Source: Mesorhizobium loti
GTDB lineage: Bacteria > Pseudomonadota > Alphaproteobacteria > Rhizobiales > Rhizobiaceae
Reading direction: 5' to 3'
NCBI RefSeq assembly: GCF_003148495.1
Contig: NZ_QGGH01000008.1
Span: forward strand, 1 to 64,000
Length of the DNA: 64,000 nucleotides
Notes under the pieces: generated by a model
What the model was told of the DNA's origin: nothing
Databases searched by the model: none
What the model saw: only the letters and a program-made list of their open reading frames with translations
Position numbers and translations under genes: made by a program
Shown: one piece after another, positions 1 to 64,000 of the stretch
Layout of the letters: each line of letters opens with the position of its first letter
Numbering within the stretch: position 1 is the stretch's first letter

Positions 1-228
1 CTCGGCACGCAGTTCGGCAAGCCGCTTTTCGATTTCCGTGCGCTGGATCTGCATGATCTCGCCTTCGTAGACCATGCCGTCGCCTGTCGCGACCAAGGGC
101 GGGACATCCGCTGCCGCCAGACCGATGAGACGGGCGCCAAACCGTTCCGCGAGCTCGATCCCCAATCTCACCATGGCCGCCGGAGGTGCATCTACCGCGA
201 GGTTCACGATAATCGACTTGTAGGACAT
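1..228 (-). CDS. Universal stress protein (UspA family), N-terminal fragment
   Basis: The reverse strand from the ATG at 228 encodes 76 residues beginning MSYKSIIVNLAVD and runs off the left edge of the window. The opening beta strand followed by an alternating alpha/beta pattern (PAAMVRLGIELAERFGARLIG) is typical of the N-terminal half of a UspA domain. Whether a second Usp domain follows cannot be seen. The gene is divergent from fixL, and a FixK-type box at 293-306 lies 65 bp upstream of its start. Usp genes are frequent members of microaerobic FixK/FNR regulons, so oxygen-dependent expression is a reasonable inference. Family call is fairly safe; exact role is unknown. Confidence 0.8.
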   Translation of the reverse strand, partial: MSYKSIIVNLAVDAPPAAMVRLGIELAERFGARLIGLAAADVPPLVATGDGMVYEGEIMQIQRTEIEKRLAELRAE

Positions 229-292
229 TGCAGGCGCCTTTCGATGATGCGGTCGAATACGCGATGAATTGCATTCGCCAGCGCCCGAGGCT

Positions 293-306
293 TTGATGCA
301 CGTCAA
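293..306. promoter_or_regulatory. FixK/FNR-type box between usp and fixL
   Basis: TTGATGCACGTCAA matches the symmetric core TTGA-N6-TCAA recognised by FixK/FNR-type Crp-family regulators, with one position off the perfect TTGAT-N4-ATCAA. It lies in the divergent intergenic region, 65 bp from the usp start and about 114 bp from the fixL start, so usp is the likelier target. Binding is inferred from the motif only. Confidence 0.6.
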
Positions 307-419
307 GGAACCAGCCAATTGCATCTGCATGCGAAAACGTCGGCCTCGATCCGTTTTGCGTGTATGGAGAGAAGTGATAGTTAGCCCCGGTAGCACCGTC
401 TCGAACCCAGGAACTTTAG

Positions 420-1973
420 GTGATCAAAGACGAAGCGCTCAGTTTGTCACCCGGCGGGACGACACTGAAATCACTGTTGTCTCAAATGTTCGATCAGGCT
501 CCCGGCTTTATAGCGCTGCTGCGCGAGCCAGGTCACATTTTCGAGCTGACCAATGCCGCCTACCAGCGATTGACTGGCCACAGGCAAGTGATTGGAAAGT
601 CAGTGCGGGACGCCTTTCCCGAGCTCGAAGGGAATGAGTTTTTCGAACATCTGGATCATGTGTACACGACCGGCGAGCCCTATATCGGCCACGGGGTGAA
701 GGTTGGCCTTCGCAACACAGCTGACGGCCCGGTCGAAGAGCGCATCCTTGATTTTGTCTATCAGCCAGTCAAGGCTGACGATGGCCGCATCACCGCGATC
801 TTCATTGAAGGTACTGATGTCAGCGAACTCTCCTTTGCGAACGCAGCACTTCGGCTGCGTGAGGACCATTTGCGGTCGATCCTGGCAACAGTGCCGGACG
901 CGATGGTCGTCATCGACGAGCAAGGTGGGATTCAATCCTTCAGCACCGCTGCCGAAGCGCTGTTCGGCTACCAGTCAGGCGAAGTCATCGGTCAAAACGT
1001 GAAAATGCTGATGCCCTCGCCCTACCGCGACGAGCATGACGCCTATCTGCTTCGCTACCTGACGACGGGAGAGCGCCGGATCATCGGGCTCGGCCGCACT
1101 GTGACCGGGGCACGCAAGGATGGCACGACTTTCCCGATGGAGCTTTCCGTCGGCGAGATGAATCCTGGAACCGGGCGCTTCTTTACCGGCTTCTGCCGCG
1201 ACCTGACCGAGCGCCACAGGGCGGAAGCGCGAATCCAGGAACAGCAGCTGGAACTGCTCCACATGGCACGATTCACCGCGCTCGGCGAAATGGCTTCGAC
1301 GCTTGCACATGAGATCAACCAGCCGCTCACCGCCATCACGAACTACCTCAAGGGCAGCCGCCGACTGCTCGAGAAGAGCTCTGATGAGCACGCGCCGATG
1401 CTGCGTGAGGCCGTCGAAAAGGCCGCCGAGCAGGCTTTGCGCGCCGGAGATGTCATCCGACACCTCAGGGATTTCGTCGCGAGAGGCGAGAGCGAGCGTC
1501 AGGTCGAGCATCTGCCGGTGCTGATCGAGGAAGCCTCCTCACTTGCTTTGGTCGGTGCACGGGAAATCGATATGCGCGTCAGCTACAAGCTTGATCCCGC
1601 CGCCGAACTGGTCCTGACTGACCGCATCCAGATTCAGCAGGTTCTGCTGAATTTGATGCGCAACGCGGTGGAGGCCATGCAAGGTGTACCGCGTCGCGAA
1701 TTGCACGTCATGACCGTAGCCCGGAATGACGGGATGGCCGAGGTAAGCGTGATCGATACGGGTACAGGGATTGCGCCGGAAGTCTCGGCCCAGCTTTTCC
1801 AACCCTTTGTCACCACCAAGAAGCAGGGTATGGGTGTCGGTCTTTCCATTTGTCGTACCATCGTCGAGTCGCATGGCGGCCACATCTGGGCAGAAGCCGT
1901 TCCCGGCGGAGGGACGGCTTTCCGCTTCACCTTGCGCATCGTTGAAAGGGAAGAGGTTGCCAATGGCCGGTAA
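420..1973 (+). CDS. fixL: Oxygen-sensing histidine kinase FixL (soluble, two PAS domains)
   Basis: Heme-based oxygen sensor that autophosphorylates under low oxygen and passes the phosphate to FixJ. The 517-residue product has a first PAS domain (about 20-140), a second heme-binding PAS domain (about 150-262) and a HisKA/HATPase_c core (about 285-510). In the second PAS, the stretch [13 protein letters not shown] carries the heme-proximal histidine (His206), and IIGLGR carries the distal arginine (Arg226), by analogy with Bradyrhizobium FixL His200 and Arg220. The phosphoacceptor is His297 in [10 protein letters not shown]-box NLMRNAVEA and G-boxes DTGTGIAP and GMGVGLSI are intact. No transmembrane segment is present, so it resembles soluble Bradyrhizobium FixL rather than membrane-bound Sinorhizobium FixL. 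The longest reading uses a GTG start at 420; the first in-frame ATG is at residue 23. It overlaps fixJ by 11 bp. Confidence 0.93.
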
Positions 1974-2577
1974 CGATGTCGTGCATGTGGTCGACGACGA
2001 TGTGGACGTCCGCAAATCGCTTGGCTTTCTTCTGGGAACGGCCGACTTCGCCGTGCGCCTGCACGAATCGGCCACCGCCTTTCTGTCCACGGCGACAGGC
2101 CAGATCGACGGTTGCATCGTGACCGACGTGCGTATGCCTGGCATTGACGGCATCGAGTTCCTGCGCCAACTCAGAATGCGCTCCCATACACTTCCGGTGA
2201 TCGTCATGACGGGGCACGCCGATGTGGCGCTGGCCGTTCAGGCGATGAAGGAAGGGGCTTCCGACTTCATTGAAAAACCGTTCGACGACCAGGTTTTGAT
2301 CGATGCGATCCGCTCGGCGTTGGACAACCGCGATCAGGTAGGCGCAACGCATCCGCAATCCGCGGAAATCTACGCGCGCCTGGCCACACTTTCGGAGCGG
2401 GAGCGGCAGGTTCTGGACGGGCTCGTTTCGGGTCTGCCCAACAAGACGATCGCTTATGATCTGGGTATCAGTCCGCGCACCGTCGAGATTCATCGTGCCA
2501 ATGTGATGAGCAAGATGGCCGCGGGCAGCCTGTCGCATCTCGTGCGCATGGCATTGATCGTGGAATCCAAACCCTAG
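1963..2577 (+). CDS. fixJ: Two-component response regulator FixJ
   Basis: Phosphorylated by FixL in microaerobiosis, it activates fixK transcription. The ATG at 1963 gives 204 residues, the usual FixJ length, and overlaps the end of fixL, implying translational coupling. The receiver domain (1-120) has the acidic pocket DDD at 11-13, the phosphoacceptor Asp55 in [11 protein letters not shown], the conserved Thr in MTGHAD and Lys in EKPF. The C-terminal LuxR/GerE helix-turn-helix is [15 protein letters not shown]...[16 protein letters not shown]. Its probable target is the FixJ-type box at 3481-3492 ahead of fixK, within this window. Confidence 0.95.
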
Positions 2578-2846
2578 CAAGCGTCCCCGAGAGACTTGCC
2601 GTCGTCTGTCGGCACTGCCTTCGACTTCCAGTAGCGCCAATGGGTCGGGCGGATATCGACGCGCACGCCAGTCCCAGCATTCTTCCAACCCTGCTGGCCC
2701 TTTATACAGGGAAATACGAGCGCATGTTCGCCATCCTCGTCGAAGACGGCGAGTTCGAGTTCGCGACCAAACGGAGCGCTCAGGATTGGCTTCCACATCT
2801 CCCCATGATCGGGGGAAGCGGCAAGCCGCGCCTTGATTTGAATCAT
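2574..2846 (-). CDS. Small conserved hypothetical protein
   Basis: A 90-residue reading frame on the minus strand, overlapping the last bases of fixJ tail to tail. The core MWKPILSAPFGRELELAVFDEDG, the Phe-Pro-Cys segment and the ending PTHWRYW look like a small protein type I associate with rhizobial genomes; I know no function. The start is uncertain: ATG at 2846 has no clear ribosome site, and ATG at 2798 (starting MWKPI) has a GGGGAG directly adjacent, spaced too tightly. The FixK box at 2895-2908 lies 49 bp upstream of 2846, so the gene may belong to the microaerobic regulon. Confidence 0.65.
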   Translation of the reverse strand: MIQIKARLAASPDHGEMWKPILSAPFGRELELAVFDEDGEHALVFPCIKGQQGWKNAGTGVRVDIRPTHWRYWKSKAVPTDDGKSLGDAC

Positions 2847-2894
2847 TTTGCGAAATTGCCGCTCATGCCGCTGCCCGCGAGCGGTAAGCCTGCC

Positions 2895-2908
2895 TTGATC
2901 GCGATCAA
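2895..2908. promoter_or_regulatory. Perfect FixK/FNR box (anaerobox)
   Basis: TTGATCGCGATCAA is an exact TTGAT-N4-ATCAA dyad, the consensus for FixK/FnrN-type activators. It sits between a minus-strand small gene (start 2846) and the plus-strand flavoprotein gene (start 2973). Its centre is about 71 bp before the latter, compatible with a class II site at -41.5 and a leader of roughly 30 nt. It probably makes both genes FixK-dependent. Confidence 0.78.
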
Positions 2909-2972
2909 TGACCGCCCCCCGGCGACTGGGCCAACAGTCTGTGGGACGGCCAATAAACTCAGGAGCTCGCAC

Positions 2973-3419
2973 ATGCTGATCCGCACATTATCCGCCCTAG
3001 AATGCACGAAAATGCTGACCGCCAACCGTGTCGGCCATCTGGCGTGCGCGAAGGATGGGCAGCCCTATGTGGTGCCGGTGCACTATGCGCACGCCGACAA
3101 CCACCTCTACGCGTTTTCCATGCCCGGCAAGAAGATCGACTGGATGCGCGCCAATCCACTGGTGTCCGTCCAGGTGGGCGAACGCGGCCAGGGGCGAGGC
3201 TGGAGAAGCGTCGCCGTCGATGGCCGCTATGAAGAACTGCCGGACCGGATTGGTCACAAGCTCGAGCGCGACCACGCATGGTCGGTGTTGAGCAAGCACG
3301 CTGACTGGTGGGAGCCCGGCGCCCTCAAGCCGGTCATGCCTCCGGTGTCGGACAGCGCACCCCACGTTTTCTTTCGTATCTTGATCGAGCAGGTGTCGGG
3401 CCGCGAGGCGGGTGAATAG
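2973..3419 (+). CDS. Pyridoxamine 5'-phosphate oxidase family (flavin-binding split-barrel) protein
   Basis: A 148-residue protein starting MLIRTLSALECTKML after a good ribosome site (AGGAG at about 2961). The motifs NRVGHLACAKDGQPYVVPVHYAHADNHLYAFS and GKKIDWMRANPLVSVQV fit the FMN-binding split beta barrel of the NimA/PNPOx-like family; members reduce or bind flavin substrates and are often of unknown physiological function. True pyridoxamine phosphate oxidase PdxH is about 200 residues, so this is not assigned as pdxH. A perfect FixK box lies 65 bp upstream, and the gene is between fixJ and fixK, which argues for a role under low oxygen, possibly redox stress. Confidence 0.82.
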   Translation: MLIRTLSALECTKMLTANRVGHLACAKDGQPYVVPVHYAHADNHLYAFSMPGKKIDWMRANPLVSVQVGERGQGRGWRSVAVDGRYEELPDRIGHKLERDHAWSVLSKHADWWEPGALKPVMPPVSDSAPHVFFRILIEQVSGREAGE

Positions 3420-3480
3420 TTGTCTTCACTGCCGCGACCGGCGAAAGCGATGGCTGGACCGGTTCAAGAGGAGCGGCTCT

Positions 3481-3492
3481 AGGTAGTTTCCC
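3481..3492 (+). promoter_or_regulatory. FixJ-type binding site upstream of fixK
   Basis: AGGTAGTTTCCC strongly resembles the FixJ-phosphate recognition element remembered from rhizobial fixK promoters (a GTAGTTTCCC-like core). It is 75 bp before the preferred fixK ATG at 3567, in the only non-coding DNA before that gene. This supports the FixL-FixJ-FixK order of control. The match is to a remembered consensus, not a computed score. Confidence 0.6.
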
Positions 3493-3566
3493 GTAGGGAT
3501 AAAACCGAATTTCGCGACCCACGGATTCGCGCGATTGCTGTGTCACGGATCAACCGGGAAACAGCC

Positions 3567-4214
3567 ATGCACGCCTACACCGCCTCCAGAATTTCGCTGC
3601 CTTCACGGTCTGCCCTGCCCAACCGGCCGGAGGCTTTCGAGCCCGCGCTGCTGCAACCACTCGGCTTCTATCCCGCCGGCGCCGAAATCTACGCCCAGGG
3701 CGAAAAGGCCGGAGCCTTCTACCAGGTGGAATTCGGCGCCGTCCGCGTCTACCGCCTGCTTGCCGACGGCCGCCGGCAGATCAGTGCCTTTCACCTCGCC
3801 GGAGAGACATTCGGCTTCGAAGCCGACACGACGCACCATTTCTTTGCTGAAGCGATCAATTCCACCGGGGTCCGCGTCTTCCGCCTCACGGCTGGAGCGG
3901 ACATGTCCCATCAGTTGCTGCCCCTGGCGCTAAAAGGGTTGACCAGAGCTCAGGAACACCTTCTGGTCCTGGGTCGCCAGAGCGCCATCGAACGCGTCGC
4001 CGCGTTCCTCGTCGACATAGCGGAGCGGCAGGGCGGATTGCGGCAGGTGGAACTACCAATGTCGCGTATGGACATCGGTGATTATCTCGGCCTCACCATC
4101 GAGACCGTGTCGCGGGTTTTCACCCGACTGAAGGACAAGGGCGTCATCCGCCTGCTCAACCTGCGCAGCGTCGAAATCGTCAAGCACGATGCGCTTCACA
4201 ATATGAGCGAATGA
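3567..4214 (+). CDS. fixK: Crp/Fnr-family transcriptional regulator FixK
   Basis: A 215-residue activator with a cyclic-nucleotide-binding-type beta roll (about 30-130; PAGAEIYAQGEKAGAFYQVEFGAVRVYR) and a C-terminal winged helix (about 160-205; MSRMDIGDYLGLTIETVSRVFTRLKDKGVI). The ETVSR recognition helix is the FNR/FixK type that reads TTGA-N6-TCAA. There is no N-terminal cysteine cluster, so it is FixK and not an oxygen-labile FnrN; in fact no cysteine occurs in the protein at all. ATG 3567 is preferred; a GTG at 3540 would add nine residues. A FixJ-type box precedes the gene. Confidence 0.9.
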   Translation: MHAYTASRISLPSRSALPNRPEAFEPALLQPLGFYPAGAEIYAQGEKAGAFYQVEFGAVRVYRLLADGRRQISAFHLAGETFGFEADTTHHFFAEAINSTGVRVFRLTAGADMSHQLLPLALKGLTRAQEHLLVLGRQSAIERVAAFLVDIAERQGGLRQVELPMSRMDIGDYLGLTIETVSRVFTRLKDKGVIRLLNLRSVEIVKHDALHNMSE

Positions 4215-4383
4215 TCTGCGGTATTCAGTCAAGCGACCGCCGCCTCGGCCTCCGCAGTGATCGGCCGTGGATACGAAGGCGATCATCCTCGGGGTATTGA
4301 CGACTGGGCATCGGCAACGGCGCAAGACAAGACCCGCGCTGCCGCGGCGCGAGACCTCGCAAAACCGTCAAGACAACAGGCGG
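4215..4383. other. Intergenic, no gene recognised
   Basis: Short space between the convergent fixK and DUF982 genes. I see no convincing hairpin with a T-run and no open frame with protein-like composition. Confidence 0.5.
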
Positions 4384-4686
4384 CTAACGCCGCAGCGCGT
4401 ACACGCTTGCCATGTTTTCGCCGGCCATCGGCAGCGCCATGTCATCATCGAGAAGGCGCGTGATGCGGGCAAAGCCCGTGAACGCTTTCCTTGCTTCCTC
4501 GGCCGACATCTGGCCCGACAAAGCGGCCGAGCAGCAATTCAGCGCGCACCGATAAACCGGACCGCGCCGTCCCGTCGGCCATTTCCGCAAGAACACCATG
4601 GCCTCGGCAACACTATCGATTTCTTCAGCAGGATGCCCCTGCCCGCGCGAAATTCGCACAGGCGAAAAGAAATGCAGATAATCCAT
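4384..4686 (-). CDS. DUF982 domain protein
   Basis: A 100-residue protein beginning MDYLHFFSPVRISRGQG after a clear ribosome site (GGGAGGAAACG). The pattern WPTGRRGPVYRCALNCCSAALSGQMSAEEARKAFTGFARITRLL matches the DUF982 family: the conserved Trp-Pro, a central Cys-containing helix and an Ala-Arg-rich C-terminal helix. The family is expanded in rhizobia and has no known function. An 18-bp perfect palindrome (4798-4815) and a TTGACA-like element lie in the upstream region. Confidence 0.8.
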   Translation of the reverse strand: MDYLHFFSPVRISRGQGHPAEEIDSVAEAMVFLRKWPTGRRGPVYRCALNCCSAALSGQMSAEEARKAFTGFARITRLLDDDMALPMAGENMASVYALRR

Positions 4687-4782
4687 CGTTTCCTCCCGGT
4701 CGACCGCGATGCGCTCGATCGAACCCCACCAAACGCACAATCCGCCAGTTGGTTCCACAAAAAAATGGAATCTTTAAAAATC

Positions 4783-4788
4783 TGTCAA
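4783..4788 (-). promoter_or_regulatory. Possible -35 element for the DUF982 gene
   Basis: The minus strand reads TTGACA here. A T-rich stretch lies about 17 bp downstream, where a -10 element would be, but it does not match TATAAT well. Weak call. Confidence 0.3.
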
Positions 4789-4797
4789 GCGAATGCG

Positions 4798-4815
4798 ATC
4801 ACCGCGCGCGGTGAT
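4798..4815. repeat. Perfect 18-bp palindrome
   Basis: ATCACCGCGCGCGGTGAT is its own reverse complement. It lies between the end of the ABC operon and the DUF982 gene, about 10 bp upstream of the TTGACA-like element on the minus strand. No T-run follows on either strand, so an operator is as likely as a terminator stem. Confidence 0.6.
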
Positions 4816-4824
4816 AAATGTCGC

Positions 4825-5823
4825 CTATACCGTCGGGAAGTGGCAGGCGACTTTGCGACCCGGTCGGTATTCCCTCAGTTGCGGCCGCTCCGAACGGCAG
4901 CGCTCCGCTGCGATCGGGCATCGGGGGTGGATGCGGCACCCGGACGGAGGGCTGAGCGGGCTCGGTACGTCGCCGGTGAGGATGATGCGCTTGCGCGTTC
5001 CGCTGGGCGTCGTCTCCACAACGGGAACCGCCGAGATCAGCGCCTGGCTATAAGGATGGGCTGGTGCTGCAAACACCTCCTCCGCCGGCCCTTCCTCGAC
5101 GATCGAGCCGAGATACATGACCGCGATGCGGGTCGACACCTGGCGCACGACGGACAAGTCGTGAGCGATGAAGATGTAGGTGAGGTGCAGCTTCTCCTGC
5201 AGGTCGGCAAGCAGGTTGACGATTTGCGCCTGCACCGACACATCGAGGGCGGAGACGGGTTCGTCCAACACGACGAGATCGGGGTTCAACGCAATGGCCC
5301 GCGCGATGCCGACACGCTGGCGCTGTCCGCCGGAAAATTCATGCGGATACCGCATGACATGATCCGGCAGCAATCCAACGAGGTCGAACAGTTCGGCGAC
5401 GCGTTTCTTGATCTCGCTCGACGAAAGCTTGCTATGGATACGCAGCGGCTCGGCCACCAGGTCGCCGACGCGCCGGCGCGGATTGAGCGACGCCGACGGG
5501 TCCTGGAAAACCATTTGCAGGCGGCGCCGGAGCGGCCGGAGTTCGGACAGCGACTTCGAGGTGATGTCTTCACCTTCGAAAAGAAGCTCGCCGTCCGATA
5601 TGTCGTAGAGCCTCACCAGGCAGCGTGCCAGCGTGGACTTGCCGCATCCGGATTCGCCAACCAGCCCGACCGTCTCGCCGCGCCACACGGTCAGGGAAAC
5701 ATTGTCGACCGCATGCACGGTTCGCTTGCCTTCAGCGGAAAAACGGGTGCCGATCGAAAAACGCTTGCCCAGCGAACGCGTCTCGAGGATCGGGCGGTCT
5801 TTGTCAGTCATCGGTCCGCTCAT
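4825..5823 (-). CDS. Oligopeptide/dipeptide ABC transporter ATP-binding protein (OppF/DppF type)
   Basis: One of two ATPases powering a peptide-type importer. The 332-residue protein has Walker A GESGCGKST, Q-loop FQDP, signature SGGQRQRVGIARA, Walker B LVVLDEPVSALD and the switch histidine in FIAHDLSVV. It ends with the cysteine-containing oligopeptide/dipeptide C-terminal domain (CRIHPRCPIAAERC). The start at 5823 forms an ATGA overlap with the stop of the preceding ATPase gene; ATG 5811 is an alternative. It is the last gene of a seven-gene minus-strand operon. Substrate is not determined by sequence. Confidence 0.92.
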   Translation of the reverse strand: MSGPMTDKDRPILETRSLGKRFSIGTRFSAEGKRTVHAVDNVSLTVWRGETVGLVGESGCGKSTLARCLVRLYDISDGELLFEGEDITSKSLSELRPLRRRLQMVFQDPSASLNPRRRVGDLVAEPLRIHSKLSSSEIKKRVAELFDLVGLLPDHVMRYPHEFSGGQRQRVGIARAIALNPDLVVLDEPVSALDVSVQAQIVNLLADLQEKLHLTYIFIAHDLSVVRQVSTRIAVMYLGSIVEEGPAEEVFAAPAHPYSQALISAVPVVETTPSGTRKRIILTGDVPSPLSPPSGCRIHPRCPIAAERCRSERPQLREYRPGRKVACHFPTV

Positions 5824-6779
5824 GCCTGTGCCACCCTGAAGCATGCGGCGGCGTGGGTGTCGCCCTCAAGATCGGGCTTGCCGGTCGCGCAGGGCTCGTA
5901 GTGAACCGGGCATCGCGGGCCGAAAGCACAGCCTTGCGGCAATCGCAGCAAGGACGGCGGCGAACCGGGAATGGCCGGCAGGCGCCGTGGTTTCTCGCCG
6001 GTCAGCGGCGGGATCGAACCGAGCAGCGCGCGTGTATAGGGGTGTCGGGGGTCGGAAAACAGTTCCGCGCGACTGCCGCGCTCCACCACACGGCCCGCAT
6101 ACATGACCATGACCCGGTCGGCGAGTTCGGAGACCACGCCCATGTCATGCGTGATGAAGACCACAGCCGACTTGTGCGTCGCCCGCAGCTTGCGCACCAG
6201 GTCGAGAATGCCGGCCTGCACCGTGACGTCGAGCGCCGTGGTCGGCTCGTCGGCCACCAGCAGTGCCGGATTGCACGACAAAGCCATTGCGATCACCGCC
6301 CGTTGACGCATGCCGCCCGAAAGCTGGTGCGGGTAGCGCGACATCGCCTCGTGCGGGTTCGGAAAATTCACCTCGGCCAGCAGTTCTTCGACGCGATCCA
6401 TCGCCTTGGATTTGCTGATGTTGCGATGCGCGCGGATCTGTTCCGCGATCTGCCAGCCAATCGTGTAGACAGGCGTCAGGGCGGTCATCGGATCCTGGAA
6501 GATCATCGCGATCTCGTTGCCGCGCAACCGCCTGAGTTCCCGCGCTGGCAGTCCCACGAGTTCGCGGCCCTTGTAGCGGATCGAGCCTTCTATGTCGGCG
6601 TTGGGATCGGTGATGAGGCCCATGACGGCCAGCAGCGACACCGTCTTGCCGGAACCGGATTCGCCGACGACACCGAGGATCTCGCTCTCTTCGAGGTCAA
6701 AGGAAACGCCATCGATGGCCCGCACCAGGCCGTCATTGGTGCGGAAGGACACCCTGAGGTCGCGCACCGACAATATCAT
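5820..6779 (-). CDS. Oligopeptide/dipeptide ABC transporter ATP-binding protein (OppD/DppD type)
   Basis: The partner ATPase, 319 residues. Walker A is GESGSGKTVS, signature LSGGMRQRAVIAMAL, Walker B LLVADEPTTALD and the switch histidine FITHDMGVV, with the C-terminal oligo_HPY domain CAFGPRCPVHYEPC. It overlaps the permease gene upstream by 4 bp and the OppF-type gene downstream by 4 bp, so the three are translationally coupled. Confidence 0.92.
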   Translation of the reverse strand: MILSVRDLRVSFRTNDGLVRAIDGVSFDLEESEILGVVGESGSGKTVSLLAVMGLITDPNADIEGSIRYKGRELVGLPARELRRLRGNEIAMIFQDPMTALTPVYTIGWQIAEQIRAHRNISKSKAMDRVEELLAEVNFPNPHEAMSRYPHQLSGGMRQRAVIAMALSCNPALLVADEPTTALDVTVQAGILDLVRKLRATHKSAVVFITHDMGVVSELADRVMVMYAGRVVERGSRAELFSDPRHPYTRALLGSIPPLTGEKPRRLPAIPGSPPSLLRLPQGCAFGPRCPVHYEPCATGKPDLEGDTHAAACFRVAQA

Positions 6780-7747
6780 GATGTCCTCAGGCGCGGATCG
6801 AGAAGGATGTAGACGAAATCAATGACCGCATTGGCGATAACCACGAACATGGACGCGTACATCACCGTTGCCATGATCATCGGCAGATCGAGATTCTGCA
6901 GCGCGTCATAGGTGAGCTTGCCGATGCCGTGCAGCCCGAACACCACCTCCGTCAGCAAAGCGGAGCCTCCCACCAGCGCGCCGAAGTCCAGGCCGAACAG
7001 GGTGACGAACGCAATGAGCGACGTGCGCAAGGCATGGCGCAGCAGGATGCGGGTCTCCGACAGGCCCTTGGCCCGGGCCGTACGGATATAGTCTTCCTGC
7101 AGGGTTTCGATGATCGCCGCGCGCAGCACGCGCCCGTAAATGCCGATGTAGAGGATGGCCAGCGTGATCCACGGAATGACCAGGGTCAGGAACCAGCCTT
7201 TCGGATCGTCGGAGAAATTCTTGTAGCCGAGCGGTGGCACCCAGGAGAACGCCCAGCTGTCGTGGTAGCGGCTCTGGGTGATCAGGTTCATCACCTCGCC
7301 CAGCCAGTAGACCGGCATGGAAATGCCGAGAAGCCCCAGCGCCATCAGAAGCTTGTCCAGCCAGCTGTCGCGCGTGGCGGCGGCGACGATGCCGATGATG
7401 ATGGAGACAACGACCCACAGGATCGCCGCCCCGAACACCAACGAAAGCGTGACGGGGATCGAATCCAGCACCGCCGGCACCACCTTCCAGCCGCGATTGA
7501 CGAAGGAGGTCAGATCACCTGTGACGAAGATCTTCTCCATCATCTTCACATATTGTACGTAGAGCGGCCGGTCGAAGCCGAAGCTGTGGCGCACCGCTTC
7601 CAGCACTTCGGGCGATGCATTGCGGCCGGCGATGCGCGCTGCCGGGTCGGCGCCCGGCGTTGCGAAGAAAATCAGGAAGACGATGACCGAGATGCCGAAC
7701 ATCACGAACAGCATCTGACCGAAACGGCGCAGGATTGCGTAGATCAT
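6776..7747 (-). CDS. Peptide-type ABC transporter permease (OppB/DppB type)
   Basis: Inner-membrane permease of 323 residues, six predicted membrane spans. The first is MLFVMFGISVIVFLIFF, and the EAA-loop equivalent is RTARAKGLSETRILLRHALR, which docks the ATPases. The insertion between the first spans (PGADPAARIAGRNASPE) is typical of DppB-like proteins. The start at 7747 shares one base with the stop of the preceding permease gene (TGATG). Two longer in-frame readings extend into that gene and are rejected. Confidence 0.92.
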   Translation of the reverse strand: MIYAILRRFGQMLFVMFGISVIVFLIFFATPGADPAARIAGRNASPEVLEAVRHSFGFDRPLYVQYVKMMEKIFVTGDLTSFVNRGWKVVPAVLDSIPVTLSLVFGAAILWVVVSIIIGIVAAATRDSWLDKLLMALGLLGISMPVYWLGEVMNLITQSRYHDSWAFSWVPPLGYKNFSDDPKGWFLTLVIPWITLAILYIGIYGRVLRAAIIETLQEDYIRTARAKGLSETRILLRHALRTSLIAFVTLFGLDFGALVGGSALLTEVVFGLHGIGKLTYDALQNLDLPMIMATVMYASMFVVIANAVIDFVYILLDPRLRTS

Positions 7748-8763
7748 CAGTCGCGCCCCAGCCGAACCTTGGAGCGCGGGTCGAGCGCATCGCGCAGGCC
7801 GTCGCCGAAGACATTGAGCGCCATGACGGAAACCGCGATCGCCAGGCCCGGCACCAGCGCCACCAGCGGCCGCGTGTAAAGCAGCGCCTGTCCGTCCTGG
7901 ATAATGGTGCCCCAGCTTGCGGCGGGCGGCTGCACGCCGATCGAAAGGAAGGAAAGAGCTGATTCCGTAAGCATGTTCAGCGCCATCATCAGCGGCACGA
8001 AGACGATGAGCGTGGTGGTGACGTTGGGCAGGATATCGCGCCACAGGATCCGCGGCCCCGGCACGCCCAGATTTATCGCGGCCAGCACGAATTCACTGTT
8101 GCGCAGTGACAGAACCTGACCGCGTATCGGGCGCGCCACATAGGGCACGTAGACGATGCCGATGATGATGACCGGCAGCCACAGACTGCCGGACTCGATC
8201 TCGATCGGCCCGATCGTGATGCCATGCGCGATGGTGACGATGGAAAGTGAAATCGCCAGGAGATAGATCGGGAAAGCCCACAGGACGTCCAGGAAGCGCG
8301 ACAGCACCGTGTCAGTGATGCCGCCGAAATAGCCGGCGATCAATCCCGCCGCCGTGCCCAGGATCAGGGTGAAGATGGTGGCCGCTCCGGAGATCAGCAG
8401 CGAGCTGAGGCCGCCATAGAGCATCCTGGCCATGACATCGCGCCCCTGGCTGTCGGCGCCAAGGAAGTAATTGCCGAGCCGCCAGGTCGGGCCGAGCGGC
8501 GTGTAGCCAAGCCCGAGCCCCTCTGTCGACTGCTCCATCACCGGAACGTCGGCGCCGTCGATCTGGATGACGGCGTCGAGCGTCGAGGCGAATGGGTCTA
8601 CGCCTGCCCATTTCGCGTAGAGAGGCGCACTGAGGCAGGCAAGAACGATGAGGAGGAACACGGCCAAGGATGCCATGGCAGCCCTGTCCCTTGCCAGCTT
8701 CGCAAACGCGACGGCCCAAGGCCCTCGCGTCTTGCGCGGCGCGGCGACAGCTACGTTCGACAC
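7747..8763 (-). CDS. Peptide-type ABC transporter permease (OppC/DppC type)
   Basis: Second permease, 338 residues with the N-terminal OppC domain (LARDRAAMASLAVFLLIVLACLSAPLYAKW) and the membrane domain carrying NLGVPGPRILWRDILPN as the coupling loop. I choose the GTG at 8763 because GGAGGGG lies about nine bases before it. The longest frame starts at a TTG at 8781, which lies upstream of that ribosome site. The gap to the solute-binding protein gene is only 22 bp. Confidence 0.9.
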   Translation of the reverse strand: MSNVAVAAPRKTRGPWAVAFAKLARDRAAMASLAVFLLIVLACLSAPLYAKWAGVDPFASTLDAVIQIDGADVPVMEQSTEGLGLGYTPLGPTWRLGNYFLGADSQGRDVMARMLYGGLSSLLISGAATIFTLILGTAAGLIAGYFGGITDTVLSRFLDVLWAFPIYLLAISLSIVTIAHGITIGPIEIESGSLWLPVIIIGIVYVPYVARPIRGQVLSLRNSEFVLAAINLGVPGPRILWRDILPNVTTTLIVFVPLMMALNMLTESALSFLSIGVQPPAASWGTIIQDGQALLYTRPLVALVPGLAIAVSVMALNVFGDGLRDALDPRSKVRLGRD

Positions 8764-8785
8764 GGACGTGCCCCTCCGCAATTCG

Positions 8786-10447
8786 TTACTGCACCCAGGA
8801 CTGGGTGATCATCCAGTTGAACTGCCGGTTGAACTTGAAGTTGCCAAGACGTTTGCTGACAAAGTCAAGCCGCTTCGGCGTGAAGAGGCCGACGGCAGGT
8901 GCCTTGTCCGTGACTTGCCTGTCGACTTCAGCCCACAATTTGTCGGCGGCTGCCTGATCGGTGACGCCGAGGTCCAATGCCTTTTGCATCTTGGCATCGA
9001 TCTCCTTGTCGCAGAAGCCAGCGATGTTGATCGAAGCGTCCGAACCTTCACGGAAGGAGGCGCAGCTGAACAGGATGTTCAGGAAGTCCGAAGCCGCCGG
9101 ATAATCCTTGTACCATTGGGTGACGGACATCTGCACCTTGTTGTTGGTGTTCTGGATGTAGGTGAACTGGATGTTGGACGAGATCGGCTTGACGTCGGCG
9201 ACATAGCCGATGCTGGTCAGCACGGTCTGCAGATAGACGCCGATGGAGCGCGAAATGGCGGTGTCCTCGACGATGATGGTCACCTTCTGGCCCTTGGTGC
9301 CGGAGTCCTCGACGAGCTGCTTTGCCTTGTCGAGATCGGGTGCCGACCATTTGGCGCCGGGGTCCTTGGTGAAGGGGCAATAGTCTTCATGGCCAGGGAA
9401 GTCCGGCGGCAGGACCTGGCAGACCGGCGAGGCCAGCACCTTGCCACCGAACAGCTTGACCAGCGTGTTGCGGTCGATCGCATAGGCAACGGCCTGACGG
9501 GCCTTTTCATTGTCGAACGGCGCAAGACGGTTGTTCAGCGGCGCGTACCACCACGCTGAGAGCGGCGAGATGTGCAGCTGGTCCATGGACTTGCTGCCAA
9601 GTTCGCCCAGGCGGTCGCTCGGCAGCGCGTCGAACATCCAGTCCGCCTCGCCGTTCTGGATCGCCGTGACGGCTGCTTCCTCGGACAGGCCGAAATCATA
9701 CTGGACGACATCCGGATAGCCGTCCGGCTGCGCTTCCTCGCTCCACTGCTTGAAATTGGGGTTGCGGGAAACCGTCATGCCCTTGTTGGGGTCGAAGGCG
9801 GAGATCATGTACGCGCCGGTGCTGGGAATGGGCTTGGAACCCATGTCTTCCGCGGGCGTATCCGCCGGCAGGACCACGGCATGGGGCAAGGCAAGCTTGT
9901 AGAGCAGCTCGGCATCCGGCTTGGTGATGTTGATGGTGATGGTGCCGGCCGCTTCGTCAGTGACAACGCCGCCTTCCAGCGTGCAGCTCTTGGTGTCGGC
10001 CAGGCATTTGTCGGCGCCGACGATGCCGGCATAGAAAGTGCCGGAGGTCGGCCCGGAAACCTTGAAGATGCGCTGGAAGGAAGCGACAACGTCCTTGACG
10101 CCAAGATCCTGGCCGCTGGAGAACTTGATGCCCTTGCGCAGCTTGAAGGTGAAGGTCTTGCCGTCATTGCTGACCTGCGGCAGGGCCTCGGCCAGGTCGG
10201 GCACAATCGTGAAGCCGTCCATGCCCTCGGCCTTTCGGAAAGCCACCAGGCCGTCATAGATCGGCTGATACATCTGCCAGCCCTGGTCGGTGTAATTGAT
10301 GTGCGGATCGAGCGTTCCCGCTGCCGAGCGGGCCAGAAGGCGAATGGTGCCGCCGCGGTGCTCCTTGAGATATTCGGCCTGTGCCGGGGCCAGCCATGTG
10401 CCGGCCAGCAATGCCGCGGCTGACGCCGCCAGAAGCAGTTTCTTCAT
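8786..10447 (-). CDS. Extracellular solute-binding protein, family 5 (peptide/oligopeptide type)
   Basis: Periplasmic receptor of the importer, 553 residues. The first 24 residues are a Sec signal peptide (KKLLLAASAAALLAGTWLAPAQA) with an Ala-x-Ala cleavage site. The mature start has the family-5 features GGTIRLLARSAAGTLDPHINYTDQG and YDGLVAFRK, then DVVASFQRI, and ends with the usual lobe I segment. Downstream of it are both permeases and both ATPases. Upstream are two peptidase-like genes, so short peptides or amino-acid amides are probable ligands; this is inference from context. Confidence 0.92.
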   Translation of the reverse strand: MKKLLLAASAAALLAGTWLAPAQAEYLKEHRGGTIRLLARSAAGTLDPHINYTDQGWQMYQPIYDGLVAFRKAEGMDGFTIVPDLAEALPQVSNDGKTFTFKLRKGIKFSSGQDLGVKDVVASFQRIFKVSGPTSGTFYAGIVGADKCLADTKSCTLEGGVVTDEAAGTITINITKPDAELLYKLALPHAVVLPADTPAEDMGSKPIPSTGAYMISAFDPNKGMTVSRNPNFKQWSEEAQPDGYPDVVQYDFGLSEEAAVTAIQNGEADWMFDALPSDRLGELGSKSMDQLHISPLSAWWYAPLNNRLAPFDNEKARQAVAYAIDRNTLVKLFGGKVLASPVCQVLPPDFPGHEDYCPFTKDPGAKWSAPDLDKAKQLVEDSGTKGQKVTIIVEDTAISRSIGVYLQTVLTSIGYVADVKPISSNIQFTYIQNTNNKVQMSVTQWYKDYPAASDFLNILFSCASFREGSDASINIAGFCDKEIDAKMQKALDLGVTDQAAADKLWAEVDRQVTDKAPAVGLFTPKRLDFVSKRLGNFKFNRQFNWMITQSWVQ

Positions 10448-10465
10448 GCCTTTATTCCCCTTTTT

Positions 10466-11371
10466 TCAGTTGTCGTTGTGGTCCAGGAAGTCTCCCACCA
10501 CCCGCATGCATAGATCCTGCTCTTCGACATGCGGCATGTGGCTGGAATGCTCGAATATCTCCCAGCGCGACCCTCTGATGCCGTCCTTGTAGGGCTGCAC
10601 GGTCGCGGGCGTGGCCTCGTCGTGACGTCCGGAGATGATCAGTGTGGGAACATCGATGGCCGGCAGGCGGTCGACGATGCTCCAATTCTTCAGCGTTCCG
10701 ATGACATGGAACTCGTTCGGCCCATTCATCAGATGATAGACTGTCGGATTGCGCACGACCTGGGCGAAACTCTCGGTGACTTCAGGCGGGAAAGGCACGA
10801 CCCGGCAGACATGCCGCTCGTAGAACGCCATCGTCGCCGCCTGGTACGCCGGATCGTCCGTCGTGCCGGCCTGCTCGTGCCGGGTCAGTGTCTCCTGCAC
10901 ATCCCCCGGCAGGTCGGCGCGCAGCCGGTTGGCCTCTTCGACCCACAGCTTCATGGAAGCGGGCGAATTGGCGATGGTCAGCGACTTCAGACCCTGCGGC
11001 CGCGTGACCGCATATTCGGCACCCAGCATGCCGCCCCAGCTCTGGCCGAGCACGTGGAAGCCGACCCGAATGCCAAGGTGGTCGACCAGGTTTTCAAGCT
11101 CATCGATGAAGAGCCGAGGTGTCCAGAAATCGGCGCCTTTCTCAGGCAACAAAGTGGAATTGCCGCAGCCCAATTGGTCGTAGTGGATGACGGCGCGATC
11201 TCTTCGGGCAAGAAGCCTGTAGGCATCGACATAGTTGTGGGCGACACCCGGCCCGCCGTGCAGGATCACCACCGGGGCCTTTTCGCCACCAAGTTCGCCG
11301 GAGATTCGATACCAAGTCTCGTAGGCACCGAAAGCGGCCCGTCCTTCCTTGCCGATGATTTCAGATGACAT
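10466..11371 (-). CDS. Proline iminopeptidase-like alpha/beta hydrolase
   Basis: A 301-residue cytoplasmic serine hydrolase of the S33 family. The oxyanion motif HGGPG is at about residue 48, the nucleophile Ser in GQSWGG, the acid Asp in ISGRHDEATP and the base His in HSSHMPHVE. Closest named types are proline iminopeptidase and L-amino-acid (proline) amide hydrolase; the sequence alone does not separate these. ATG 11371 (MSSEIIGKEG) is preferred over 11398. It lies 18 bp upstream of the binding-protein gene, in the same operon. It would release N-terminal residues, such as proline, from imported substrates. Confidence 0.87.
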   Translation of the reverse strand: MSSEIIGKEGRAAFGAYETWYRISGELGGEKAPVVILHGGPGVAHNYVDAYRLLARRDRAVIHYDQLGCGNSTLLPEKGADFWTPRLFIDELENLVDHLGIRVGFHVLGQSWGGMLGAEYAVTRPQGLKSLTIANSPASMKLWVEEANRLRADLPGDVQETLTRHEQAGTTDDPAYQAATMAFYERHVCRVVPFPPEVTESFAQVVRNPTVYHLMNGPNEFHVIGTLKNWSIVDRLPAIDVPTLIISGRHDEATPATVQPYKDGIRGSRWEIFEHSSHMPHVEEQDLCMRVVGDFLDHNDN

Positions 11372-11425
11372 CCCAGTTCCCAGTGCGATTGAAGGCATCT
11401 TGTATTTGTCCGTGACGGCGGGCGC

Positions 11426-12940
11426 CTAGCTCATGTTGCGGGTGACCTGCACCCACTCTTCCAGCATCTGCACGCCAAATGCCGTGGCACCTTGCCTACC
11501 AAGAGGCCGATCCGTATCGGTCAGTTCCTTGCTGGCGATGTCGAGATGCACCCAGGGGCGATCTTCCGTGAAATGGCGCAGGAAGGCCGCGGCATAGGGA
11601 GCGTCGCCGTCTTCCATGTCCTTGGCATGATGCCGCAGGTCGGCGAATGGCGATTGCAGACCCTCATCGTAGGCCCGGTCGAGCGGCAGCCGCCAGAATC
11701 GCTCGCCGACCGTTTCTCCGGCCGCGATCATCTGTGACGCGATGGCATCGTCGGTGCTGAACAGGCCGGCAAATATCGACCCCAGGCCACGTGTCACCGA
11801 ATAGGTCAGCGTCGCCAGATCGACGATCACCGAAGGGTTGAAGCGCGTGGCCGCATAGTGGAGGCAGTCGGCCAGAAGCAGGCGTCCTTCCGCATCCGTG
11901 TCGAACACTTCCACGGTCTGTCCCGAGGCCGTCGTGATGATGTCGCGCGGTTTGAGCGCGGTGCCGGACGGCATGTTCTCGGCGATGCCAAGAACGCCGA
12001 CAACGTGTACCGGGCTGCCTTGTCGGGCGAGCGCTATCAGCAGGCCGACCACCGCCGCCGCCCCACCCATATCGGCCTTCATGTCGAACATCTGCGTCCC
12101 GCCCTTGATGCAGAGGCCACCTGAATCGAAACAGACGCCCTTGCCGACGAAAGCGAGCGGTTGGGCGGGAGCACCCTTGCCACGATAGCGCAGGACAGCG
12201 ACCCGTGGCGGCCGTGCCGAGCCCGATCCAACGGCCAGGAGCGCATTCATGCCGAGCTCTTTCAGTTGCGCGGCATCGAGCATTTCGATGTCGATGCCGG
12301 CTTCACGCAGCGGTTCCAGATGGTCGTGGAAATTGTCGGGGTGGAGATGGTTCGGCGGCAGGTTGACCAGGGTCCGTGCATATTCGACACCATCGGCGAT
12401 GGCATTGATCCGCGCCAGCGCCGGGATCAGGTCCGGGCCGCTTGCCCCGACCAGTTTCACCCGCAAGGTTCGATCCGCTCCCGCCCCTTGCCGTCGGTTG
12501 CGCATGTCGAAACGATAGCGCCGCAGCCGCATGCCAAGCGCGACACGCGCCAGGATTTCGGCACCGGACAGGTCGACGCCGGTGATCGGGTCCAGGACCA
12601 GGGTGGCCGCGCATTCCCCCTTGCCTTCCAGATGCGCGGCAAGCAAACCGCCGGCGCGCGCCAAAGACAGGGTCGTTACGGCTTCAGCTTTGCCCAAGGC
12701 CAGGACGATCACGCGCTTGGTCGATACCGCTTGCGGGGCGATAAGATCGATGCAGGTGCCGGATTCGGCCAAGGCGGCCGGCTCGGAGCAGGCACGCGAC
12801 AGGATCCCGCTCATCTCAGCGTCGAGAGCCGCTGCCTGGGGGCCAAAGCCTGTTTGGGCAGTTTGCAAAATTACGACGACGGAGGTTTCCGCGGAAATCT
12901 CGTCCGCGGTTTCGAAGACCGGCGCTGGCGATTGAGACAT
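11426..12940 (-). CDS. Leucyl aminopeptidase family (M17) metallopeptidase
   Basis: A 504-residue cytosolic di-metal aminopeptidase, first gene of the operon. The catalytic domain shows VGKGVCFDSGGLCIKGG (metal-binding Lys and Asp), MKADMGGAAAV, NMPSGTALKPRDI and the signature DTDAEGRLLLADCL, where most family members have NTDAEGRL. The N-terminal macro-like domain is about 1-160. Start ATG 12940 (MSQSPAPVFE) follows a weak ribosome site; a longer frame to 13009 is unlikely. Grouping with the iminopeptidase-like gene and importer suggests a dedicated peptide-degradation role rather than the housekeeping PepA. Confidence 0.9.
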   Translation of the reverse strand: MSQSPAPVFETADEISAETSVVVILQTAQTGFGPQAAALDAEMSGILSRACSEPAALAESGTCIDLIAPQAVSTKRVIVLALGKAEAVTTLSLARAGGLLAAHLEGKGECAATLVLDPITGVDLSGAEILARVALGMRLRRYRFDMRNRRQGAGADRTLRVKLVGASGPDLIPALARINAIADGVEYARTLVNLPPNHLHPDNFHDHLEPLREAGIDIEMLDAAQLKELGMNALLAVGSGSARPPRVAVLRYRGKGAPAQPLAFVGKGVCFDSGGLCIKGGTQMFDMKADMGGAAAVVGLLIALARQGSPVHVVGVLGIAENMPSGTALKPRDIITTASGQTVEVFDTDAEGRLLLADCLHYAATRFNPSVIVDLATLTYSVTRGLGSIFAGLFSTDDAIASQMIAAGETVGERFWRLPLDRAYDEGLQSPFADLRHHAKDMEDGDAPYAAAFLRHFTEDRPWVHLDIASKELTDTDRPLGRQGATAFGVQMLEEWVQVTRNMS

Positions 12941-13052
12941 AGGCTGGTTTTCTCTCCAATTGCGGCGATACCGAGCAAAGCTTCGCTCTCCACCGGTGAG
13001 ACTGGTCAAGCCGGCCTCAGCCGTTGATGGTATGGTGCCGGTGTCCCCAAAT

Positions 13053-13072
13053 AGTCGTTTCTTGAGACGACT
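13053..13072. promoter_or_regulatory. Operator-like dyad between the peptidase operon and lysR
   Basis: AGTCGT-N8-ACGACT lies in the 237-bp divergent region between the M17 gene (start 12940) and the LysR gene (start 13178). It is a candidate LysR binding site for control of both directions. LysR sites are usually T-N11-A dyads; this one fits loosely. No other gene-like content is seen in the region. Confidence 0.45.
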
Positions 13073-13177
13073 TAGTTGCTCTTGCCTTTTGGGTATCCCC
13101 TAATGGGGCAGGCGATCAAACGCCAATTCTGTCCATGTCGATTGACAAAAACTCAACTGACAATTCATGATCGGCCA

Positions 13178-14080
13178 ATGGCCCTACCCTCACTCAATGG
13201 CATGCGCGCTTTCGAGGCCGCCGCTCGCCTCGGCAGCGTCAAGGACGCGGCGGAAGAATTGCATCTGACGCCCTCAGCTGTCAGCCGCCACATCCGTGCG
13301 CTTGAAAGGAACCTCGGCCAGGACCTGTTCGAGCGCGGCTTTCGCCAGATAACGCCAACCATCAGGGGCTCTTACTATGCGCGTAGCCTCTCCGAGGCGT
13401 TCGAGGCCATCTGGCGCGCCACCGACGACGTCAGCCTCTCCGAGGGCTCGCGCCACAGCAAGATCCAACGTGTCCGGGTCTTGTGCGTACCGGCCGTTCT
13501 GAACCTTTGGCTGGCGGACAGGTTACCGAACTTTCGCCGGTTGCATCCGTCCGTGGATCTGGAGATCTCCACTTCAGGCAAGCGGGCCAATTTCGATTTG
13601 GCCATTGTCGACGAGTTCGTCTACAAGGCCGGCCCGGCTTTGACACTGCTGATCCCACTGCTGCTGACGCCGGTCTGTGCGCCTTCGCTGCTGGAGGGGC
13701 CGGTGCCGCTGCGATCGCCAGCCGATCTGGTCAATCATCATCTGATCCATGAATGCGAGACCATGAGGTGGAAGCGGTGGTTGGAGCAGGAAGGTGTTTT
13801 GGACACGACGCCGAAATCCAGCACAACACTGGATGACTGCACGCTGATCATGCGCGAGGCGATCAATGGCGCCGGAATAGCGCTTGCGGACACGATGATG
13901 GCGCAAGATTTTCTGCAGCAAGGCAAACTTGTCGCCCCGTTCCGTGCCCGCCACACCTACCCGGCCGGCATTTACCTGCATCAGCGCCGCAGCATCGGCA
14001 ACAAGCCAGGCACCGGCCTGTTTCAGGATTGGCTGCTCGCCGAAGTCGCGGACCACAAGCGGGTGATGACCCTCGCTTAG
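13178..14080 (+). CDS. LysR-family transcriptional regulator (GcvA-like)
   Basis: A 300-residue regulator with an N-terminal winged helix-turn-helix (LNGMRAFEAAARLGSVKDAAEELHLTPSAVSRHIRALE) and a GcvA-type substrate-binding domain (RVLCVPAVLNLWLADRLPNFRRLHP). ATG 13178 places the DNA-binding domain at residue 6, as usual; the longer frame from 13076 is not needed. It is divergent from the M17-iminopeptidase-ABC operon and is its probable regulator, with the transported compound or a breakdown product as inducer. Confidence 0.9.
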   Translation: MALPSLNGMRAFEAAARLGSVKDAAEELHLTPSAVSRHIRALERNLGQDLFERGFRQITPTIRGSYYARSLSEAFEAIWRATDDVSLSEGSRHSKIQRVRVLCVPAVLNLWLADRLPNFRRLHPSVDLEISTSGKRANFDLAIVDEFVYKAGPALTLLIPLLLTPVCAPSLLEGPVPLRSPADLVNHHLIHECETMRWKRWLEQEGVLDTTPKSSTTLDDCTLIMREAINGAGIALADTMMAQDFLQQGKLVAPFRARHTYPAGIYLHQRRSIGNKPGTGLFQDWLLAEVADHKRVMTLA

Positions 14081-14337
14081 ACGGACTCTGCCGTTGCCGG
14101 CGGATGTCGGGAGTGCCGGGAGCTGCTTCAGATTGAAATCCCAACGTCGAATTTCGAATCATCGATCGCCAAGTGCAGAGGCGGCCCACCATCGCGGCCC
14201 GTCGATAATCGCAGTTCGCATTGAATATCTTTAAGGCCAAAGCCGGCAAATAGGTTGCTTGTCCGTTCCCCTGCGTCAGGCTTAACCTGCACGCGGCCAA
14301 CACGTGAGGGCGCGTGCTGCAAAAGGGGAACATTGCA

Positions 14338-15795
14338 ATGACAATACAGGGTGCTTCACCTGATCTGTACAACGAGGATCTGGCTCCAGCCAAAATCCGA
14401 AACTGGGGACCATTCTCGATCTTCAACGTCTGGACGTCGGACGTTCACAGCCTCTGGGGCTACTATCTGGCGGCAAGCCTGTTCCTGTTCTGCGGCGGCT
14501 TCGTCAACTTCATCATCGCCATCGGCATCGGTTCGCTGATCATCTACGTGATGATGAACATGGTCGGCTATGCCGGGGTCAAGACCGGCGTGCCCTACCC
14601 CGTGCTAGCCCGCGCCTCCTTCGGTATCTGGGGCGCCAACATACCGGCGCTGGTGCGCGCCGTCGTCGCCTGCTTCTGGTATGGCGCACAGACGGCCGCC
14701 GCCTCCGGCGCCATCGTGGCGCTTTTGATCCGTTCACAATGGTTCGCCGACTTCAACGCCAGCACGCATTTCCTCGGCCATACTGGCCTCGAAGTGATCT
14801 GTTTCGTGGTCATCTGGGCGCTGCAACTGCTGATCATCCAGAACGGCATGGAAACAGTGCGCCGCTTTCAGGACTGGGCCGGGCCAGCGGTCTGGGTGAT
14901 GATGCTGGTGCTGGCGATCTATCTCTGCGTCAAATCCGGGAGATTTGCCTTCACCAGCGACATCCCGATGGATGTGCTGCTGGACAAGACCAAGGATGCG
15001 GGCGTGCCCGGCACGCCGGGTTCCTGGACATCGCTGTTTGCGGTGGCGGCGATCTGGGTCACCTACTTTTCCGCGCTCTATCTCAATTTCTGCGATTTCG
15101 CCCGTTACGCGCCAGACAAGGCATCGCTGCGTAAGGGCAACATCTGGGGCTTGCCGATCAACCTGATCCTGTTCTCGCTGGTCGCCGGCGTCACCACCAT
15201 TGCCGCCTTTGACGTCTATGGCGAAGTGCTGCTGCATCCCGACCAGATCTCGGCGAAATTCGACAGCTGGTTCCTGGCAGCACTCGCAGCCTTGACCTTT
15301 GCAGTAGCAACACTCGGCATCAATGTGGTGGCAAACTTCGTCTCGCCGGCCTTCGACTTCTCCAACGTCTTTCCCCGGCAGATCGACTTCAAGAAGGGCG
15401 GCTACATCGCGGCCATCATCGCGCTCGTGCTCTATCCCTTTGCGCCATGGGAAGGCAGTGCAGCTTCCTTCGTCAACATCATCGGCGCGACGATGGGGCC
15501 GATCTTCGGGGTGATGATGGTCGACTACTATCTGATCCGGAAGGGCGAGGTCGACGTCGAGGCGCTCTATCGCGAGGACGGCGAGTTCCGCTTCCAGGGC
15601 GGCTGGCACGTCAACGCCTTCATCGCAGCCGGCATCGGCGCCATTTTCTCATCGATCCTGCCGAACTTCACCAACTGGCTGCCGTCCTGGTGGGGCGTCT
15701 ATGGCTGGTTCTTCGGCGTGGCGATTGCCGGCATCATCTACTATGTGCTGCGCACCGCCGCTTTGGGCGCCGGAGCGAAGACGGCAAAGGCTTGA
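14338..15795 (+). CDS. NCS1 family nucleobase:cation symporter (cytosine/purine/allantoin permease type)
   Basis: A 485-residue inner-membrane transporter with about twelve membrane spans. The N-terminal NCS1 segment (LAPAKIRNWGPFSIFNVWTSDVHSL), GVPYPVLARASFGIWGANIPALVRA, GMETVRRFQDWAGPAVWVMM and NFCDFARYAP are family hallmarks. ATG 14338 follows AAAAGGGGAAC. Possible substrates are cytosine, purines, hydantoins or allantoin; the sequence alone does not decide. No catabolic gene is adjacent, so the substrate is open. Confidence 0.9.
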   Translation: MTIQGASPDLYNEDLAPAKIRNWGPFSIFNVWTSDVHSLWGYYLAASLFLFCGGFVNFIIAIGIGSLIIYVMMNMVGYAGVKTGVPYPVLARASFGIWGANIPALVRAVVACFWYGAQTAAASGAIVALLIRSQWFADFNASTHFLGHTGLEVICFVVIWALQLLIIQNGMETVRRFQDWAGPAVWVMMLVLAIYLCVKSGRFAFTSDIPMDVLLDKTKDAGVPGTPGSWTSLFAVAAIWVTYFSALYLNFCDFARYAPDKASLRKGNIWGLPINLILFSLVAGVTTIAAFDVYGEVLLHPDQISAKFDSWFLAALAALTFAVATLGINVVANFVSPAFDFSNVFPRQIDFKKGGYIAAIIALVLYPFAPWEGSAASFVNIIGATMGPIFGVMMVDYYLIRKGEVDVEALYREDGEFRFQGGWHVNAFIAAGIGAIFSSILPNFTNWLPSWWGVYGWFFGVAIAGIIYYVLRTAALGAGAKTAKA

Positions 15796-15800
15796 AAATG

Positions 15801-16402
<602 letters not shown>

Positions 16403-16413
16403 AGTCCGACCGG

Positions 16414-16506
16414 CCTAGAGCATGATGCCGAAAAGTGTGAAGCGGTTTTCTCGGACAAACGGGCACCGTTTGTCCAGACATCATGCTCTATCTCTTTGAT
16501 TTAGAG
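16414..16506. repeat. Intergenic palindromic repeat element (rhizobial type)
   Basis: A nested inverted repeat. The outer arms TAGAGCATGATG (16416-16427) and CATCATGCTCTA (16479-16490) enclose a perfect inner hairpin GGACAAACG (16453-16461)/CGTTTGTCC (16467-16475). The element ends with a partial echo of the outer arm (TTTAGAGC). I recall near-identical non-coding elements in many copies in Mesorhizobium-like genomes. It fills the space between DUF1697 and the pyrG stop and could serve as the pyrG transcript end. Confidence 0.75.
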
Positions 16507-18147
<1,641 letters not shown>

Positions 18148-18175
18148 TTAACGCGGCCGGATTGATTCCGCCAGA

Positions 18176-18201
18176 GAAAAAACCACCGCGAAGGTTTTTT
18201 C
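18176..18201. terminator. Hairpin upstream of pyrG
   Basis: GAAAAAACC (18176-18184) pairs with GGTTTTTTC (18193-18201) around an 8-base loop. The A/T-rich stem lies between the L,D-transpeptidase terminator and the pyrG start. It could be a second terminator or part of the pyrG leader. Confidence 0.4.
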
Positions 18202-18237
18202 CCAAGAAGGCGCTCGGGTCGTGAACAGGGCAAAACA

Positions 18238-18263
18238 AAAGGGCCGGCTGAGCCGGCCCTTTC
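18238..18263 (-). terminator. Rho-independent terminator of the L,D-transpeptidase gene
   Basis: AAAGGGCCGGCT pairs with AGCCGGCCCTTT over almost no loop. On the minus strand the stem is followed by TTTTGTTTTG, 19 bp after the stop at 18282. Confidence 0.85.
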
Positions 18264-18281
18264 GGCAGAATGATGGAAACG

Positions 18282-19409
18282 TCAGATGATAACGACCTTG
18301 GTGCCGACCCTGACGCGGCTGTAGAGGTCCATGACGTGCTCGTTGATCATGCGGAAGCAGCCATTCGAGGCGCTGGTTCCGATCGACTGCGGCGCGATGG
18401 TGCCGTGGATGCGCAGATGCGTGTCCTTCTTGCCGTCATAGAGATAGATAGCGCGTGCGCCGAGCGGATTCTGACCACCGCCAGGCATGCCGTCCTTGTA
18501 CTGGCCGTAATGCTTCGGCTCGCGCTTCTGCATGTCCAGCGTCGGGATCCAGCGCGGCCATTCCTGCTTGTCGCCGACCGCAACCGTGCCCTTGAACTGC
18601 AGGCCTTCGCGGCCGACCGCAATGGCATAGCGGCGCGCGGTCGAGGACGATTCGACGAGGTAGAGGCGCCGCGCGCTGGTGTCGATGACGATGGTGCCGG
18701 CATCGTAACCGGTAAACTCCACGTCCTGCGGCACGAATTCCGGCTTCACCTTGAACTGCTTCTTGGCTTCCTTCTTGGCGAGAGCCTGGTCGAGAGCCCG
18801 TGTCTCGGGAAGATATGAGATCGACGACCCGGACGAGGTGCCGCCGAAGAGACCGGCGAACAGACCGCCGCTGCTCGGCTGCTTCTGGCCGATGACCTCG
18901 CTGCGCAGCTCGCCATTATTGCCGGTCAAGGCGACGTTCATCGCCTCCGCGGGAAGCGGCTCGGCCGACTGGATCGGCGCGATCGATTCGATTGGCTCGA
19001 CGATCTTGGCAGCCTGCTTCTTGGCCGGCTTGGCATCGGCCACCTCGGTCGCCTGCGCGTTCTTGCCCCTCTTGGCCAGGAACGCCTGCCGTTCCGCGTC
19101 GGCCTTGGCCTTGGCCGCCTCGCGCATCGCCAGTTTCCTGGCTTCGAGCGCCTTGGCTTTGGCGGCTTCCTTGTCGGCAACGATCTTGGCCTCGATCTTC
19201 TTGATCTGGGCGAGGTCGTCCGGCGTCGGGTTTTTCTTCTTCTTGAGAAGCTTCAACTGCGTCGCATCACTTTTGACGGCGACGTTGATGGCGGAGGTTG
19301 TTTCAACCGAAGGCTGTGCGGCCATATTGGCCGGAACGCCAGCGAAAGCGGGGGAACTCATGCCGAGTGCGGCGCAAAGTCCCAGGAAAATGAAGCTACG
19401 AAGCTGCAT
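18282..19409 (-). CDS. L,D-transpeptidase (ErfK/YbiS/YcfS/YnhG family)
   Basis: Periplasmic peptidoglycan cross-linking or lipoprotein-anchoring enzyme. The 375-residue product has a signal peptide (to about residue 23, SSPAFA), then a long Ala/Lys-rich low-complexity linker (about 45-130, rich in AKAKAE), and a C-terminal YkuD domain. The catalytic motif is HGTIAPQSIGTSASNGCFRM, with the nucleophile Cys and the preceding Ser and His in place. The basic linker is probably a wall-associated spacer. It sits between secG and pyrG and has its own terminator. Confidence 0.92.
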   Translation of the reverse strand: MQLRSFIFLGLCAALGMSSPAFAGVPANMAAQPSVETTSAINVAVKSDATQLKLLKKKKNPTPDDLAQIKKIEAKIVADKEAAKAKALEARKLAMREAAKAKADAERQAFLAKRGKNAQATEVADAKPAKKQAAKIVEPIESIAPIQSAEPLPAEAMNVALTGNNGELRSEVIGQKQPSSGGLFAGLFGGTSSGSSISYLPETRALDQALAKKEAKKQFKVKPEFVPQDVEFTGYDAGTIVIDTSARRLYLVESSSTARRYAIAVGREGLQFKGTVAVGDKQEWPRWIPTLDMQKREPKHYGQYKDGMPGGGQNPLGARAIYLYDGKKDTHLRIHGTIAPQSIGTSASNGCFRMINEHVMDLYSRVRVGTKVVII

Positions 19410-19620
19410 GGCGAAGATCCGATCGTTCTATGCTTGTTGCCCACGGCGTCGCCCAGCGCCCCCCAAGGGCGCCGGAAATGCCGCGCGCAATCTATAGTCG
19501 AATAAGCGCGGGGGCCTCAAGCGTGAGGTCGTGCCTCACCCAGTCGAATCTTTGTGATCCTGCTGCATTTGCCGCGACTGTGTTCAAACGAGCACATATC
19601 GCGGCTTCAGGCGCCGAAGA
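19410..19620. other. Intergenic between secG and the L,D-transpeptidase gene
   Basis: About 210 bp carrying the promoter region of the L,D-transpeptidase gene. A weak stem CCTCA-AGCG-TGAGG occurs at 19515-19528. No tRNA or reading frame was recognised. Confidence 0.4.
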
Positions 19621-20091
19621 CTACTGGTTCGGGACCTGCGGAGTCGCCGGCGCGGCAGGAGCGGCGCCATTGGTTGCCGGCGGCGCCGAACCAGCGGCAG
19701 GCGCCATGGCCGGGGCAGTCGCCGGAGCCGCAGCGTCGTTGCCGGATGGCGGCGTCGGCTTGGCGTTACCGGCAGGCGCCGGGGTGGTCGTGCCGGGCAA
19801 TTGGTTGAGCACGCCCTTGCCGGCACCATCCGATGTCGCCGGCACTCGGTCGAGGATGTCGATCGGCTTCTCGCCGTAGCGGGCAACGATCGACAGTGTC
19901 AGCGACGTGGCGAAGAAGGCAGCCGCCAGGATCGCCGTCGCACGCGTCAGCGCATTGGCCGCGCCGCGCGCGGTCATGAAGCCGGATCCGCCACCGATGC
20001 CGAGGCCGCCGCCTTCGGAACGCTGCAGCAGCACTACGCCGACAAGGGCGAGCACGACCATGAGATGGATGACGATCAGTACGGTTTCCAT
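19621..20091 (-). CDS. secG: Preprotein translocase subunit SecG
   Basis: Small Sec translocon subunit, 156 residues. Two membrane spans (VLIVIHLMVVLALVGVVLL and TAILAAAFFATSLTLSIVA) flank the conserved cytoplasmic loop QRSEGGGLGIGGGSGFMTARGAANALTRAT. The C-terminal 75 residues are an Ala/Pro/Thr-rich tail, much longer than the E. coli protein, which ends soon after the second span. Such tails are common in alphaproteobacterial SecG. It lies downstream of tpiA, an order often seen in this group. Confidence 0.95.
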   Translation of the reverse strand: METVLIVIHLMVVLALVGVVLLQRSEGGGLGIGGGSGFMTARGAANALTRATAILAAAFFATSLTLSIVARYGEKPIDILDRVPATSDGAGKGVLNQLPGTTTPAPAGNAKPTPPSGNDAAAPATAPAMAPAAGSAPPATNGAAPAAPATPQVPNQ

Positions 20092-20261
20092 AGTTTATCC
20101 TGGCAAGGCCTTGCCCGGCCGCGGACACGACCGGTGAATTGGAGGCGGCTCAATACAATGCTTTGACGGCATTTCCAAGCCCGTGGCCGGAATATGGGAA
20201 GCAACCCGCCCTTTGCAACGATTTCCGGCGCCGGAAGCCCCGTCCGGCGTGGCAAATGTCT

Positions 20262-21029
20262 TCAAGCAATATTGCGATAAGCCTCGGCGATGGCGAGAAA
20301 ATCAGCCGCTTTCAGGCTGGCGCCGCCGACAAGGGCGCCGTCGACATTCCTGACGCCGAGCAGTTCGACCGCGTTGGAGGGCTTGACCGAGCCGCCATAG
20401 AGAATGCGCACCTTCGCCGCAACGCTGCCGAGCTTTTCCGACAGCTTTTCGCGGATATGTGCGTGTGCTTCAGCCACATCGGCGGCGGTCGGCGTCAGGC
20501 CGGTGCCGATCGCCCATACCGGCTCATAGGCAATGATGGTGTTGGACGGGGTAGCGCTTGGCGGCACCGAGCCGTCGACCTGCCGCGACAGCACGTCGAG
20601 CGTCGCGCCCGATTCACGCTGCTGCTGCGTCTCGCCAATGCAAATGATGGCCACAAGCCCGGCGCGCCAGGCGGCGGAGGCCTTGGCCTGGACCGTCGCG
20701 TCATCCTCGCCGCGTTGCTCGCGGCATTCCGAATGGCCGACGATGACATGGCTGGCGCCGGCATCCTTGAGCATTTCCGCCGAGATGCAGCCGGTGTAGG
20801 CGCCGCTCTCCTTGGTGTGGCAATCCTCGCCGCCGGCATGCACCGGCGTGCGCGACAGGATCTCCGCGGCGTGGGCAAGCAGGGTCGCGGGAACGCAAAC
20901 CAGCGCCTCGGTCTCCGCATCGAGCCCGCTCATGAAACCGTTGCCGATCATCCTGAGCTCGTTGAGGGAGGCACTGGTGCCGTTCATTTTCCAGTTGCCG
21001 GCGACGAGCGGGCGAATTCCTGGTGTCAT
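20262..21029 (-). CDS. tpiA: Triosephosphate isomerase
   Basis: Interconverts dihydroxyacetone phosphate and glyceraldehyde 3-phosphate. The 255-residue TIM barrel has the substrate Lys in AGNWKMNG, the electrophile His in [10 protein letters not shown], the catalytic Glu in [11 protein letters not shown] and the phosphate-binding [12 protein letters not shown]. It is the first gene of the minus-strand tpiA-secG pair and is divergent from the PpiD-like foldase gene. Confidence 0.97.
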
Positions 21030-21173
21030 GGGTTTGCTTCTCCGGGCAATATCGGGCTCTGGACCTCACTACCAAAATCAGGCCACAAAGCAATCGACAG
21101 TGGACCGGAAGGGCGCTATTGCGCTTGTTTCAGACTCGGCGCATGCGAAAATGCGCATAAATCGGAAGTAAAA

Positions 21174-23066
21174 ATGCTTGGTATATTGAGAAGCGCGGCA
21201 GGCACCTGGGTCGCGAAGGGGCTGTTGGTGTTGCTGGTGCTCAGCTTTTTGGTCTGGGGCATTTCCGGACGGCTGATGGGCGGTTTCGCCGGCCATGATT
21301 CGGTTATAACCGCTGGCGGCACCAAAGTGTCGATCAACGAATACCGTCTCGCCTATGATCGCCAGCTCGCCGTCATGTCGCAGCAGTTCGGCCAGCGTCT
21401 CAGCCACGAACAGGCAAAGGCGCTCGGCGTCGACAACCAGGTGCTGGCTCAGCTCGTTTCGGGCGCCGTTCTCGACGAACAGGCACGCAAACTGGGCCTC
21501 GGACTTTCCAAGGATCGGCTGGCCGAGCTGACGCGCGAAGACCCGGCATTCAAGGGCCCAGGCGGCCAGTTCGACCGCAAAACATTCGAATACATGCTGC
21601 GGCAGGTTGGCATGCGGCCCGAGGACTATCTGAAGAACCGTGCCCAGGTGGCGGTGCGCCAGCAGATCGTCGAAGCGGTCTCGGATGGCCTCAAGACTCC
21701 GGACACTTTCTTCAAGGCGGTTGCGCTCTATCGCGGCGAAGACCGCACCATCGACTATTTGACCCTGCCCAAGGCACTGGTGGAGCCGATCCAGGCGCCT
21801 TCCGACAGCGTGCTTTCAGCCTATTTCGAAGCCAACAAGAAGACATACGCCGCGCCTGAATACCGCAAATTCTCCTATGTCCGCCTCGAACCGGTCGACA
21901 TCATGGATACGACCGCCGTCACCGACAGCCAGGTCAGCGACGACTACAACAAGAACAAGGCGCGCTACACCACGCCGGAACTGCGCACCATCGAGCAGCT
22001 TGTGTTCAAGACGCCGGATGCGGCCAAGGCCGCGCTCGATTCGCTCAAGGCCGGCGCCACCTTCGACAAGCTCGTCACGGCGGAAGGCAAGACCCCGGCC
22101 GATACGCTGCTCGGCACGCTGGCCAAGGATAAGATCGCCGACAAGGCGGTCGCCGACGCGGCCTTCGCGCTCAATGCCAACGAAGTCAGTCAGGTCGTGC
22201 AGGGCGCCTTCGGCCCGGTACTGCTGCGCGTGACCGAAATCAAGCCCGAGGTGGTGAAGCCGCTGACCGAGGTGTCCGACCAGATACGCAAGGACCTGGC
22301 GCTGGGCGAGGCAAGCCGCATCCTTCTGGACGTGCGTGACAGCTATGAAGATACCCGCGCCGCCGGCAGTTCGCTGGCCGACGCCGCCACCAAGCTGAAG
22401 CTGAAGCTCATCACCATCGACGCCATCGATCGCAGCGGATTGCGGCCTGACGCGAGCATCGTCAAGGACCTGCCGCAATCGCCGGAACTGATCAAGGCTG
22501 TCTTCGATGCCGAACCCGGCACGGAGAACGAAGCTTTGACCACGGCAGACAATGGTTTTGTCTTCTACGAAGTGGCTTCCGTCACGCCGGCTCGCGACCG
22601 CACGCTGGACGAGGTTCATCAGAAAGCCGTCGCCGACTGGACGGCAGCTGAGACCACCAAGCGGCTCGCCGCCAAGGCTGACGAGCTCGAAAAGCGGCTC
22701 AAGGCCGGTGCCACGCTCGACGTTATTGCCAGTGAGCTCAAGCTGGAGAAGCAGACCAAGCGCGGCGTCAAGCGCGAGGCCGACGATGTCGATTTCGGCA
22801 AGGAGGGTGCGGCGGCGATGTTCGGCGTCGGCGAAGGCGGCACCGGCCTGATCCCCTCGCCCACCGGCGACGGTCAGGTCCTATACAAGGTCGCCGAAGT
22901 GTTCGAGCCCGCCGGGGCCGATGCCAGCTCGGTGCCGGACGATGCGCAGAAATCCTTCACCTCCGGCATGTCGGATGACCTGCTCGATCAGCTGGTGGCG
23001 CAGTTGCAGACGCAGTACGACGTTCGCATCGACCAGGCCGCCGTTGCCCAAGCCTCGACAAGATGA
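21174..23066 (+). CDS. Membrane-anchored periplasmic foldase (PpiD/SurA-N family peptidylprolyl isomerase)
   Basis: A 630-residue protein with one N-terminal signal anchor ([23 protein letters not shown]), then a SurA-N-type chaperone domain (about 40-170) and a parvulin-like region (about 260-370; [33 protein letters not shown]). The layout is that of PpiD, which assists outer-membrane protein folding at the Sec exit. ATG 21174 is chosen; a much longer frame extends antisense through tpiA and is rejected. The stop overlaps the trpD start by 4 bp (ATGA), a linkage often seen in rhizobia. Confidence 0.88.
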
Positions 23067-24073
23067 GCGCGCTGAAAACCCATATCGCCAAGGTCGCGAC
23101 CGGCAGCGCGCTTTCCTTCGAGGAAGCGCGCGAGGCCTTCGACATCATCATGTCGGGTGACGCCACGCCCGGCCAGATCGGCGGCTTCCTGATGGCGCTG
23201 CGCGTGCGCGGCGAGACGGTGAGCGAGCTTTCCGCCGCCGTCGCCACCATGCGCGCCAGGATGCTGCGTGTCGACGCACCGGACGGCGCCATCGACATCG
23301 TCGGCACGGGCGGCGACAATTCCCACAGTGTCAACATTTCGACGGCATCGGCCTTCGTCATCGCCGGCAGCGGCGTGCCCGTCGCCAAGCATGGCAATCG
23401 CGGTCTGTCCTCGCTGACAGGGTCCGCCGACGTGCTGATTGCGCTTGGCGTCAAGATCGACATCTCGCCCGAATTCATCGGCCGTTGCATCCATGAAGCG
23501 GGCGTCGGCTTCATGTTCGCGCCCGCGCACCACCCGGCAATGAAGTATGTAGGGCCGACCCGAGTCGAGCTCGGCACCCGCACCATCTTCAACCTGCTCG
23601 GGCCTCTCATCAATCCGGCTGGCGTCAAACGGCAGATGGTCGGCGTGTTCCTGCCGGAATGGATCCTGCCGGTGGCCGAGACGCTGAAGGCGCTGGGCGC
23701 CGAGCATGCCTGGGTTGCCCATGGCGACGGCTATGACGAGATCACCACCACCGGCGAGACGCAGGTCGCCGAACTGATCGGCGGCGAGATCCGCAGCTTC
23801 ACGCTAACCCCTGAAGCGGTTGGGCTGGCGCGCCATACCAAGGATGAATTGCGCGGCGGCGACGCGGCCTACAACGCCACGGCATTGCGCGATATGCTGG
23901 GCGGTGCTGCCGGCGCCTATCGAGACACCGTGCTGATGAATGCCGGCGCCGGCCTGGTCGTTGCGGGCAAAGCGACGACGCTTGGTGACGGCATCGCGTT
24001 CGCCGCGCAAGCCATCGACAGCGGCCGGGCCCTGCAGGTGCTCGACCGATTGGTCGAAATTTCGAACGGGTGA
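23063..24073 (+). CDS. trpD: Anthranilate phosphoribosyltransferase
   Basis: Second step of tryptophan synthesis: anthranilate plus PRPP gives phosphoribosyl anthranilate. The 336-residue protein carries the PRPP loop [15 protein letters not shown], the substrate segment [18 protein letters not shown] and the metal-binding [14 protein letters not shown]. It overlaps the upstream foldase gene and is 3 bp from trpC. Its substrate anthranilate is the same compound that the kynurenine genes 5 kb downstream would produce. Confidence 0.97.
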
Positions 24074-24076
24074 ACC

Positions 24077-24889
24077 GTGTCTGACATCCTGCGCAAGATC
24101 GAGGCCTATAAGCGCGACGAGATCGCGGCGGCCAAGGCACGCATGCCGCTGGCCGAGATCAAGGCGCGCGCAAAAGACGCCGATGCACCACGCGGCTTTC
24201 TTGCAGCGCTCGAGGCGAAGCAGAGATCGGGCAGCTTCGCCCTGATCGCCGAAATCAAGAAGGCGAGCCCTTCCAAGGGGTTGATCCGGGCCGATTTCGA
24301 TCCGCCAGCATTGGCGCAGGCCTATGAGAAAGGCGGCGCCGCCTGTCTTTCGGTGCTGACCGACGCGCCGTCTTTCCAGGGCGCGCCGGAGTTTCTCACC
24401 AAGGCGCGAGCCGCCGTCGCCCTGCCCGCACTGCGCAAGGATTTCCTGTTCGATCCGTATCAGGTCTACGAAGCCCGCGCCTGGGGCGCTGATGCCATCC
24501 TGATCATCATGGCGAGCGTTAATGACGCCCTGGCGAGCGAGCTTGAGGCAACGGCATTCGAACTCGGCATGGATGCGCTGATCGAGGTGCATGACGAGGC
24601 CGAGACGCTGCGCGCGGTAAAACTGTCATCGCAGTTGATCGGCATCAACAACCGCAATCTGAGAACATTCGAAACCAGCCTTAAAACGTCCGAGCGGCTG
24701 GCGCCGATGGTGCCGGGCGGCCGCCTGCTGGTCAGCGAGAGCGGTATTTTCAGCCATGACGACTGCCTCAGGATGCAGAAGACCGGCATCGACACCTTCC
24801 TCGTCGGCGAGAGCCTGATGCGGCAACAGGATGTCGCCGCGGCCACGCGCCTGCTGCTGACGGGCAAGGCAGCGGCCGAGGTGGTCTGA
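24077..24889 (+). CDS. trpC: Indole-3-glycerol phosphate synthase
   Basis: Decarboxylating ring closure in tryptophan synthesis. A 270-residue (beta/alpha)8 barrel with [14 protein letters not shown] (catalytic Lys), [29 protein letters not shown] and [14 protein letters not shown]. It is monofunctional, with no TrpF fusion. It starts at GTG 24077 and lies 2 bp before moaC. Confidence 0.97.
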
Positions 24890-24891
24890 CG

Positions 24892-25374
24892 ATGACATCG
24901 GCCCTCACCCATCTCGGCGCGCAGGGCGAGGCCAACATGGTTGATGTCGGCGACAAGGAAGAGACGACGCGCACGGCGATCGCTGAGGGCTTTGTCGCGA
25001 TGCAGCCCGAGACCCTGAAGACGATCCTCGCCGGCAACGCCAAGAAAGGCGATGTGCTCGGCACCGCGCGCATCGCCGGCATCATGGCGGCGAAGAAGAC
25101 GCATGAACTGATCCCGCTCTGCCATCCGCTGCTGCTGACCAAGGTTTCCGTCGACATCGAGCCGGACCATGCTTTGCCCGGCCTGAAGGTCACCGCGCTT
25201 GCGCGTGTCACCGGCAAGACGGGCGTCGAGATGGAAGCTTTGACGGCCGCCTCCGTCGCCTGCCTGACCATCTACGACATGGCCAAGGCGGTGGATCGCG
25301 CCATGACCATTTCCGGCATCCGGCTGGTCGAAAAGACTGGCGGCAAATCTGGCGACTACAAGGCTGGCGCCTGA
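24892..25374 (+). CDS. moaC: Cyclic pyranopterin monophosphate synthase MoaC
   Basis: Early step of molybdenum cofactor synthesis. The 160-residue protein has [26 protein letters not shown] and [25 protein letters not shown], all family signatures with the catalytic Lys and Asp. It ends in the first base of the moeA ATG, so it is tightly coupled to moeA. Confidence 0.97.
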
Positions 25375-26579
25375 TGGCGCTGGTTCCGGTCGCCGAGGCG
25401 CTCGAACGCCTGCTGGAAGGCGCTGCGCCGCTGGCCGGCGAAAGCGTTCCGCTCTTCGAGGCCGTGGATCGTGTGCTGGCGGAACCGGTTATTGCGCTGC
25501 GCACCCAACCGCCCTTCAACGCTTCCGCCATGGACGGCTATGCGGCGCGTGCCGCCGATGTGGCGTCGGTGCCATCGAGACTTTCTGTGATCGGAATGGC
25601 CCCGGCCGGGCGTGGCTTTGACGGCGTGGTCGGCAAGGCACAGGCGGTGCGCATCTTCACCGGCGCGCCGCTTCCCGAAGGCGCCGACACCATCGTCATC
25701 CAGGAAAATGTCAGGGATCTCGGCGGCGGCGACATCGAAGTGACCGAACCGACCGCTGAAGGACGCAACATCCGCCGCATCGGGCTCGATTTTTCAAAGG
25801 GTGACGTGCTGCTGGAAAAAGGCCGCGTGCTCGACCCGGCGGCGCTGTCGCTGGCGGCATCGGCCAACCACCCCCGGGTCGGCGTGGTAAAACGGCCGCT
25901 GGTCGCCATCATCGCCACCGGCGACGAATTGTTGCCGCCCGGCAGCGAACTCGGGCCGGACCAGATCATCTCGTCCAATGCCTATGGCGTTGCCGCCGCC
26001 GCACAGTCGGTTGGCGCCCGCGCGCTCGATCTCGGCATTGCCGCCGATCGCAAGGAGGCCATTGCCGCGCTGATCAGACAAGCGGTCGCGGCCGGCGCGG
26101 ATGTCATCGTGACGCTTGGTGGCGCCTCGGTCGGCGACCACGACCTGATCCATGACGTGCTGACCGGCGAAGGCATGACGCTCGGCTTCTGGAAGATCGC
26201 CATGCGCCCCGGCAAGCCGCTGATGTTCGGCCGCCTCGGCGATATCAGGTGTATCGGCCTGCCCGGCAATCCGGTGGCAAGCTTGGTCTGCTCGCAGCTG
26301 TTCCTGAAGCCGCTGCTGGCGCGGCTCGGCGGCCGCAATCATCGCCAGGACATCCGCCCCGCGCGATTGGGCGCTGCAATGCCGGCTAATGACCTGCGCC
26401 AGGACTATGTGCGGGCCGTGGTCAGGGAAGATGACGGCGCGCTGGTGGCGACGCCGTTCGGCATCCAGGATTCCTCTATGCTGAGAATGCTGGCCGACGC
26501 CAATGGGCTGATCGTCCGGCCGCCGTTTACCCCCGCGGCAGCTGCGGGCGAGGCTTGCAGCGTGCTGATGCTGCGCTGA
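25374..26579 (+). CDS. moeA: Molybdopterin molybdenumtransferase MoeA
   Basis: Inserts molybdenum into molybdopterin-AMP. The 401-residue protein shows PPFNASAMDGYA, VRIFTGAPLPEGADTIVIQEN, the MoCF domain IATGDELLPPG and TLGGASVGDHDLI, and GLPGNPVAS. Last gene of the run foldase-trpD-trpC-moaC-moeA. In related genomes lexA commonly follows; here a tryptophan-degradation block comes first. Confidence 0.97.
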   Translation: MALVPVAEALERLLEGAAPLAGESVPLFEAVDRVLAEPVIALRTQPPFNASAMDGYAARAADVASVPSRLSVIGMAPAGRGFDGVVGKAQAVRIFTGAPLPEGADTIVIQENVRDLGGGDIEVTEPTAEGRNIRRIGLDFSKGDVLLEKGRVLDPAALSLAASANHPRVGVVKRPLVAIIATGDELLPPGSELGPDQIISSNAYGVAAAAQSVGARALDLGIAADRKEAIAALIRQAVAAGADVIVTLGGASVGDHDLIHDVLTGEGMTLGFWKIAMRPGKPLMFGRLGDIRCIGLPGNPVASLVCSQLFLKPLLARLGGRNHRQDIRPARLGAAMPANDLRQDYVRAVVREDDGALVATPFGIQDSSMLRMLADANGLIVRPPFTPAAAAGEACSVLMLR

Positions 26580-26627
26580 GGAATCCCAGCCAAGCTCTTC
26601 ATAAGAGACGAGAAAACGATCTCGGCC

Positions 26628-27458
26628 CTATTCCGAGATCAAGGCCCGGGTCAGCGGATGCGCCGGATCGGCAAGGCCGTCGACAATATCGTAATGATGC
26701 CGGTCGGGCTCGACCACGGTGCTGGTGGTGGCGCCTAGGCCGGTCCAGATATTGGCGAGCAGCGCATTCTGGCGCAGGAATTCGGCGCGCTCGCCGCCAC
26801 CGGCCCAGCAGGTGATGCGGGCACCATCCATCGGCCGCAGCAGCGCCGGGCTTTCAGTCAGCGCCTCCTCTTCGTCGATTGCCAGTGCCTTGTTCATCCC
26901 CGTGCGCATGAGCGGACGCAGGTCGTGGAGGCCTGAAATCGAGACGACATGGCGTATGCGCCGCGCCACATCGGCTGTCAGAGGAGTTGATGTGGTCACC
27001 ATGCGGCTGGCGAGATGTCCGCCGGCCGAATGTCCGGTCAGCATCAGCGGTCCCCCGACCATTGCCGCTGCCTTGCCGATCGCTGTACCGATTTCGCTGA
27101 CGATGCCGGCGATGCGGATGTCCGGGCACTGCGTGTAGGACGGCATCGCCACGGCGAAGCCATTGCCGACCGCGCCGTTGGCGAGGTGCGACCAGGTACT
27201 CTTGTCGGACTCCAGCCAGTAACCGCCATGGATGAACACCACGAGCCCCTTGGGAGCGGCTTTGGGAAGGAAAAGATCGAACCGATTGCGCGGCCCGTCA
27301 CCATAGGCGATGTCGAGCCGTGCCCGGCCCTCTACCGAAAGCGCATTGCGAAACGCTTGCGCCGGTTCCGCCCAGGCGGCTGGCCAGCGGTCGCTGCCGG
27401 CGATGTTCGCACCGTTGGCATAGGCGCTGTCCCAATCGGCAATGTGACGTTCGAACAT
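26628..27458 (-). CDS. Alpha/beta hydrolase, probable kynurenine formamidase (arylformamidase)
   Basis: Would hydrolyse N-formylkynurenine to kynurenine and formate. The 276-residue protein has HGGYW (the HGGxW motif of alpha/beta-type kynurenine formamidases), the nucleophile Ser in LTGHSAGGHLASRM and the C-terminal His in DRHHYDIVDGL. The context is strong: tryptophan 2,3-dioxygenase and kynureninase are on the opposite strand just beyond. It is not the metal-dependent KynB fold. ATG 27458 is preferred, with GGGAGGG just upstream; GTG 27464 would add two residues. Confidence 0.82.
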   Translation of the reverse strand: MFERHIADWDSAYANGANIAGSDRWPAAWAEPAQAFRNALSVEGRARLDIAYGDGPRNRFDLFLPKAAPKGLVVFIHGGYWLESDKSTWSHLANGAVGNGFAVAMPSYTQCPDIRIAGIVSEIGTAIGKAAAMVGGPLMLTGHSAGGHLASRMVTTSTPLTADVARRIRHVVSISGLHDLRPLMRTGMNKALAIDEEEALTESPALLRPMDGARITCWAGGGERAEFLRQNALLANIWTGLGATTSTVVEPDRHHYDIVDGLADPAHPLTRALISE

Positions 27459-27768
27459 CGGCACCCTCCCCCGGAATGGCTCGTTTCTGCGCTAGCAATG
27501 GCCACCGCCATGCCATGCGTCAATGCTCCAGACCAAAAACATTTTAGGCTTGAAACAAATTTCGACTGGTGCGATCCTGCCCTGACGAACAGCCGACAAT
27601 GGGAGGTCTGCTGTGCTGCCCAAAACCTGCAGATGTGCACTCTTTCTGGTGGCATCCCGAGCAGGGGCAACGGCGGCACGGAGCCTCCTCAAAAGCAGGA
27701 CCTTTAGATCCACCACATCCGGCCAGGCGCCTCGGCACTGGCCGTCCAGCAGATGGGATAGCGGCGAC
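27459..27768. other. Divergent promoter region of the tryptophan-degradation block
   Basis: 310 bp between the formamidase-like gene and the CoA ligase gene. Frames across it lack homologous-looking protein. No operator dyad or Lrp/AsnC (KynR-type) regulator gene is apparent, so how the block is induced is not visible. Confidence 0.5.
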
Positions 27769-29394
27769 ATGCTTGGGCCTTCAGCGCATATCGACACGTT
27801 CACGCGCGATCACCTGCCGCCGCCGGAGCAATGGCCCGATATCCTGCTCGATGGCTTTGACTATCCCGAACGCCTCAACGCCGGCGTCGAACTGACCGAC
27901 AGGCTGGTCGAGAAAGGCCTGGGCGACCACACCGCGCTGATCGGCAATGGCCGCCGCCGCACCTACAAGGAACTGTCCGACTGGACGAACAGGCTGGCCC
28001 ACGCACTGGTCGAGAATTATGGCGTCAAGCCGGGCAACCGGGTGCTGATCCGCTCGGCCAACAACCCCGCCATGGTCGCCTGCTGGCTGGCTGCCACCAA
28101 GGTCGGCGCCGTGGTCGTCAACACTATGCCGATGCTACGCGCCGGCGAACTCGCCAAGATCGTCGACAAGGCGGAGATCACCGTCGCGCTGTGCGACACC
28201 AGGCTGATGGACGAGATGACCGCCTGCGCCAAGGACAGCGTATTCCTCAAACAGGTCATAGGCTTCGACGGCACCGCCAACCATGATGCCGAACTCGATC
28301 GTGCCGCGCTCGACAAGCCGGTGACATTCACTTCCGTCAACACAGGCCGCGACGACGTCGCCTTGCTCGGCTTCACCTCGGGCACGACAGGCGTGCCGAA
28401 GGCGACGATGCATTTCCACCGCGACCTCCTGATCATCGCCGACGCCTACGCCCGCGAGATCCTCAAGGTGACGCCGGACGACATCTTTGTCGGCTCGCCG
28501 CCGCTGGCCTTCACCTTCGGCCTTGGCGGGCTCGCCATCTTCCCGCTGCGCTTCGGTGCTGCGGCAACGCTGCTGGAGCAGGCGACGCCGCCCAACATGA
28601 TCCACATCATCGAAACCTACAAAGCGACGATCTCCTTCACCGCGCCGACCGCCTACCGCGCCATGTTGAAGGCCATGGATGAAGGAGCCGACCTGTCGTC
28701 GCTGCGCGTCGCCGTTTCGGCCGGCGAAACCTTGCCCGCTCCGGTTTTCGAGGAGTGGACGCAAAAGACCGGCAAGCCGATCCTCGACGGCATCGGCGCC
28801 ACCGAAATGCTGCACATCTTCATCTCCAACCGCTTTGACGACATGAAGCCCGCGTCGACCGGCAAGCCGGTGGGCGGCTATGAGGCGCGCATCGTCGATG
28901 ACGAGATGCGCGAGGTGCCGCGCGGCACAACCGGCAGGCTGGCGGTGCGCGGCCCGACCGGCTGCCGCTACATGGCCGACAACAGGCAGAAGGAATACGT
29001 CCGCGACGGCTGGAACCTCACCGGCGACACCTTCACGCAGGACAAAGACGGGTTCTTCCATTTCGCCGCGCGCTCCGACGACATGATCGTCAGCGCCGGC
29101 TACAACATCGCCGGCCCCGAGGTCGAGGCAGCACTGCTGTCGCATCCCGACGTCGCCGAATGCGCGGTGATCGGCGCAGACGATGCCGAACGCGGCCAGA
29201 TCGTCGAGGCGCATGTCGTGCTGGCGCAGGGCGTGGCGCCTGACGCGTTGACCACCAAGCGCCTGCAGGACCACGTCAAGGCAACGATCGCGCCCTACAA
29301 ATACCCGCGATCGGTGAAATTCATCGCCGCTCTGCCCAAGACCCAGACCGGCAAGATCCAGCGCTTCCGGCTGCGCACGGAGAAAATCAATTGA
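27769..29394 (+). CDS. 2-aminobenzoate (anthranilate)-CoA ligase
   Basis: Activates anthranilate with ATP and CoA to anthraniloyl-CoA. The 541-residue ANL-superfamily enzyme shows the phosphate loop [17 protein letters not shown], the A5 block [31 protein letters not shown] (hinge) and the C-terminal catalytic Lys in [10 protein letters not shown]. The opening [31 protein letters not shown] resembles AbmG-type 2-aminobenzoate-CoA ligases. ATG 27769 is preferred; the frame extends to 27613 without supporting features. The stop overlaps the next gene's TTG start, so it is coupled to tryptophan dioxygenase. Other aryl acids such as benzoate remain possible. Confidence 0.85.
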
Positions 29395-30227
29395 GCGAGC
29401 CATACGATCCGGCGTCCGAAGGCGCACAGATGTCGTTCAAGGAGCGCATGTCCTACAGCGACTACCTGCACCTTGAGAAAGTGCTGGAGGCCCAGACGCC
29501 GCTGTCGTCGGCGCACGACGAGATGCTGTTCATTATCCAGCATCAAACCTCCGAACTGTGGATGAAGCTCGCTTTGCACGAGATTGGCGCTGCGATCCGT
29601 TCTATCCGCGCCGACCGGCTCGAGCCGAGCTTCAAGATGCTGTCGCGCGTCGCCCGCATCTTCGAGCAGTTGAACAACGCCTGGGACGTGCTGCGGACGA
29701 TGACCCCCAGCGAATACACCGAGTTCCGCGACGCGCTCGGCCAGTCCTCGGGTTTTCAGTCCTGGCAGTATCGCGCCATCGAGTTCATGGCCGGCAACCG
29801 CAACCTCGCCATGCTCGGGCCGCACAAGCACCGGCCTGACCTCAGCGGAAAGCTGGAGGCGATCCTGGCCGAGCCATCGCTCTACGACGAAGCGCTGCTG
29901 CTTCTGGCGCGCAACGGATTCGACATCGGCACTGATGCCAGGCGCACGGACTGGCGTGAAACGCGAACCGAAAATGAAGAGGTTCTGGTCGCCTGGCAGA
30001 CCATTTACCGTGATCCGCAGCGTTACTGGATGTTCTACGAACTGGCCGAGAAGCTGGTCGACTTCGAGGACTATTTCCGCCGCTGGCGCTTCAACCACGT
30101 CACCACGGTCGAGCGCATCATCGGTCTGAAACGCGGCACCGGCGGCACGTCGGGTGCTTCGTATCTCAAGAAGATGCTCGAGGTCGTGCTGTTCCCGGAG
30201 CTGTGGACGGTCCGCACCCGGCTCTGA
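29391..30227 (+). CDS. kynA: Tryptophan 2,3-dioxygenase
   Basis: Heme enzyme that opens the indole ring of tryptophan to N-formylkynurenine. The 278-residue protein has [14 protein letters not shown] (distal His), [13 protein letters not shown], the proximal heme His in [16 protein letters not shown] and the substrate loop [11 protein letters not shown]. It starts at TTG 29391 within the ligase stop (TTGA), so the ligase and dioxygenase are translationally coupled. Confidence 0.95.
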
Positions 30228-30308
30228 CATCATCGAAATGAAAACAAGCTCACTGAGGGGACGCTCTGTGGCGGAAAACCTTCGCGAACAACCGAGGACT
30301 GACCGACC

Positions 30309-31556
30309 ATGAGTGGAATTCCTGATCTCGCTGCAATCGAAGCGATGGATGCCACGGATCCGCTGCGTGCCATGCGCGATCGTTTCATCCTGCCGGAAGG
30401 CGTGATCTATCTCGACGGCAATTCACTTGGGGCAGCGTCGCATGCCGTTTTCGGCGAGCTGCAGCAGGCGGCGACCCAGGAATGGGCCCAGGGTCTCATC
30501 CGGGCCTGGAATACAGCCGGATGGTTCGAGATGCCGATCGAACTCGGTGACCAGCTCGGGCGCCTGATAGGAGCCGGGGCCGGCCAGACCGTCGTCTGCG
30601 ACACGACGTCGACCAACATCTACAAGGTGCTGCATGCGGCGCTGGAGATGCGGCCCGGCCGGTTGGCCATCGTCGCCGAGGGCGACAGTTTTCCCACCGA
30701 CCTGTACGTCGCCGAAGGCGTGGCCTCGACCCGGGATGGCGTCCTGCTGCGCCTCGCGGGCGTCGACGCGCCAACCATCGAAGAACTGATCGACGAAAGC
30801 GTCGCGGTGGTGCTGGTCAACCACGTCAATTACAAATCGGGTGAACTGCGCGACATGGCGGCGCTGACGCGCAAGGCTCATGCGGCCGGAGCGCTGGTCG
30901 TCTGGGATCTATGCCACACCGCCGGCGCTCTGCCGGTCGAGCTCGATCACGCAAATGCCGACTTCGCCATCGGCTGCACCTACAAGTACCTCAACGGCGG
31001 TCCGGGCGCGCCGGCCTTCATCTATGCCGCCCGGCGCCACCACGGCGAGATCAGCCAGCCACTCAGCGGCTGGTGGGGGCATGCGCGGCCCTTTGCCTTC
31101 GAACAGGGTTACGTGGCCGGCACCGGTATCCGCCGCTTTCTGTGCGGCACGCAGCCGGTCCTGTCGATGCGGGCGCTCAAGGGTGCGCTTGCCATCTGGA
31201 ACGACGTCGACATGGCGGCATTGCGAAAGAAAAGCGTCGCGCTGACCGAACTGTTCATCCAGCTCGTCGAAGCAAAGTGCGGCGCCTATGGTCTCACGCT
31301 GGAGACCACCCGCGACGCGACCAGCCGCGGCAGCCAGGTGTCGTTCCTTCACGATCATGGCTATCAAATCATGCGGGCGCTGATCGAGCGTGGCGTGATC
31401 GGTGATTTCCGCGCGCCATCGACCATCCGTTTCGGCTTCACGCCGCTCTATGTCGGCTACAAGGATGTGTGGCTGGCGGTCGAGGTGCTGGAAGACATTC
31501 TGCGCACGGGTGCATGGAAGGACCAGCGTTTCGCCGCCAAGGAGGCCGTTACCTAA
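30309..31556 (+). CDS. kynU: Kynureninase
   Basis: PLP enzyme that cleaves kynurenine to anthranilate and alanine. The 415-residue protein has IYLDGNSLGAAS, the PLP Asp in VWDLCHTAGALPVEL, the Schiff-base Lys in GCTYKYLNGGPGAPAF and the substrate-binding GWWGHARPFAF. It lies 81 bp after kynA on the same strand, with GAGGA about 11 bp before the ATG. It completes tryptophan to anthranilate in this block. Confidence 0.96.
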   Translation: MSGIPDLAAIEAMDATDPLRAMRDRFILPEGVIYLDGNSLGAASHAVFGELQQAATQEWAQGLIRAWNTAGWFEMPIELGDQLGRLIGAGAGQTVVCDTTSTNIYKVLHAALEMRPGRLAIVAEGDSFPTDLYVAEGVASTRDGVLLRLAGVDAPTIEELIDESVAVVLVNHVNYKSGELRDMAALTRKAHAAGALVVWDLCHTAGALPVELDHANADFAIGCTYKYLNGGPGAPAFIYAARRHHGEISQPLSGWWGHARPFAFEQGYVAGTGIRRFLCGTQPVLSMRALKGALAIWNDVDMAALRKKSVALTELFIQLVEAKCGAYGLTLETTRDATSRGSQVSFLHDHGYQIMRALIERGVIGDFRAPSTIRFGFTPLYVGYKDVWLAVEVLEDILRTGAWKDQRFAAKEAVT

Positions 31557-31993
31557 CGCAGCCGTCTCGACGATCTGTTGTCATCGGCTCTCCCCTTGGT
31601 CGGATGACGAAGAGACGAATTTCCAGCTCGCACATGCGTTCGTTGCTGGTGGCCAGCGCAGGCTACAATAATTAACCAAGGTTGGCGTTTTGGCTTCGTT
31701 TCGTTCACGGCAAACGAAAGCTGGAAAGCCCACCGTCGAGGGGCCTGTCGGCAGCCATGCCAGGCCTGATCTCGGGATGGGCCACAGGCTATTAACCATA
31801 ACAATTTCAATGTCGGAAAGCGCACTGCGACGGCATGCAGGCGTCGACGAGATCCGCTTGCAACCGCGGAATAATTTCCGCCACCTTAACAAATTCATTA
31901 AACTTTAAACGGTTGCAGAACACAACTGGAACAGATAGTGTTTGTTCTGGGTTTGTTTTTCTGATTCTGGTTTCAGGTACCCTGGGGGCCGCC
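31557..31993. other. Long intergenic region holding the lexA promoter
   Basis: 437 bp with no convincing gene. It contains an inverted repeat TTTCGTT-N7-AACGAAA (31699-31719), a stem GCGGAA-TAAT-TTCCGC around 31866-31881, an A/T-rich stretch at 31880-31910, and the LexA box at 31918-31932. Frames reading through to lexA from 31835 are non-coding extensions. Confidence 0.6.
31918..31932. promoter_or_regulatory. LexA (SOS) box upstream of lexA
   Basis: GAACACAACTGGAAC is an exact GAAC-N7-GAAC, the reverse complement of the alphaproteobacterial SOS box GTTC-N7-GTTC. A second, imperfect half-match GTTC-N7-GTTT follows at 31944-31958. Their location 36-76 bp before the lexA ATG indicates autorepression. 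Confidence 0.88.
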
Positions 31994-32731
31994 ATGCTGA
32001 CGCGCAAGCAACACGAACTGTTGATGTTCATCCATGAACGCCTGAAGGAAAGCGGCATTCCGCCATCCTTCGATGAGATGAAGGAGGCGCTCGATCTTGC
32101 CTCCAAATCCGGGATTCACCGGCTGATCACGGCACTGGAGGAGCGCGGCTTCATTCGCCGGCTGCCCAACCGGGCACGCGCGCTGGAAGTGCTGCGGCTG
32201 CCGGATTCGATCGCGCCCGGCCTCAACGCGGCAAAAAAATTCTCGCCAAGCGTCATCCAGGGCAGTCTTGGTCAAGGCGGCCTTGGCCGGCAGATCAAGC
32301 CGGCGCTTTCGCGGATGTCTTCGGCCGGCAATGACGACGACGTGGTCTCCGCGGTGTCGATCCCGGTGATGGGCCGCATCGCTGCCGGTGTGCCGATCGA
32401 CGCCATTCAGCATCAGACGCATTCGATCTCGGTGCCGCCGGACATGATCATGGGCGGCGAGCACTATGCGCTGGAGGTCAAGGGCGACTCGATGATCGAA
32501 GCCGGCATTTTCGACGGCGACACCGTCATCATCCGCAATGCCGACACGGCGAGCCCCGGCGAAATCATCGTGGCGCTGGTCGATGAAGAGGAAGCGACGC
32601 TGAAGCGGTTCCGCCGCAAGGGCGCCTCGATTGCTCTCGAAGCCGCCAATCCGGCCTATGAAACCCGTATTTTCGGGCCGGACAGGGTCAAGGTGCAAGG
32701 CAAGCTCGTCGGCCTGATCCGACGCTACTGA
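31994..32731 (+). CDS. lexA: LexA repressor
   Basis: SOS-response repressor that self-cleaves with RecA. The 245-residue protein begins [21 protein letters not shown], followed by the winged-helix domain. The Ala-Gly cleavage site lies in [11 protein letters not shown]; the catalytic Ser is in [11 protein letters not shown] and the Lys in [11 protein letters not shown]. The linker (about 80-125) is longer than in E. coli LexA, as usual in alphaproteobacteria. Its end overlaps the convergent comEC-like gene by 7 bp. Confidence 0.97.
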
Positions 32732-35190
32732 GACAGCTGCGGTTTAACCACTGGCTTCTCGGGTCTCTTGAAGGGCGGCAGTCCCCTCGCCTCGCGTGAG
32801 AATTTGCGTTGTTCATGCCAAGGCCGGTAGGGCCTGTCCACCGCGAAGCTGACGGTTGCCGGCGTGGTCGCCGACTGGCGATCGAAGAAGACGGCAGCGC
32901 TACCTTTGCGGGCCAGTTGTCGCTTAGTGATGACGAGAACCAGCGGATTGTGACAAGCGTCATAGGCCGTCGCGTCATTGATGACGATCAGCCCGGCGAA
33001 GCCGCAGGCTTTCCACGTGTCCTTGCGATCCTCGACATAAGCAATGATCGCGCCGGACGTGTGCTTGGCGAGACAAACGCCTGAAGTGCAATAGAACGGC
33101 GATCCCGGCGGCAGTTCCGGGGCATCCGCGATCTCGAATTGTGCGTCTCCTTGGGTGAAGACTTCCGGCACGACGATGGTTTCGGATGTCAGTGCGCGCT
33201 TCCAGTTGTCGACGGTGAATTCGTTCGGCCGTGCGCGGCTGACGGCGAACTCGCCGCCGCCGATCGGCAACGCAACCAGTCGAGCGTCCTCGGAGATCAG
33301 CACGTCGGGTGTGCGCGTATCCGAAACGGTCAGCAGGCCGGCAAGCGCGAAGGGAAGAGCGACGAGCCGCAGCCATGTCGTCGCCATCGTCGCGATGACC
33401 AGGGCAATCGCCACCAGCAGGACAGACTGCTGCGAAATCAATCCGACTCCATCGACGGGCGAACGCTCGGAAATCCATCCGGACATGGCGATCATCGCGG
33501 TCAGGCCCTTGCCCATCACATAAAGGAATGGACCATCGGCGCCGAAGGGCATCGCCAGCGCACTGAGGACGGCGAAAGGCATGACAACCAGTGACACGAT
33601 TGGCATGATGGCCAGATTGGCGAACAGGCTTAGCGGCGACACACGCTGAAAATGCCAGATAGCAAACAGCGCCGTGGCGCCGCCGGCGATAATGGATGTC
33701 ATGGCCAAGCCGCCCGCCGCCAGGAGGAATTTTCGTGTCAGGAAGCCGGGCAAGGATCGCTTCGGCGGCGGCGGTCTGGTTTTCCCCGCGCGATGATCCG
33801 ACCAGCCGGCATAGGCGCCGACAAGTGCTGCGGTTGCCGCGAAGGACATCTGGAAGCTCGGGCCGACCACCTCGTGCGGCGACACCACGATGACGGCGAT
33901 CGCCGAGATCGCCAGATTGCGCATGGTGAGTGCCGCCCGATCGAACAGAACGGCAATCAGCATCACCGCCAGCATGATGAAGCTGCGCTCGGCGGCAACG
34001 ACGACGCCAGAGATGATGAGATAGGCAGCGATCGAGAACAGTGCCGCGGCGGCGGCATATTTCTTGACCGGACGACGCGCGGAAAAGTCGGGAAACAAGG
34101 CGAAGGCGCCGCGCAGCAGACCCATGATGGTGCCGGCGACCAGCGCCATGTGCAGTCCTGAAATGGAGATGATGTGGTAGATGCCTGTACGCCGCATCGC
34201 TTCATTGATTTCATCGGGAATGCCGGCGCGCACGCCGACGATCAGCGCCGCGGCGATCTCACCTTCGGCGCCACCAATGCTGGCCCTGATGTGGTCGGCA
34301 ATCGCTTCTCGGGCATTTTCTACGCTTGAGGAAAGGCGGGCCGATAGCGGCATGTCGCCGTCATCGGTGACGACAAGCTTTGGATTGCCGAGAAAGAACC
34401 CGCTGCCGCCGATGCCGGCGAAATAACTGTCAAAGGAGAAGTCGTAGCTTTCCGGCCGCACCGGACCGGTCGGCGGCAACAACTTGGCATATCCAATGAT
34501 CAGGGATCCGGCTGTCATGTCTGCCGGGATCTTGCGTGCCGAAAGCCGCACCCGCTCCGGCATATAGCGCAATTTCGGCCTTGCGGTCGAAGTCACGTCG
34601 ATGGTCAGCCGGATGCGGCCGCTCTCCATCTGGTCGATCGAGACGACCCGGCCGGTCACCTGCGTCGAGATTTCCGAACCCAGCATCTGCGTGCCCGCGC
34701 GCCACGTTTCGACCTTTGCGGCGAGTAGCCCGAGCGCACACAGCAGCGCGGCCATGAAGCACAGATGGGTCTTCGGCCATGAACGGGAGACCAGCGCACA
34801 GAGCGCCGCCAGGGCGACGACCGCGACGGGCTTGGCAAAGTCAGGCTCCGCCGTCAGCGAAAAATAGCCGATCGCTCCGATCGCCAGGCAGACCGGCACC
34901 AGCAGGAAGGCCACGCCTCGGTCGAGTTCCAGGCCCGCTGCTGTGGCTACGCTATGGCGCAAGCGAGGCAGCGAAATCCGGCCGATTTGCCGGCGCACGC
35001 GCACGATCCTGCCGGTTTCGGCAACTGGAACAGAGGCGCCGACATCCGCTTGTAACGGCGCTTTGCCGGGAGCCGGCACAAGGGGCGACGGCGGCGGCAG
35101 CGGGGCTGGCAGAGGCGCAAAGAGGGACCGTTCGCTGACGCCAATAGCGGCGTCCTCGCCCTGATCCGAGCCCCTGCCTCGTCCAGCCAT
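32725..35190 (-). CDS. ComEC/Rec2-family membrane protein
   Basis: Polytopic inner-membrane protein of about 821 residues, related to the DNA-uptake channel ComEC. After a Pro-rich N-terminal cytoplasmic stretch (about 1-70) come DUF4131-like spans and an OB-like region (about 120-250), then the competence domain with [17 protein letters not shown] and about eight spans. The C-terminal 200 residues should be a metallo-beta-lactamase-like domain, but I find no HxHxDH metal motif, so a nuclease role is doubtful. ATG 35190 is preferred; GTG 35217 would add nine residues. Convergent with lexA and divergent from gltX. Confidence 0.85.
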
Positions 35191-35292
35191 CGGGTCTGCC
35201 CCTTGCGCCCTCGACACCCTATGCTACATGAACGCCAACCGCGCGAAAGTCCGCGCGACAGCACCCCGCTTCAGATGGTTTCCGAGAGTTCC

Positions 35293-36717
35293 ATGTCCGA
35301 CAAGGTCGTCACCCGTTTTGCCCCCTCGCCCACCGGTTACCTGCACATAGGCGGTGCGCGCACGGCGCTGTTCAACTGGCTGTATGCAAAGCACACCAGC
35401 GGCACGATGCTGCTGCGCATCGAGGACACCGACCGCGAACGCTCCAACCCAGCCGCGACGGCTGCCATCCTCGACGGACTTACCTGGCTCGGCCTGACCT
35501 GGGACGGCGAGCCGGTGTCGCAGTTCGAGCGTGCGCCGCGCCATCGCGAGGTAGCCGAGGACCTCGTGCGCATGGGCAAGGCATATTATTGCTACGCTAC
35601 GCCAGCCGAGCTGGAGGCGATGCGCGAGGCCGCCAGAGCCAAAGGCCTGCCGCCCCGCTACGACGGTCGCTGGCGTGACCGTGACCCCTCAGAGGCGCCT
35701 GCAGGCGCCAAGGGCGCCATCCGCATCAAGGCGCCGACCGAGGGCGAGACGGTGGTGCATGACCGCGTCCAGGGCGAGGTGCGCTTTCCCAACAAGGACC
35801 TCGACGATTTCATCATCCTGCGTTCGGACGGCAACCCGACCTACATGCATGCCGTCGTCGTCGACGATCATGACATGGGCGTCACCCACATCATCCGTGG
35901 CGACGATCACCTGACCAACGCCGCCCGGCAGACCGTGATCTACGACGCCATGGGCTGGGCCGTACCGTCCATGTCGCATATTCCGCTGATCCATGGCGCC
36001 GACGGCGCCAAGCTGTCGAAGCGGCACGGCGCGCTTGGCGTCGAGGCCTATCGCGCCATGGGCTACCTGCCGGAGGCGCTGCTCAACTACCTGGCGCGCC
36101 TCGGCTGGAGCCATGGCGACGACGAGATTATGTCGATCAAGGACATGATCTCCTGGTTCGACATCGGCGACGTCAACAAGGGCGCGGCCCGGTTCGACTT
36201 CGCCAAGCTCGAGGCGATCAACGGCGCGCATATGCGCCGCATGAGCGATGCCGAGCTGTTCGATATCTTCATCGCCACCCTACCCTATCTGGAGGGTGGC
36301 CCGGCAATGGCCTCGCGCTTGAACGACGCCAACAAGGCGCAGTTGCTGGCAGCACTTCCGGGCCTGAAGGAGCGCGCCAAAACGCTGGTCGAACTCGTCG
36401 ATGGCGCAGCCTTCCTGTTTGCCACGCGACCGCTGCCGATCGATGACAAGGCCGCCCTTCTGCTCAATGACGATGCCCGCAAGATCCTGCGCGGTGCTCA
36501 CGAAGCTTTGAACGGGCTTACAGGTGACTGGACGGCCGCTGCAGCGGAGGCCGCGATCCGCGAGGTTGCACTCGCTGGTGGCCACAAGCTCGGCGCCGTG
36601 GCCCAGCCTTTGCGCGCCGCTTTGACCGGCAAGAGCACCTCGCCGGGCGTGTTCGATGTGCTCGCCGTGCTCGGCCGCGAGGAAAGCCTGGCGCGCATAA
36701 CCGATCAAATCGATTAG
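35293..36717 (+). CDS. gltX: Glutamyl-tRNA synthetase
   Basis: Charges tRNA-Glu (in this group possibly also tRNA-Gln). The 474-residue class I enzyme has the HIGH-type motif [25 protein letters not shown] and the KMSKS-type motif [12 protein letters not shown], followed by the C-terminal anticodon-binding domain. ATG 35293 ([10 protein letters not shown]) is the family-typical start. It lies 184 bp before gltA. Confidence 0.97.
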
Positions 36718-36901
36718 GAGCAAACTGGCCCAAGAAGATTGGCATTGAAAGGCGGGTTTCGCAGTGCAACATTAGGCCTTGGCCCAATCTGGCACGCACC
36801 TCCTGAAATGCGGTGGCGAATACGCGCATTGCGGTGATTTCGAAGTGTCGCTTTGCAAGATTTTGCCTTTGCCGGCATGAGGAAACAACAAGGAGTTTGC
36901 A
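36718..36901. promoter_or_regulatory. gltX-gltA intergenic region
   Basis: 184 bp containing the gltA promoter region and a good ribosome site, AAGGAG about six bases before the ATG at 36902. No specific operator was recognised. Confidence 0.45.
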
Positions 36902-38230
36902 ATGACCGAAGCTGCGAAAAAACTGGATTTGGGCGGCAAGACCCAGGAGGCCACGGCAACGCTTGAATTCGCCGGCAAGACTCACGAATTCAAGGTGCGA
37001 AGCGGTTCGGTCGGGCCTGATGTCATCGACATCGCCTCGCTCTACTCCACCACCGGCGCCTTCACCTACGATCCCGGCTTCACCTCGACGGCAAGCTGCG
37101 AATCCGAAATCACCTTCATCGACGGCGACGCCGGCATCCTGTTGCACCGCGGCTATCCGATCGACCAGTTGGCCGAACACGGCGACTTCCTCGAGGTCTG
37201 CTATCTCCTGCTCTACGGCGAATTGCCGACCAAGGCGCAGAAGGACGATTTCGATTATCGCGTGACGCGCCACACCATGGTGCATGAGCAGATGTCGCGC
37301 TTCTTCACCGGCTTCCGCCGTGACGCGCATCCGATGGCGGTGATGTGCGGCGTGGTCGGCGCGCTGTCGGCCTTCTACCATGACTCCACCGACATTTCCG
37401 ACCCTTACCAGCGCATGGTCGCCTCCATGCGGCTGATTGCCAAGATGCCGACGATCGCGGCGATGGCCTATAAATACCACATCGGCCAGCCCTTCATTTA
37501 CCCGAAGAACGAGCTGAATTTCGCTGCCAACTTCCTGCACATGTGCTTTGCCGTGCCGTGCGAGGAGTACAAGATCAATCCAGTGCTGGCGCGCGCCATG
37601 GAGCGCATCTTCATACTTCACGCCGATCACGAACAGAACGCCTCGACCTCGACCGTTCGTCTCGCCGGATCGTCGGGCGCCAACCCGTTCGCGTGCATCG
37701 CTGCCGGCATCGCTTGCCTTTGGGGCCCGGCGCATGGTGGTGCAAACGAAGCGGCGCTCAACATGCTGGGCGAGATCGGCCATGTCGATCACATCCCGGA
37801 GTTCATCGCCCGCGCCAAGGACAAGGACGACCCGTTCCGGCTGATGGGCTTTGGCCACCGTGTCTACAAGAACTACGATCCGCGCGCCAAGATCATGCAG
37901 AAGACCGCGCACGAGGTTCTGGGCGAGCTTGGCATCAAGGACGATCCGCTGCTCGACATCGCCATGGAACTGGAAAAGATCGCGCTGACAGATTCCTATT
38001 TCATCGAGAAGAAGCTCTACCCGAACGTCGACTTCTATTCCGGCATCACGCTGAAGGCGCTGGGCTTCCCCACCACCATGTTCACCGTGCTGTTCGCGGT
38101 CGCCCGCACCGTCGGCTGGATCGCGCAGTGGAAGGAGATGATCGAGGACCCACGCCAGAAGATCGGCCGCCCGCGCCAGCTCTATACCGGTGCGCCGGAG
38201 CGTGACTATGTGCCGATCGCAAAGCGGTGA
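36902..38230 (+). CDS. gltA: Citrate synthase
   Basis: First step of the TCA cycle, hexameric type II enzyme. The 442-residue protein has the Gram-negative N-terminal domain, [37 protein letters not shown] (catalytic His), [14 protein letters not shown] and the Asp in NVDFYSGI. It is followed by a strong hairpin terminator and is convergent with lpxB. Confidence 0.97.
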
Positions 38231-38248
38231 TCGAGGCTTTCTGGATTG

Positions 38249-38277
38249 AAAAAGGCGCCCGTCAGGGCGCCTTTTTT
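38249..38277. terminator. Shared bidirectional terminator of gltA and lpxB
   Basis: AAAGGCGCCC-GTCA-GGGCGCCTTT with flanking A and T runs, so it works in both directions. The lpxB stop codon (38262-38264) lies inside the loop and stem. Confidence 0.9.
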
Positions 38278-39434
38278 ATGTGACGCAGCACAACGCCCGC
38301 CGCGATCTCGCCTGAAGGCTTGTTGGTCGCCATGCGCCGCGTGATCTCGGCGAAGCCCTGCTCCTGCCAGGCGCGCATCCCACTGTCTGCAAACAGCGCT
38401 TCCAATTGCCGGGCCAGATTGTTCGGCTTGACATACTCATTGTAGAATTCCGGAATTAAGGCTCGATCCGAGATCAGATTGGGCAGCAGCGCCGACCAGA
38501 CGGACAGCAGGTAAGGCGCCACGACTCGGGCGACGGGATCGAGCCTGTAGCAGGAGACCATCGGCACGCCGGCCAGCGCCAGCTCCAGCGATACTGTCCC
38601 GGACGCGATCAGCGCGGCATCGGCTTTGCCGAAGGCCTGCCATTTGCGCTGGGAATCGACGATGACCTCAGGCTTCTCATCCCAGCGGTTAACCGAGGAT
38701 TTGACCAGGTCGGCGACATGCGGAACCGTCGGCAGCAGCAGGCGCAGGCGATGTCCACGCGCGCGCAGCATCGACACCGTCTCGCCGAACGGGTCGAGCA
38801 GGCGCCGCACCTCACCGCGCCGCGAACCGGGCAGGACAAGCAGGGTCTTGACGCGATCAGGAGAAAGGTCGCGCGGCAGGTCCTGCGCCTTGGCCGCGGC
38901 GAGCACGCCAGCATCATGGGTCAGGCGATGCCCGACATAGGTGCCCGGTGGGCCGCCCAGCCGCTCGAGCTCCTTCACCTCGAACGGCAGGATGCAGAGG
39001 ATATGGTCGACATAGGGCTTCATCGCCACCGCCCGGCCCGGCCGCCACGCCCAGACGCTCGGGCAGACATAGTGGATGATCGGGATCGATGGATTGGCCG
39101 CCCGCACCTTTTTGGCGACGCGCAGCGAAAAGTCCGGGCTGTCGATGGTGACGAGGCAGTCCGGCTTTTCGTCCTCAACGGTCCTGGCCAGCTGACTGAT
39201 CCGCCGCATCAGGCGCGGCAGGTCGCGCAAGATGGCGCTGAACCCCATCAGGGCGATCTCGCCGGCATCGAATGGCGAGGCCAGTCCCAGCGCCTGCAAA
39301 TGGCGGCCGCCGAGTCCGACGAGTTGCACCTCGCGCCCGGTAGCCTGCTTGAGCGAACGCACGATGTCGGCGCCGAGCAGATCGCCAGACTCCTCTCCGG
39401 CAACGATCGCGATCTTCAATGCCCTGTCAGCCAT
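38262..39434 (-). CDS. lpxB: Lipid-A-disaccharide synthase
   Basis: Joins UDP-2,3-diacylglucosamine and lipid X into the lipid A disaccharide. The 390-residue glycosyltransferase shows IAGEESGDLLGADI, VTIDSPDFSLRVAKKVR, YVCPSVWAWRPGRA and LPGSRRGEVRRL. ATG 39434 overlaps the lpxI stop by 8 bp. Its last codons form part of a terminator stem. It is last in the lpxD-fabZ-lpxA-lpxI-lpxB run. Confidence 0.96.
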   Translation of the reverse strand: MADRALKIAIVAGEESGDLLGADIVRSLKQATGREVQLVGLGGRHLQALGLASPFDAGEIALMGFSAILRDLPRLMRRISQLARTVEDEKPDCLVTIDSPDFSLRVAKKVRAANPSIPIIHYVCPSVWAWRPGRAVAMKPYVDHILCILPFEVKELERLGGPPGTYVGHRLTHDAGVLAAAKAQDLPRDLSPDRVKTLLVLPGSRRGEVRRLLDPFGETVSMLRARGHRLRLLLPTVPHVADLVKSSVNRWDEKPEVIVDSQRKWQAFGKADAALIASGTVSLELALAGVPMVSCYRLDPVARVVAPYLLSVWSALLPNLISDRALIPEFYNEYVKPNNLARQLEALFADSGMRAWQEQGFAEITRRMATNKPSGEIAAGVVLRHIKKAP

Positions 39435-40329
39435 TGTGTGGCTCCGTCGCGGCAGGCAGACCAATGACGAACAGACCGAGTGCGTTGGCGCGCGCGATGG
39501 TTTCGGGGCCTTCGAGAATCAGCGAACGTCCCGCCTCGACGGCAATGCCGGCAAGCCCGGCCGCATGCACGGCTTCGACCGTTTGCGGGCCGATGGAAGG
39601 AAGATCCGCGCGCAGTTCCTGACCAGGCTTGGCGCACTTGACCAGAACGCCGCGGGTCTTCCCCGCAATACGGCCATGGCCGCGCAGCAGCTTCGCACGG
39701 TCGAGCAGTCCGGCCGTCCCCTCGATGCCTTCCAGCGCGATCGTTCGACCGCCGACCGCAATCGCCGCCTGGCCGATATCCAGCGCGCCGATGGCCTTTG
39801 CCGCTGCAAGGCCTGCCTCGATGTCGCGCCAGTCCGATTTCCGCGGGATGGCTTTGGTCAGGACGCCTTCGGTGGCGACAAGGTTCGGCACGATTTCGTG
39901 GGCGCCGACGACCTTTATTCCACGCGATTCGAGACCTCGCGCCAGGACCTTCAGCAGGCCATCGTCGCCACGCGCCAGCGCCGCGACAACAACCGGTATC
40001 ACTGCGAGCAGGCTGAGACTTGGACGGAGCTGGGTCAGTCTTGGCCGGCGCTTGATCTCGCCGGCAAGCACCAGATGGGTGATCCGGTGCCGCCTCAGCA
40101 ACGGTATCAGCGAGCCGATACCTTCCAGGGCGAGGCTTTCATGCTCATACCGGGAGAGCTCCGCCATCCGGTCGGCCTCGCCTTCCATCACGATGACAAA
40201 GGGCGGATAGCCTTGTTCAGCCGAACCGGCCGCGACTTCGACCGGCAGACTGCCGCCGCCGGCGATGATGCCGACCCTGGAGCCCGGCGAGAGATCAAGA
40301 CGCGCTGCCGCTGCCTCAGTCTTCGTCAT
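39427..40329 (-). CDS. lpxI: UDP-2,3-diacylglucosamine pyrophosphatase LpxI
   Basis: Makes lipid X, replacing LpxH in alphaproteobacteria. The 300-residue protein begins with a Rossmann-like domain (VGIIAGGGSLPVEVA). It has the C-terminal DUF1009 domain: SDWRDIEAGLAAAKAIG, QAAIAVGGRTIALEGIEGTAGLLDR (with the catalytic-site Asp/Glu-rich segment) and DLPSIGPQTVEAVHAAGLAGIAVEAG. ATG 40329 overlaps the lpxA stop; ATG 40335 is an alternative. Confidence 0.93.
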   Translation of the reverse strand: MTKTEAAAARLDLSPGSRVGIIAGGGSLPVEVAAGSAEQGYPPFVIVMEGEADRMAELSRYEHESLALEGIGSLIPLLRRHRITHLVLAGEIKRRPRLTQLRPSLSLLAVIPVVVAALARGDDGLLKVLARGLESRGIKVVGAHEIVPNLVATEGVLTKAIPRKSDWRDIEAGLAAAKAIGALDIGQAAIAVGGRTIALEGIEGTAGLLDRAKLLRGHGRIAGKTRGVLVKCAKPGQELRADLPSIGPQTVEAVHAAGLAGIAVEAGRSLILEGPETIARANALGLFVIGLPAATEPHNG

Positions 40330-41155
40330 CGACATCGTCGCCATCGCCGCCCTTGAGCGACGGCACAGCATAGTGCCGCTTGCCGCGACTGGTGATGAAA
40401 TCGATGATCTTCATGGCGGTCGGCGACGACGCGAACTCCGCCTTGGCGAACTCGATGTTCTCGCCAACGGTGCGGGAACGATCGAAGATCATCCTGTAAG
40501 CCTTGCGCAGCACAAGGATTTCGGACCTCGGCAGGCCGGAGCGCTTCAGGCCGATAATGTTGAGGCCGCGCAGGCTGGCGCGGTTGCCGACCGCGATGGC
40601 ATAGGGAATGACATCGCCGACGATCGCGGAGCAGCCACCCAGAAAGGCGTTGTCGCCGATGCGGACAAACTGATGCACAGCGGTCAGGCCGCCGATATAG
40701 ACGTTGTTGCCGACCTCGCAGTGGCCGCCCAGTGTCGCGCCATTGGCGAAGGTCGCGTTGTTGCCGACGACGCAATCATGGGCAATGTGGGCGTAGGCGA
40801 GGAAATTGCCATTGTCGCCGACCGTCGTTTCGCCGCGGCTGGAATCGGTACCGAGATGCATGGTCACGCCTTCGCGGATCGTGCAGTTCTTGCCAATGAC
40901 CAGGGTGGTGCGACCGCCCTTGTGCTTGGTGTTCTGCGGCGGTGCGCCCAATGTTGCCATCGGGTAGACCTTGGTCGAGGCACCGATCGATGTCGCGCCC
41001 ATCACCGAGACATGACTGACCAGTTCGACGTCATCGCCGATCACCACATCGGCGCCGACGTGACAGAACGGTCCGATGCGCACGCCTTGGCCGATTTGGG
41101 CGCCTTCCTCCACAACGGAGGAAGCATGGATGGATGTCTTGATTTTCATAAGCAT
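40316..41155 (-). CDS. lpxA: UDP-N-acetylglucosamine acyltransferase
   Basis: First acylation of lipid A synthesis. A 279-residue left-handed beta helix of hexapeptide repeats (IHASSVVEEGAQIGQGVRIGPFCHVG) with the catalytic His in GDNGNFLAYAHIAHDCVVGNN and the C-terminal helical domain. ATG 41155 is used; ATG 41149 is two codons in. It follows fabZ by 7 bp. The acidic tail (DGDDVDDED) is unusual but harmless. Confidence 0.96.
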   Translation of the reverse strand: MLMKIKTSIHASSVVEEGAQIGQGVRIGPFCHVGADVVIGDDVELVSHVSVMGATSIGASTKVYPMATLGAPPQNTKHKGGRTTLVIGKNCTIREGVTMHLGTDSSRGETTVGDNGNFLAYAHIAHDCVVGNNATFANGATLGGHCEVGNNVYIGGLTAVHQFVRIGDNAFLGGCSAIVGDVIPYAIAVGNRASLRGLNIIGLKRSGLPRSEILVLRKAYRMIFDRSRTVGENIEFAKAEFASSPTAMKIIDFITSRGKRHYAVPSLKGGDGDDVDDED

Positions 41156-41162
41156 TCGATCG

Positions 41163-41630
41163 TCAGTCGCTGGTGACCATCATGGCTGAAATCTCGGCCT
41201 CGGCCGCCTTGGCGCCGTCGACCATGGCTTCACAAGCGAATTTGAGCAGGTTGCCGCGTTTCTTGATTTTCTTCACATAGATCTTCAACTGGTCGCCGGG
41301 AACGACCGGTTTGCGGAATTTGGCGTTGTCGATGGTCAGGAAATAGACCAGCGACGGCTTTTCAGTGCCCAGGCTGCGGATGCAGATGGCGCCGGCGGTC
41401 TGCGCCATCGCCTCGACGATGAGCACACCCGGCATGACCGGCTGCTCGGGGAAATGGCCCTGAAAATGCGGCTCGTTTATGGTCACGTTCTTGATGCCGA
41501 CAGCGGACTCGTCGCCGTCGATGTCGACGATGCGATCAATCATCAGGAACGGATAGCGGTGCGGCAGGAGCTTCATCAGCCCCATAATGTCGACCGCTTC
41601 CAGCGTCGTCGACGCGATCATGTCAGCCAT
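41163..41630 (-). CDS. fabZ: 3-hydroxyacyl-[acyl-carrier-protein] dehydratase FabZ
   Basis: Dehydrates 3-hydroxyacyl-ACP in fatty acid synthesis, competing with LpxA/LpxD for the same substrate. A 155-residue hot-dog fold with [14 protein letters not shown], the catalytic His in [17 protein letters not shown] and Glu in [11 protein letters not shown]. It overlaps lpxD by 8 bp. Confidence 0.97.
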
Positions 41631-42681
41631 TGCCTCCCTCGCCCTGTTTGCGGGTCCTGGCGAGCCTGCGCAGCATGGCTATCTCCCGCATCGCTTCCGC
41701 CATCGGCTGTGCCGGATAACCGCCCCAGATTTCGCCTGCAGGGACATTGCTCATAAATCCACTTCTGGCGGCAAGCTTGGCCCCGGACCCGATGGTCAGG
41801 TGATCCGCAAGCCCGACGCCGCCGCCCATGGTGACATTGTCACCCACGACCACGGAACCCGAAATACCCGAAAGCCCGGCTATTATGCAATTGCGGCCGA
41901 TGCGGACGTTATGGGCGATCTGTACGAGATTGTCGATCTTGGTGCCCTGGCCGATGATCGTATCGGACATGGCGCCGCGATCGACGGTGGTGTTGGAGCC
42001 GATCTCGACGTCGTCTTGAATGACGACACGGCCGATCTGCGGCACGCGTTCGGGTCCCTTGGCGCCGCCGACGAAGCCAAAACCATCCTGGCCGATCCTG
42101 GCACCGCCATGGATGATGACGCGGTTGCCGATCAAGGCATACTGGATGCTGGCGCCCGGACCGACATAGCCGTCACGGCCAATCTGGCAGGACTGGCCGA
42201 TGACGGCATTGGGCGCGATGACGGTACCGCTGCCGATCGAAGCACCCGGCCCGATGACCGCGCCGGCCTCGATGACGGCACCGGATTCGACATGTGCGGT
42301 CACATCGACATGAGCATGCGGCGAGACGCCGGTTTCGCTGGTCATCGGCCCTGGCGTCGCCGCCCTTGGAAACAGCAGGCGCCCGACAAATGCGAAGGCC
42401 TGTTGCGGACGCGGATGAACCAGAACGGCAACGCCGGCCGGCGCCTTGCCGGCAAATTCCGCCGGGCACAGGACCGCGGCCGCCCGCAGCGACGGCATCA
42501 GCGCGGAATTACGCTTGCCGTCGACAAAGACCAGCGCATTCTCGCCGCCATCGCTCGCTGGCGCGAGTGCCTCGATCGAAATATCGGAGTGGCCGGAATC
42601 GACAAGCACCGAGCCGGTCAGATTCGCGACTTCGCCCGCCGTGTACCGGCGTGATGGCGCGAAGAACACCGGATCGGTCAT
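41623..42681 (-). CDS. lpxD: UDP-3-O-(3-hydroxyacyl)glucosamine N-acyltransferase
   Basis: Third step of lipid A synthesis. The 352-residue protein has the N-terminal uridine-binding domain (to about 100; [12 protein letters not shown]) and a long hexapeptide-repeat beta helix (about 110-310) with the catalytic His in [13 protein letters not shown]. Located between bamA and fabZ, the common arrangement. Confidence 0.96.
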
Positions 42682-42715
42682 TCCAGAAGCTATATCCAGC
42701 TAGGTCGGAACATTT

Positions 42716-42740
42716 CTCCCGGACCTGAAAGACCCGGGAG
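42716..42740. other. Intercistronic hairpin between bamA and lpxD
   Basis: CTCCCGG pairs with CCGGGAG across an 11-base loop in the 75-bp gap. There is no T-run, so it is more likely a processing or partial-attenuation stem than a full terminator. Confidence 0.35.
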
Positions 42741-42756
42741 CATCGTTAACCGCCGA

Positions 42757-45120
42757 TCAGAAGCGGGTCGATATGCCGAAGTTGAATTCCTGCACGTCGT
42801 CGCGCGCTTCCTTCTTGACCGGGATCGCATAGTCGATACGGATCGGGCCGAACGGCGACGCCCACATCAGGCCGAGGCCGACCGAGGCGCGCAACTTCAG
42901 GTCGGTCGACTCCTGAGCAACGCTCGTGATCTTGCTGCCGTAGAGTGTAGCCGCGTCGGCAAACACGGCGCCGCGCAGACCAAAGCTTTCCGGAATGACC
43001 GGCAGCGGGAACTGGGCTTCCGCGGAGGCATTGAAATAGGTGGTGCCGCCGAGATGGTCACCCGTGAGAGGATCCACAGGGCCAATGCCACCATAAGCAA
43101 AGCCACGGATCATGCGGTCGGTGCTCTGGAACTGATCGAAGATACGCAGATCGCCGTCGCTGCCGTAGCCTTGCACATGTCCTGCGCCAGCCGAAATGAG
43201 GCCCACCAAGTCAAACTGTTCTGACAGCGTCTGGTAGATACTGCCGCGTCCGGTCACCTTCACATACTTGGCATCGCCGCCGAGACCTGCAAATTCAGCC
43301 GTTGTAGTGGCGTAAATGCCTTCGTGTGGGTTCTTCATGTCGTCGATTGTGTTGTAGACCAGCCCAAGGCTAATCGACGACTTGATCCACGGACTTTGCT
43401 CTATACCATCTAGGATGGCTGTAGAAACACTACACTTTGAGGGATCATAGACGCCGGCGGTTACGCAGCCATCATCCAGCTTATACTTCTCTTGCGAAAT
43501 ATTATACGCAAGCTGGGTCGAGATGCTGTTGGTGATCGGCAGGCCGAAGCGCACCGTCGCACCCAGGGTATCGCTGTCGTAGTGATCGTAATTTCTCGTC
43601 TGCTTGAAGACGTCGAAGCCGGCGGCGATGCGCCGTCCGAGGAAATAGGGCTCTGTAAACGAAATGCTGTAGTCGCGCGAATTCTTGCCACCGCCAGCTG
43701 ACAGCTTGATGAACTGGCCACGGCCGAGGAAGTTGCGCTCGGTGATCGATCCTTCGACCGACGGACCGGCCGTGTCGCCACCGGTCGAATAACCGGCGCC
43801 GACCGAGAATTCACCGGTCGACTTCTCGACCACGTCAACCACCAGCACGACTTGGTCGGGCTGCGAGCCCGGCACTGTCGAAATATCGACTTTGTCAAAG
43901 TAATTGAGGGCTTCCAGGCGCTTTTTCGCGCGCTGGATGAGCACCTGGTTGAAGGCATCGCCTTCGCTGACGTCGAACTCGCGGCGAATGACATAGTCAC
44001 GCGTGCGGTCGTTGCCGCGGATCTCGATGCGCTCGATATAGGCCTTGGTGCCTTGGTCGACCGTGTAGACCACAGAAATGGTGTGGTTCTCGAAATTGCG
44101 GTCGCCGCGTGGCGTCACCTGCGCGAAGGCGTAGCCGGAACCGGCCACCTTCTCGGTCAGGGCGATGATGGAATCCTCGACGTCCTTGGCGTTGTAGACG
44201 TCGCCCTTTTGGGTCTCGACCACAGATTCCAGCGACTTGCTGTCGACTTCCGGGATCGTGCTTTCGACGCTGACGTCACCGAATGTGTAGCGGTCGCCTT
44301 CCTGGACGGTGATGGTGACCGTGTACTTGTTCGTCGCGCTGTCGAGTTCGCCGACAGCGGATACGACCTGGAAATCGGCGTAACCGTGATTGTAATAGAA
44401 GCGGCGCAGCAGCTCTTGGTCAGCGCGCAGCTTGTCGTCGTCATAGACGTCGTCGCGCAGGACGAAGGAAAGCCAGGACGAACGCTTGGTATTGATGACA
44501 TCCGACAGGCGGCGGCTGGAATAGGCGCTGTTGCCGACGAAATTGATCGCCGCGATCTGCGTGCGATCGCCTTCGGTAATGTTGAAGACCACGTTCACGC
44601 GGTTGTCGCCAAGCTGCATGACCTGCGTGGTCACAGTCACATCGTCGCGGCCGATGCGTTTGTAGGCAGCCTTGACCGATTCGACGTCGGCATCGAGTGT
44701 CGCCTGCGAGAACGTCCCGCGCGGCTTCAGCTGCACCGCCGCCGCAAGCGCGTTGTCCTTGAGCTTCTTGTTGTTCTGGAACAGCACCTGGTTGACGACC
44801 TGGTACTCGGCAACCTTAACCACCAGTGTCGAGCCGACCTGGTTGATCTGCACATCCGAGAACAGGCCGGTGCCGAACAGCGCCTTGACCGCACTGTCGA
44901 TATCGGAGCTGGAGAAGGCCTTGCCCGGCTTGATGGCAATGTAATTGCGGATGGTGTCAGCGTCGATACGCTGGTTGCCGCTCACTTCAACTCTGCTGAC
45001 GACAGCGGCTTCGGCCGCCGATGTGGCAACGAACTGCACTGCGAGCGCGCCTGGCACGACAAGAGCCGCGGACAGGGTCACCGCGGACGCGGCGCTCAGA
45101 AACTTGGATGCTGCCTTCAT
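42757..45120 (-). CDS. bamA: Outer membrane protein assembly factor BamA
   Basis: Central component of the beta-barrel assembly machine. The 787-residue protein has a signal peptide (about 1-38), five POTRA domains (about 40-370; VSRVEVSGNQRIDADTIRNYI, QVNQVLFQNNKKL, IERIEIRGNDRTRDYVIRREFDVSEGDAFN) and a 16-strand barrel ending in a C-terminal Phe signature (FNFGISTRF). The lid motif VRG is present as MIRGFAYGG. One barrel loop near the middle contains the only two cysteines and has lower G+C than the rest. It is between rseP and lpxD. Confidence 0.96.
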   Translation of the reverse strand: MKAASKFLSAASAVTLSAALVVPGALAVQFVATSAAEAAVVSRVEVSGNQRIDADTIRNYIAIKPGKAFSSSDIDSAVKALFGTGLFSDVQINQVGSTLVVKVAEYQVVNQVLFQNNKKLKDNALAAAVQLKPRGTFSQATLDADVESVKAAYKRIGRDDVTVTTQVMQLGDNRVNVVFNITEGDRTQIAAINFVGNSAYSSRRLSDVINTKRSSWLSFVLRDDVYDDDKLRADQELLRRFYYNHGYADFQVVSAVGELDSATNKYTVTITVQEGDRYTFGDVSVESTIPEVDSKSLESVVETQKGDVYNAKDVEDSIIALTEKVAGSGYAFAQVTPRGDRNFENHTISVVYTVDQGTKAYIERIEIRGNDRTRDYVIRREFDVSEGDAFNQVLIQRAKKRLEALNYFDKVDISTVPGSQPDQVVLVVDVVEKSTGEFSVGAGYSTGGDTAGPSVEGSITERNFLGRGQFIKLSAGGGKNSRDYSISFTEPYFLGRRIAAGFDVFKQTRNYDHYDSDTLGATVRFGLPITNSISTQLAYNISQEKYKLDDGCVTAGVYDPSKCSVSTAILDGIEQSPWIKSSISLGLVYNTIDDMKNPHEGIYATTTAEFAGLGGDAKYVKVTGRGSIYQTLSEQFDLVGLISAGAGHVQGYGSDGDLRIFDQFQSTDRMIRGFAYGGIGPVDPLTGDHLGGTTYFNASAEAQFPLPVIPESFGLRGAVFADAATLYGSKITSVAQESTDLKLRASVGLGLMWASPFGPIRIDYAIPVKKEARDDVQEFNFGISTRF

Positions 45121-45337
45121 CGGGCTTAATAACCTTTTCTCGTAGTCCCCACGGCGAGAAAACCGGACGTGCGGTAATTTCCCCTACCGTATTAACCGGA
45201 TTTTCCCTACACGCAAGGCTTCTGGTTAATTTGTATTTACTTAACCCTGCGGCGTGGCTTTCGCGTCACTCATATCCCCGTGCATGGTAAACGGTGTCTC
45301 AACATCGTCCATGCGGAAGCCAAATTTCTTCATGATT
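45121..45337. other. Intergenic between bamA and rseP
   Basis: 217 bp holding the bamA leader; several TTAA-rich stretches (about 45175-45245) could host a promoter. No gene or strong hairpin recognised. Confidence 0.4.
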
Positions 45338-46480
45338 TCAGCACCCAAACAGATCGTTCCAGAAAACGAACCCCATGAAGCACAGCACCAGAAGCAACCC
45401 GGCCCGATAGGCCATTTCCATCATCCGTTCCGACACTGGACGGCGAATGACGGCCTCCACCCCGTAGAACAAGAGATGGCCGCCGTCGAGGGGGGGAATC
45501 GGCAAAAGGTTTAGAAACCCGATACCAACGGACAGCATTGCGACCAGTTGCACGAGCCATTCGAACCCTAGTTTCGCCGCCTTGCCGGCCATGTCGGCGA
45601 TCTTCACCGGGCCGCCCAGCTGACATTTGTCCTCGCGCCCAACAACAAAGCGCTGCAGGAACTGGCCCGTGCGCTGGATGACGTGACCGGTTTCCTCGAC
45701 CGCCGCCGCGACCGCTCCGACCGGCGTGTAGGTGATGAGCCGCGGCTGGCCGAGTTCCTTGTTGTTGACGACACCGATCACGGCGACCTTGACCTTGTTG
45801 CCGAGCGCGTCTTCCTGTTCCATCAGCCGCGGCGCCGCGGTCACCGTGACCTCCTTGCCGTCGCGCAGCATGACGAAGGTGATGGTGTCGTCGGCGCGGC
45901 CCGAGACCAGGCGCTGGACGTCGCCAAAGGTTTCGACCTTGTTGCCGTCGACGCTGACGAATCGGTCACCGGGCAGGATGCCGGCCTTCGCCGCCGGGCT
46001 GTCGGCGGTCACCTCGGCCACCATGGGCTCCGCGACATAACGGCCATAGGTGGTGAACAGCACGGCAAAGACGACGATCGTCAGCAGGAAATTGAACAGC
46101 GGCCCGGCCACCACGGTCGCCGCGCGCTTCCAGATCGGCTGCGTGTGAAAGGCGACCTTGCGCTCCGCCTCGGTCAGCGTTTCGATCTCTGCCGAAGTGG
46201 GCTGGCTCGAGGTGGCATTCATGTCGCCGACAAATTTGACATAGCCGCCAAGCGGTATCGCGCACAGTTTCCAGCGCGTGCCGTGGCTGTCGTTGAAGCC
46301 GAAGAGTTCCGGGCCGAAGCCTATCGAGAAGGCCTTGACGCCGATGCCGCACCAGCGCCCGACAAGGTAATGGCCCATTTCATGGACGAACACGACCACG
46401 GTCAGCACAAACACGAACGGCACGAGCGTTCCGAGGACAAAGCCTTCTGTGCTGAAAAGCGCGTGAAGAATCTCGTTCAA
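45338..46480 (-). CDS. rseP: Site-2 intramembrane zinc metalloprotease (RseP family)
   Basis: Inner-membrane protease that cleaves transmembrane substrates such as anti-sigma factors. The 380-residue protein has the zinc motif HEMGH at residues 33-37, a single visible PDZ domain (about 125-205; ADSPAAKAGILPGDRFVSVDG) and the third zinc ligand in NLLPIPPLDGGHLL. E. coli RseP has two PDZ domains; one is common in alphaproteobacteria. Confidence 0.94.
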   Translation of the reverse strand: MNEILHALFSTEGFVLGTLVPFVFVLTVVVFVHEMGHYLVGRWCGIGVKAFSIGFGPELFGFNDSHGTRWKLCAIPLGGYVKFVGDMNATSSQPTSAEIETLTEAERKVAFHTQPIWKRAATVVAGPLFNFLLTIVVFAVLFTTYGRYVAEPMVAEVTADSPAAKAGILPGDRFVSVDGNKVETFGDVQRLVSGRADDTITFVMLRDGKEVTVTAAPRLMEQEDALGNKVKVAVIGVVNNKELGQPRLITYTPVGAVAAAVEETGHVIQRTGQFLQRFVVGREDKCQLGGPVKIADMAGKAAKLGFEWLVQLVAMLSVGIGFLNLLPIPPLDGGHLLFYGVEAVIRRPVSERMMEMAYRAGLLLVLCFMGFVFWNDLFGC

Positions 46481-46584
46481 GACAAACCCTCAAATTCTTC
46501 CACGGCGCAGAGTGTGCCGTGACTGTGACACCAATCCGGACGAATCCAAGGCGCACCGCGCATCGGACCCTGAAATGGCACCAC

Positions 46585-47400
46585 TCAAACGGGAAACAGC
46601 CCCTGCGCCGGATGATCGGCGGTCGCCGAGATCCAACCGATGACGTATAGGGCGAAAGCCGCCGCGACAAGCCCATCGACACGATCCATGACGCCGCCAT
46701 GGCCTGGGATGAGCGCACCCGAATCCTTGCGGCCGTGGCGGCGCTTGACCCAGGATTCAAACAGGTCACCGGCCTGGGAGACAATCGATAGCACGAGCGC
46801 CACAAGGCCGAGCAATGCCAGATTGCCGACACCAGCAGCGGCAGCGAGGACCAGCCCCGCGACGACGCCACCAACAGCGCCGCCGAGCGCGCCGCTGCGT
46901 GTCTTGCCAGGCGAGATCGCCGGCGCCAGCTTCGGTCCCCCAACCGCTCGGCCGACGAAATAGGCAAAGATATCGGTGGCCCAGACGACCGCGAACAGGA
47001 ACAGGATGGCAATGAGGCCCGAGCGGTCGCCATCGCGCAGCAAGGCGAGCGACAGGCCTGAGACCGCGGCATAAGCAAGGCCGCTCGCATCCCACTGCCC
47101 AGTCTTGCGAACCGAGGCGGCAATCGCCGTTGCGGCAACCATGACCACGACAAGCGGCAGCAGCCAGGAGGTGGCAAGGCCGGCAAGCAAGACGCCAATG
47201 AAGACAACCAGCAGCGCTTCCGGCAGGAAACCCAGACCCGCGGCCCCGGTCGGGCGCGACATACGGGTCCATTCATAGAAGATCACCACCACCATTGCGG
47301 CGCACAGCAGCCGGAACGGCAGACCGCCGAGCCAGGTCAAACCAAGGGTGATGATGGCAAGCACGACAGCCGAAATGACACGCAGCTGGAGATTGCTCAT
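46585..47400 (-). CDS. cdsA: Phosphatidate cytidylyltransferase
   Basis: Makes CDP-diacylglycerol, the branch point of phospholipid synthesis. The 271-residue polytopic membrane protein ends with the CdsA signature, visible as [21 protein letters not shown] followed by [13 protein letters not shown]. The start at 47400 forms an ATGA overlap with the uppS stop; the longer frame to 47520 lies within uppS and is rejected. Confidence 0.95.
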
Positions 47401-48131
47401 CCTGCGGCCGGTCGCGAAGCAACGGCCTGGGTCCCAAGTCCGCCGAAACGGCGTTCGCGGCTGGCAAATTCGCGCAAGGCCTCGGCAAGGTGCTCGCGGC
47501 TGAAATCGGGCCAGTAGCAAGGCAGGAAGACGAGCTCGCTATAGGCGGCCTGCCACAGAAGGAAGTTCGACAGCCGGAGTTCGCCACTGGTGCGGATGAC
47601 AAGCTCCGGGTCGGGAATGCCATGCGTGTCGAGAGCGCCGGCAAAACTCTCGGCGGTGATCGCCTCGCTGTCGAGTTCGCCACGCGCCACGGCCGACGCA
47701 AGCTTTTGCGCCGTGCGAACGATCTCGTCGCGTCCGCCGTAGTTGAAGGCGATCACCAGCGTCAGTGATTCATTGGCGGCAGTCAGCGATTCGGCCTCGT
47801 CGAGCAGGCCCCTGATGTCGGACTGCAGCCCTGCCCTGTCGCCGATAATCCTGACCCGCACGCCGCTCTGGTGCAATTCGGCCAGGTCGCGGCGGATGAA
47901 CATTTTCAGGAGACCCATCAGGTCGCTGACCTCGGACTTCGGCCGCGACCAGTTCTCCGACGAGAAAGCGTAGACGGTCAGGTAGGAGATGCCGAGTCCG
48001 GGTGCTGCGCGCACCGTCTTGCGCAGCGCCTCGACACCGGCACGATGGCCCGCAAGACGAGGCATGCCACGCGCCTTGGCCCAGCGTCCGTTTCCGTCCA
48101 TGATGATCGCGACATGCGCGGGCGTTGCCAT
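47397..48131 (-). CDS. uppS: Isoprenyl transferase (undecaprenyl diphosphate synthase)
   Basis: Builds the C55 carrier lipid for peptidoglycan and O-antigen. The 244-residue cis-prenyltransferase has [50 protein letters not shown] and the C-terminal [21 protein letters not shown]. It is 34 bp downstream of frr. Confidence 0.96.
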
Positions 48132-48165
48132 GTTCTCGCTTTCGGGTCAGCCGCTGGCCAAGACC

Positions 48166-48720
48166 CTAAACCTGCATGATTTCAGCTTCCTTATCGGAAA
48201 GCAGGTGGTCGATGGTGCTGATCGTTTCGTCTGTGAGTTTCTGGACCTGATCCGAGCGCTTGCGCTGATCGTCCTCGCTGATGTCGCCGTCCTTCTCCGC
48301 CTTCTTCAGAAAGTCCATGCCGTCGCGGCGCACATGGCGCGCGGCGACCCGGGCATTCTCGGCGTAGGTGTGCGAGATCTTGACCAGCTCCTTGCGGCGC
48401 TGTTCGTTGAGTTCAGGCAGTGGAATCCTGAGGTTGGTTCCGTCGACGATCGGGTTGAAACCCAGATTGGATTCGCGGATAGCGCGGTCGACCGCGCCGA
48501 CCATCGACTTGTCCCAAACCGATACCGAGATCATGCGCGGCTCCGGCACCGAGACGTTGGCGACCTGATTGATCGGCATGGTGGTGCCATAGGCCTGCAC
48601 CTGGATCGCATCGAGCAGATTGCTGGAGGCGCGACCGGTCCGCAGCGAAGCCAGATCATGCTTGAACGCGGCGATCGCCCCATCCATGCGCCGCTTGAGA
48701 TCGTCGTACTCACCACTCAT
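48166..48720 (-). CDS. frr: Ribosome recycling factor
   Basis: Splits post-termination ribosomes with EF-G. The 184-residue protein has [44 protein letters not shown] and the helical C-terminus [22 protein letters not shown]. It lies 107 bp after pyrH and heads the run frr-uppS-cdsA-rseP-bamA. Confidence 0.97.
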
Positions 48721-48827
48721 CTCTATCTCCTCGACCCGTCTAACGCGGGTTCAATGCTTCGGGGCAAGGCCCCGTATTCGAGCCTGACTTTCGAAAACCG
48801 GCTTCCCTTTCCGGATCAGGCCCTCGA

Positions 48828-49550
48828 TCAATCGTCCGCGACGACCGTGCAGCGGCCGCCGCCCCTCAGAATATCGCCGAAACCACCTTTTTCGTGGATC
48901 GAGTAAACGATTATCGGAATGTTGTTTTCGCGCGCAAGTGCAATCGCTGCCGTATCCATGATGGAAAGACCACGTTTTATGACTTCGCCATGGCTGATGC
49001 GCTCGAAACGCGTCGCATTCGGGTCCTTCTTCGGGTCCGCCGAGTAGACGCCGTCGACCTGAGTGCCCTTGAACAGCGCGTCGGCGCCGATCTCAGCCGC
49101 ACGAAGTGCGGCGGCCGAATCAGTGGTGAAGAACGGATTGCCGGTGCCGCCGGCAAAGATCACCACCTTGCCCTGGTTCATGTAGGCAGTCGCCTGGCGC
49201 TGCGAAAAGCTCTCGCAAAGTTCGGGCATGGCGATCGCCGAAAGCACCACGGCGTCGACACCGATCTTGTTCAATGACGTGCGCAACGCCAGCGAATTGA
49301 TCACCGTGGCAAGCATGCCCATGTGATCGCCGGTGACACGGTCGCCGCCCTTGGAGGCAACGGCCACGCCGCGAAAAATGTTGCCGCCGCCGATGACGAC
49401 GCCAACCTCGATGCCCAGTGCACGCGCCTCGGCGATGTCGCCGGCGATGCGATCGACGACCGAAACGTCGATGCCGAAATGCTGTTCGCCCATCAATGCT
49501 TCGCCCGACGCTTTCAGCAAAACACGTCGGTAGAGGGGCTTCACCGTCAT
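48828..49550 (-). CDS. pyrH: Uridylate kinase
   Basis: Phosphorylates UMP to UDP. The 240-residue amino acid kinase fold protein shows RRVLLKASGEALMG, GVVIGGGNIFRG, GTGNPFFTTDSAAALRA and FERISHGEVIKRGLSIMDTAA. I prefer ATG 49550 (MTVKPLYRR), which has AAGAGG five bases before it and matches the usual short N-terminus; ATG 49571 would add MQNEEAQ. It is normally next to tsf, but here an aldo-keto reductase/LysR pair intervenes. Confidence 0.95.
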   Translation of the reverse strand: MTVKPLYRRVLLKASGEALMGEQHFGIDVSVVDRIAGDIAEARALGIEVGVVIGGGNIFRGVAVASKGGDRVTGDHMGMLATVINSLALRTSLNKIGVDAVVLSAIAMPELCESFSQRQATAYMNQGKVVIFAGGTGNPFFTTDSAAALRAAEIGADALFKGTQVDGVYSADPKKDPNATRFERISHGEVIKRGLSIMDTAAIALARENNIPIIVYSIHEKGGFGDILRGGGRCTVVADD

Positions 49551-49649
49551 CTGGGCCTCTTCATTTTGCATGTGGCGCGTTCCGGGTGGCTACCCTCGCG
49601 CAGGCGCCGCCCCGAAACAATGGCGCGATGCCGTGTTCCGATACACGAA

Positions 49650-49675
49650 GGGCGCCGCGATGTCACGCGGCGCCC
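49650..49675. terminator. Strong GC hairpin downstream of the aldo-keto reductase gene
   Basis: GGGCGCCGCG (49650-49659) pairs perfectly with CGCGGCGCCC (49666-49675) around ATGTCA. It lies between the aldo-keto reductase stop and the pyrH start, both on the minus strand. No clean T-run follows, so it may act as a weak or factor-assisted terminator or RNA-stability stem. Confidence 0.5.
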
Positions 49676-49699
49676 GACCCGGAATTCCCTCGCCTTTTG

Positions 49700-50806
49700 T
49701 CAACTCACGCCGGCAAAAGCACCTTCCATGAGCAGGTCCGGGAAGTAGCCCGCCGGCTTGTCGCCGACCGCCTGACCGCCGGTGAGGCCGCCCTGGATTT
49801 CCGGGCCGAAGAACGAGTACGGGAACGGCGTGACCGGCTGGCTGACAGCGTCGAGCCTTGCCAAAAGCTCCTTGGGAACCTCGAAATCGAGCGCGCCGAG
49901 ATTGTCCTTGAGCTGATCGAGTCTCGTCGCACCGATGATCACCGAAGCGACACCGGGCCGTGTGGCGGCCCAGTTCAAGGCGATTTGGGCCATGCCGCGG
50001 CCAAGCTCACCGGCAATTTTTTCCAGTTCGGCAACGATTGCCCAGTTGCGGGCGGTGAATTTCTGGAAACCGGGATTGGTCGAACCGCGCATCGTCTCCA
50101 GTCGCCCGCCCGCCTTGCTGATTGTATCTGAACGATATTTGCCGCTCAGCAAGCCGCTGGCCAGCGGGCTCCACACCATGATGCCGGCGCCGTAGCGCGT
50201 GCCGAACGGCACGAATTCATGCTCGATGTTGCGCTCGGCCAACGAATATTCGAGCTGCAGCGCCGAAACCGGCTCGTAGCCGCGCTGTTCGGCGATGGAC
50301 TGCGCCCTGCTTGCGTACCAGGCGGGGACGTCGGAGAGGCCGACATGCCGGATCTTTCCGGCGCGCACCAGATCGTCCAGCGTCCGCATCACCTCTTCCG
50401 GTGAAGTCAGCCTGTCCCAGGCATGCAGGATATAGAGGTCGATATAATCGGTGCCGAGCCGTTTCAGCGAGCTTTCGACGGCGCGGATGATGTTCTTGCG
50501 GCCGTTGCCGCCGGCATTCGGATTGCCCTGCTCCAGATTCATGCTGAACTTGGTGCTGATCACCGCCTTGCCGCGCAGGCCGCGTTCGGCAATGAACTCG
50601 CCAAGCCAGGTCTCGGAGGTACCGCCGGTATAAGCGTCGGCCGTATCGAAGAAATTGCCGCCTGCCTCGACATAGGCATCGACCAGGACGCGTGCCGTAT
50701 CCTTGTCGGCGCCCCAGCCCCATTCGGTGCCGAAGGTCATGGTGCCGAGCGCCAACCGGGTGACACGCAGCCCGCTGCTGCCAAGGGTGTAGTAGGACAT
50801 GGTCAT
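49700..50806 (-). CDS. Aldo/keto reductase
   Basis: NADPH-dependent carbonyl reductase of 368 residues. The active-site residues are Asp and Tyr in FFDTADAYTGG, Lys in AVISTKF and His in YILHAWD; the cofactor-binding loop is VIIGATRLDQLKDNL. It resembles YajO/voltage-gated-channel-beta-like AKRs. Substrate unknown. It is divergent from the LysR gene, which probably controls it. Start could be residue 1 (50806) or 3. Confidence 0.92.
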   Translation of the reverse strand: MTMSYYTLGSSGLRVTRLALGTMTFGTEWGWGADKDTARVLVDAYVEAGGNFFDTADAYTGGTSETWLGEFIAERGLRGKAVISTKFSMNLEQGNPNAGGNGRKNIIRAVESSLKRLGTDYIDLYILHAWDRLTSPEEVMRTLDDLVRAGKIRHVGLSDVPAWYASRAQSIAEQRGYEPVSALQLEYSLAERNIEHEFVPFGTRYGAGIMVWSPLASGLLSGKYRSDTISKAGGRLETMRGSTNPGFQKFTARNWAIVAELEKIAGELGRGMAQIALNWAATRPGVASVIIGATRLDQLKDNLGALDFEVPKELLARLDAVSQPVTPFPYSFFGPEIQGGLTGGQAVGDKPAGYFPDLLMEGAFAGVS

Positions 50807-50874
50807 GGAACGTCTCCTTGCTGCTTCGCCAAACGGCGTTGATGCAGCGTTAGATGCCCCAGCTCACTTCGTTT

Positions 50875-50891
50875 GATAATGTTGCATTATC
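50875..50891. promoter_or_regulatory. LysR operator candidate 1
   Basis: GATAATGTTGCATTATC is a perfect inverted repeat with 7-bp arms and a 3-bp centre, in the 113-bp divergent region. It fits a LysR T-N11-A recognition site. Confidence 0.6.
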
Positions 50892-50916
50892 TGCATGAAC
50901 TATGCGATATCATGCA
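50892..50916. promoter_or_regulatory. LysR operator candidate 2 (near lysR start)
   Basis: TGCATGA-N11-TCATGCA is a second perfect dyad, directly after the first and ending 3 bp before the LysR ATG. It could mediate autorepression. Confidence 0.55.
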
Positions 50917-50919
50917 TGA

Positions 50920-51846
50920 ATGGATCGCGATCTGCTGGGCCATCTTCCCGTCATCGTTGCCGTGGCCCGACGCGGCGGCTTTGCGTCCGCGGCGGCAGAG
51001 CTTGGCATGAGCCCTTCGGCGGTCAGCCATGCGGTCAGACTGGTGGAGGAGCGCATCGGCCAGCCGCTTTTTGCCCGCACGACGCGGAGCGTCTCACTGA
51101 CCGAGGCCGGTCAGGCGCTTGTCGCGACGGCGGAGCCGGCGCTGCAGGATATCGCGGAGCGGATGGAGCGTATCCGCGGCATCAAGGGTCGCCCGGCCGG
51201 ACTGCTCAGAATCAACGTTTCGCATGTCGCCGTCCCGATGGCGGTGACGCCAGTGGTGACGGCCATGGCGGAGCGCTATCCGGATGTGACGGTGGAAATC
51301 TTTGCCAACGAAGGGTTGGTCGATATTGTCGGCGAAGGCTTTGACGCCGGCATCAGACTTGGCGAAATGATCGCGCAGGACATGATCGCGATCCGGATGA
51401 CACCGCCCTTCCAGGTAATCATCGTCGCTTCGCCAGCCTATATCGGCCGGCGTGGTCGCCCGCGCAGCCTGGCCGATCTCGCCGCCCACAATTGCATCGG
51501 CTACCGCCTGGTGCGATCCGGCGCGCTCTATCGTTGGGATTTGACGGAGGACGGCAAGGACGTGGCCGTGGAAACGCGCGGCACCGCCGTCGTCACCGAC
51601 TCCCTTGCCGCCATCGACCTGGCGCTGTCGGGGATGGGACTGGCCTATGTGTTCGAGCCGCTGGTGCGCGCCGACCTGGCCGCCGGTCGACTTGTCCAGG
51701 TGCTGCCGCAGTCGGCAATCGAGGAACCAGGCCTGTTTCTCTACTTTCCGCGCCGGGCGGCGATGGCGCCGAAGCTGCGCGCCTTTGTCGACATCGCACA
51801 AGAAATCGGCCGGACGCCCTTGCGAGCGCCCGGCCGAGTTGCCTGA
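50920..51846 (+). CDS. LysR-family transcriptional regulator
   Basis: A 308-residue regulator with N-terminal HTH (LPVIVAVARRGGFASAAAELGMSPSAVSHAVRLVEERIG) and a periplasmic-binding-like effector domain of the CrgA/PBP2 type (GLLRINVSHVAVPMAVTPVV). Divergent from the aldo-keto reductase gene, with two operator-like dyads between. The pair is inserted between tsf and pyrH. Confidence 0.92.
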   Translation: MDRDLLGHLPVIVAVARRGGFASAAAELGMSPSAVSHAVRLVEERIGQPLFARTTRSVSLTEAGQALVATAEPALQDIAERMERIRGIKGRPAGLLRINVSHVAVPMAVTPVVTAMAERYPDVTVEIFANEGLVDIVGEGFDAGIRLGEMIAQDMIAIRMTPPFQVIIVASPAYIGRRGRPRSLADLAAHNCIGYRLVRSGALYRWDLTEDGKDVAVETRGTAVVTDSLAAIDLALSGMGLAYVFEPLVRADLAAGRLVQVLPQSAIEEPGLFLYFPRRAAMAPKLRAFVDIAQEIGRTPLRAPGRVA

Positions 51847-51867
51847 GCCGAAAAGCCGGTTGGCGGC

Positions 51868-52788
51868 TTACTTCTTGACCGCAGCCGCGACTTCCGCCGC
51901 GAAATCGGTTTCTTCCTTCTCGATGCCCTCGCCCAGCGCAAAGCGCAGGTAAGCGGTGATCTTGGCCGGCGCGCCGATGTCCTTCTCGGCATCCTTCAGC
52001 GCCTTCTCGACGGTGATGTCGGGATTGAGCACAAAGGCCTGCTTCAGGAGCACAACCTCTTCGTAGAACTTGCGCAGACGGCCTTCGACCATCTTCTCGA
52101 TAATGGCTTCCGGCTTGCCGGACTGGCGCGCCTGGTCGGAGAAGATCGCCTTCTCGCGTTCGACCGCGGCCGGATCGATCTGCTCTGCGGTCAGCGCCAT
52201 CGGATTGGTGGCAGCGACATGCATGGCGACCTGACGAGCGAAGGCATTGGCCGCATGCTCGTTGCCCGTGGTCTCGATGGCGACCAGAACACCGAGCTTG
52301 CCAAGGCCATCGGCAACCGCGTTGTGGACATAGGTCGCGACGGCACCGTGCGGAACGGTCAACTTGGCAGAGCGGCGGAAGCCCATGTTTTCGCCAATGG
52401 TGCCGACAGCGTCCTTGATGGTGTCGGCAACCGACTTGTCCGAACCGGGATACTTTGCGGCGGCTACAGCCTCTGTCGTGCCATAGGCCAGAGCGACCTT
52501 GGCAACGTTGGCGACGATTTCCTGAAACGCGGCGTTGCGAGCAACGAAGTCGGTCTCGGAATTTACTTCTACGACGGCCGCTTCGCGAACGCCGGAATCA
52601 ACACCAATCAGGCCCTCCGCTGCAGTGCGTCCAGCCTTCTTGTCGGCTTTGGAAATACCCTTCTTGCGCAGCCAGTCGACGGCCTCTTCCATGTTGCCGT
52701 TGGTCTCGGTCAACGCCGCCTTGCAGTCCATCATGCCCGCGCCGGTCAAGTCGCGGAGTTCTTTGACCTGTGCAGCCGAAATGCTCAT
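51868..52788 (-). CDS. tsf: Translation elongation factor Ts
   Basis: Nucleotide exchange factor for EF-Tu. The 306-residue protein has the N-terminal UBA-like domain ([26 protein letters not shown]), the core [11 protein letters not shown] and [10 protein letters not shown], and the C-terminal domain. It is 109 bp after rpsB, with a hairpin between. Confidence 0.98.
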
Positions 52789-52814
52789 TGTCGCCTCTTT
52801 GTTTTAAATGCACC

Positions 52815-52843
52815 GACGCACCATCGGTGTTCGATGGTGCGTC
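52815..52843. other. Hairpin between rpsB and tsf
   Basis: GACGCACCATCG and CGATGGTGCGTC form a perfect 12-bp stem with a 5-base loop. On the minus strand it precedes the tsf ribosome site by about 20 nt and lacks a clean T-run, so it probably tunes tsf expression rather than ending the transcript. Confidence 0.6.
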
Positions 52844-52897
52844 TGTTTAGCGTGCCAAAATATGAGAAAGATGAAGGCCGCAACCGGCCTTCGATTA

Positions 52898-53686
52898 TCA
52901 AGCTTCGGGGGCTTCCGACGCTGGGGCCGGGGCCGGGTCGAGCGCAGGTTCGACCGGAGCTTCGACCGAAGCGCCGATGTCGACGCCGAGCGCGCCCTGC
53001 TGGCGGGCGATGCCGTCGATCGCAGCCTTGGCGATCAGGTCGCAATAGAGCTGGATGGCGCGGGCCGCGTCGTCATTGCCGGGGATCGGGAAGTCGATCT
53101 TGTCCGGATCGCAGTTCGAATCGATGATGGCGACAACCGGGATGCCGAGGCGCTTGGCCTCGAGGATGGCGATCGCTTCCTTGTTGGTGTCGATGACGAA
53201 CATCAGGTCGGGCGTCGAGCCCATGTCCTTGATGCCGCCCAGCGCCTTGTCGAGCTTCTCGCGCTCGCGGTCGAGGTTGAGACGCTCCTTCTTGGTCAGG
53301 CCCTGGGCTTCGCCGGCCAGCATCTCGTCGAGCTTGCGCAGGCGCTGGATCGAGTTCGAGATCGTCTTCCAGTTGGTCAGCATGCCGCCGAGCCAACGCG
53401 AGTTGACATAGTACTGGGCCGAACGCTGTGCCGCATCGGCGACGATGTCGGACGCCTGGCGCTTGGTGCCGACGAACAGCACACGGCCGCCCTTGGCGAC
53501 GGTGTCGGAAACCTGCTTCAGCGCCTGGTGCAGCAAAGGCACCGTCTGCGAGAGGTCGATGATGTGGATGTTGTTGCGGGCGCCATAGATGTAGGGCGCC
53601 ATCTTCGGGTTCCAGCGGTGGGTCTGGTGGCCGAAGTGAATGCCAGCTTCCAAAAGCTGGCGCATGCTGAAATCAGGCAGTGCCAT
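52898..53686 (-). CDS. rpsB: 30S ribosomal protein S2
   Basis: 262 residues with the S2 signatures [25 protein letters not shown] and [33 protein letters not shown]. The last 30 residues are an Ala/Pro/Glu-rich tail absent from E. coli S2. The ribosome site AAAGGAAC precedes the ATG at 53686. Confidence 0.98.
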
Positions 53687-53889
53687 TCAAAGTTCCTTTC
53701 CGGTTAGCCTCCACGGACACAGGCATTTTTGGACTTTGTCCTCGAACGCCACCGGAGGTTTCAGCCGGATTTCTCCCGGGCAGACACCAAAGTCCGTGTG
53801 TGGAATGAGCGCGCATATAGAGGGGATGCGCAACAAACGCAAGCGCCACGGGATCTGTAGTGCCGCGTGCGACGATCCGCACCCTGCTG
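53687..53889. other. rpsB leader/upstream region
   Basis: About 200 bp between the DUF4031 stop and rpsB, both on the minus strand. It must contain the rpsB promoter and leader. No specific leader motif was recognised. Confidence 0.4.
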
Positions 53890-54168
53890 TCAGCGCTTTA
53901 TCTTCCCGTTCGGCACCCGAACCCGCCGGAAGACCGCGACGATCTCCTCGCGGCTGCATTCGGTGGCGCCAAGCCGCACCGCACGGTCGCGCTCGAAGCC
54001 GGTTATGTCATAATGCGGCGCCGATGTCTTGGGCGGCCCCTGGTAGGATGAACGCTTGATACCGAGCTGTGCGGCAAAGCGATGCAACTCGTCGGTGTCG
54101 TCGGCCAACAGATGGCACCAGCGATGGCCGGCCCAGTTCCAGATCGCTGCGTCGACATAGACTGCCAT
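53890..54168 (-). CDS. DUF4031 domain protein
   Basis: A 92-residue protein starting MAVYVDAAIWNWAGHRWCHLLADD, with HRFAAQLGIKRSSYQGPPKTSAPHYDI. The conserved WAGHRWCHL, a Tyr-Gln-Gly and HYD pattern matches DUF4031, a small family of unknown function common in proteobacteria. The longer frame to 54279 has no added support. Confidence 0.8.
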   Translation of the reverse strand: MAVYVDAAIWNWAGHRWCHLLADDTDELHRFAAQLGIKRSSYQGPPKTSAPHYDITGFERDRAVRLGATECSREEIVAVFRRVRVPNGKIKR

Positions 54169-54226
54169 GAAGCTTGCTGTCTGCCTTCCATCCGTCACGA
54201 CAGTCGGCCACATGGCCCGTCGGATG

Positions 54227-55525
54227 TCAGCGACGATAGAATGGATTCGGATAGAAAATGAAGCTGCCCTTGGCTGCAAGCTCGGTCACGGTGCTGGTGA
54301 CGGTTTCCTGCATGCGACGGTGCAGCTCGGCAACCGCATCGTCGATCGAGCCAGCATAGGCATGCAGGCCGATCGCCTCCGGCACCCGGATATAGGCGCA
54401 ACGCGGCCCGGCCGGCTGCGGAATGAACCGGTTCATCGTGTCGCGCAGTCCGCCCCGGCAATAGTCGTTGCGGATACGCTTCAGGTGTTCGGCGATCTCC
54501 TCCTGGGTGATGCGCGGGTTGGCCGAGGCCCAGGGCCCAACACGTTGCAACCTCTGGACCGCGTCGGCGAGCGTGCGGACCTGCTTTTGCCCTTCCGCAT
54601 CGCCGGTGTTTTCGCGCTGCCAGCGACGCGCCCGCCGCAGAAGCTCGGTGGTGTCGGTGATGGCAGCTTCGGGTGAGATACTTTCGCCGAGCCGGCGGGC
54701 GAGTTCGATGATCAACCCCTGCTGGCGCTCGGCATAGGTCTGGCCTTCGTCAGACGGCATGCCCCATGCGGCTTCGTCGCGGGTCAGCAGCGTCGAATAG
54801 ATATGGTGGATGCGCTGCGGCAGCGTGTCGGTCGCGTGGCGTTCTATGTTCAGGCTTTTCTCGACATAGGCGCATTCCTTCGCCAGCGCCGCTTCGACAT
54901 TCCCGGTGAAGGCAAGTTTCCAGACGACTGGCGCGATCCAGACCTTGAAATCGGGATCCGTGGCCCGGCCGCGCTTGAGGGCCTCAAGCCCCATCTCGAC
55001 GGCACCCGACAGCAACGGCGCGACGATATTGGCGTGCCAGCCAACGCCGCCTTCGGGATGCAGCAGCACGCCATGACCTTTCAAGGCCCAGGCGACGGAG
55101 TGTTCCTTGGCTGCCCCGCTGTTGCCGGGAATCTGGGCGATCAGGTTGTTGGCCAGCCAGAATTTCTGCATCAGCCGGCCGAGACCGTTGACGACACCGT
55201 TCGTCGCCCAGGAGGCAGTGAGCGGGCTGACCTGCGACACGATCTCCTTGTCGATCATCCAGTCGGTGAAGAATTCGGGATGGTTGGGCGTGATGAAAGT
55301 CGCCTTCCCTGCCCCGCAACTGGCCTTCAGCCGTTCGAGGTCAGCGTCGGGAAAGGCGATGTGACGGACATTGGCGACGCCGCGCAGACCGGCCAGGCGG
55401 TTGAACGGCAACAGATCACGAAATCCGGGAATGCCGTGCAGCATGACGATCCGGTTGACGGATGTCATGGCTCTGATCAGTGCCGGGTTGGGCCGCGGCG
55501 CCACGAAGACATCGATCTTGCTCAA
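54227..55525 (-). CDS. Phospholipid/glycerol acyltransferase-like protein (PlsC superfamily)
   Basis: A 432-residue protein. The acceptor-site motif FITPNHPEFFTDWMI looks like NHx(4)D with an extra residue, and GVLLHPEGGVGW matches the PEG (FPEGxR) motif of PlsC-type acyltransferases. No obvious membrane span. The C-terminal half (about 230-432) is a helix-rich domain I do not recognise. It could acylate a lipid intermediate; confidence in the exact reaction is low. Confidence 0.65.
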   Translation of the reverse strand: MSKIDVFVAPRPNPALIRAMTSVNRIVMLHGIPGFRDLLPFNRLAGLRGVANVRHIAFPDADLERLKASCGAGKATFITPNHPEFFTDWMIDKEIVSQVSPLTASWATNGVVNGLGRLMQKFWLANNLIAQIPGNSGAAKEHSVAWALKGHGVLLHPEGGVGWHANIVAPLLSGAVEMGLEALKRGRATDPDFKVWIAPVVWKLAFTGNVEAALAKECAYVEKSLNIERHATDTLPQRIHHIYSTLLTRDEAAWGMPSDEGQTYAERQQGLIIELARRLGESISPEAAITDTTELLRRARRWQRENTGDAEGQKQVRTLADAVQRLQRVGPWASANPRITQEEIAEHLKRIRNDYCRGGLRDTMNRFIPQPAGPRCAYIRVPEAIGLHAYAGSIDDAVAELHRRMQETVTSTVTELAAKGSFIFYPNPFYRR

Positions 55526-55641
55526 GCTGCTCCCCCTTGCGCCTGGACGCTGGGATAGAGGTTGAGAGACGATTGCGGCACGTTCAAGTCGTTCGACACG
55601 GCCACGCCGTGCCGAGGTTAATCAACCGGCCGGATGAAGCC

Positions 55642-56469
55642 CTATTTTGCCGGGCAGGGTTTCGTCTGGTCGAACAGCGACAGGTTGACCAGCTTGCCGG
55701 TCATCGAGAAGTCGCCATAGTCCATGACGAGATCGCGGGTGATGCCGTTCTCATGCAGCTTGAAGCTGATGCGGTATTCCGGCACCTCTTCGCCTGTCTT
55801 GTCGGTGTCGTCGAAATAGGCGATGTCGACCGGCCAGTATTTGTCGGTGGCGAGCTTCGCCAGTGCCGGAGCCTCCGGGTCGGCCTTGTCGGAATTGGTT
55901 TTCTTGCCGACGACGACGGTGGTGGTCATCACCTTGTTGGCGTCTTCGGAACCGTCGAACAGGTTGGTTTCGTAGAAGTTCTCGCCCTTTTCGGCCTTGC
56001 CGATCAGTTCGACTAGGTGCTGGGTCGGGAATTGGGTGCTCGCCAGCTCGACGCTGTTCTTTTCAGGCTTGTCGATATCGACCTTCAGGCCCTTGGTCTC
56101 TTTCGTGGCGACGCCCTTGACCTCCTTGTCGAGGTTCTGGTCGACGAAGGATTTCGTCACGAATGAAAACGTCTTGCCTTCAGCGTCCTCGAAAGTGGTC
56201 GTCTGCTGATCCGTCAGCCTAGTGTTGTCGGCAGTGACGATCTGGGTGACGAAGCGGAATTTCACCGTATAGCCTTCGCAGGCCGAGCCGTTGAACTCAT
56301 AGACCATGCGGCCGGATATGCCTGTGATGCCGGACTGATCGGACGCCTTCTTGAGGGTAAGGTCGTAAACGGCGCGGTGGGCTTGCAGCGCCGGCACGGC
56401 AAAGGCTGGGCCTATCGAGAAGACCCCCGACAACAGGACGGCATGGAATGCAAGGCGCGTTGCGCGCAT
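55642..56469 (-). CDS. Cell envelope integrity protein EipB (DUF1849)
   Basis: Periplasmic beta-spiral protein needed for envelope integrity in Brucella. The 275-residue product has a signal peptide (FHAVLLSGVFSIGPAFA) followed by VPALQAHRAVYDLTLKKAS. Two cysteines, Cys64 (GSACEGY) and Cys272 near the C-terminus (KPCPAK), match the conserved disulfide described for EipB. It is divergent from the RidA gene. The product likely shields the envelope together with lipid A and BamA functions. Confidence 0.85.
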   Translation of the reverse strand: MRATRLAFHAVLLSGVFSIGPAFAVPALQAHRAVYDLTLKKASDQSGITGISGRMVYEFNGSACEGYTVKFRFVTQIVTADNTRLTDQQTTTFEDAEGKTFSFVTKSFVDQNLDKEVKGVATKETKGLKVDIDKPEKNSVELASTQFPTQHLVELIGKAEKGENFYETNLFDGSEDANKVMTTTVVVGKKTNSDKADPEAPALAKLATDKYWPVDIAYFDDTDKTGEEVPEYRISFKLHENGITRDLVMDYGDFSMTGKLVNLSLFDQTKPCPAK

Positions 56470-56607
56470 GAGGTACTCCGATCGTCGCGGCTAATGGCAA
56501 GCCGCAGGGAAAGATGGTCCAGCTTAAAAAAAGTCGTGGCGGAAGCGAGGCAAAAATAGCAATTTCGGCCCGGCCCGCGCGGCGTCACCAAGCAATAGGG
56601 AAATACC
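56470..56607. promoter_or_regulatory. Divergent promoter region eipB/ridA
   Basis: 138 bp between divergent genes. No specific operator was recognised. Confidence 0.4.
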
Positions 56608-57072
56608 ATGAGTGAAACAATCGAAAAGCGGCTAAGCGATCTGGGCGTGGCGCTTCCTGTCGCCGCCGCGCCCGCCGCCAACTACGTGCCCTATTGCAGG
56701 ACCGGCAATTTGCTGTTCACCGCCGGCCAATTGCCGCTCAAGGACGGCAAGCTGCAGGCGAGCGGGCTGCTTGGCCGCGATGTCGACACGGCAGGCGGCA
56801 AGGACGCCGCAAAGTACTGCGCGATCAACATCCTGGCGCAGGCCAAGGCAGCGCTCGGCGACCTCGAGAAGATCCGCCGGCTGGTGAAGATCACCGTTTT
56901 CGTCGCCTCGACACCTGAGTTTGTCGAGCAGCATCTGGTTGCCAACGGCGCCTCAGACTTCCTGGTCGCGGCACTTGGCGAGCGCGGCAAGCATGCCCGT
57001 TCCGCTGTCGGCACGGCCTGCCTGCCGCTTAATGCCGCAGTGGAAATCGAAGCCATCTTCGAAGTCGAATGA
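56608..57072 (+). CDS. RidA/YjgF family protein
   Basis: A 154-residue protein of the RidA superfamily, whose members deaminate reactive enamine/imine intermediates. Visible features are RTGNLLFTAGQLPLKDGKL, AKYCAINILAQAKAALGDLEKI and the late segment RSAVGTACLPLNAAVEIEAIFEVE with the conserved Arg. It is one of the longer (YjgH/Atu-type) subgroups rather than the 128-residue RidA itself. It overlaps the next frame's first ATG. Confidence 0.88.
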   Translation: MSETIEKRLSDLGVALPVAAAPAANYVPYCRTGNLLFTAGQLPLKDGKLQASGLLGRDVDTAGGKDAAKYCAINILAQAKAALGDLEKIRRLVKITVFVASTPEFVEQHLVANGASDFLVAALGERGKHARSAVGTACLPLNAAVEIEAIFEVE

Positions 57073-57086
57073 GCCAGGGGACGATC

Positions 57087-57815
57087 ATGACCGACATATC
57101 CTGGCTGACCGCCCGGCCCGTCGCCCATCGCGGCTTTCACGACATGAACAAGACGCGCTGGGAAAACACGCTTTCCGCTTTCACGGCGGCGGCCGAGCGC
57201 GGCTATGCGATCGAATGCGACGTGCACCTGTCGTCGGATGGCGTTCCCGTGATCATTCATGATGACGATTTGCAAAGGCTGACCGGCCAGGACGGTTTCG
57301 TCTGGCAACGCACCGCGGCGGAACTTACGGCGCTCAAGGTCGGCGGCACATCGGACCACCTGCCGACGCTGCAGGAAGCGCTCGACCTGATTGACGGCCG
57401 CGTGCCTATGGTTGTCGAGCTGAAAGGGATTCCCGGTCGTGACGAAGGCCTGGTGGCCAGCGTCGGCAAGATGCTCAAGCGCTACAAGGGCAAAGCCGCG
57501 ATCATGTCGTTCGACCATTGGCTGATCCGCGATTTCCCGAAACACGCGCCGGGCATTCCGGGCGGACTGACCGCCTACGGCAAGGACGTCAAGCTGATCG
57601 AGGCGCATTTCGCCATGCTGGCGCACGAGATCGCCTTCACTTCGTACGCCGCCGGCGACCTGCCGAACCGGTTCGTCAGCTTCGTGCGTGAAAAGCTGAA
57701 AATGCCTGTTATCACCTGGACCGTGCATGACCAGCCCGCGGTCGACCTGACCTTCAGATATGCCGACCAGATGACGTTCGAAGGGTTCGAACCCGATCTG
57801 GTCAAAGTCGCCTGA
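57087..57815 (+). CDS. Glycerophosphodiester phosphodiesterase family protein
   Basis: Hydrolyses glycerophosphodiesters to glycerol 3-phosphate. A 242-residue GDPD barrel with VAHRGFHDMNKTRWENTLSAF, IECDVHLSSDGVPVIIHDD (catalytic His, Glu, Asp) and WTVHDQPAVDL. I prefer ATG 57087, with AGGGG seven bases upstream; ATG 57069 (overlapping the ridA stop) would add six residues. Confidence 0.9.
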   Translation: MTDISWLTARPVAHRGFHDMNKTRWENTLSAFTAAAERGYAIECDVHLSSDGVPVIIHDDDLQRLTGQDGFVWQRTAAELTALKVGGTSDHLPTLQEALDLIDGRVPMVVELKGIPGRDEGLVASVGKMLKRYKGKAAIMSFDHWLIRDFPKHAPGIPGGLTAYGKDVKLIEAHFAMLAHEIAFTSYAAGDLPNRFVSFVREKLKMPVITWTVHDQPAVDLTFRYADQMTFEGFEPDLVKVA

Positions 57816-57871
57816 AGTCGAGTGTCTGAAATGTGACTTGTACCAAGCCGGACGGAGCTTAAATAAGCCTC

Positions 57872-59086
57872 ATGGATCAAGGCGATGAGGGCGATGGCCA
57901 GACAGCAAATGCGGACTATTCAATCCGCGTCGCCGCTGGCATCGGCGCTTTCACATGCGACGAATGGAACAGCTTTGCCGAAACTACGCGCGGCGATGCA
58001 GAAACCAATTACAATCCTTTGGTTTCCTTCGCTTTTCTGAGTGCACTTGAGGATTCCGGATGCGCCGTGCGGCGCACCGGTTGGCAGGGCCACCACCTCA
58101 GGCTGGAAGATGGGCAAGGCAGATTGCTGGGCGCGGTGCCCTGTTATCTCAAATCGCACAGCCAGGGCGAATATGTGTTCGACCATGGCTGGTCGGATGC
58201 GTTCGAGCGCGCCGGTGGCCGCTACTATCCAAAACTGCAAAGTGCTGTGCCGTTCTCCCCGGTCACCGGCCCTCGCCTGCTGGTCACCAAGGGCGAGGAT
58301 ATCGTCACCGTCAAGGCCGGTTTGGCGGCAGGCCTGAAGGCGGTGACGCAAAAACTCGGTGTTTCTTCCGCGCATGTCACCTTCGCGCAAGAGGGCGACG
58401 TGGAGGTGCTGGAAGCGGCAGGTTTCCTGCACCGCACAGACCAGCAATTCCATTTCTTCAACGAAGGCTTTTCAACCTATGACGACTTCCTCGCTACCCT
58501 TGCCTCGCGCAAGCGAAAGGCGATGAAGAAGGAAAGGCGCGAGGCGCTTGCCGACGGCATTTCGATCGACCGGCTGACCGGCAAGGATCTCACTGAGAAG
58601 GCCTGGGACGATTTCTTCGCCTTCTACATGGACACCGGCAGCCGCAAATGGGGCCGGCCCTATCTCAACCGCCAATTCTTTTCGCTGATCGGCGAGCGCA
58701 TGGCCGACGACATCCTGCTGGTGATGGCCAGGCGCAACGGGCGCTATATTGCCGGCGCCATCAATTTCATCGGCTCCGACGCACTCTATGGCCGCAACTG
58801 GGGTTGCATCGAGGACCATCCCTTCCTGCACTTCGAGGTCTGCTACCACCAGGCGATCGACTTTGCCATCGAGCGCAAGCTGAAGGTGGTCGAGGCAGGC
58901 GCGCAGGGCGAGCACAAGCTGGCGCGCGGCTACCGGCCGGTGACCATGCATTCCGCGCACTACATTGCGCACCCCGGCCTGCGCAACGCCGTCGCCGACT
59001 ATCTCAGACGCGAGCGGCAAGAGGTGGAGCGGATGGGCGAATATCTCGAAGAGCACACCCCGTTCCGCAAGGATCTGGAGGAGTAG
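57872..59086 (+). CDS. FemAB/GNAT-like protein (PF04339, 'peptidogalycan' family)
   Basis: A 404-residue protein with two GNAT-like halves. Family segments are NPLVSFAFLSALEDSGCA, RKRKAMKKERREAL, FFAFYMDTGSRKWGRPYLNRQFF and the strongly conserved EAGAQGEHKLARGYRPVTMHSAHYI. Members are annotated as N-acyltransferases, some acting on lipids or peptide bridges, but no substrate is established here. It ends 99 bp before the HIT gene. Confidence 0.88.
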   Translation: MDQGDEGDGQTANADYSIRVAAGIGAFTCDEWNSFAETTRGDAETNYNPLVSFAFLSALEDSGCAVRRTGWQGHHLRLEDGQGRLLGAVPCYLKSHSQGEYVFDHGWSDAFERAGGRYYPKLQSAVPFSPVTGPRLLVTKGEDIVTVKAGLAAGLKAVTQKLGVSSAHVTFAQEGDVEVLEAAGFLHRTDQQFHFFNEGFSTYDDFLATLASRKRKAMKKERREALADGISIDRLTGKDLTEKAWDDFFAFYMDTGSRKWGRPYLNRQFFSLIGERMADDILLVMARRNGRYIAGAINFIGSDALYGRNWGCIEDHPFLHFEVCYHQAIDFAIERKLKVVEAGAQGEHKLARGYRPVTMHSAHYIAHPGLRNAVADYLRRERQEVERMGEYLEEHTPFRKDLEE

Positions 59087-59185
59087 CAACAGGGCTGCCC
59101 TGATGAGCAGGGTCGACTTCGCCGGGTCGTCTTGCCGACTTTCGACGGCTTCGCTACACGAAAGGCACAATCCGGAGCGTTCGCC

Positions 59186-59614
59186 ATGGCCGCCTATGAC
59201 ACCGACAACATCTTCGCGAAGATCCTGCGCGGCGAGATTCCCTCGCAACGCGTCTACGAGGACGAAGCGGTCATAGCCTTCATGGATGTGATGCCGCAGG
59301 GGCCCGGCCATACGCTCGTGGTGCCGAAGGCACCGTCGCGCAACTTGCTCGACGCCGATCCGTCAATTTTCGGCCCGCTCTTCACCGTCGTTCAGAAAGT
59401 GGCGCTGGCGGTGAAAAAGGCCTTCGGCGCCGACGGTGTCACGATCCTTCAATTCAATGAGCCGGCCTCGGGGCAGACCGTCTATCATCTGCATGTCCAT
59501 GTTATCCCGCGCTTCGATGGCATCCCGCTGAAACCGCACACTGGCGGAATGGAGAAGCCGGAAGTGCTGGCCGAGAGCGCCGAAAAGATACGGGCTGCGC
59601 TGGCCGCGCGGTGA
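59186..59614 (+). CDS. HIT family protein
   Basis: Nucleotide hydrolase or transferase of the histidine triad family, 142 residues. The active site is HLHVHVIPR near residue 97; N-terminal FAKILRGEIPSQRVYEDE is typical of the Hint/HinT branch. ATG 59186 is preferred over a longer frame from 59132. Convergent with the PAP2-like gene, whose stop is 3 bp beyond. Confidence 0.93.
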   Translation: MAAYDTDNIFAKILRGEIPSQRVYEDEAVIAFMDVMPQGPGHTLVVPKAPSRNLLDADPSIFGPLFTVVQKVALAVKKAFGADGVTILQFNEPASGQTVYHLHVHVIPRFDGIPLKPHTGGMEKPEVLAESAEKIRAALAAR

Positions 59615-59617
59615 CGC

Positions 59618-60580
59618 TTAGCCCTCGGTTGTCAGCGCCTCGCATTTGGCCCTCGACAATGGCCGTCGCTGCTGTGCTTCGAATGCCCGCAGGCCCAGTC
59701 GCCAGCAGGCTATTGTAATCACCGCGCCGCCGAACACATCCATCAGATTGTGCCCGCCATGGATAAGAATTGCCGGCACCAACGCGGTGTTGGCGAGGAT
59801 CAGCGCGAAACGAGCAAATGGATACGGCCAGATTGCGAAAAGCGACATCAGCGCCATGACCGTGTGGAACGACGGGAACCCTATGAGCCCTGTCGCCCGA
59901 ATGGCTGAAATGTCGTTGATGCCATAAACCAGCAGGCGATTCAATTCCGCCCCGTAGGCGGAATTGACCACGGGTCCAACAATGCGATCGATTTCAGGGT
60001 CCAAGGTCCAGTAGGCGGAAGCGCCACTGGACGGAAACAGCGCCCAGCAAAAAATAGTGGCCAGCGCGGCAAACACCGCCGCCAGCATGGCAGCGTGAAG
60101 CTGCTTCCGATCGTTGGCCATGCCCAGGAAGAGAAAGACAAACAGGATCTGAGCCAGCGTCAGAGTATAGACCTGCCTCAGCGTATCCGAGAGAAGCGGG
60201 TATTGAGAAATCCATGCACAGGCGTCTGGCCACGAGTAACCGAACCAGGAGTCGATCCACACCAAGGTGGCGTCGATCGGCGCTGAATGCCGTGGCAAGA
60301 GCAGAAGGTTGAACAGCGAGGCAACAACTGAAAAGAGGATGAACAGCGCCAGAGCATGCGCAGTGAGCGCGATCCGCTCCGCTTTGCGGACCCGGCGATA
60401 GAATTGGCCGAGAGCGGTCATGACAATGGCAAAGCCGATGGAAAAAACATGGCTGTCAAGCGCAACGGTGACGTCCTTGACCCATGCAAGGAAAAAGCAG
60501 ACGGCGACTAGCGCCAACACAATAGTCAGTATTGTCCGCTCTGCAGGTAGTAGGGTCATGCTTGAAACATGACCAATCAT
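59618..60580 (-). CDS. PAP2/inositolphosphotransferase-like membrane protein
   Basis: A 320-residue polytopic membrane protein with about seven to eight spans. GFPSFHTVMAL and HGGHNLMDVFGGAVI correspond to the two histidine motifs of the PAP2 phosphatase superfamily, in the Aur1/Ipt1-like subgroup. Such proteins dephosphorylate or transfer lipid head groups. Specific substrate unknown. Start at 60580 is the longest; ATG 60559 is an alternative. Confidence 0.8.
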   Translation of the reverse strand: MIGHVSSMTLLPAERTILTIVLALVAVCFFLAWVKDVTVALDSHVFSIGFAIVMTALGQFYRRVRKAERIALTAHALALFILFSVVASLFNLLLLPRHSAPIDATLVWIDSWFGYSWPDACAWISQYPLLSDTLRQVYTLTLAQILFVFLFLGMANDRKQLHAAMLAAVFAALATIFCWALFPSSGASAYWTLDPEIDRIVGPVVNSAYGAELNRLLVYGINDISAIRATGLIGFPSFHTVMALMSLFAIWPYPFARFALILANTALVPAILIHGGHNLMDVFGGAVITIACWRLGLRAFEAQQRRPLSRAKCEALTTEG

Positions 60581-60655
60581 CGTTAATCAAGAGTGAAAAT
60601 GGAAGCAGGAGTGGTCAAGAACTCCTGTGAGAATCCTATCGAGAATATAAGAACC

Positions 60656-61255
60656 TCAGAAAGCCATTGAATTCGAATTTTCTAATATAAGCTTCTCCCG
60701 AATTATATCAGCGCACTGGGCAGAGTTCAGAAGTGACGTATCGACTTCGAGATCGTACACGCCTGGCCGATGCACCTCTTCCTGCCACAGACGCACGGGC
60801 AATGGCGCGGGATCGTCAGCCGAGGCGGTCACATATCCCTTGTCCGCGGCGCTGGCCGCACGCCTCTCCATGATGATTTCGATCGGGCAGCGAACGCCGA
60901 CAAGCAGCACCGGCAGGCCGGCGAGACGGCGGGCGCAATCGACGAGGCAGTTAAGGGGTTTCGAATAGGCATCGTGGTGGCCGACATCCGCAACGACATT
61001 CAGCCCCAGCCGGCTGTGAGCGGCTATCGATTCGTAGAGCGCTGCGTACAATCCGGGCACGACGCTTTCAAGATCCGGACGCTCGCCACCCGGCCGCAGC
61101 CCAATTCCAGGCTGATAGCGTGCCGGCGTGGCCTGCTCGTAAACGTCAACACCGAGATTGATCCAGACGCCATCGAAACTCTCCTGAATAGCTCTGGCGA
61201 TGCTTGATTTTCCCGATCGCGGCGCGCCGTTCAAGATGATGATCTGGCCAACCAT
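60656..61255 (-). CDS. Chloramphenicol phosphotransferase-like P-loop kinase
   Basis: A 199-residue P-loop kinase-like protein. Walker A is NGAPRSGKSS near residue 9, and the middle VNVV-type core is LNVVADVGHHDAYS. Its length and fold pattern match the CPT family (Streptomyces chloramphenicol 3-O-phosphotransferase). A resistance role is not demonstrated; many CPT-like proteins have unknown substrates. The last 70 bp and the downstream gap are A/T-rich compared with neighbours. Confidence 0.78.
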   Translation of the reverse strand: MVGQIIILNGAPRSGKSSIARAIQESFDGVWINLGVDVYEQATPARYQPGIGLRPGGERPDLESVVPGLYAALYESIAAHSRLGLNVVADVGHHDAYSKPLNCLVDCARRLAGLPVLLVGVRCPIEIIMERRAASAADKGYVTASADDPAPLPVRLWQEEVHRPGVYDLEVDTSLLNSAQCADIIREKLILENSNSMAF

Positions 61256-61277
61256 GCGTCACCTCGTGTTCCAATGG

Positions 61278-61303
61278 AAAAAGCCCCGTTTCCGGGGCTT
61301 TTT
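61278..61303 (-). terminator. Terminator of the clpS-clpA operon
   Basis: AAAAAGCCCC pairs with GGGGCTTTTT around a 6-base loop, giving a T-run in either direction. It lies 16 bp beyond the clpA stop. Confidence 0.9.
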
Positions 61304-61318
61304 CGACTTTCGTAAGGC

Positions 61319-63787
61319 TCAGTTCTTTCGGGGCAGTTGCGGCACGAGGCTGCGCTTGCCGCCGTCCTTGCCCTTGGCCTCGGGCTTTGGCGCCACCAGC
61401 TTCTTGGCCGCGGGCTTTTTCGCGACGGCCTTTCTGGGCTTCGGCGTTTCTTCCGGCTCTTCCTTCTTCGGCTTCACCGGCGCCTCGTCGGCGAGCGATT
61501 CGAGCTTCAGGCCGGTCTCGCCGGTTTCCTTCTTCTCGACGGTGACACGCACCGTGCCGCCCTTCTTGAGCTTGCCGAACAACACCTCGTCGGCTAACGG
61601 CTTCTTGATGTGCTCCTGGATGACCCGGCCGAGCGGCCGCGCTCCCATGCGCTCATCATAGCCCTTGTCGGCGAGCCAGGCGATCGCATCCGCCGACAGG
61701 TCGAAGGTGACGCCACGCTCGGAAAGCTGTGCCTCGAGTTGCATGACGAACTTCTGCACCACCTGATGGATGACCGGAACCGGCAGCGAGCCGAACGGGA
61801 TGATCGCATCGAGACGGTTGCGGAACTCCGGCGTGAACAGCCGGTTGATCGCCTCGACATCATCGCCTTCGCGCTTGGTCGAACCGAAACCTATCGCCGC
61901 GCGCTGGGCATCCGACGCACCCGCATTGGTGGTCATGATCAGGATCACATTGCGGAAGTCGATCTGCTTGCCGTTGTGGTCCGTCAGCTTGCCGTGGTCC
62001 ATCACCTGCAACAGGATGTTGAACAGGTCCGGATGCGCCTTCTCGACTTCGTCCAGCAACAGCACGCAGTGCGGATGCTGATCGACGCCGTCGGTCAAGA
62101 GGCCGCCCTGGTCGAAGCCGACATAGCCGGGAGGAGCACCGATCAGCCGCGACACGGTGTGGCGTTCCATATATTCCGACATGTCGAAGCGGATCAGCTC
62201 GACGCCGAGCGACGCGGCCAACTGCTTGGCCACTTCGGTCTTGCCGACGCCGGTCGGGCCGGAGAACAGGTAGGAGCCGATCGGCTTCTCCGGTTCGCGC
62301 AGTCCGGCACGTGCCAGCTTGATCGCCGAGGTAAGCGCACTGATCGCGGTATCCTGGCCATAGACGACGCGCTTCAGCTCGATATCGAGGCCTTGCAGCA
62401 CCTTCTCGTCGTCGGCCGAAACCGTCTTCGGCGGGATGCGGGCCATGGTGGCGATCGTCGCCTCGATCTCCTTGATGCCGATGGTCTTCTTGCGCTTGGC
62501 TTCCGGCACCAGCATCTGCGAGGCGCCGGTCTCGTCGATCACGTCGATCGCCTTGTCCGGCAGCTTGCGGTCGTTGATGTAGCGTGCCGACAGCTCCACC
62601 GAGGCCTTGATCGCCTCGTTGGTGAACTTCACCTTGTGGAATTCCTCATAATAGGGCTTCAGGCCCTTCATGATCTCGATGGCGTCCTCGATGGTCGGCT
62701 CGTTGACGTCGATCTTCTGGAAGCGCCGCACCAGGGCACGGTCCTTCTCGAAGAACTGGCGGAATTCCTTGTAGGTGGTCGAGCCGATGCAGCGGATCGC
62801 ACCCGACGACAAGGCCGGCTTCAACAGGTTGGACGCGTCCATGGCGCCGCCTGATGTGGCCCCTGCCCCGATGACCGTGTGGATCTCGTCGATGAACAGC
62901 ACGGCACCTGGATAGTCCTCGAGCTCCTTGACGACCTGCTTCAGCCGTTCCTCGAAATCGCCGCGATAGCGCGTGCCGGCAAGCAGCGTGCCCATGTCGA
63001 GCGCGAAGATGGTGGCGTTGTGCAGCACTTCGGGAACGTCGCCCTCGACGATGCGCTTGGCCAGGCCCTCGGCGATCGCCGTCTTGCCGACGCCGGGGTC
63101 GCCGACATAGAGCGGGTTGTTCTTGGAGCGGCGGCACAGCACCTGGATGGTGCGGTTGATCTCGGACTCGCGGCCGATCAGCGGATCGATCTTGCCGGCC
63201 TTGGCCTTGTTGTTGAGGTTGACGCAATAAGCGGTCAGCGCATCCTGCTGCTGCTTCTTCTTGCCACCTTCCTCTTGCGGTTCGGCGCCGTTCTGGCCGC
63301 CCTGCTCGTCATCGGCGCCGCGCGGCGAGCGTGTCTCCGACGCACCCGGACGCTTGGCAATGCCGTGCGAGATGTAGTTGACCGCGTCGTAGCGGGTCAT
63401 CTGCTGTTCCTGCAGGAAATAGGCGGCATGGCTCTCGCGCTCGGCGAAGATGGCGACGAGCACGTTGGCGCCCGACACTTCCTCGCGGCCAGACGACTGG
63501 ACATGGATCACCGCGCGCTGGATGACGCGTTGGAAACCGGCCGTCGGCTTGGAGTCCTCGTCGTAACCGGTGACGAGGTTGTCGAGCTCGGTGTCGATAT
63601 AGGTGAGCACCGTGTGCTTGAGCTCATCGAGATCGACATTGCAGGCGCGCATGACGGCGGCCGCCTCGGTGTCGTCGATGAGCGCGAGCAGCAGGTGTTC
63701 AAGGGTTGCATATTCATGGTGCCGCTCATTGGCGAGCGTCAGCGCCTGGTGAAGCGCCTTTTCCAGGCCTTGGGAGAAAGCCGGCAT
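61319..63787 (-). CDS. clpA: ATP-dependent Clp protease ATP-binding subunit ClpA
   Basis: Unfoldase partner of ClpP. The 822-residue protein has the N-domain (about 1-150), AAA1 with Walker [16 protein letters not shown] and AAA2 with [14 protein letters not shown]. It ends with a Lys/Pro/Ala-rich tail of about 50 residues (residues 770-822) not found in E. coli ClpA but common in this group. It lies 6 bp after clpS, its adaptor. Confidence 0.97.
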
Positions 63788-63793
63788 GTTACC

Positions 63794-64000
63794 TCACTTC
63801 TTCTCCATCACGCATTGCAGCGGATGCTGATTCTGTCGGGCGAAATCCATGACCTGGGACACTTTGGTCTCGGCCACCTCGAATGTATAGACCCCGCACT
63901 CGCCCACTCCATGATTGTGAACATGAAGCATGATGCGTGTGGCGGCTTCGCGGTCCTTCTGGAAAAAACGCTCCAGCACGTGAACCACGAACTCCATGGG
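63794..64000 (-). CDS. clpS: ATP-dependent Clp protease adaptor ClpS, C-terminal part
   Basis: Adaptor that delivers N-degron substrates to ClpA. The visible 68 residues begin at the window edge and include [37 protein letters not shown] and the C-terminal [10 protein letters not shown], all strongly conserved in ClpS. The N-terminal part is outside the window. Confidence 0.95.

Follow-up and report, generated by a model that had tools for sequence, protein, structure and literature searches.

A probable tryptophan catabolic pathway divided between two loci with a shared candidate operator in Mesorhizobium loti

Between moeA and lexA, Mesorhizobium loti encodes a block of genes that appear to convert tryptophan to anthraniloyl-CoA, close to trpD and trpC, which use anthranilate in biosynthesis. 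This arrangement raises the questions of where the route continues, how it is kept apart from the biosynthetic one and how the block came to be located at this site. In the window (the whole stretch of DNA analysed, 64,000 nucleotides of contig NZ_QGGH01000008.1), the block is preceded by trpD, trpC, moaC and moeA and followed by lexA. The open reading frame list and profile searches recover all four genes that the first-pass annotation placed at 26628-31556, in the order described there, with the hydrolase on the minus strand divergent from ligase-kynA-kynU. The relevant features, including one on another contig, are:

23063..24889, plus strand: trpD and trpC, the anthranilate-using biosynthetic neighbours
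25374..26579, plus strand: moeA, flanking the insertion site on the left
26628..27458, minus strand: HYD, alpha/beta hydrolase, candidate N-formylkynurenine formamidase (NF058665, 360.5 bits, cut-off 320); GTG at 27464 is a possible alternative start
27543..27554, plus strand: candidate operator TTTAGGCTTGAA, a near-palindrome in the divergent HYD/LIG promoter
27550..27578, plus strand: putative promoter TTGAAA-N17-GATCCT, read from the sequence and overlapped by the operator
27769..29394, plus strand: LIG, probable anthranilate (2-aminobenzoate)-CoA ligase, 541 aa (PF00501/PF13193)
29391..30227, plus strand: kynA, tryptophan 2,3-dioxygenase (TIGR03036, 429 bits, above cut-off; solved structure 2nox, E 2.8e-106)
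30309..31556, plus strand: kynU, kynureninase (TIGR01814, 366 bits, above cut-off; solved structure 1qz9, E 1.1e-136)
31918..31932, plus strand: LexA (SOS) box GAACACAACTGGAAC of the lexA promoter, lying downstream of the block
31994..32731, plus strand: lexA, flanking the insertion site on the right
C4:334682-336964: MONO, 2-aminobenzoyl-CoA monooxygenase/reductase homologue (NF006101, 1262 bits, above cut-off)

LIG most likely starts at ATG 27769 (the frame's first GTG, at 27613, being less likely) and LexA at 31994; kynA starts either with a TTG overlapping the LIG stop or with the ATG at 29430. The block is taken up by the four genes, none of which is an integrase or transposase; any further listed open reading frame of at least 120 aa overlaps them. 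The box GAACACAACTGGAAC is the sole match in the window to GTTC-N7-GTTC or GAAC-N7-GAAC, the SOS box consensus, and is identical in the two empty-site congeners compared (L142 and L143), so that the lexA promoter is, on this comparison, left untouched by the block.

The gene families support the first-pass reading of the block as a tryptophan-to-anthraniloyl-CoA pathway. The enzyme that degrades anthraniloyl-CoA is indeed absent from the window, as had been noticed, and a genome search located a homologue, MONO, on another contig (C4), together with a MarR gene. MONO combines an FAD monooxygenase and an old-yellow-enzyme reductase in one fusion protein (PF01494 and PF00724) and is followed by beta-oxidation-type genes, namely those for an SDR, an enoyl-CoA hydratase (ECH) and an acyl-CoA dehydrogenase (ACAD), and by RidA, in the order MONO-SDR-MarR-ECH-ACAD-RidA, with no ligase within the cluster. 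The two loci probably constitute one catabolic tryptophan pathway, joined by a shared operator to which the MarR protein of the MONO cluster probably binds. This reading rests on gene families, positions, the distribution of the element and trees, from which we infer the substrates, MarR as the binder, the inducer and the direction of regulation. The block would make up the upper half of an aerobic route of tryptophan breakdown, in which KynA would open the indole ring, HYD would take off the formyl group, KynU would release anthranilate and LIG would turn it into anthraniloyl-CoA; MONO would then hydroxylate and reduce the ring, and the beta-oxidation-type enzymes of the C4 cluster would finish the degradation. 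With TTTARGCTTGAA covering the -35 region at each of the two promoters, both halves would be switched together, and the inducer of the MarR switch may be an aromatic acid or a CoA thioester.

Exact TTTARGCTTGAA occurs in two copies in the 7.45-Mb genome, one before LIG and one before MONO. The exact element is present in 41 of 41 block-ligase upstream regions (a 42nd, that of G073, was left out) and at both LIG and MONO in all 25 ligase-block congeners searched, out of 41 others; stray exact copies number two in total over these 25 genomes. Ten of the 13 MONO-less genomes, when searched, yielded four stray copies, none of them at these genes. Since the motif was derived by comparing the promoters concerned, finding it before both genes here is not independent evidence; that comes from the genome-wide count and from other genera. 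Among 68 loci not titled Mesorhizobium, the element is found upstream of LIG, MONO or HYD in 41 with at most one mismatch (17 exact) and is absent at these genes in 27, whereas 100 permuted motifs average 0.08 such loci and reach 2 at most, and the reversed motif gives zero. At the same tolerance, no element is found near the ligase of G090. Because the genome-wide count at one mismatch (20 copies) is no better than that of the reversed control (22), exact copies alone were used at that scale. An element that stands before both loci and is rare in the rest of the genome fits a MarR-operator regulon, and it is a candidate control on the possible futile cycle between trpD and anthranilate breakdown that the first-pass annotation had feared. 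It is unlikely that the shared 12-mer is a promoter feature alone rather than a regulator-binding site: it includes the -35-like TTGAAA, followed at 17 bp by GATACT in the MONO promoter (TTGAAA-N17-GATACT) and by GATCCT in that of LIG, but conservation extends past the -35 on the upstream side as a near-palindrome, exact copies are limited to two in the 7.45-Mb genome, and the element accompanies these genes across genera. An exact copy at MONO is present in only 13 of the 19 HK genomes, which have HYD and kynU without kynA, ligase or the element upstream, and in five of the ten empty MONO-bearing genomes. A second palindrome, TTTAAGCTTAAA, lies near cluster B (L041:2957) in seven of the 16 cluster-B loci examined; of the nine loci without it, L128, L129 and L131 are truncated by a contig end.

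The history of the MONO cluster bears on whether the two loci serve one pathway. In the MONO tree, the cluster groups with support 100 with L312 and L348, both titled Mesorhizobium, which have a single cluster MONO-SDR-MarR-ECH-ACAD-cupin-LIG-kynU-kynA-RidA; the gene order is also that of Phyllobacterium pT1293b minus the ligase. By these relationships, the lower half seems to derive from a cluster that was once complete and later lost its LIG-kynU-kynA. Complete one-locus versions are found in Thalassospira (L297), Nitratireductor (L303) and Aquamicrobium (L341). The upper half is assigned to a different type, HYD/LIG-kynA-ABC-kynU; deep congeners, Aminobacter and plasmids of Ensifer carry it today. 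Nine deep congeners and G076 make up a second MONO clade, a deep one termed group A. That the loci do not form one pathway, the anthraniloyl-CoA of the block having another fate and MONO serving, for example, salicylyl-CoA, is quite unlikely. The model NF006101 takes its name from salicylyl-CoA 5-hydroxylase, so sequence does not settle what MONO acts on; MONO is present in 32 of the 45 genomes without a ligase orthologue, where something else must feed the lower cluster or its role must be a different one; and the ligase is within 12 kb of MONO in six of the ten group A genomes, at about 30 kb in two, and farther away or on another contig in two. Against this stand the element common to both loci in all 25 genomes searched and the presence of LIG-kynU-kynA inside the nearest relatives of the MONO cluster. 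MONO is found in all 61 block genomes (the copy in G067 is partial, as is that in G044, which also scores below the family cut-off) and the block in none of the 13 MONO-less genomes; ligase and MONO co-occur with a Fisher p of 1.2e-5, a value computed over related genomes that are not independent. On the tree, a pair test of block and MONO gives five independent pairs, of which about two agree and none disagree; this is too few to confirm the association and not significant, and co-occurrence was therefore rejected as proof.

Within the single-pathway reading, two activities depend on the identity of HYD and LIG. The HYD profile matches the Drosophila kynurenine formamidase 4e11, of the animal alpha/beta hydrolase type, at 2.6e-27, with 2pbl (putative esterase) and 9n8r (lipase) scoring higher; the serine-hydrolase motifs HGG and GHSAGGH, and His255, are invariant across 19 aligned sequences. 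The usual cyclase-type KynB elsewhere in the genome was considered and rejected, given that the canonical family (TIGR03035) was detected in none of the 99 congeners, this genome included, at E <= 1e-30. The alpha/beta hydrolase apparently takes the place of KynB here. It is very unlikely that LIG activates a different aromatic acid, with its place beside kynA and kynU incidental: LIG scores 372.8 bits against TIGR02262, just below the cut-off of 375.25, and no equivalog model fixes its substrate, but its best solved relative is the anthranilate-CoA ligase 4wv3 (E 3e-88), ahead of benzoate-CoA ligases, and among 80 named loci matches to MONO, HYD, kynA and kynU lie within 10 kb of the ligase in 50, 43, 40 and 37, respectively.

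The suggestion that the block is an insertion is borne out by a survey of the moeA-lexA gap: the block, whole or in part, occupies this site in 61 of 99 congeners, 37 lack it and one is ambiguous. Its presence in every relative, which the first-pass annotation named as the result that would speak against an insertion, is thus not what the survey shows. All 61 fall inside one 88-genome clade, and the site is present without block genes in ten deep congeners and in 10 of 20 outgroup genomes. A recent insertion was rejected, the block being common to the 88-genome clade and since eroded in many of its members. As far as the direction of gain and loss can be read from trees, the block looks to have been gained once, by insertion into the gap in the main clade's ancestor, and then trimmed repeatedly; the congeners form a graded series, with none, two, three, or four genes or more, in which the shrinking of the block can be watched. 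In another genus (g8), G209 has MONO-SDR-MarR-ECH-ACAD-LIG-RidA-kynA between moeA and lexA. Common ancestry of the two occupants was rejected (p-AU 2.75e-6, for 30 chosen ligases on a quick LG+G4 tree, with the grouping picked after an earlier tree had been seen), so by this test a second genus independently has kynA and an anthraniloyl-CoA cluster at the same site. It is highly improbable that the block is ancestral at the site and was lost from the empty genomes: losses do seem to occur (e.g., G008/G082 next to G018) and G209 bears such genes at the same place, but in the ten deep congeners and 10 outgroup genomes mentioned above the site lacks the block, and by the same test the block ligases do not have those of G209/G105 as their sister group. 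A rather doubtful extension would make the gap beside trpDC a favoured address for anthranilate catabolism, taken independently by unrelated versions in two genera; if so, selection would favour nearness to trpDC or the SOS repressor, and the anthranilate node would act, dependent on its position, as a switch between tryptophan synthesis and breakdown.

If the two-locus reading is right, a pathway that looked incomplete is now closed, and a testable regulator-operator pair can be named for a route whose control is little described in the literature searched. The two halves of a single metabolic pathway would then differ in type and address but have one common switch. Bacteria of this clade would use tryptophan or kynurenines via the CoA-ligase route and not via anthranilate dioxygenase, a use that is plausible in root surroundings.

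The anthranilate branch of the bacterial kynurenine pathway proceeds through kynA-kynB-kynU; kynA and kynU are shared with the system described here, whereas KynB is apparently replaced by the alpha/beta hydrolase and the CoA ligase comes next. In the quinaldine-degradation system of an actinobacterium, the same two enzyme types are present and ligase activity was measured, but the anthranilate derives from quinaldine. The same gene types are found in the Thalassospira and Nitratireductor loci L297 and L303 and on the Ruegeria pomeroyi DSS-3 megaplasmid (L123, where kynU is absent from the stretch seen), with a motif match in L297 and L123 and none in L303; there, all or most genes are in one locus, whereas in M. 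loti the two halves differ in type and are separated. In the aerobic 2-aminobenzoyl-CoA pathway of Azoarcus evansii, a ligase is followed by a monooxygenase/reductase, and the likeness extends to the AMP-forming ligase, the flavoenzyme monooxygenase/reductase and the beta-oxidation-type steps; the A. evansii genes are, however, on a small plasmid, whereas here they are beside kynurenine genes and in two unlinked loci (PMC4539516). Cupriavidus metallidurans CH34 resembles this genome in having both halves, abm and kyn, annotated within one genome, does not grow on anthranilate and, in the passages at hand, is described with no linkage or shared regulation (PMC8879955). The titles and abstract openings searched, with most subscription journals outside coverage, contain no description of this split or operator. 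The chemistry is already known; the split, the operator and the reuse of the site seem to be new.

The four block genes between moeA and lexA in the Mesorhizobium loti genome (7.45 Mb, 52 contigs; window C8:1-64000), encoding an alpha/beta hydrolase (HYD), a probable anthranilate-CoA ligase (LIG), tryptophan 2,3-dioxygenase (kynA) and kynureninase (kynU), were located where the first-pass annotation had placed them:

26628-31556, the block: hydrolase leftward; ligase, kynA and kynU rightward
27769, rightward: ATG, most likely the ligase start
30309-31556, rightward: kynU

The ATG is favoured over the first GTG (27613) because the stretch from the GTG is poorly conserved whereas ATGCTTGGGCC is conserved. 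A possible kynA start overlaps the ligase stop, and kynU begins 81 bases after kynA. The lexA promoter, including the SOS box, is retained beside the block. HYD is considered a candidate formamidase because no KynB of the usual family was found in 99 congeners and because HYD travels with these genes; a profile search relates it to insect kynurenine formamidase (2.6e-27), but more strongly to esterases. Among the best 80 named loci out of at least 577 relatives, some with incomplete flanks, the 2-aminobenzoyl-CoA monooxygenase/reductase homologue (MONO) has a match no farther than 10 kb from the ligase in 50, HYD in 43, kynA in 40 and kynU in 37. Six of these named loci carry the block, and all are titled Mesorhizobium, M. 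norvegicum (L306) included. In L120 (genome G090), HYD and LIG are followed by a five-gene branched-chain-type ABC transporter, with no kynA nearby and no operator; similar arrangements are present in L291 (titled Rhizobium), L293 and L323 (Neorhizobium) and L351 (Xaviernesmea).

The moeA-lexA site was fetched in all of 99 evenly drawn genomes of the genus, own genome included, in which moeA, lexA, ligase, kynA and kynU were located; in G014, G073 and G096 a contig break cuts it short. The block, whole or partial, is present in 61 genomes and G096 is unassigned. HYD and kynU alone are found in 19 genomes, HYD-LIG-kynU in 5, all four genes in 21 (kynU forward in 12, convergent in 9, G073 being counted among the latter by manual assignment), and all four plus an ABC-permease set in 16. 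The proposal that the block is an insertion is borne out by the 37 congeners without block genes at the site, 33 of which have a gap of 95-129 bases (the other four, G053, G085, G005 and G054, contain 0.7-3.1 kb of other content), and by 10 of 20 outgroup genomes in which lexA lies 96-353 bases after moeA. Across ligase blocks, kynU is forward behind kynA in 12 genomes and convergent in the rest; other forward copies are 92-97% identical to the window kynU, and the convergent copies read are 81-87% identical. The 19 congeners with only HYD and kynU (L102-L104 and 16 further loci) yielded no kynA (TIGR03036) or ligase orthologue genome-wide and no operator upstream of HYD or kynU. Away from its block site, one genome has a further kynU-kynA pair (G059:C73:60676-62774), with one in-frame stop in the kynU match.

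On a FastTree phylogeny of MoaC, MoeA and LexA, in which many inner branches are weak, all 61 carriers fall within a main clade of 88 genomes (support 96). None of the 11 deeper congeners has the block (10 lack it; the site is incomplete in G096). At least 7 block/no-block changes are required, a count that by itself fits gain and loss alike. The block ligases form a single clade with G087 basal, matching the flank tree, and thus agree with a single entry. Since the nearest ligases outside this clade come from Aminobacter, Ensifer, Rhizobium and, outside the block, deep congeners, the block may derive from a source beyond the genus or from a move within it. The ligase gene apparently has also left the block because the ligases of an M. 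amorphae plasmid and of G076 are nested within the block clade. In these two loci (L124, pM0123d; L115), the genes behind HYD and LIG encode MarR, group-A MONO, RidA, 3-hydroxyacyl-CoA dehydrogenase and thiolase, and MarR through thiolase are 97-100% identical between the two.

The outgroup comprised the moeA regions of 20 genomes from 19 genera, chosen from 110 non-genus genomes with a match. In one, lexA is 1.5 kb from moeA; in 7, no lexA was found in the fetched stretch, nor in further stretches (L250, L251) for two of these, and one stretch is cut short. Two genomes of one genus, G209 and G105, have a catabolic cluster after moeA. In G209, two overlapping stretches give moeA-MONO-SDR-MarR-ECH-ACAD-LIG-RidA-kynA-lexA on a single strand (ECH, enoyl-CoA hydratase; ACAD, acyl-CoA dehydrogenase), with about 130 bases between kynA and lexA and no match to HYD or kynU. 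G105 has the same set through kynA, then other genes, with no lexA in the next 14 kb. Their ligases cluster with Hoeflea; a tree uniting them with the block ligases was rejected (lnL 96.6 lower, p-AU 2.75e-6). Coincidence, a recombination-prone gap or selection for closeness to trpDC could each explain why the gap was reached twice independently.

The probable ring-attacking enzyme, absent from the window, is the only own protein above the NF006101 cut-off, MONO (C4:334682-336964). Behind it are genes for SDR, MarR, ECH, ACAD and RidA, and a ligase is absent from this cluster, as in each of the 12 other congeners, out of 15 fetched, in which the stretch extended as far as RidA. MONO is present in all 54 ligase-bearing genomes and in 32 of the 45 ligase-less ones, so that MONO alone is not diagnostic of the ligase. 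Nine deep congeners and G076 carry MONO of another, distant clade (group A); here, the ligase lies within 12 kb in 6 of 10 cases and about 30 kb away in 2, and of the remaining two, one has it 173 kb away and the other on a different contig. Near the MONO cluster (cluster B), a perfect palindrome, TTTAAGCTTAAA, precedes an aminotransferase gene at L041:2957; it is present in 7 of the 16 cluster-B loci examined, and 3 of the 9 misses are cut short.

Alignment of the upstream regions of LIG and MONO revealed a common element, TTTARGCTTGAA. All 41 block-ligase regions have it exactly, as do 53 of 61 MONO regions (7 more have it with one mismatch); the MONO regions include some places fetched twice, and the sole one lacking it, L004, belongs to an OYE homologue that scores far short of the family cut-off. 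The own genome contains only two exact copies, at the LIG and MONO promoters, overlapping promoter-like sequences (TTGAAA-N17-GATCCT and TTGAAA-N17-GATACT). The exact motif was searched in 64 chosen congeners. Ligase-block genomes (25 of the 41 besides own) have it at LIG in 25 and at MONO in 25, with 2 copies elsewhere; the HYD-kynU genomes (all 19) at LIG in none and at MONO in 13, with 4 elsewhere; empty-site genomes with MONO (10 of 25) at MONO in 5, with 3 elsewhere; and those without MONO (10 of 13) at none of these genes, with 4 copies elsewhere.

Because the motif comes from alignments within this genus, other genera provide the independent test. Leaving out 12 of the best 80 of at least 577 relatives gives 68 loci not titled Mesorhizobium; 41 have the motif with at most one mismatch upstream of LIG (9/68), MONO (26/45) or HYD (9/33), and 17 have it exactly. 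The reversed motif gave 0 hits and 100 permuted motifs a mean of 0.08 (maximum 2). In many of these loci no separate LIG site is expected since the ligase lies within the MONO operon. In R. pomeroyi, the motif occurs between HYD-kynA and MONO facing both ways, one copy exact and the other with one mismatch. The MarR adjoining MONO would be the natural binder of this candidate operator.

Phyllobacterium pT1293b has the gene order of the own MONO cluster but with a ligase between ACAD and RidA. L312 and L348, with which own MONO groups in the MONO tree, have cupin-LIG-kynU-kynA at this position. No published account of this proposed split pathway, the candidate operator or this insertion site was found in the literature searched, and these three features appear to be new. 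Earlier reports already describe the anthranilate ligase-monooxygenase route (PMC4539516, PMC3534580) and the annotation of both abm and kyn genes in one genome (PMC8879955), so that the ligase-monooxygenase chemistry itself is known.
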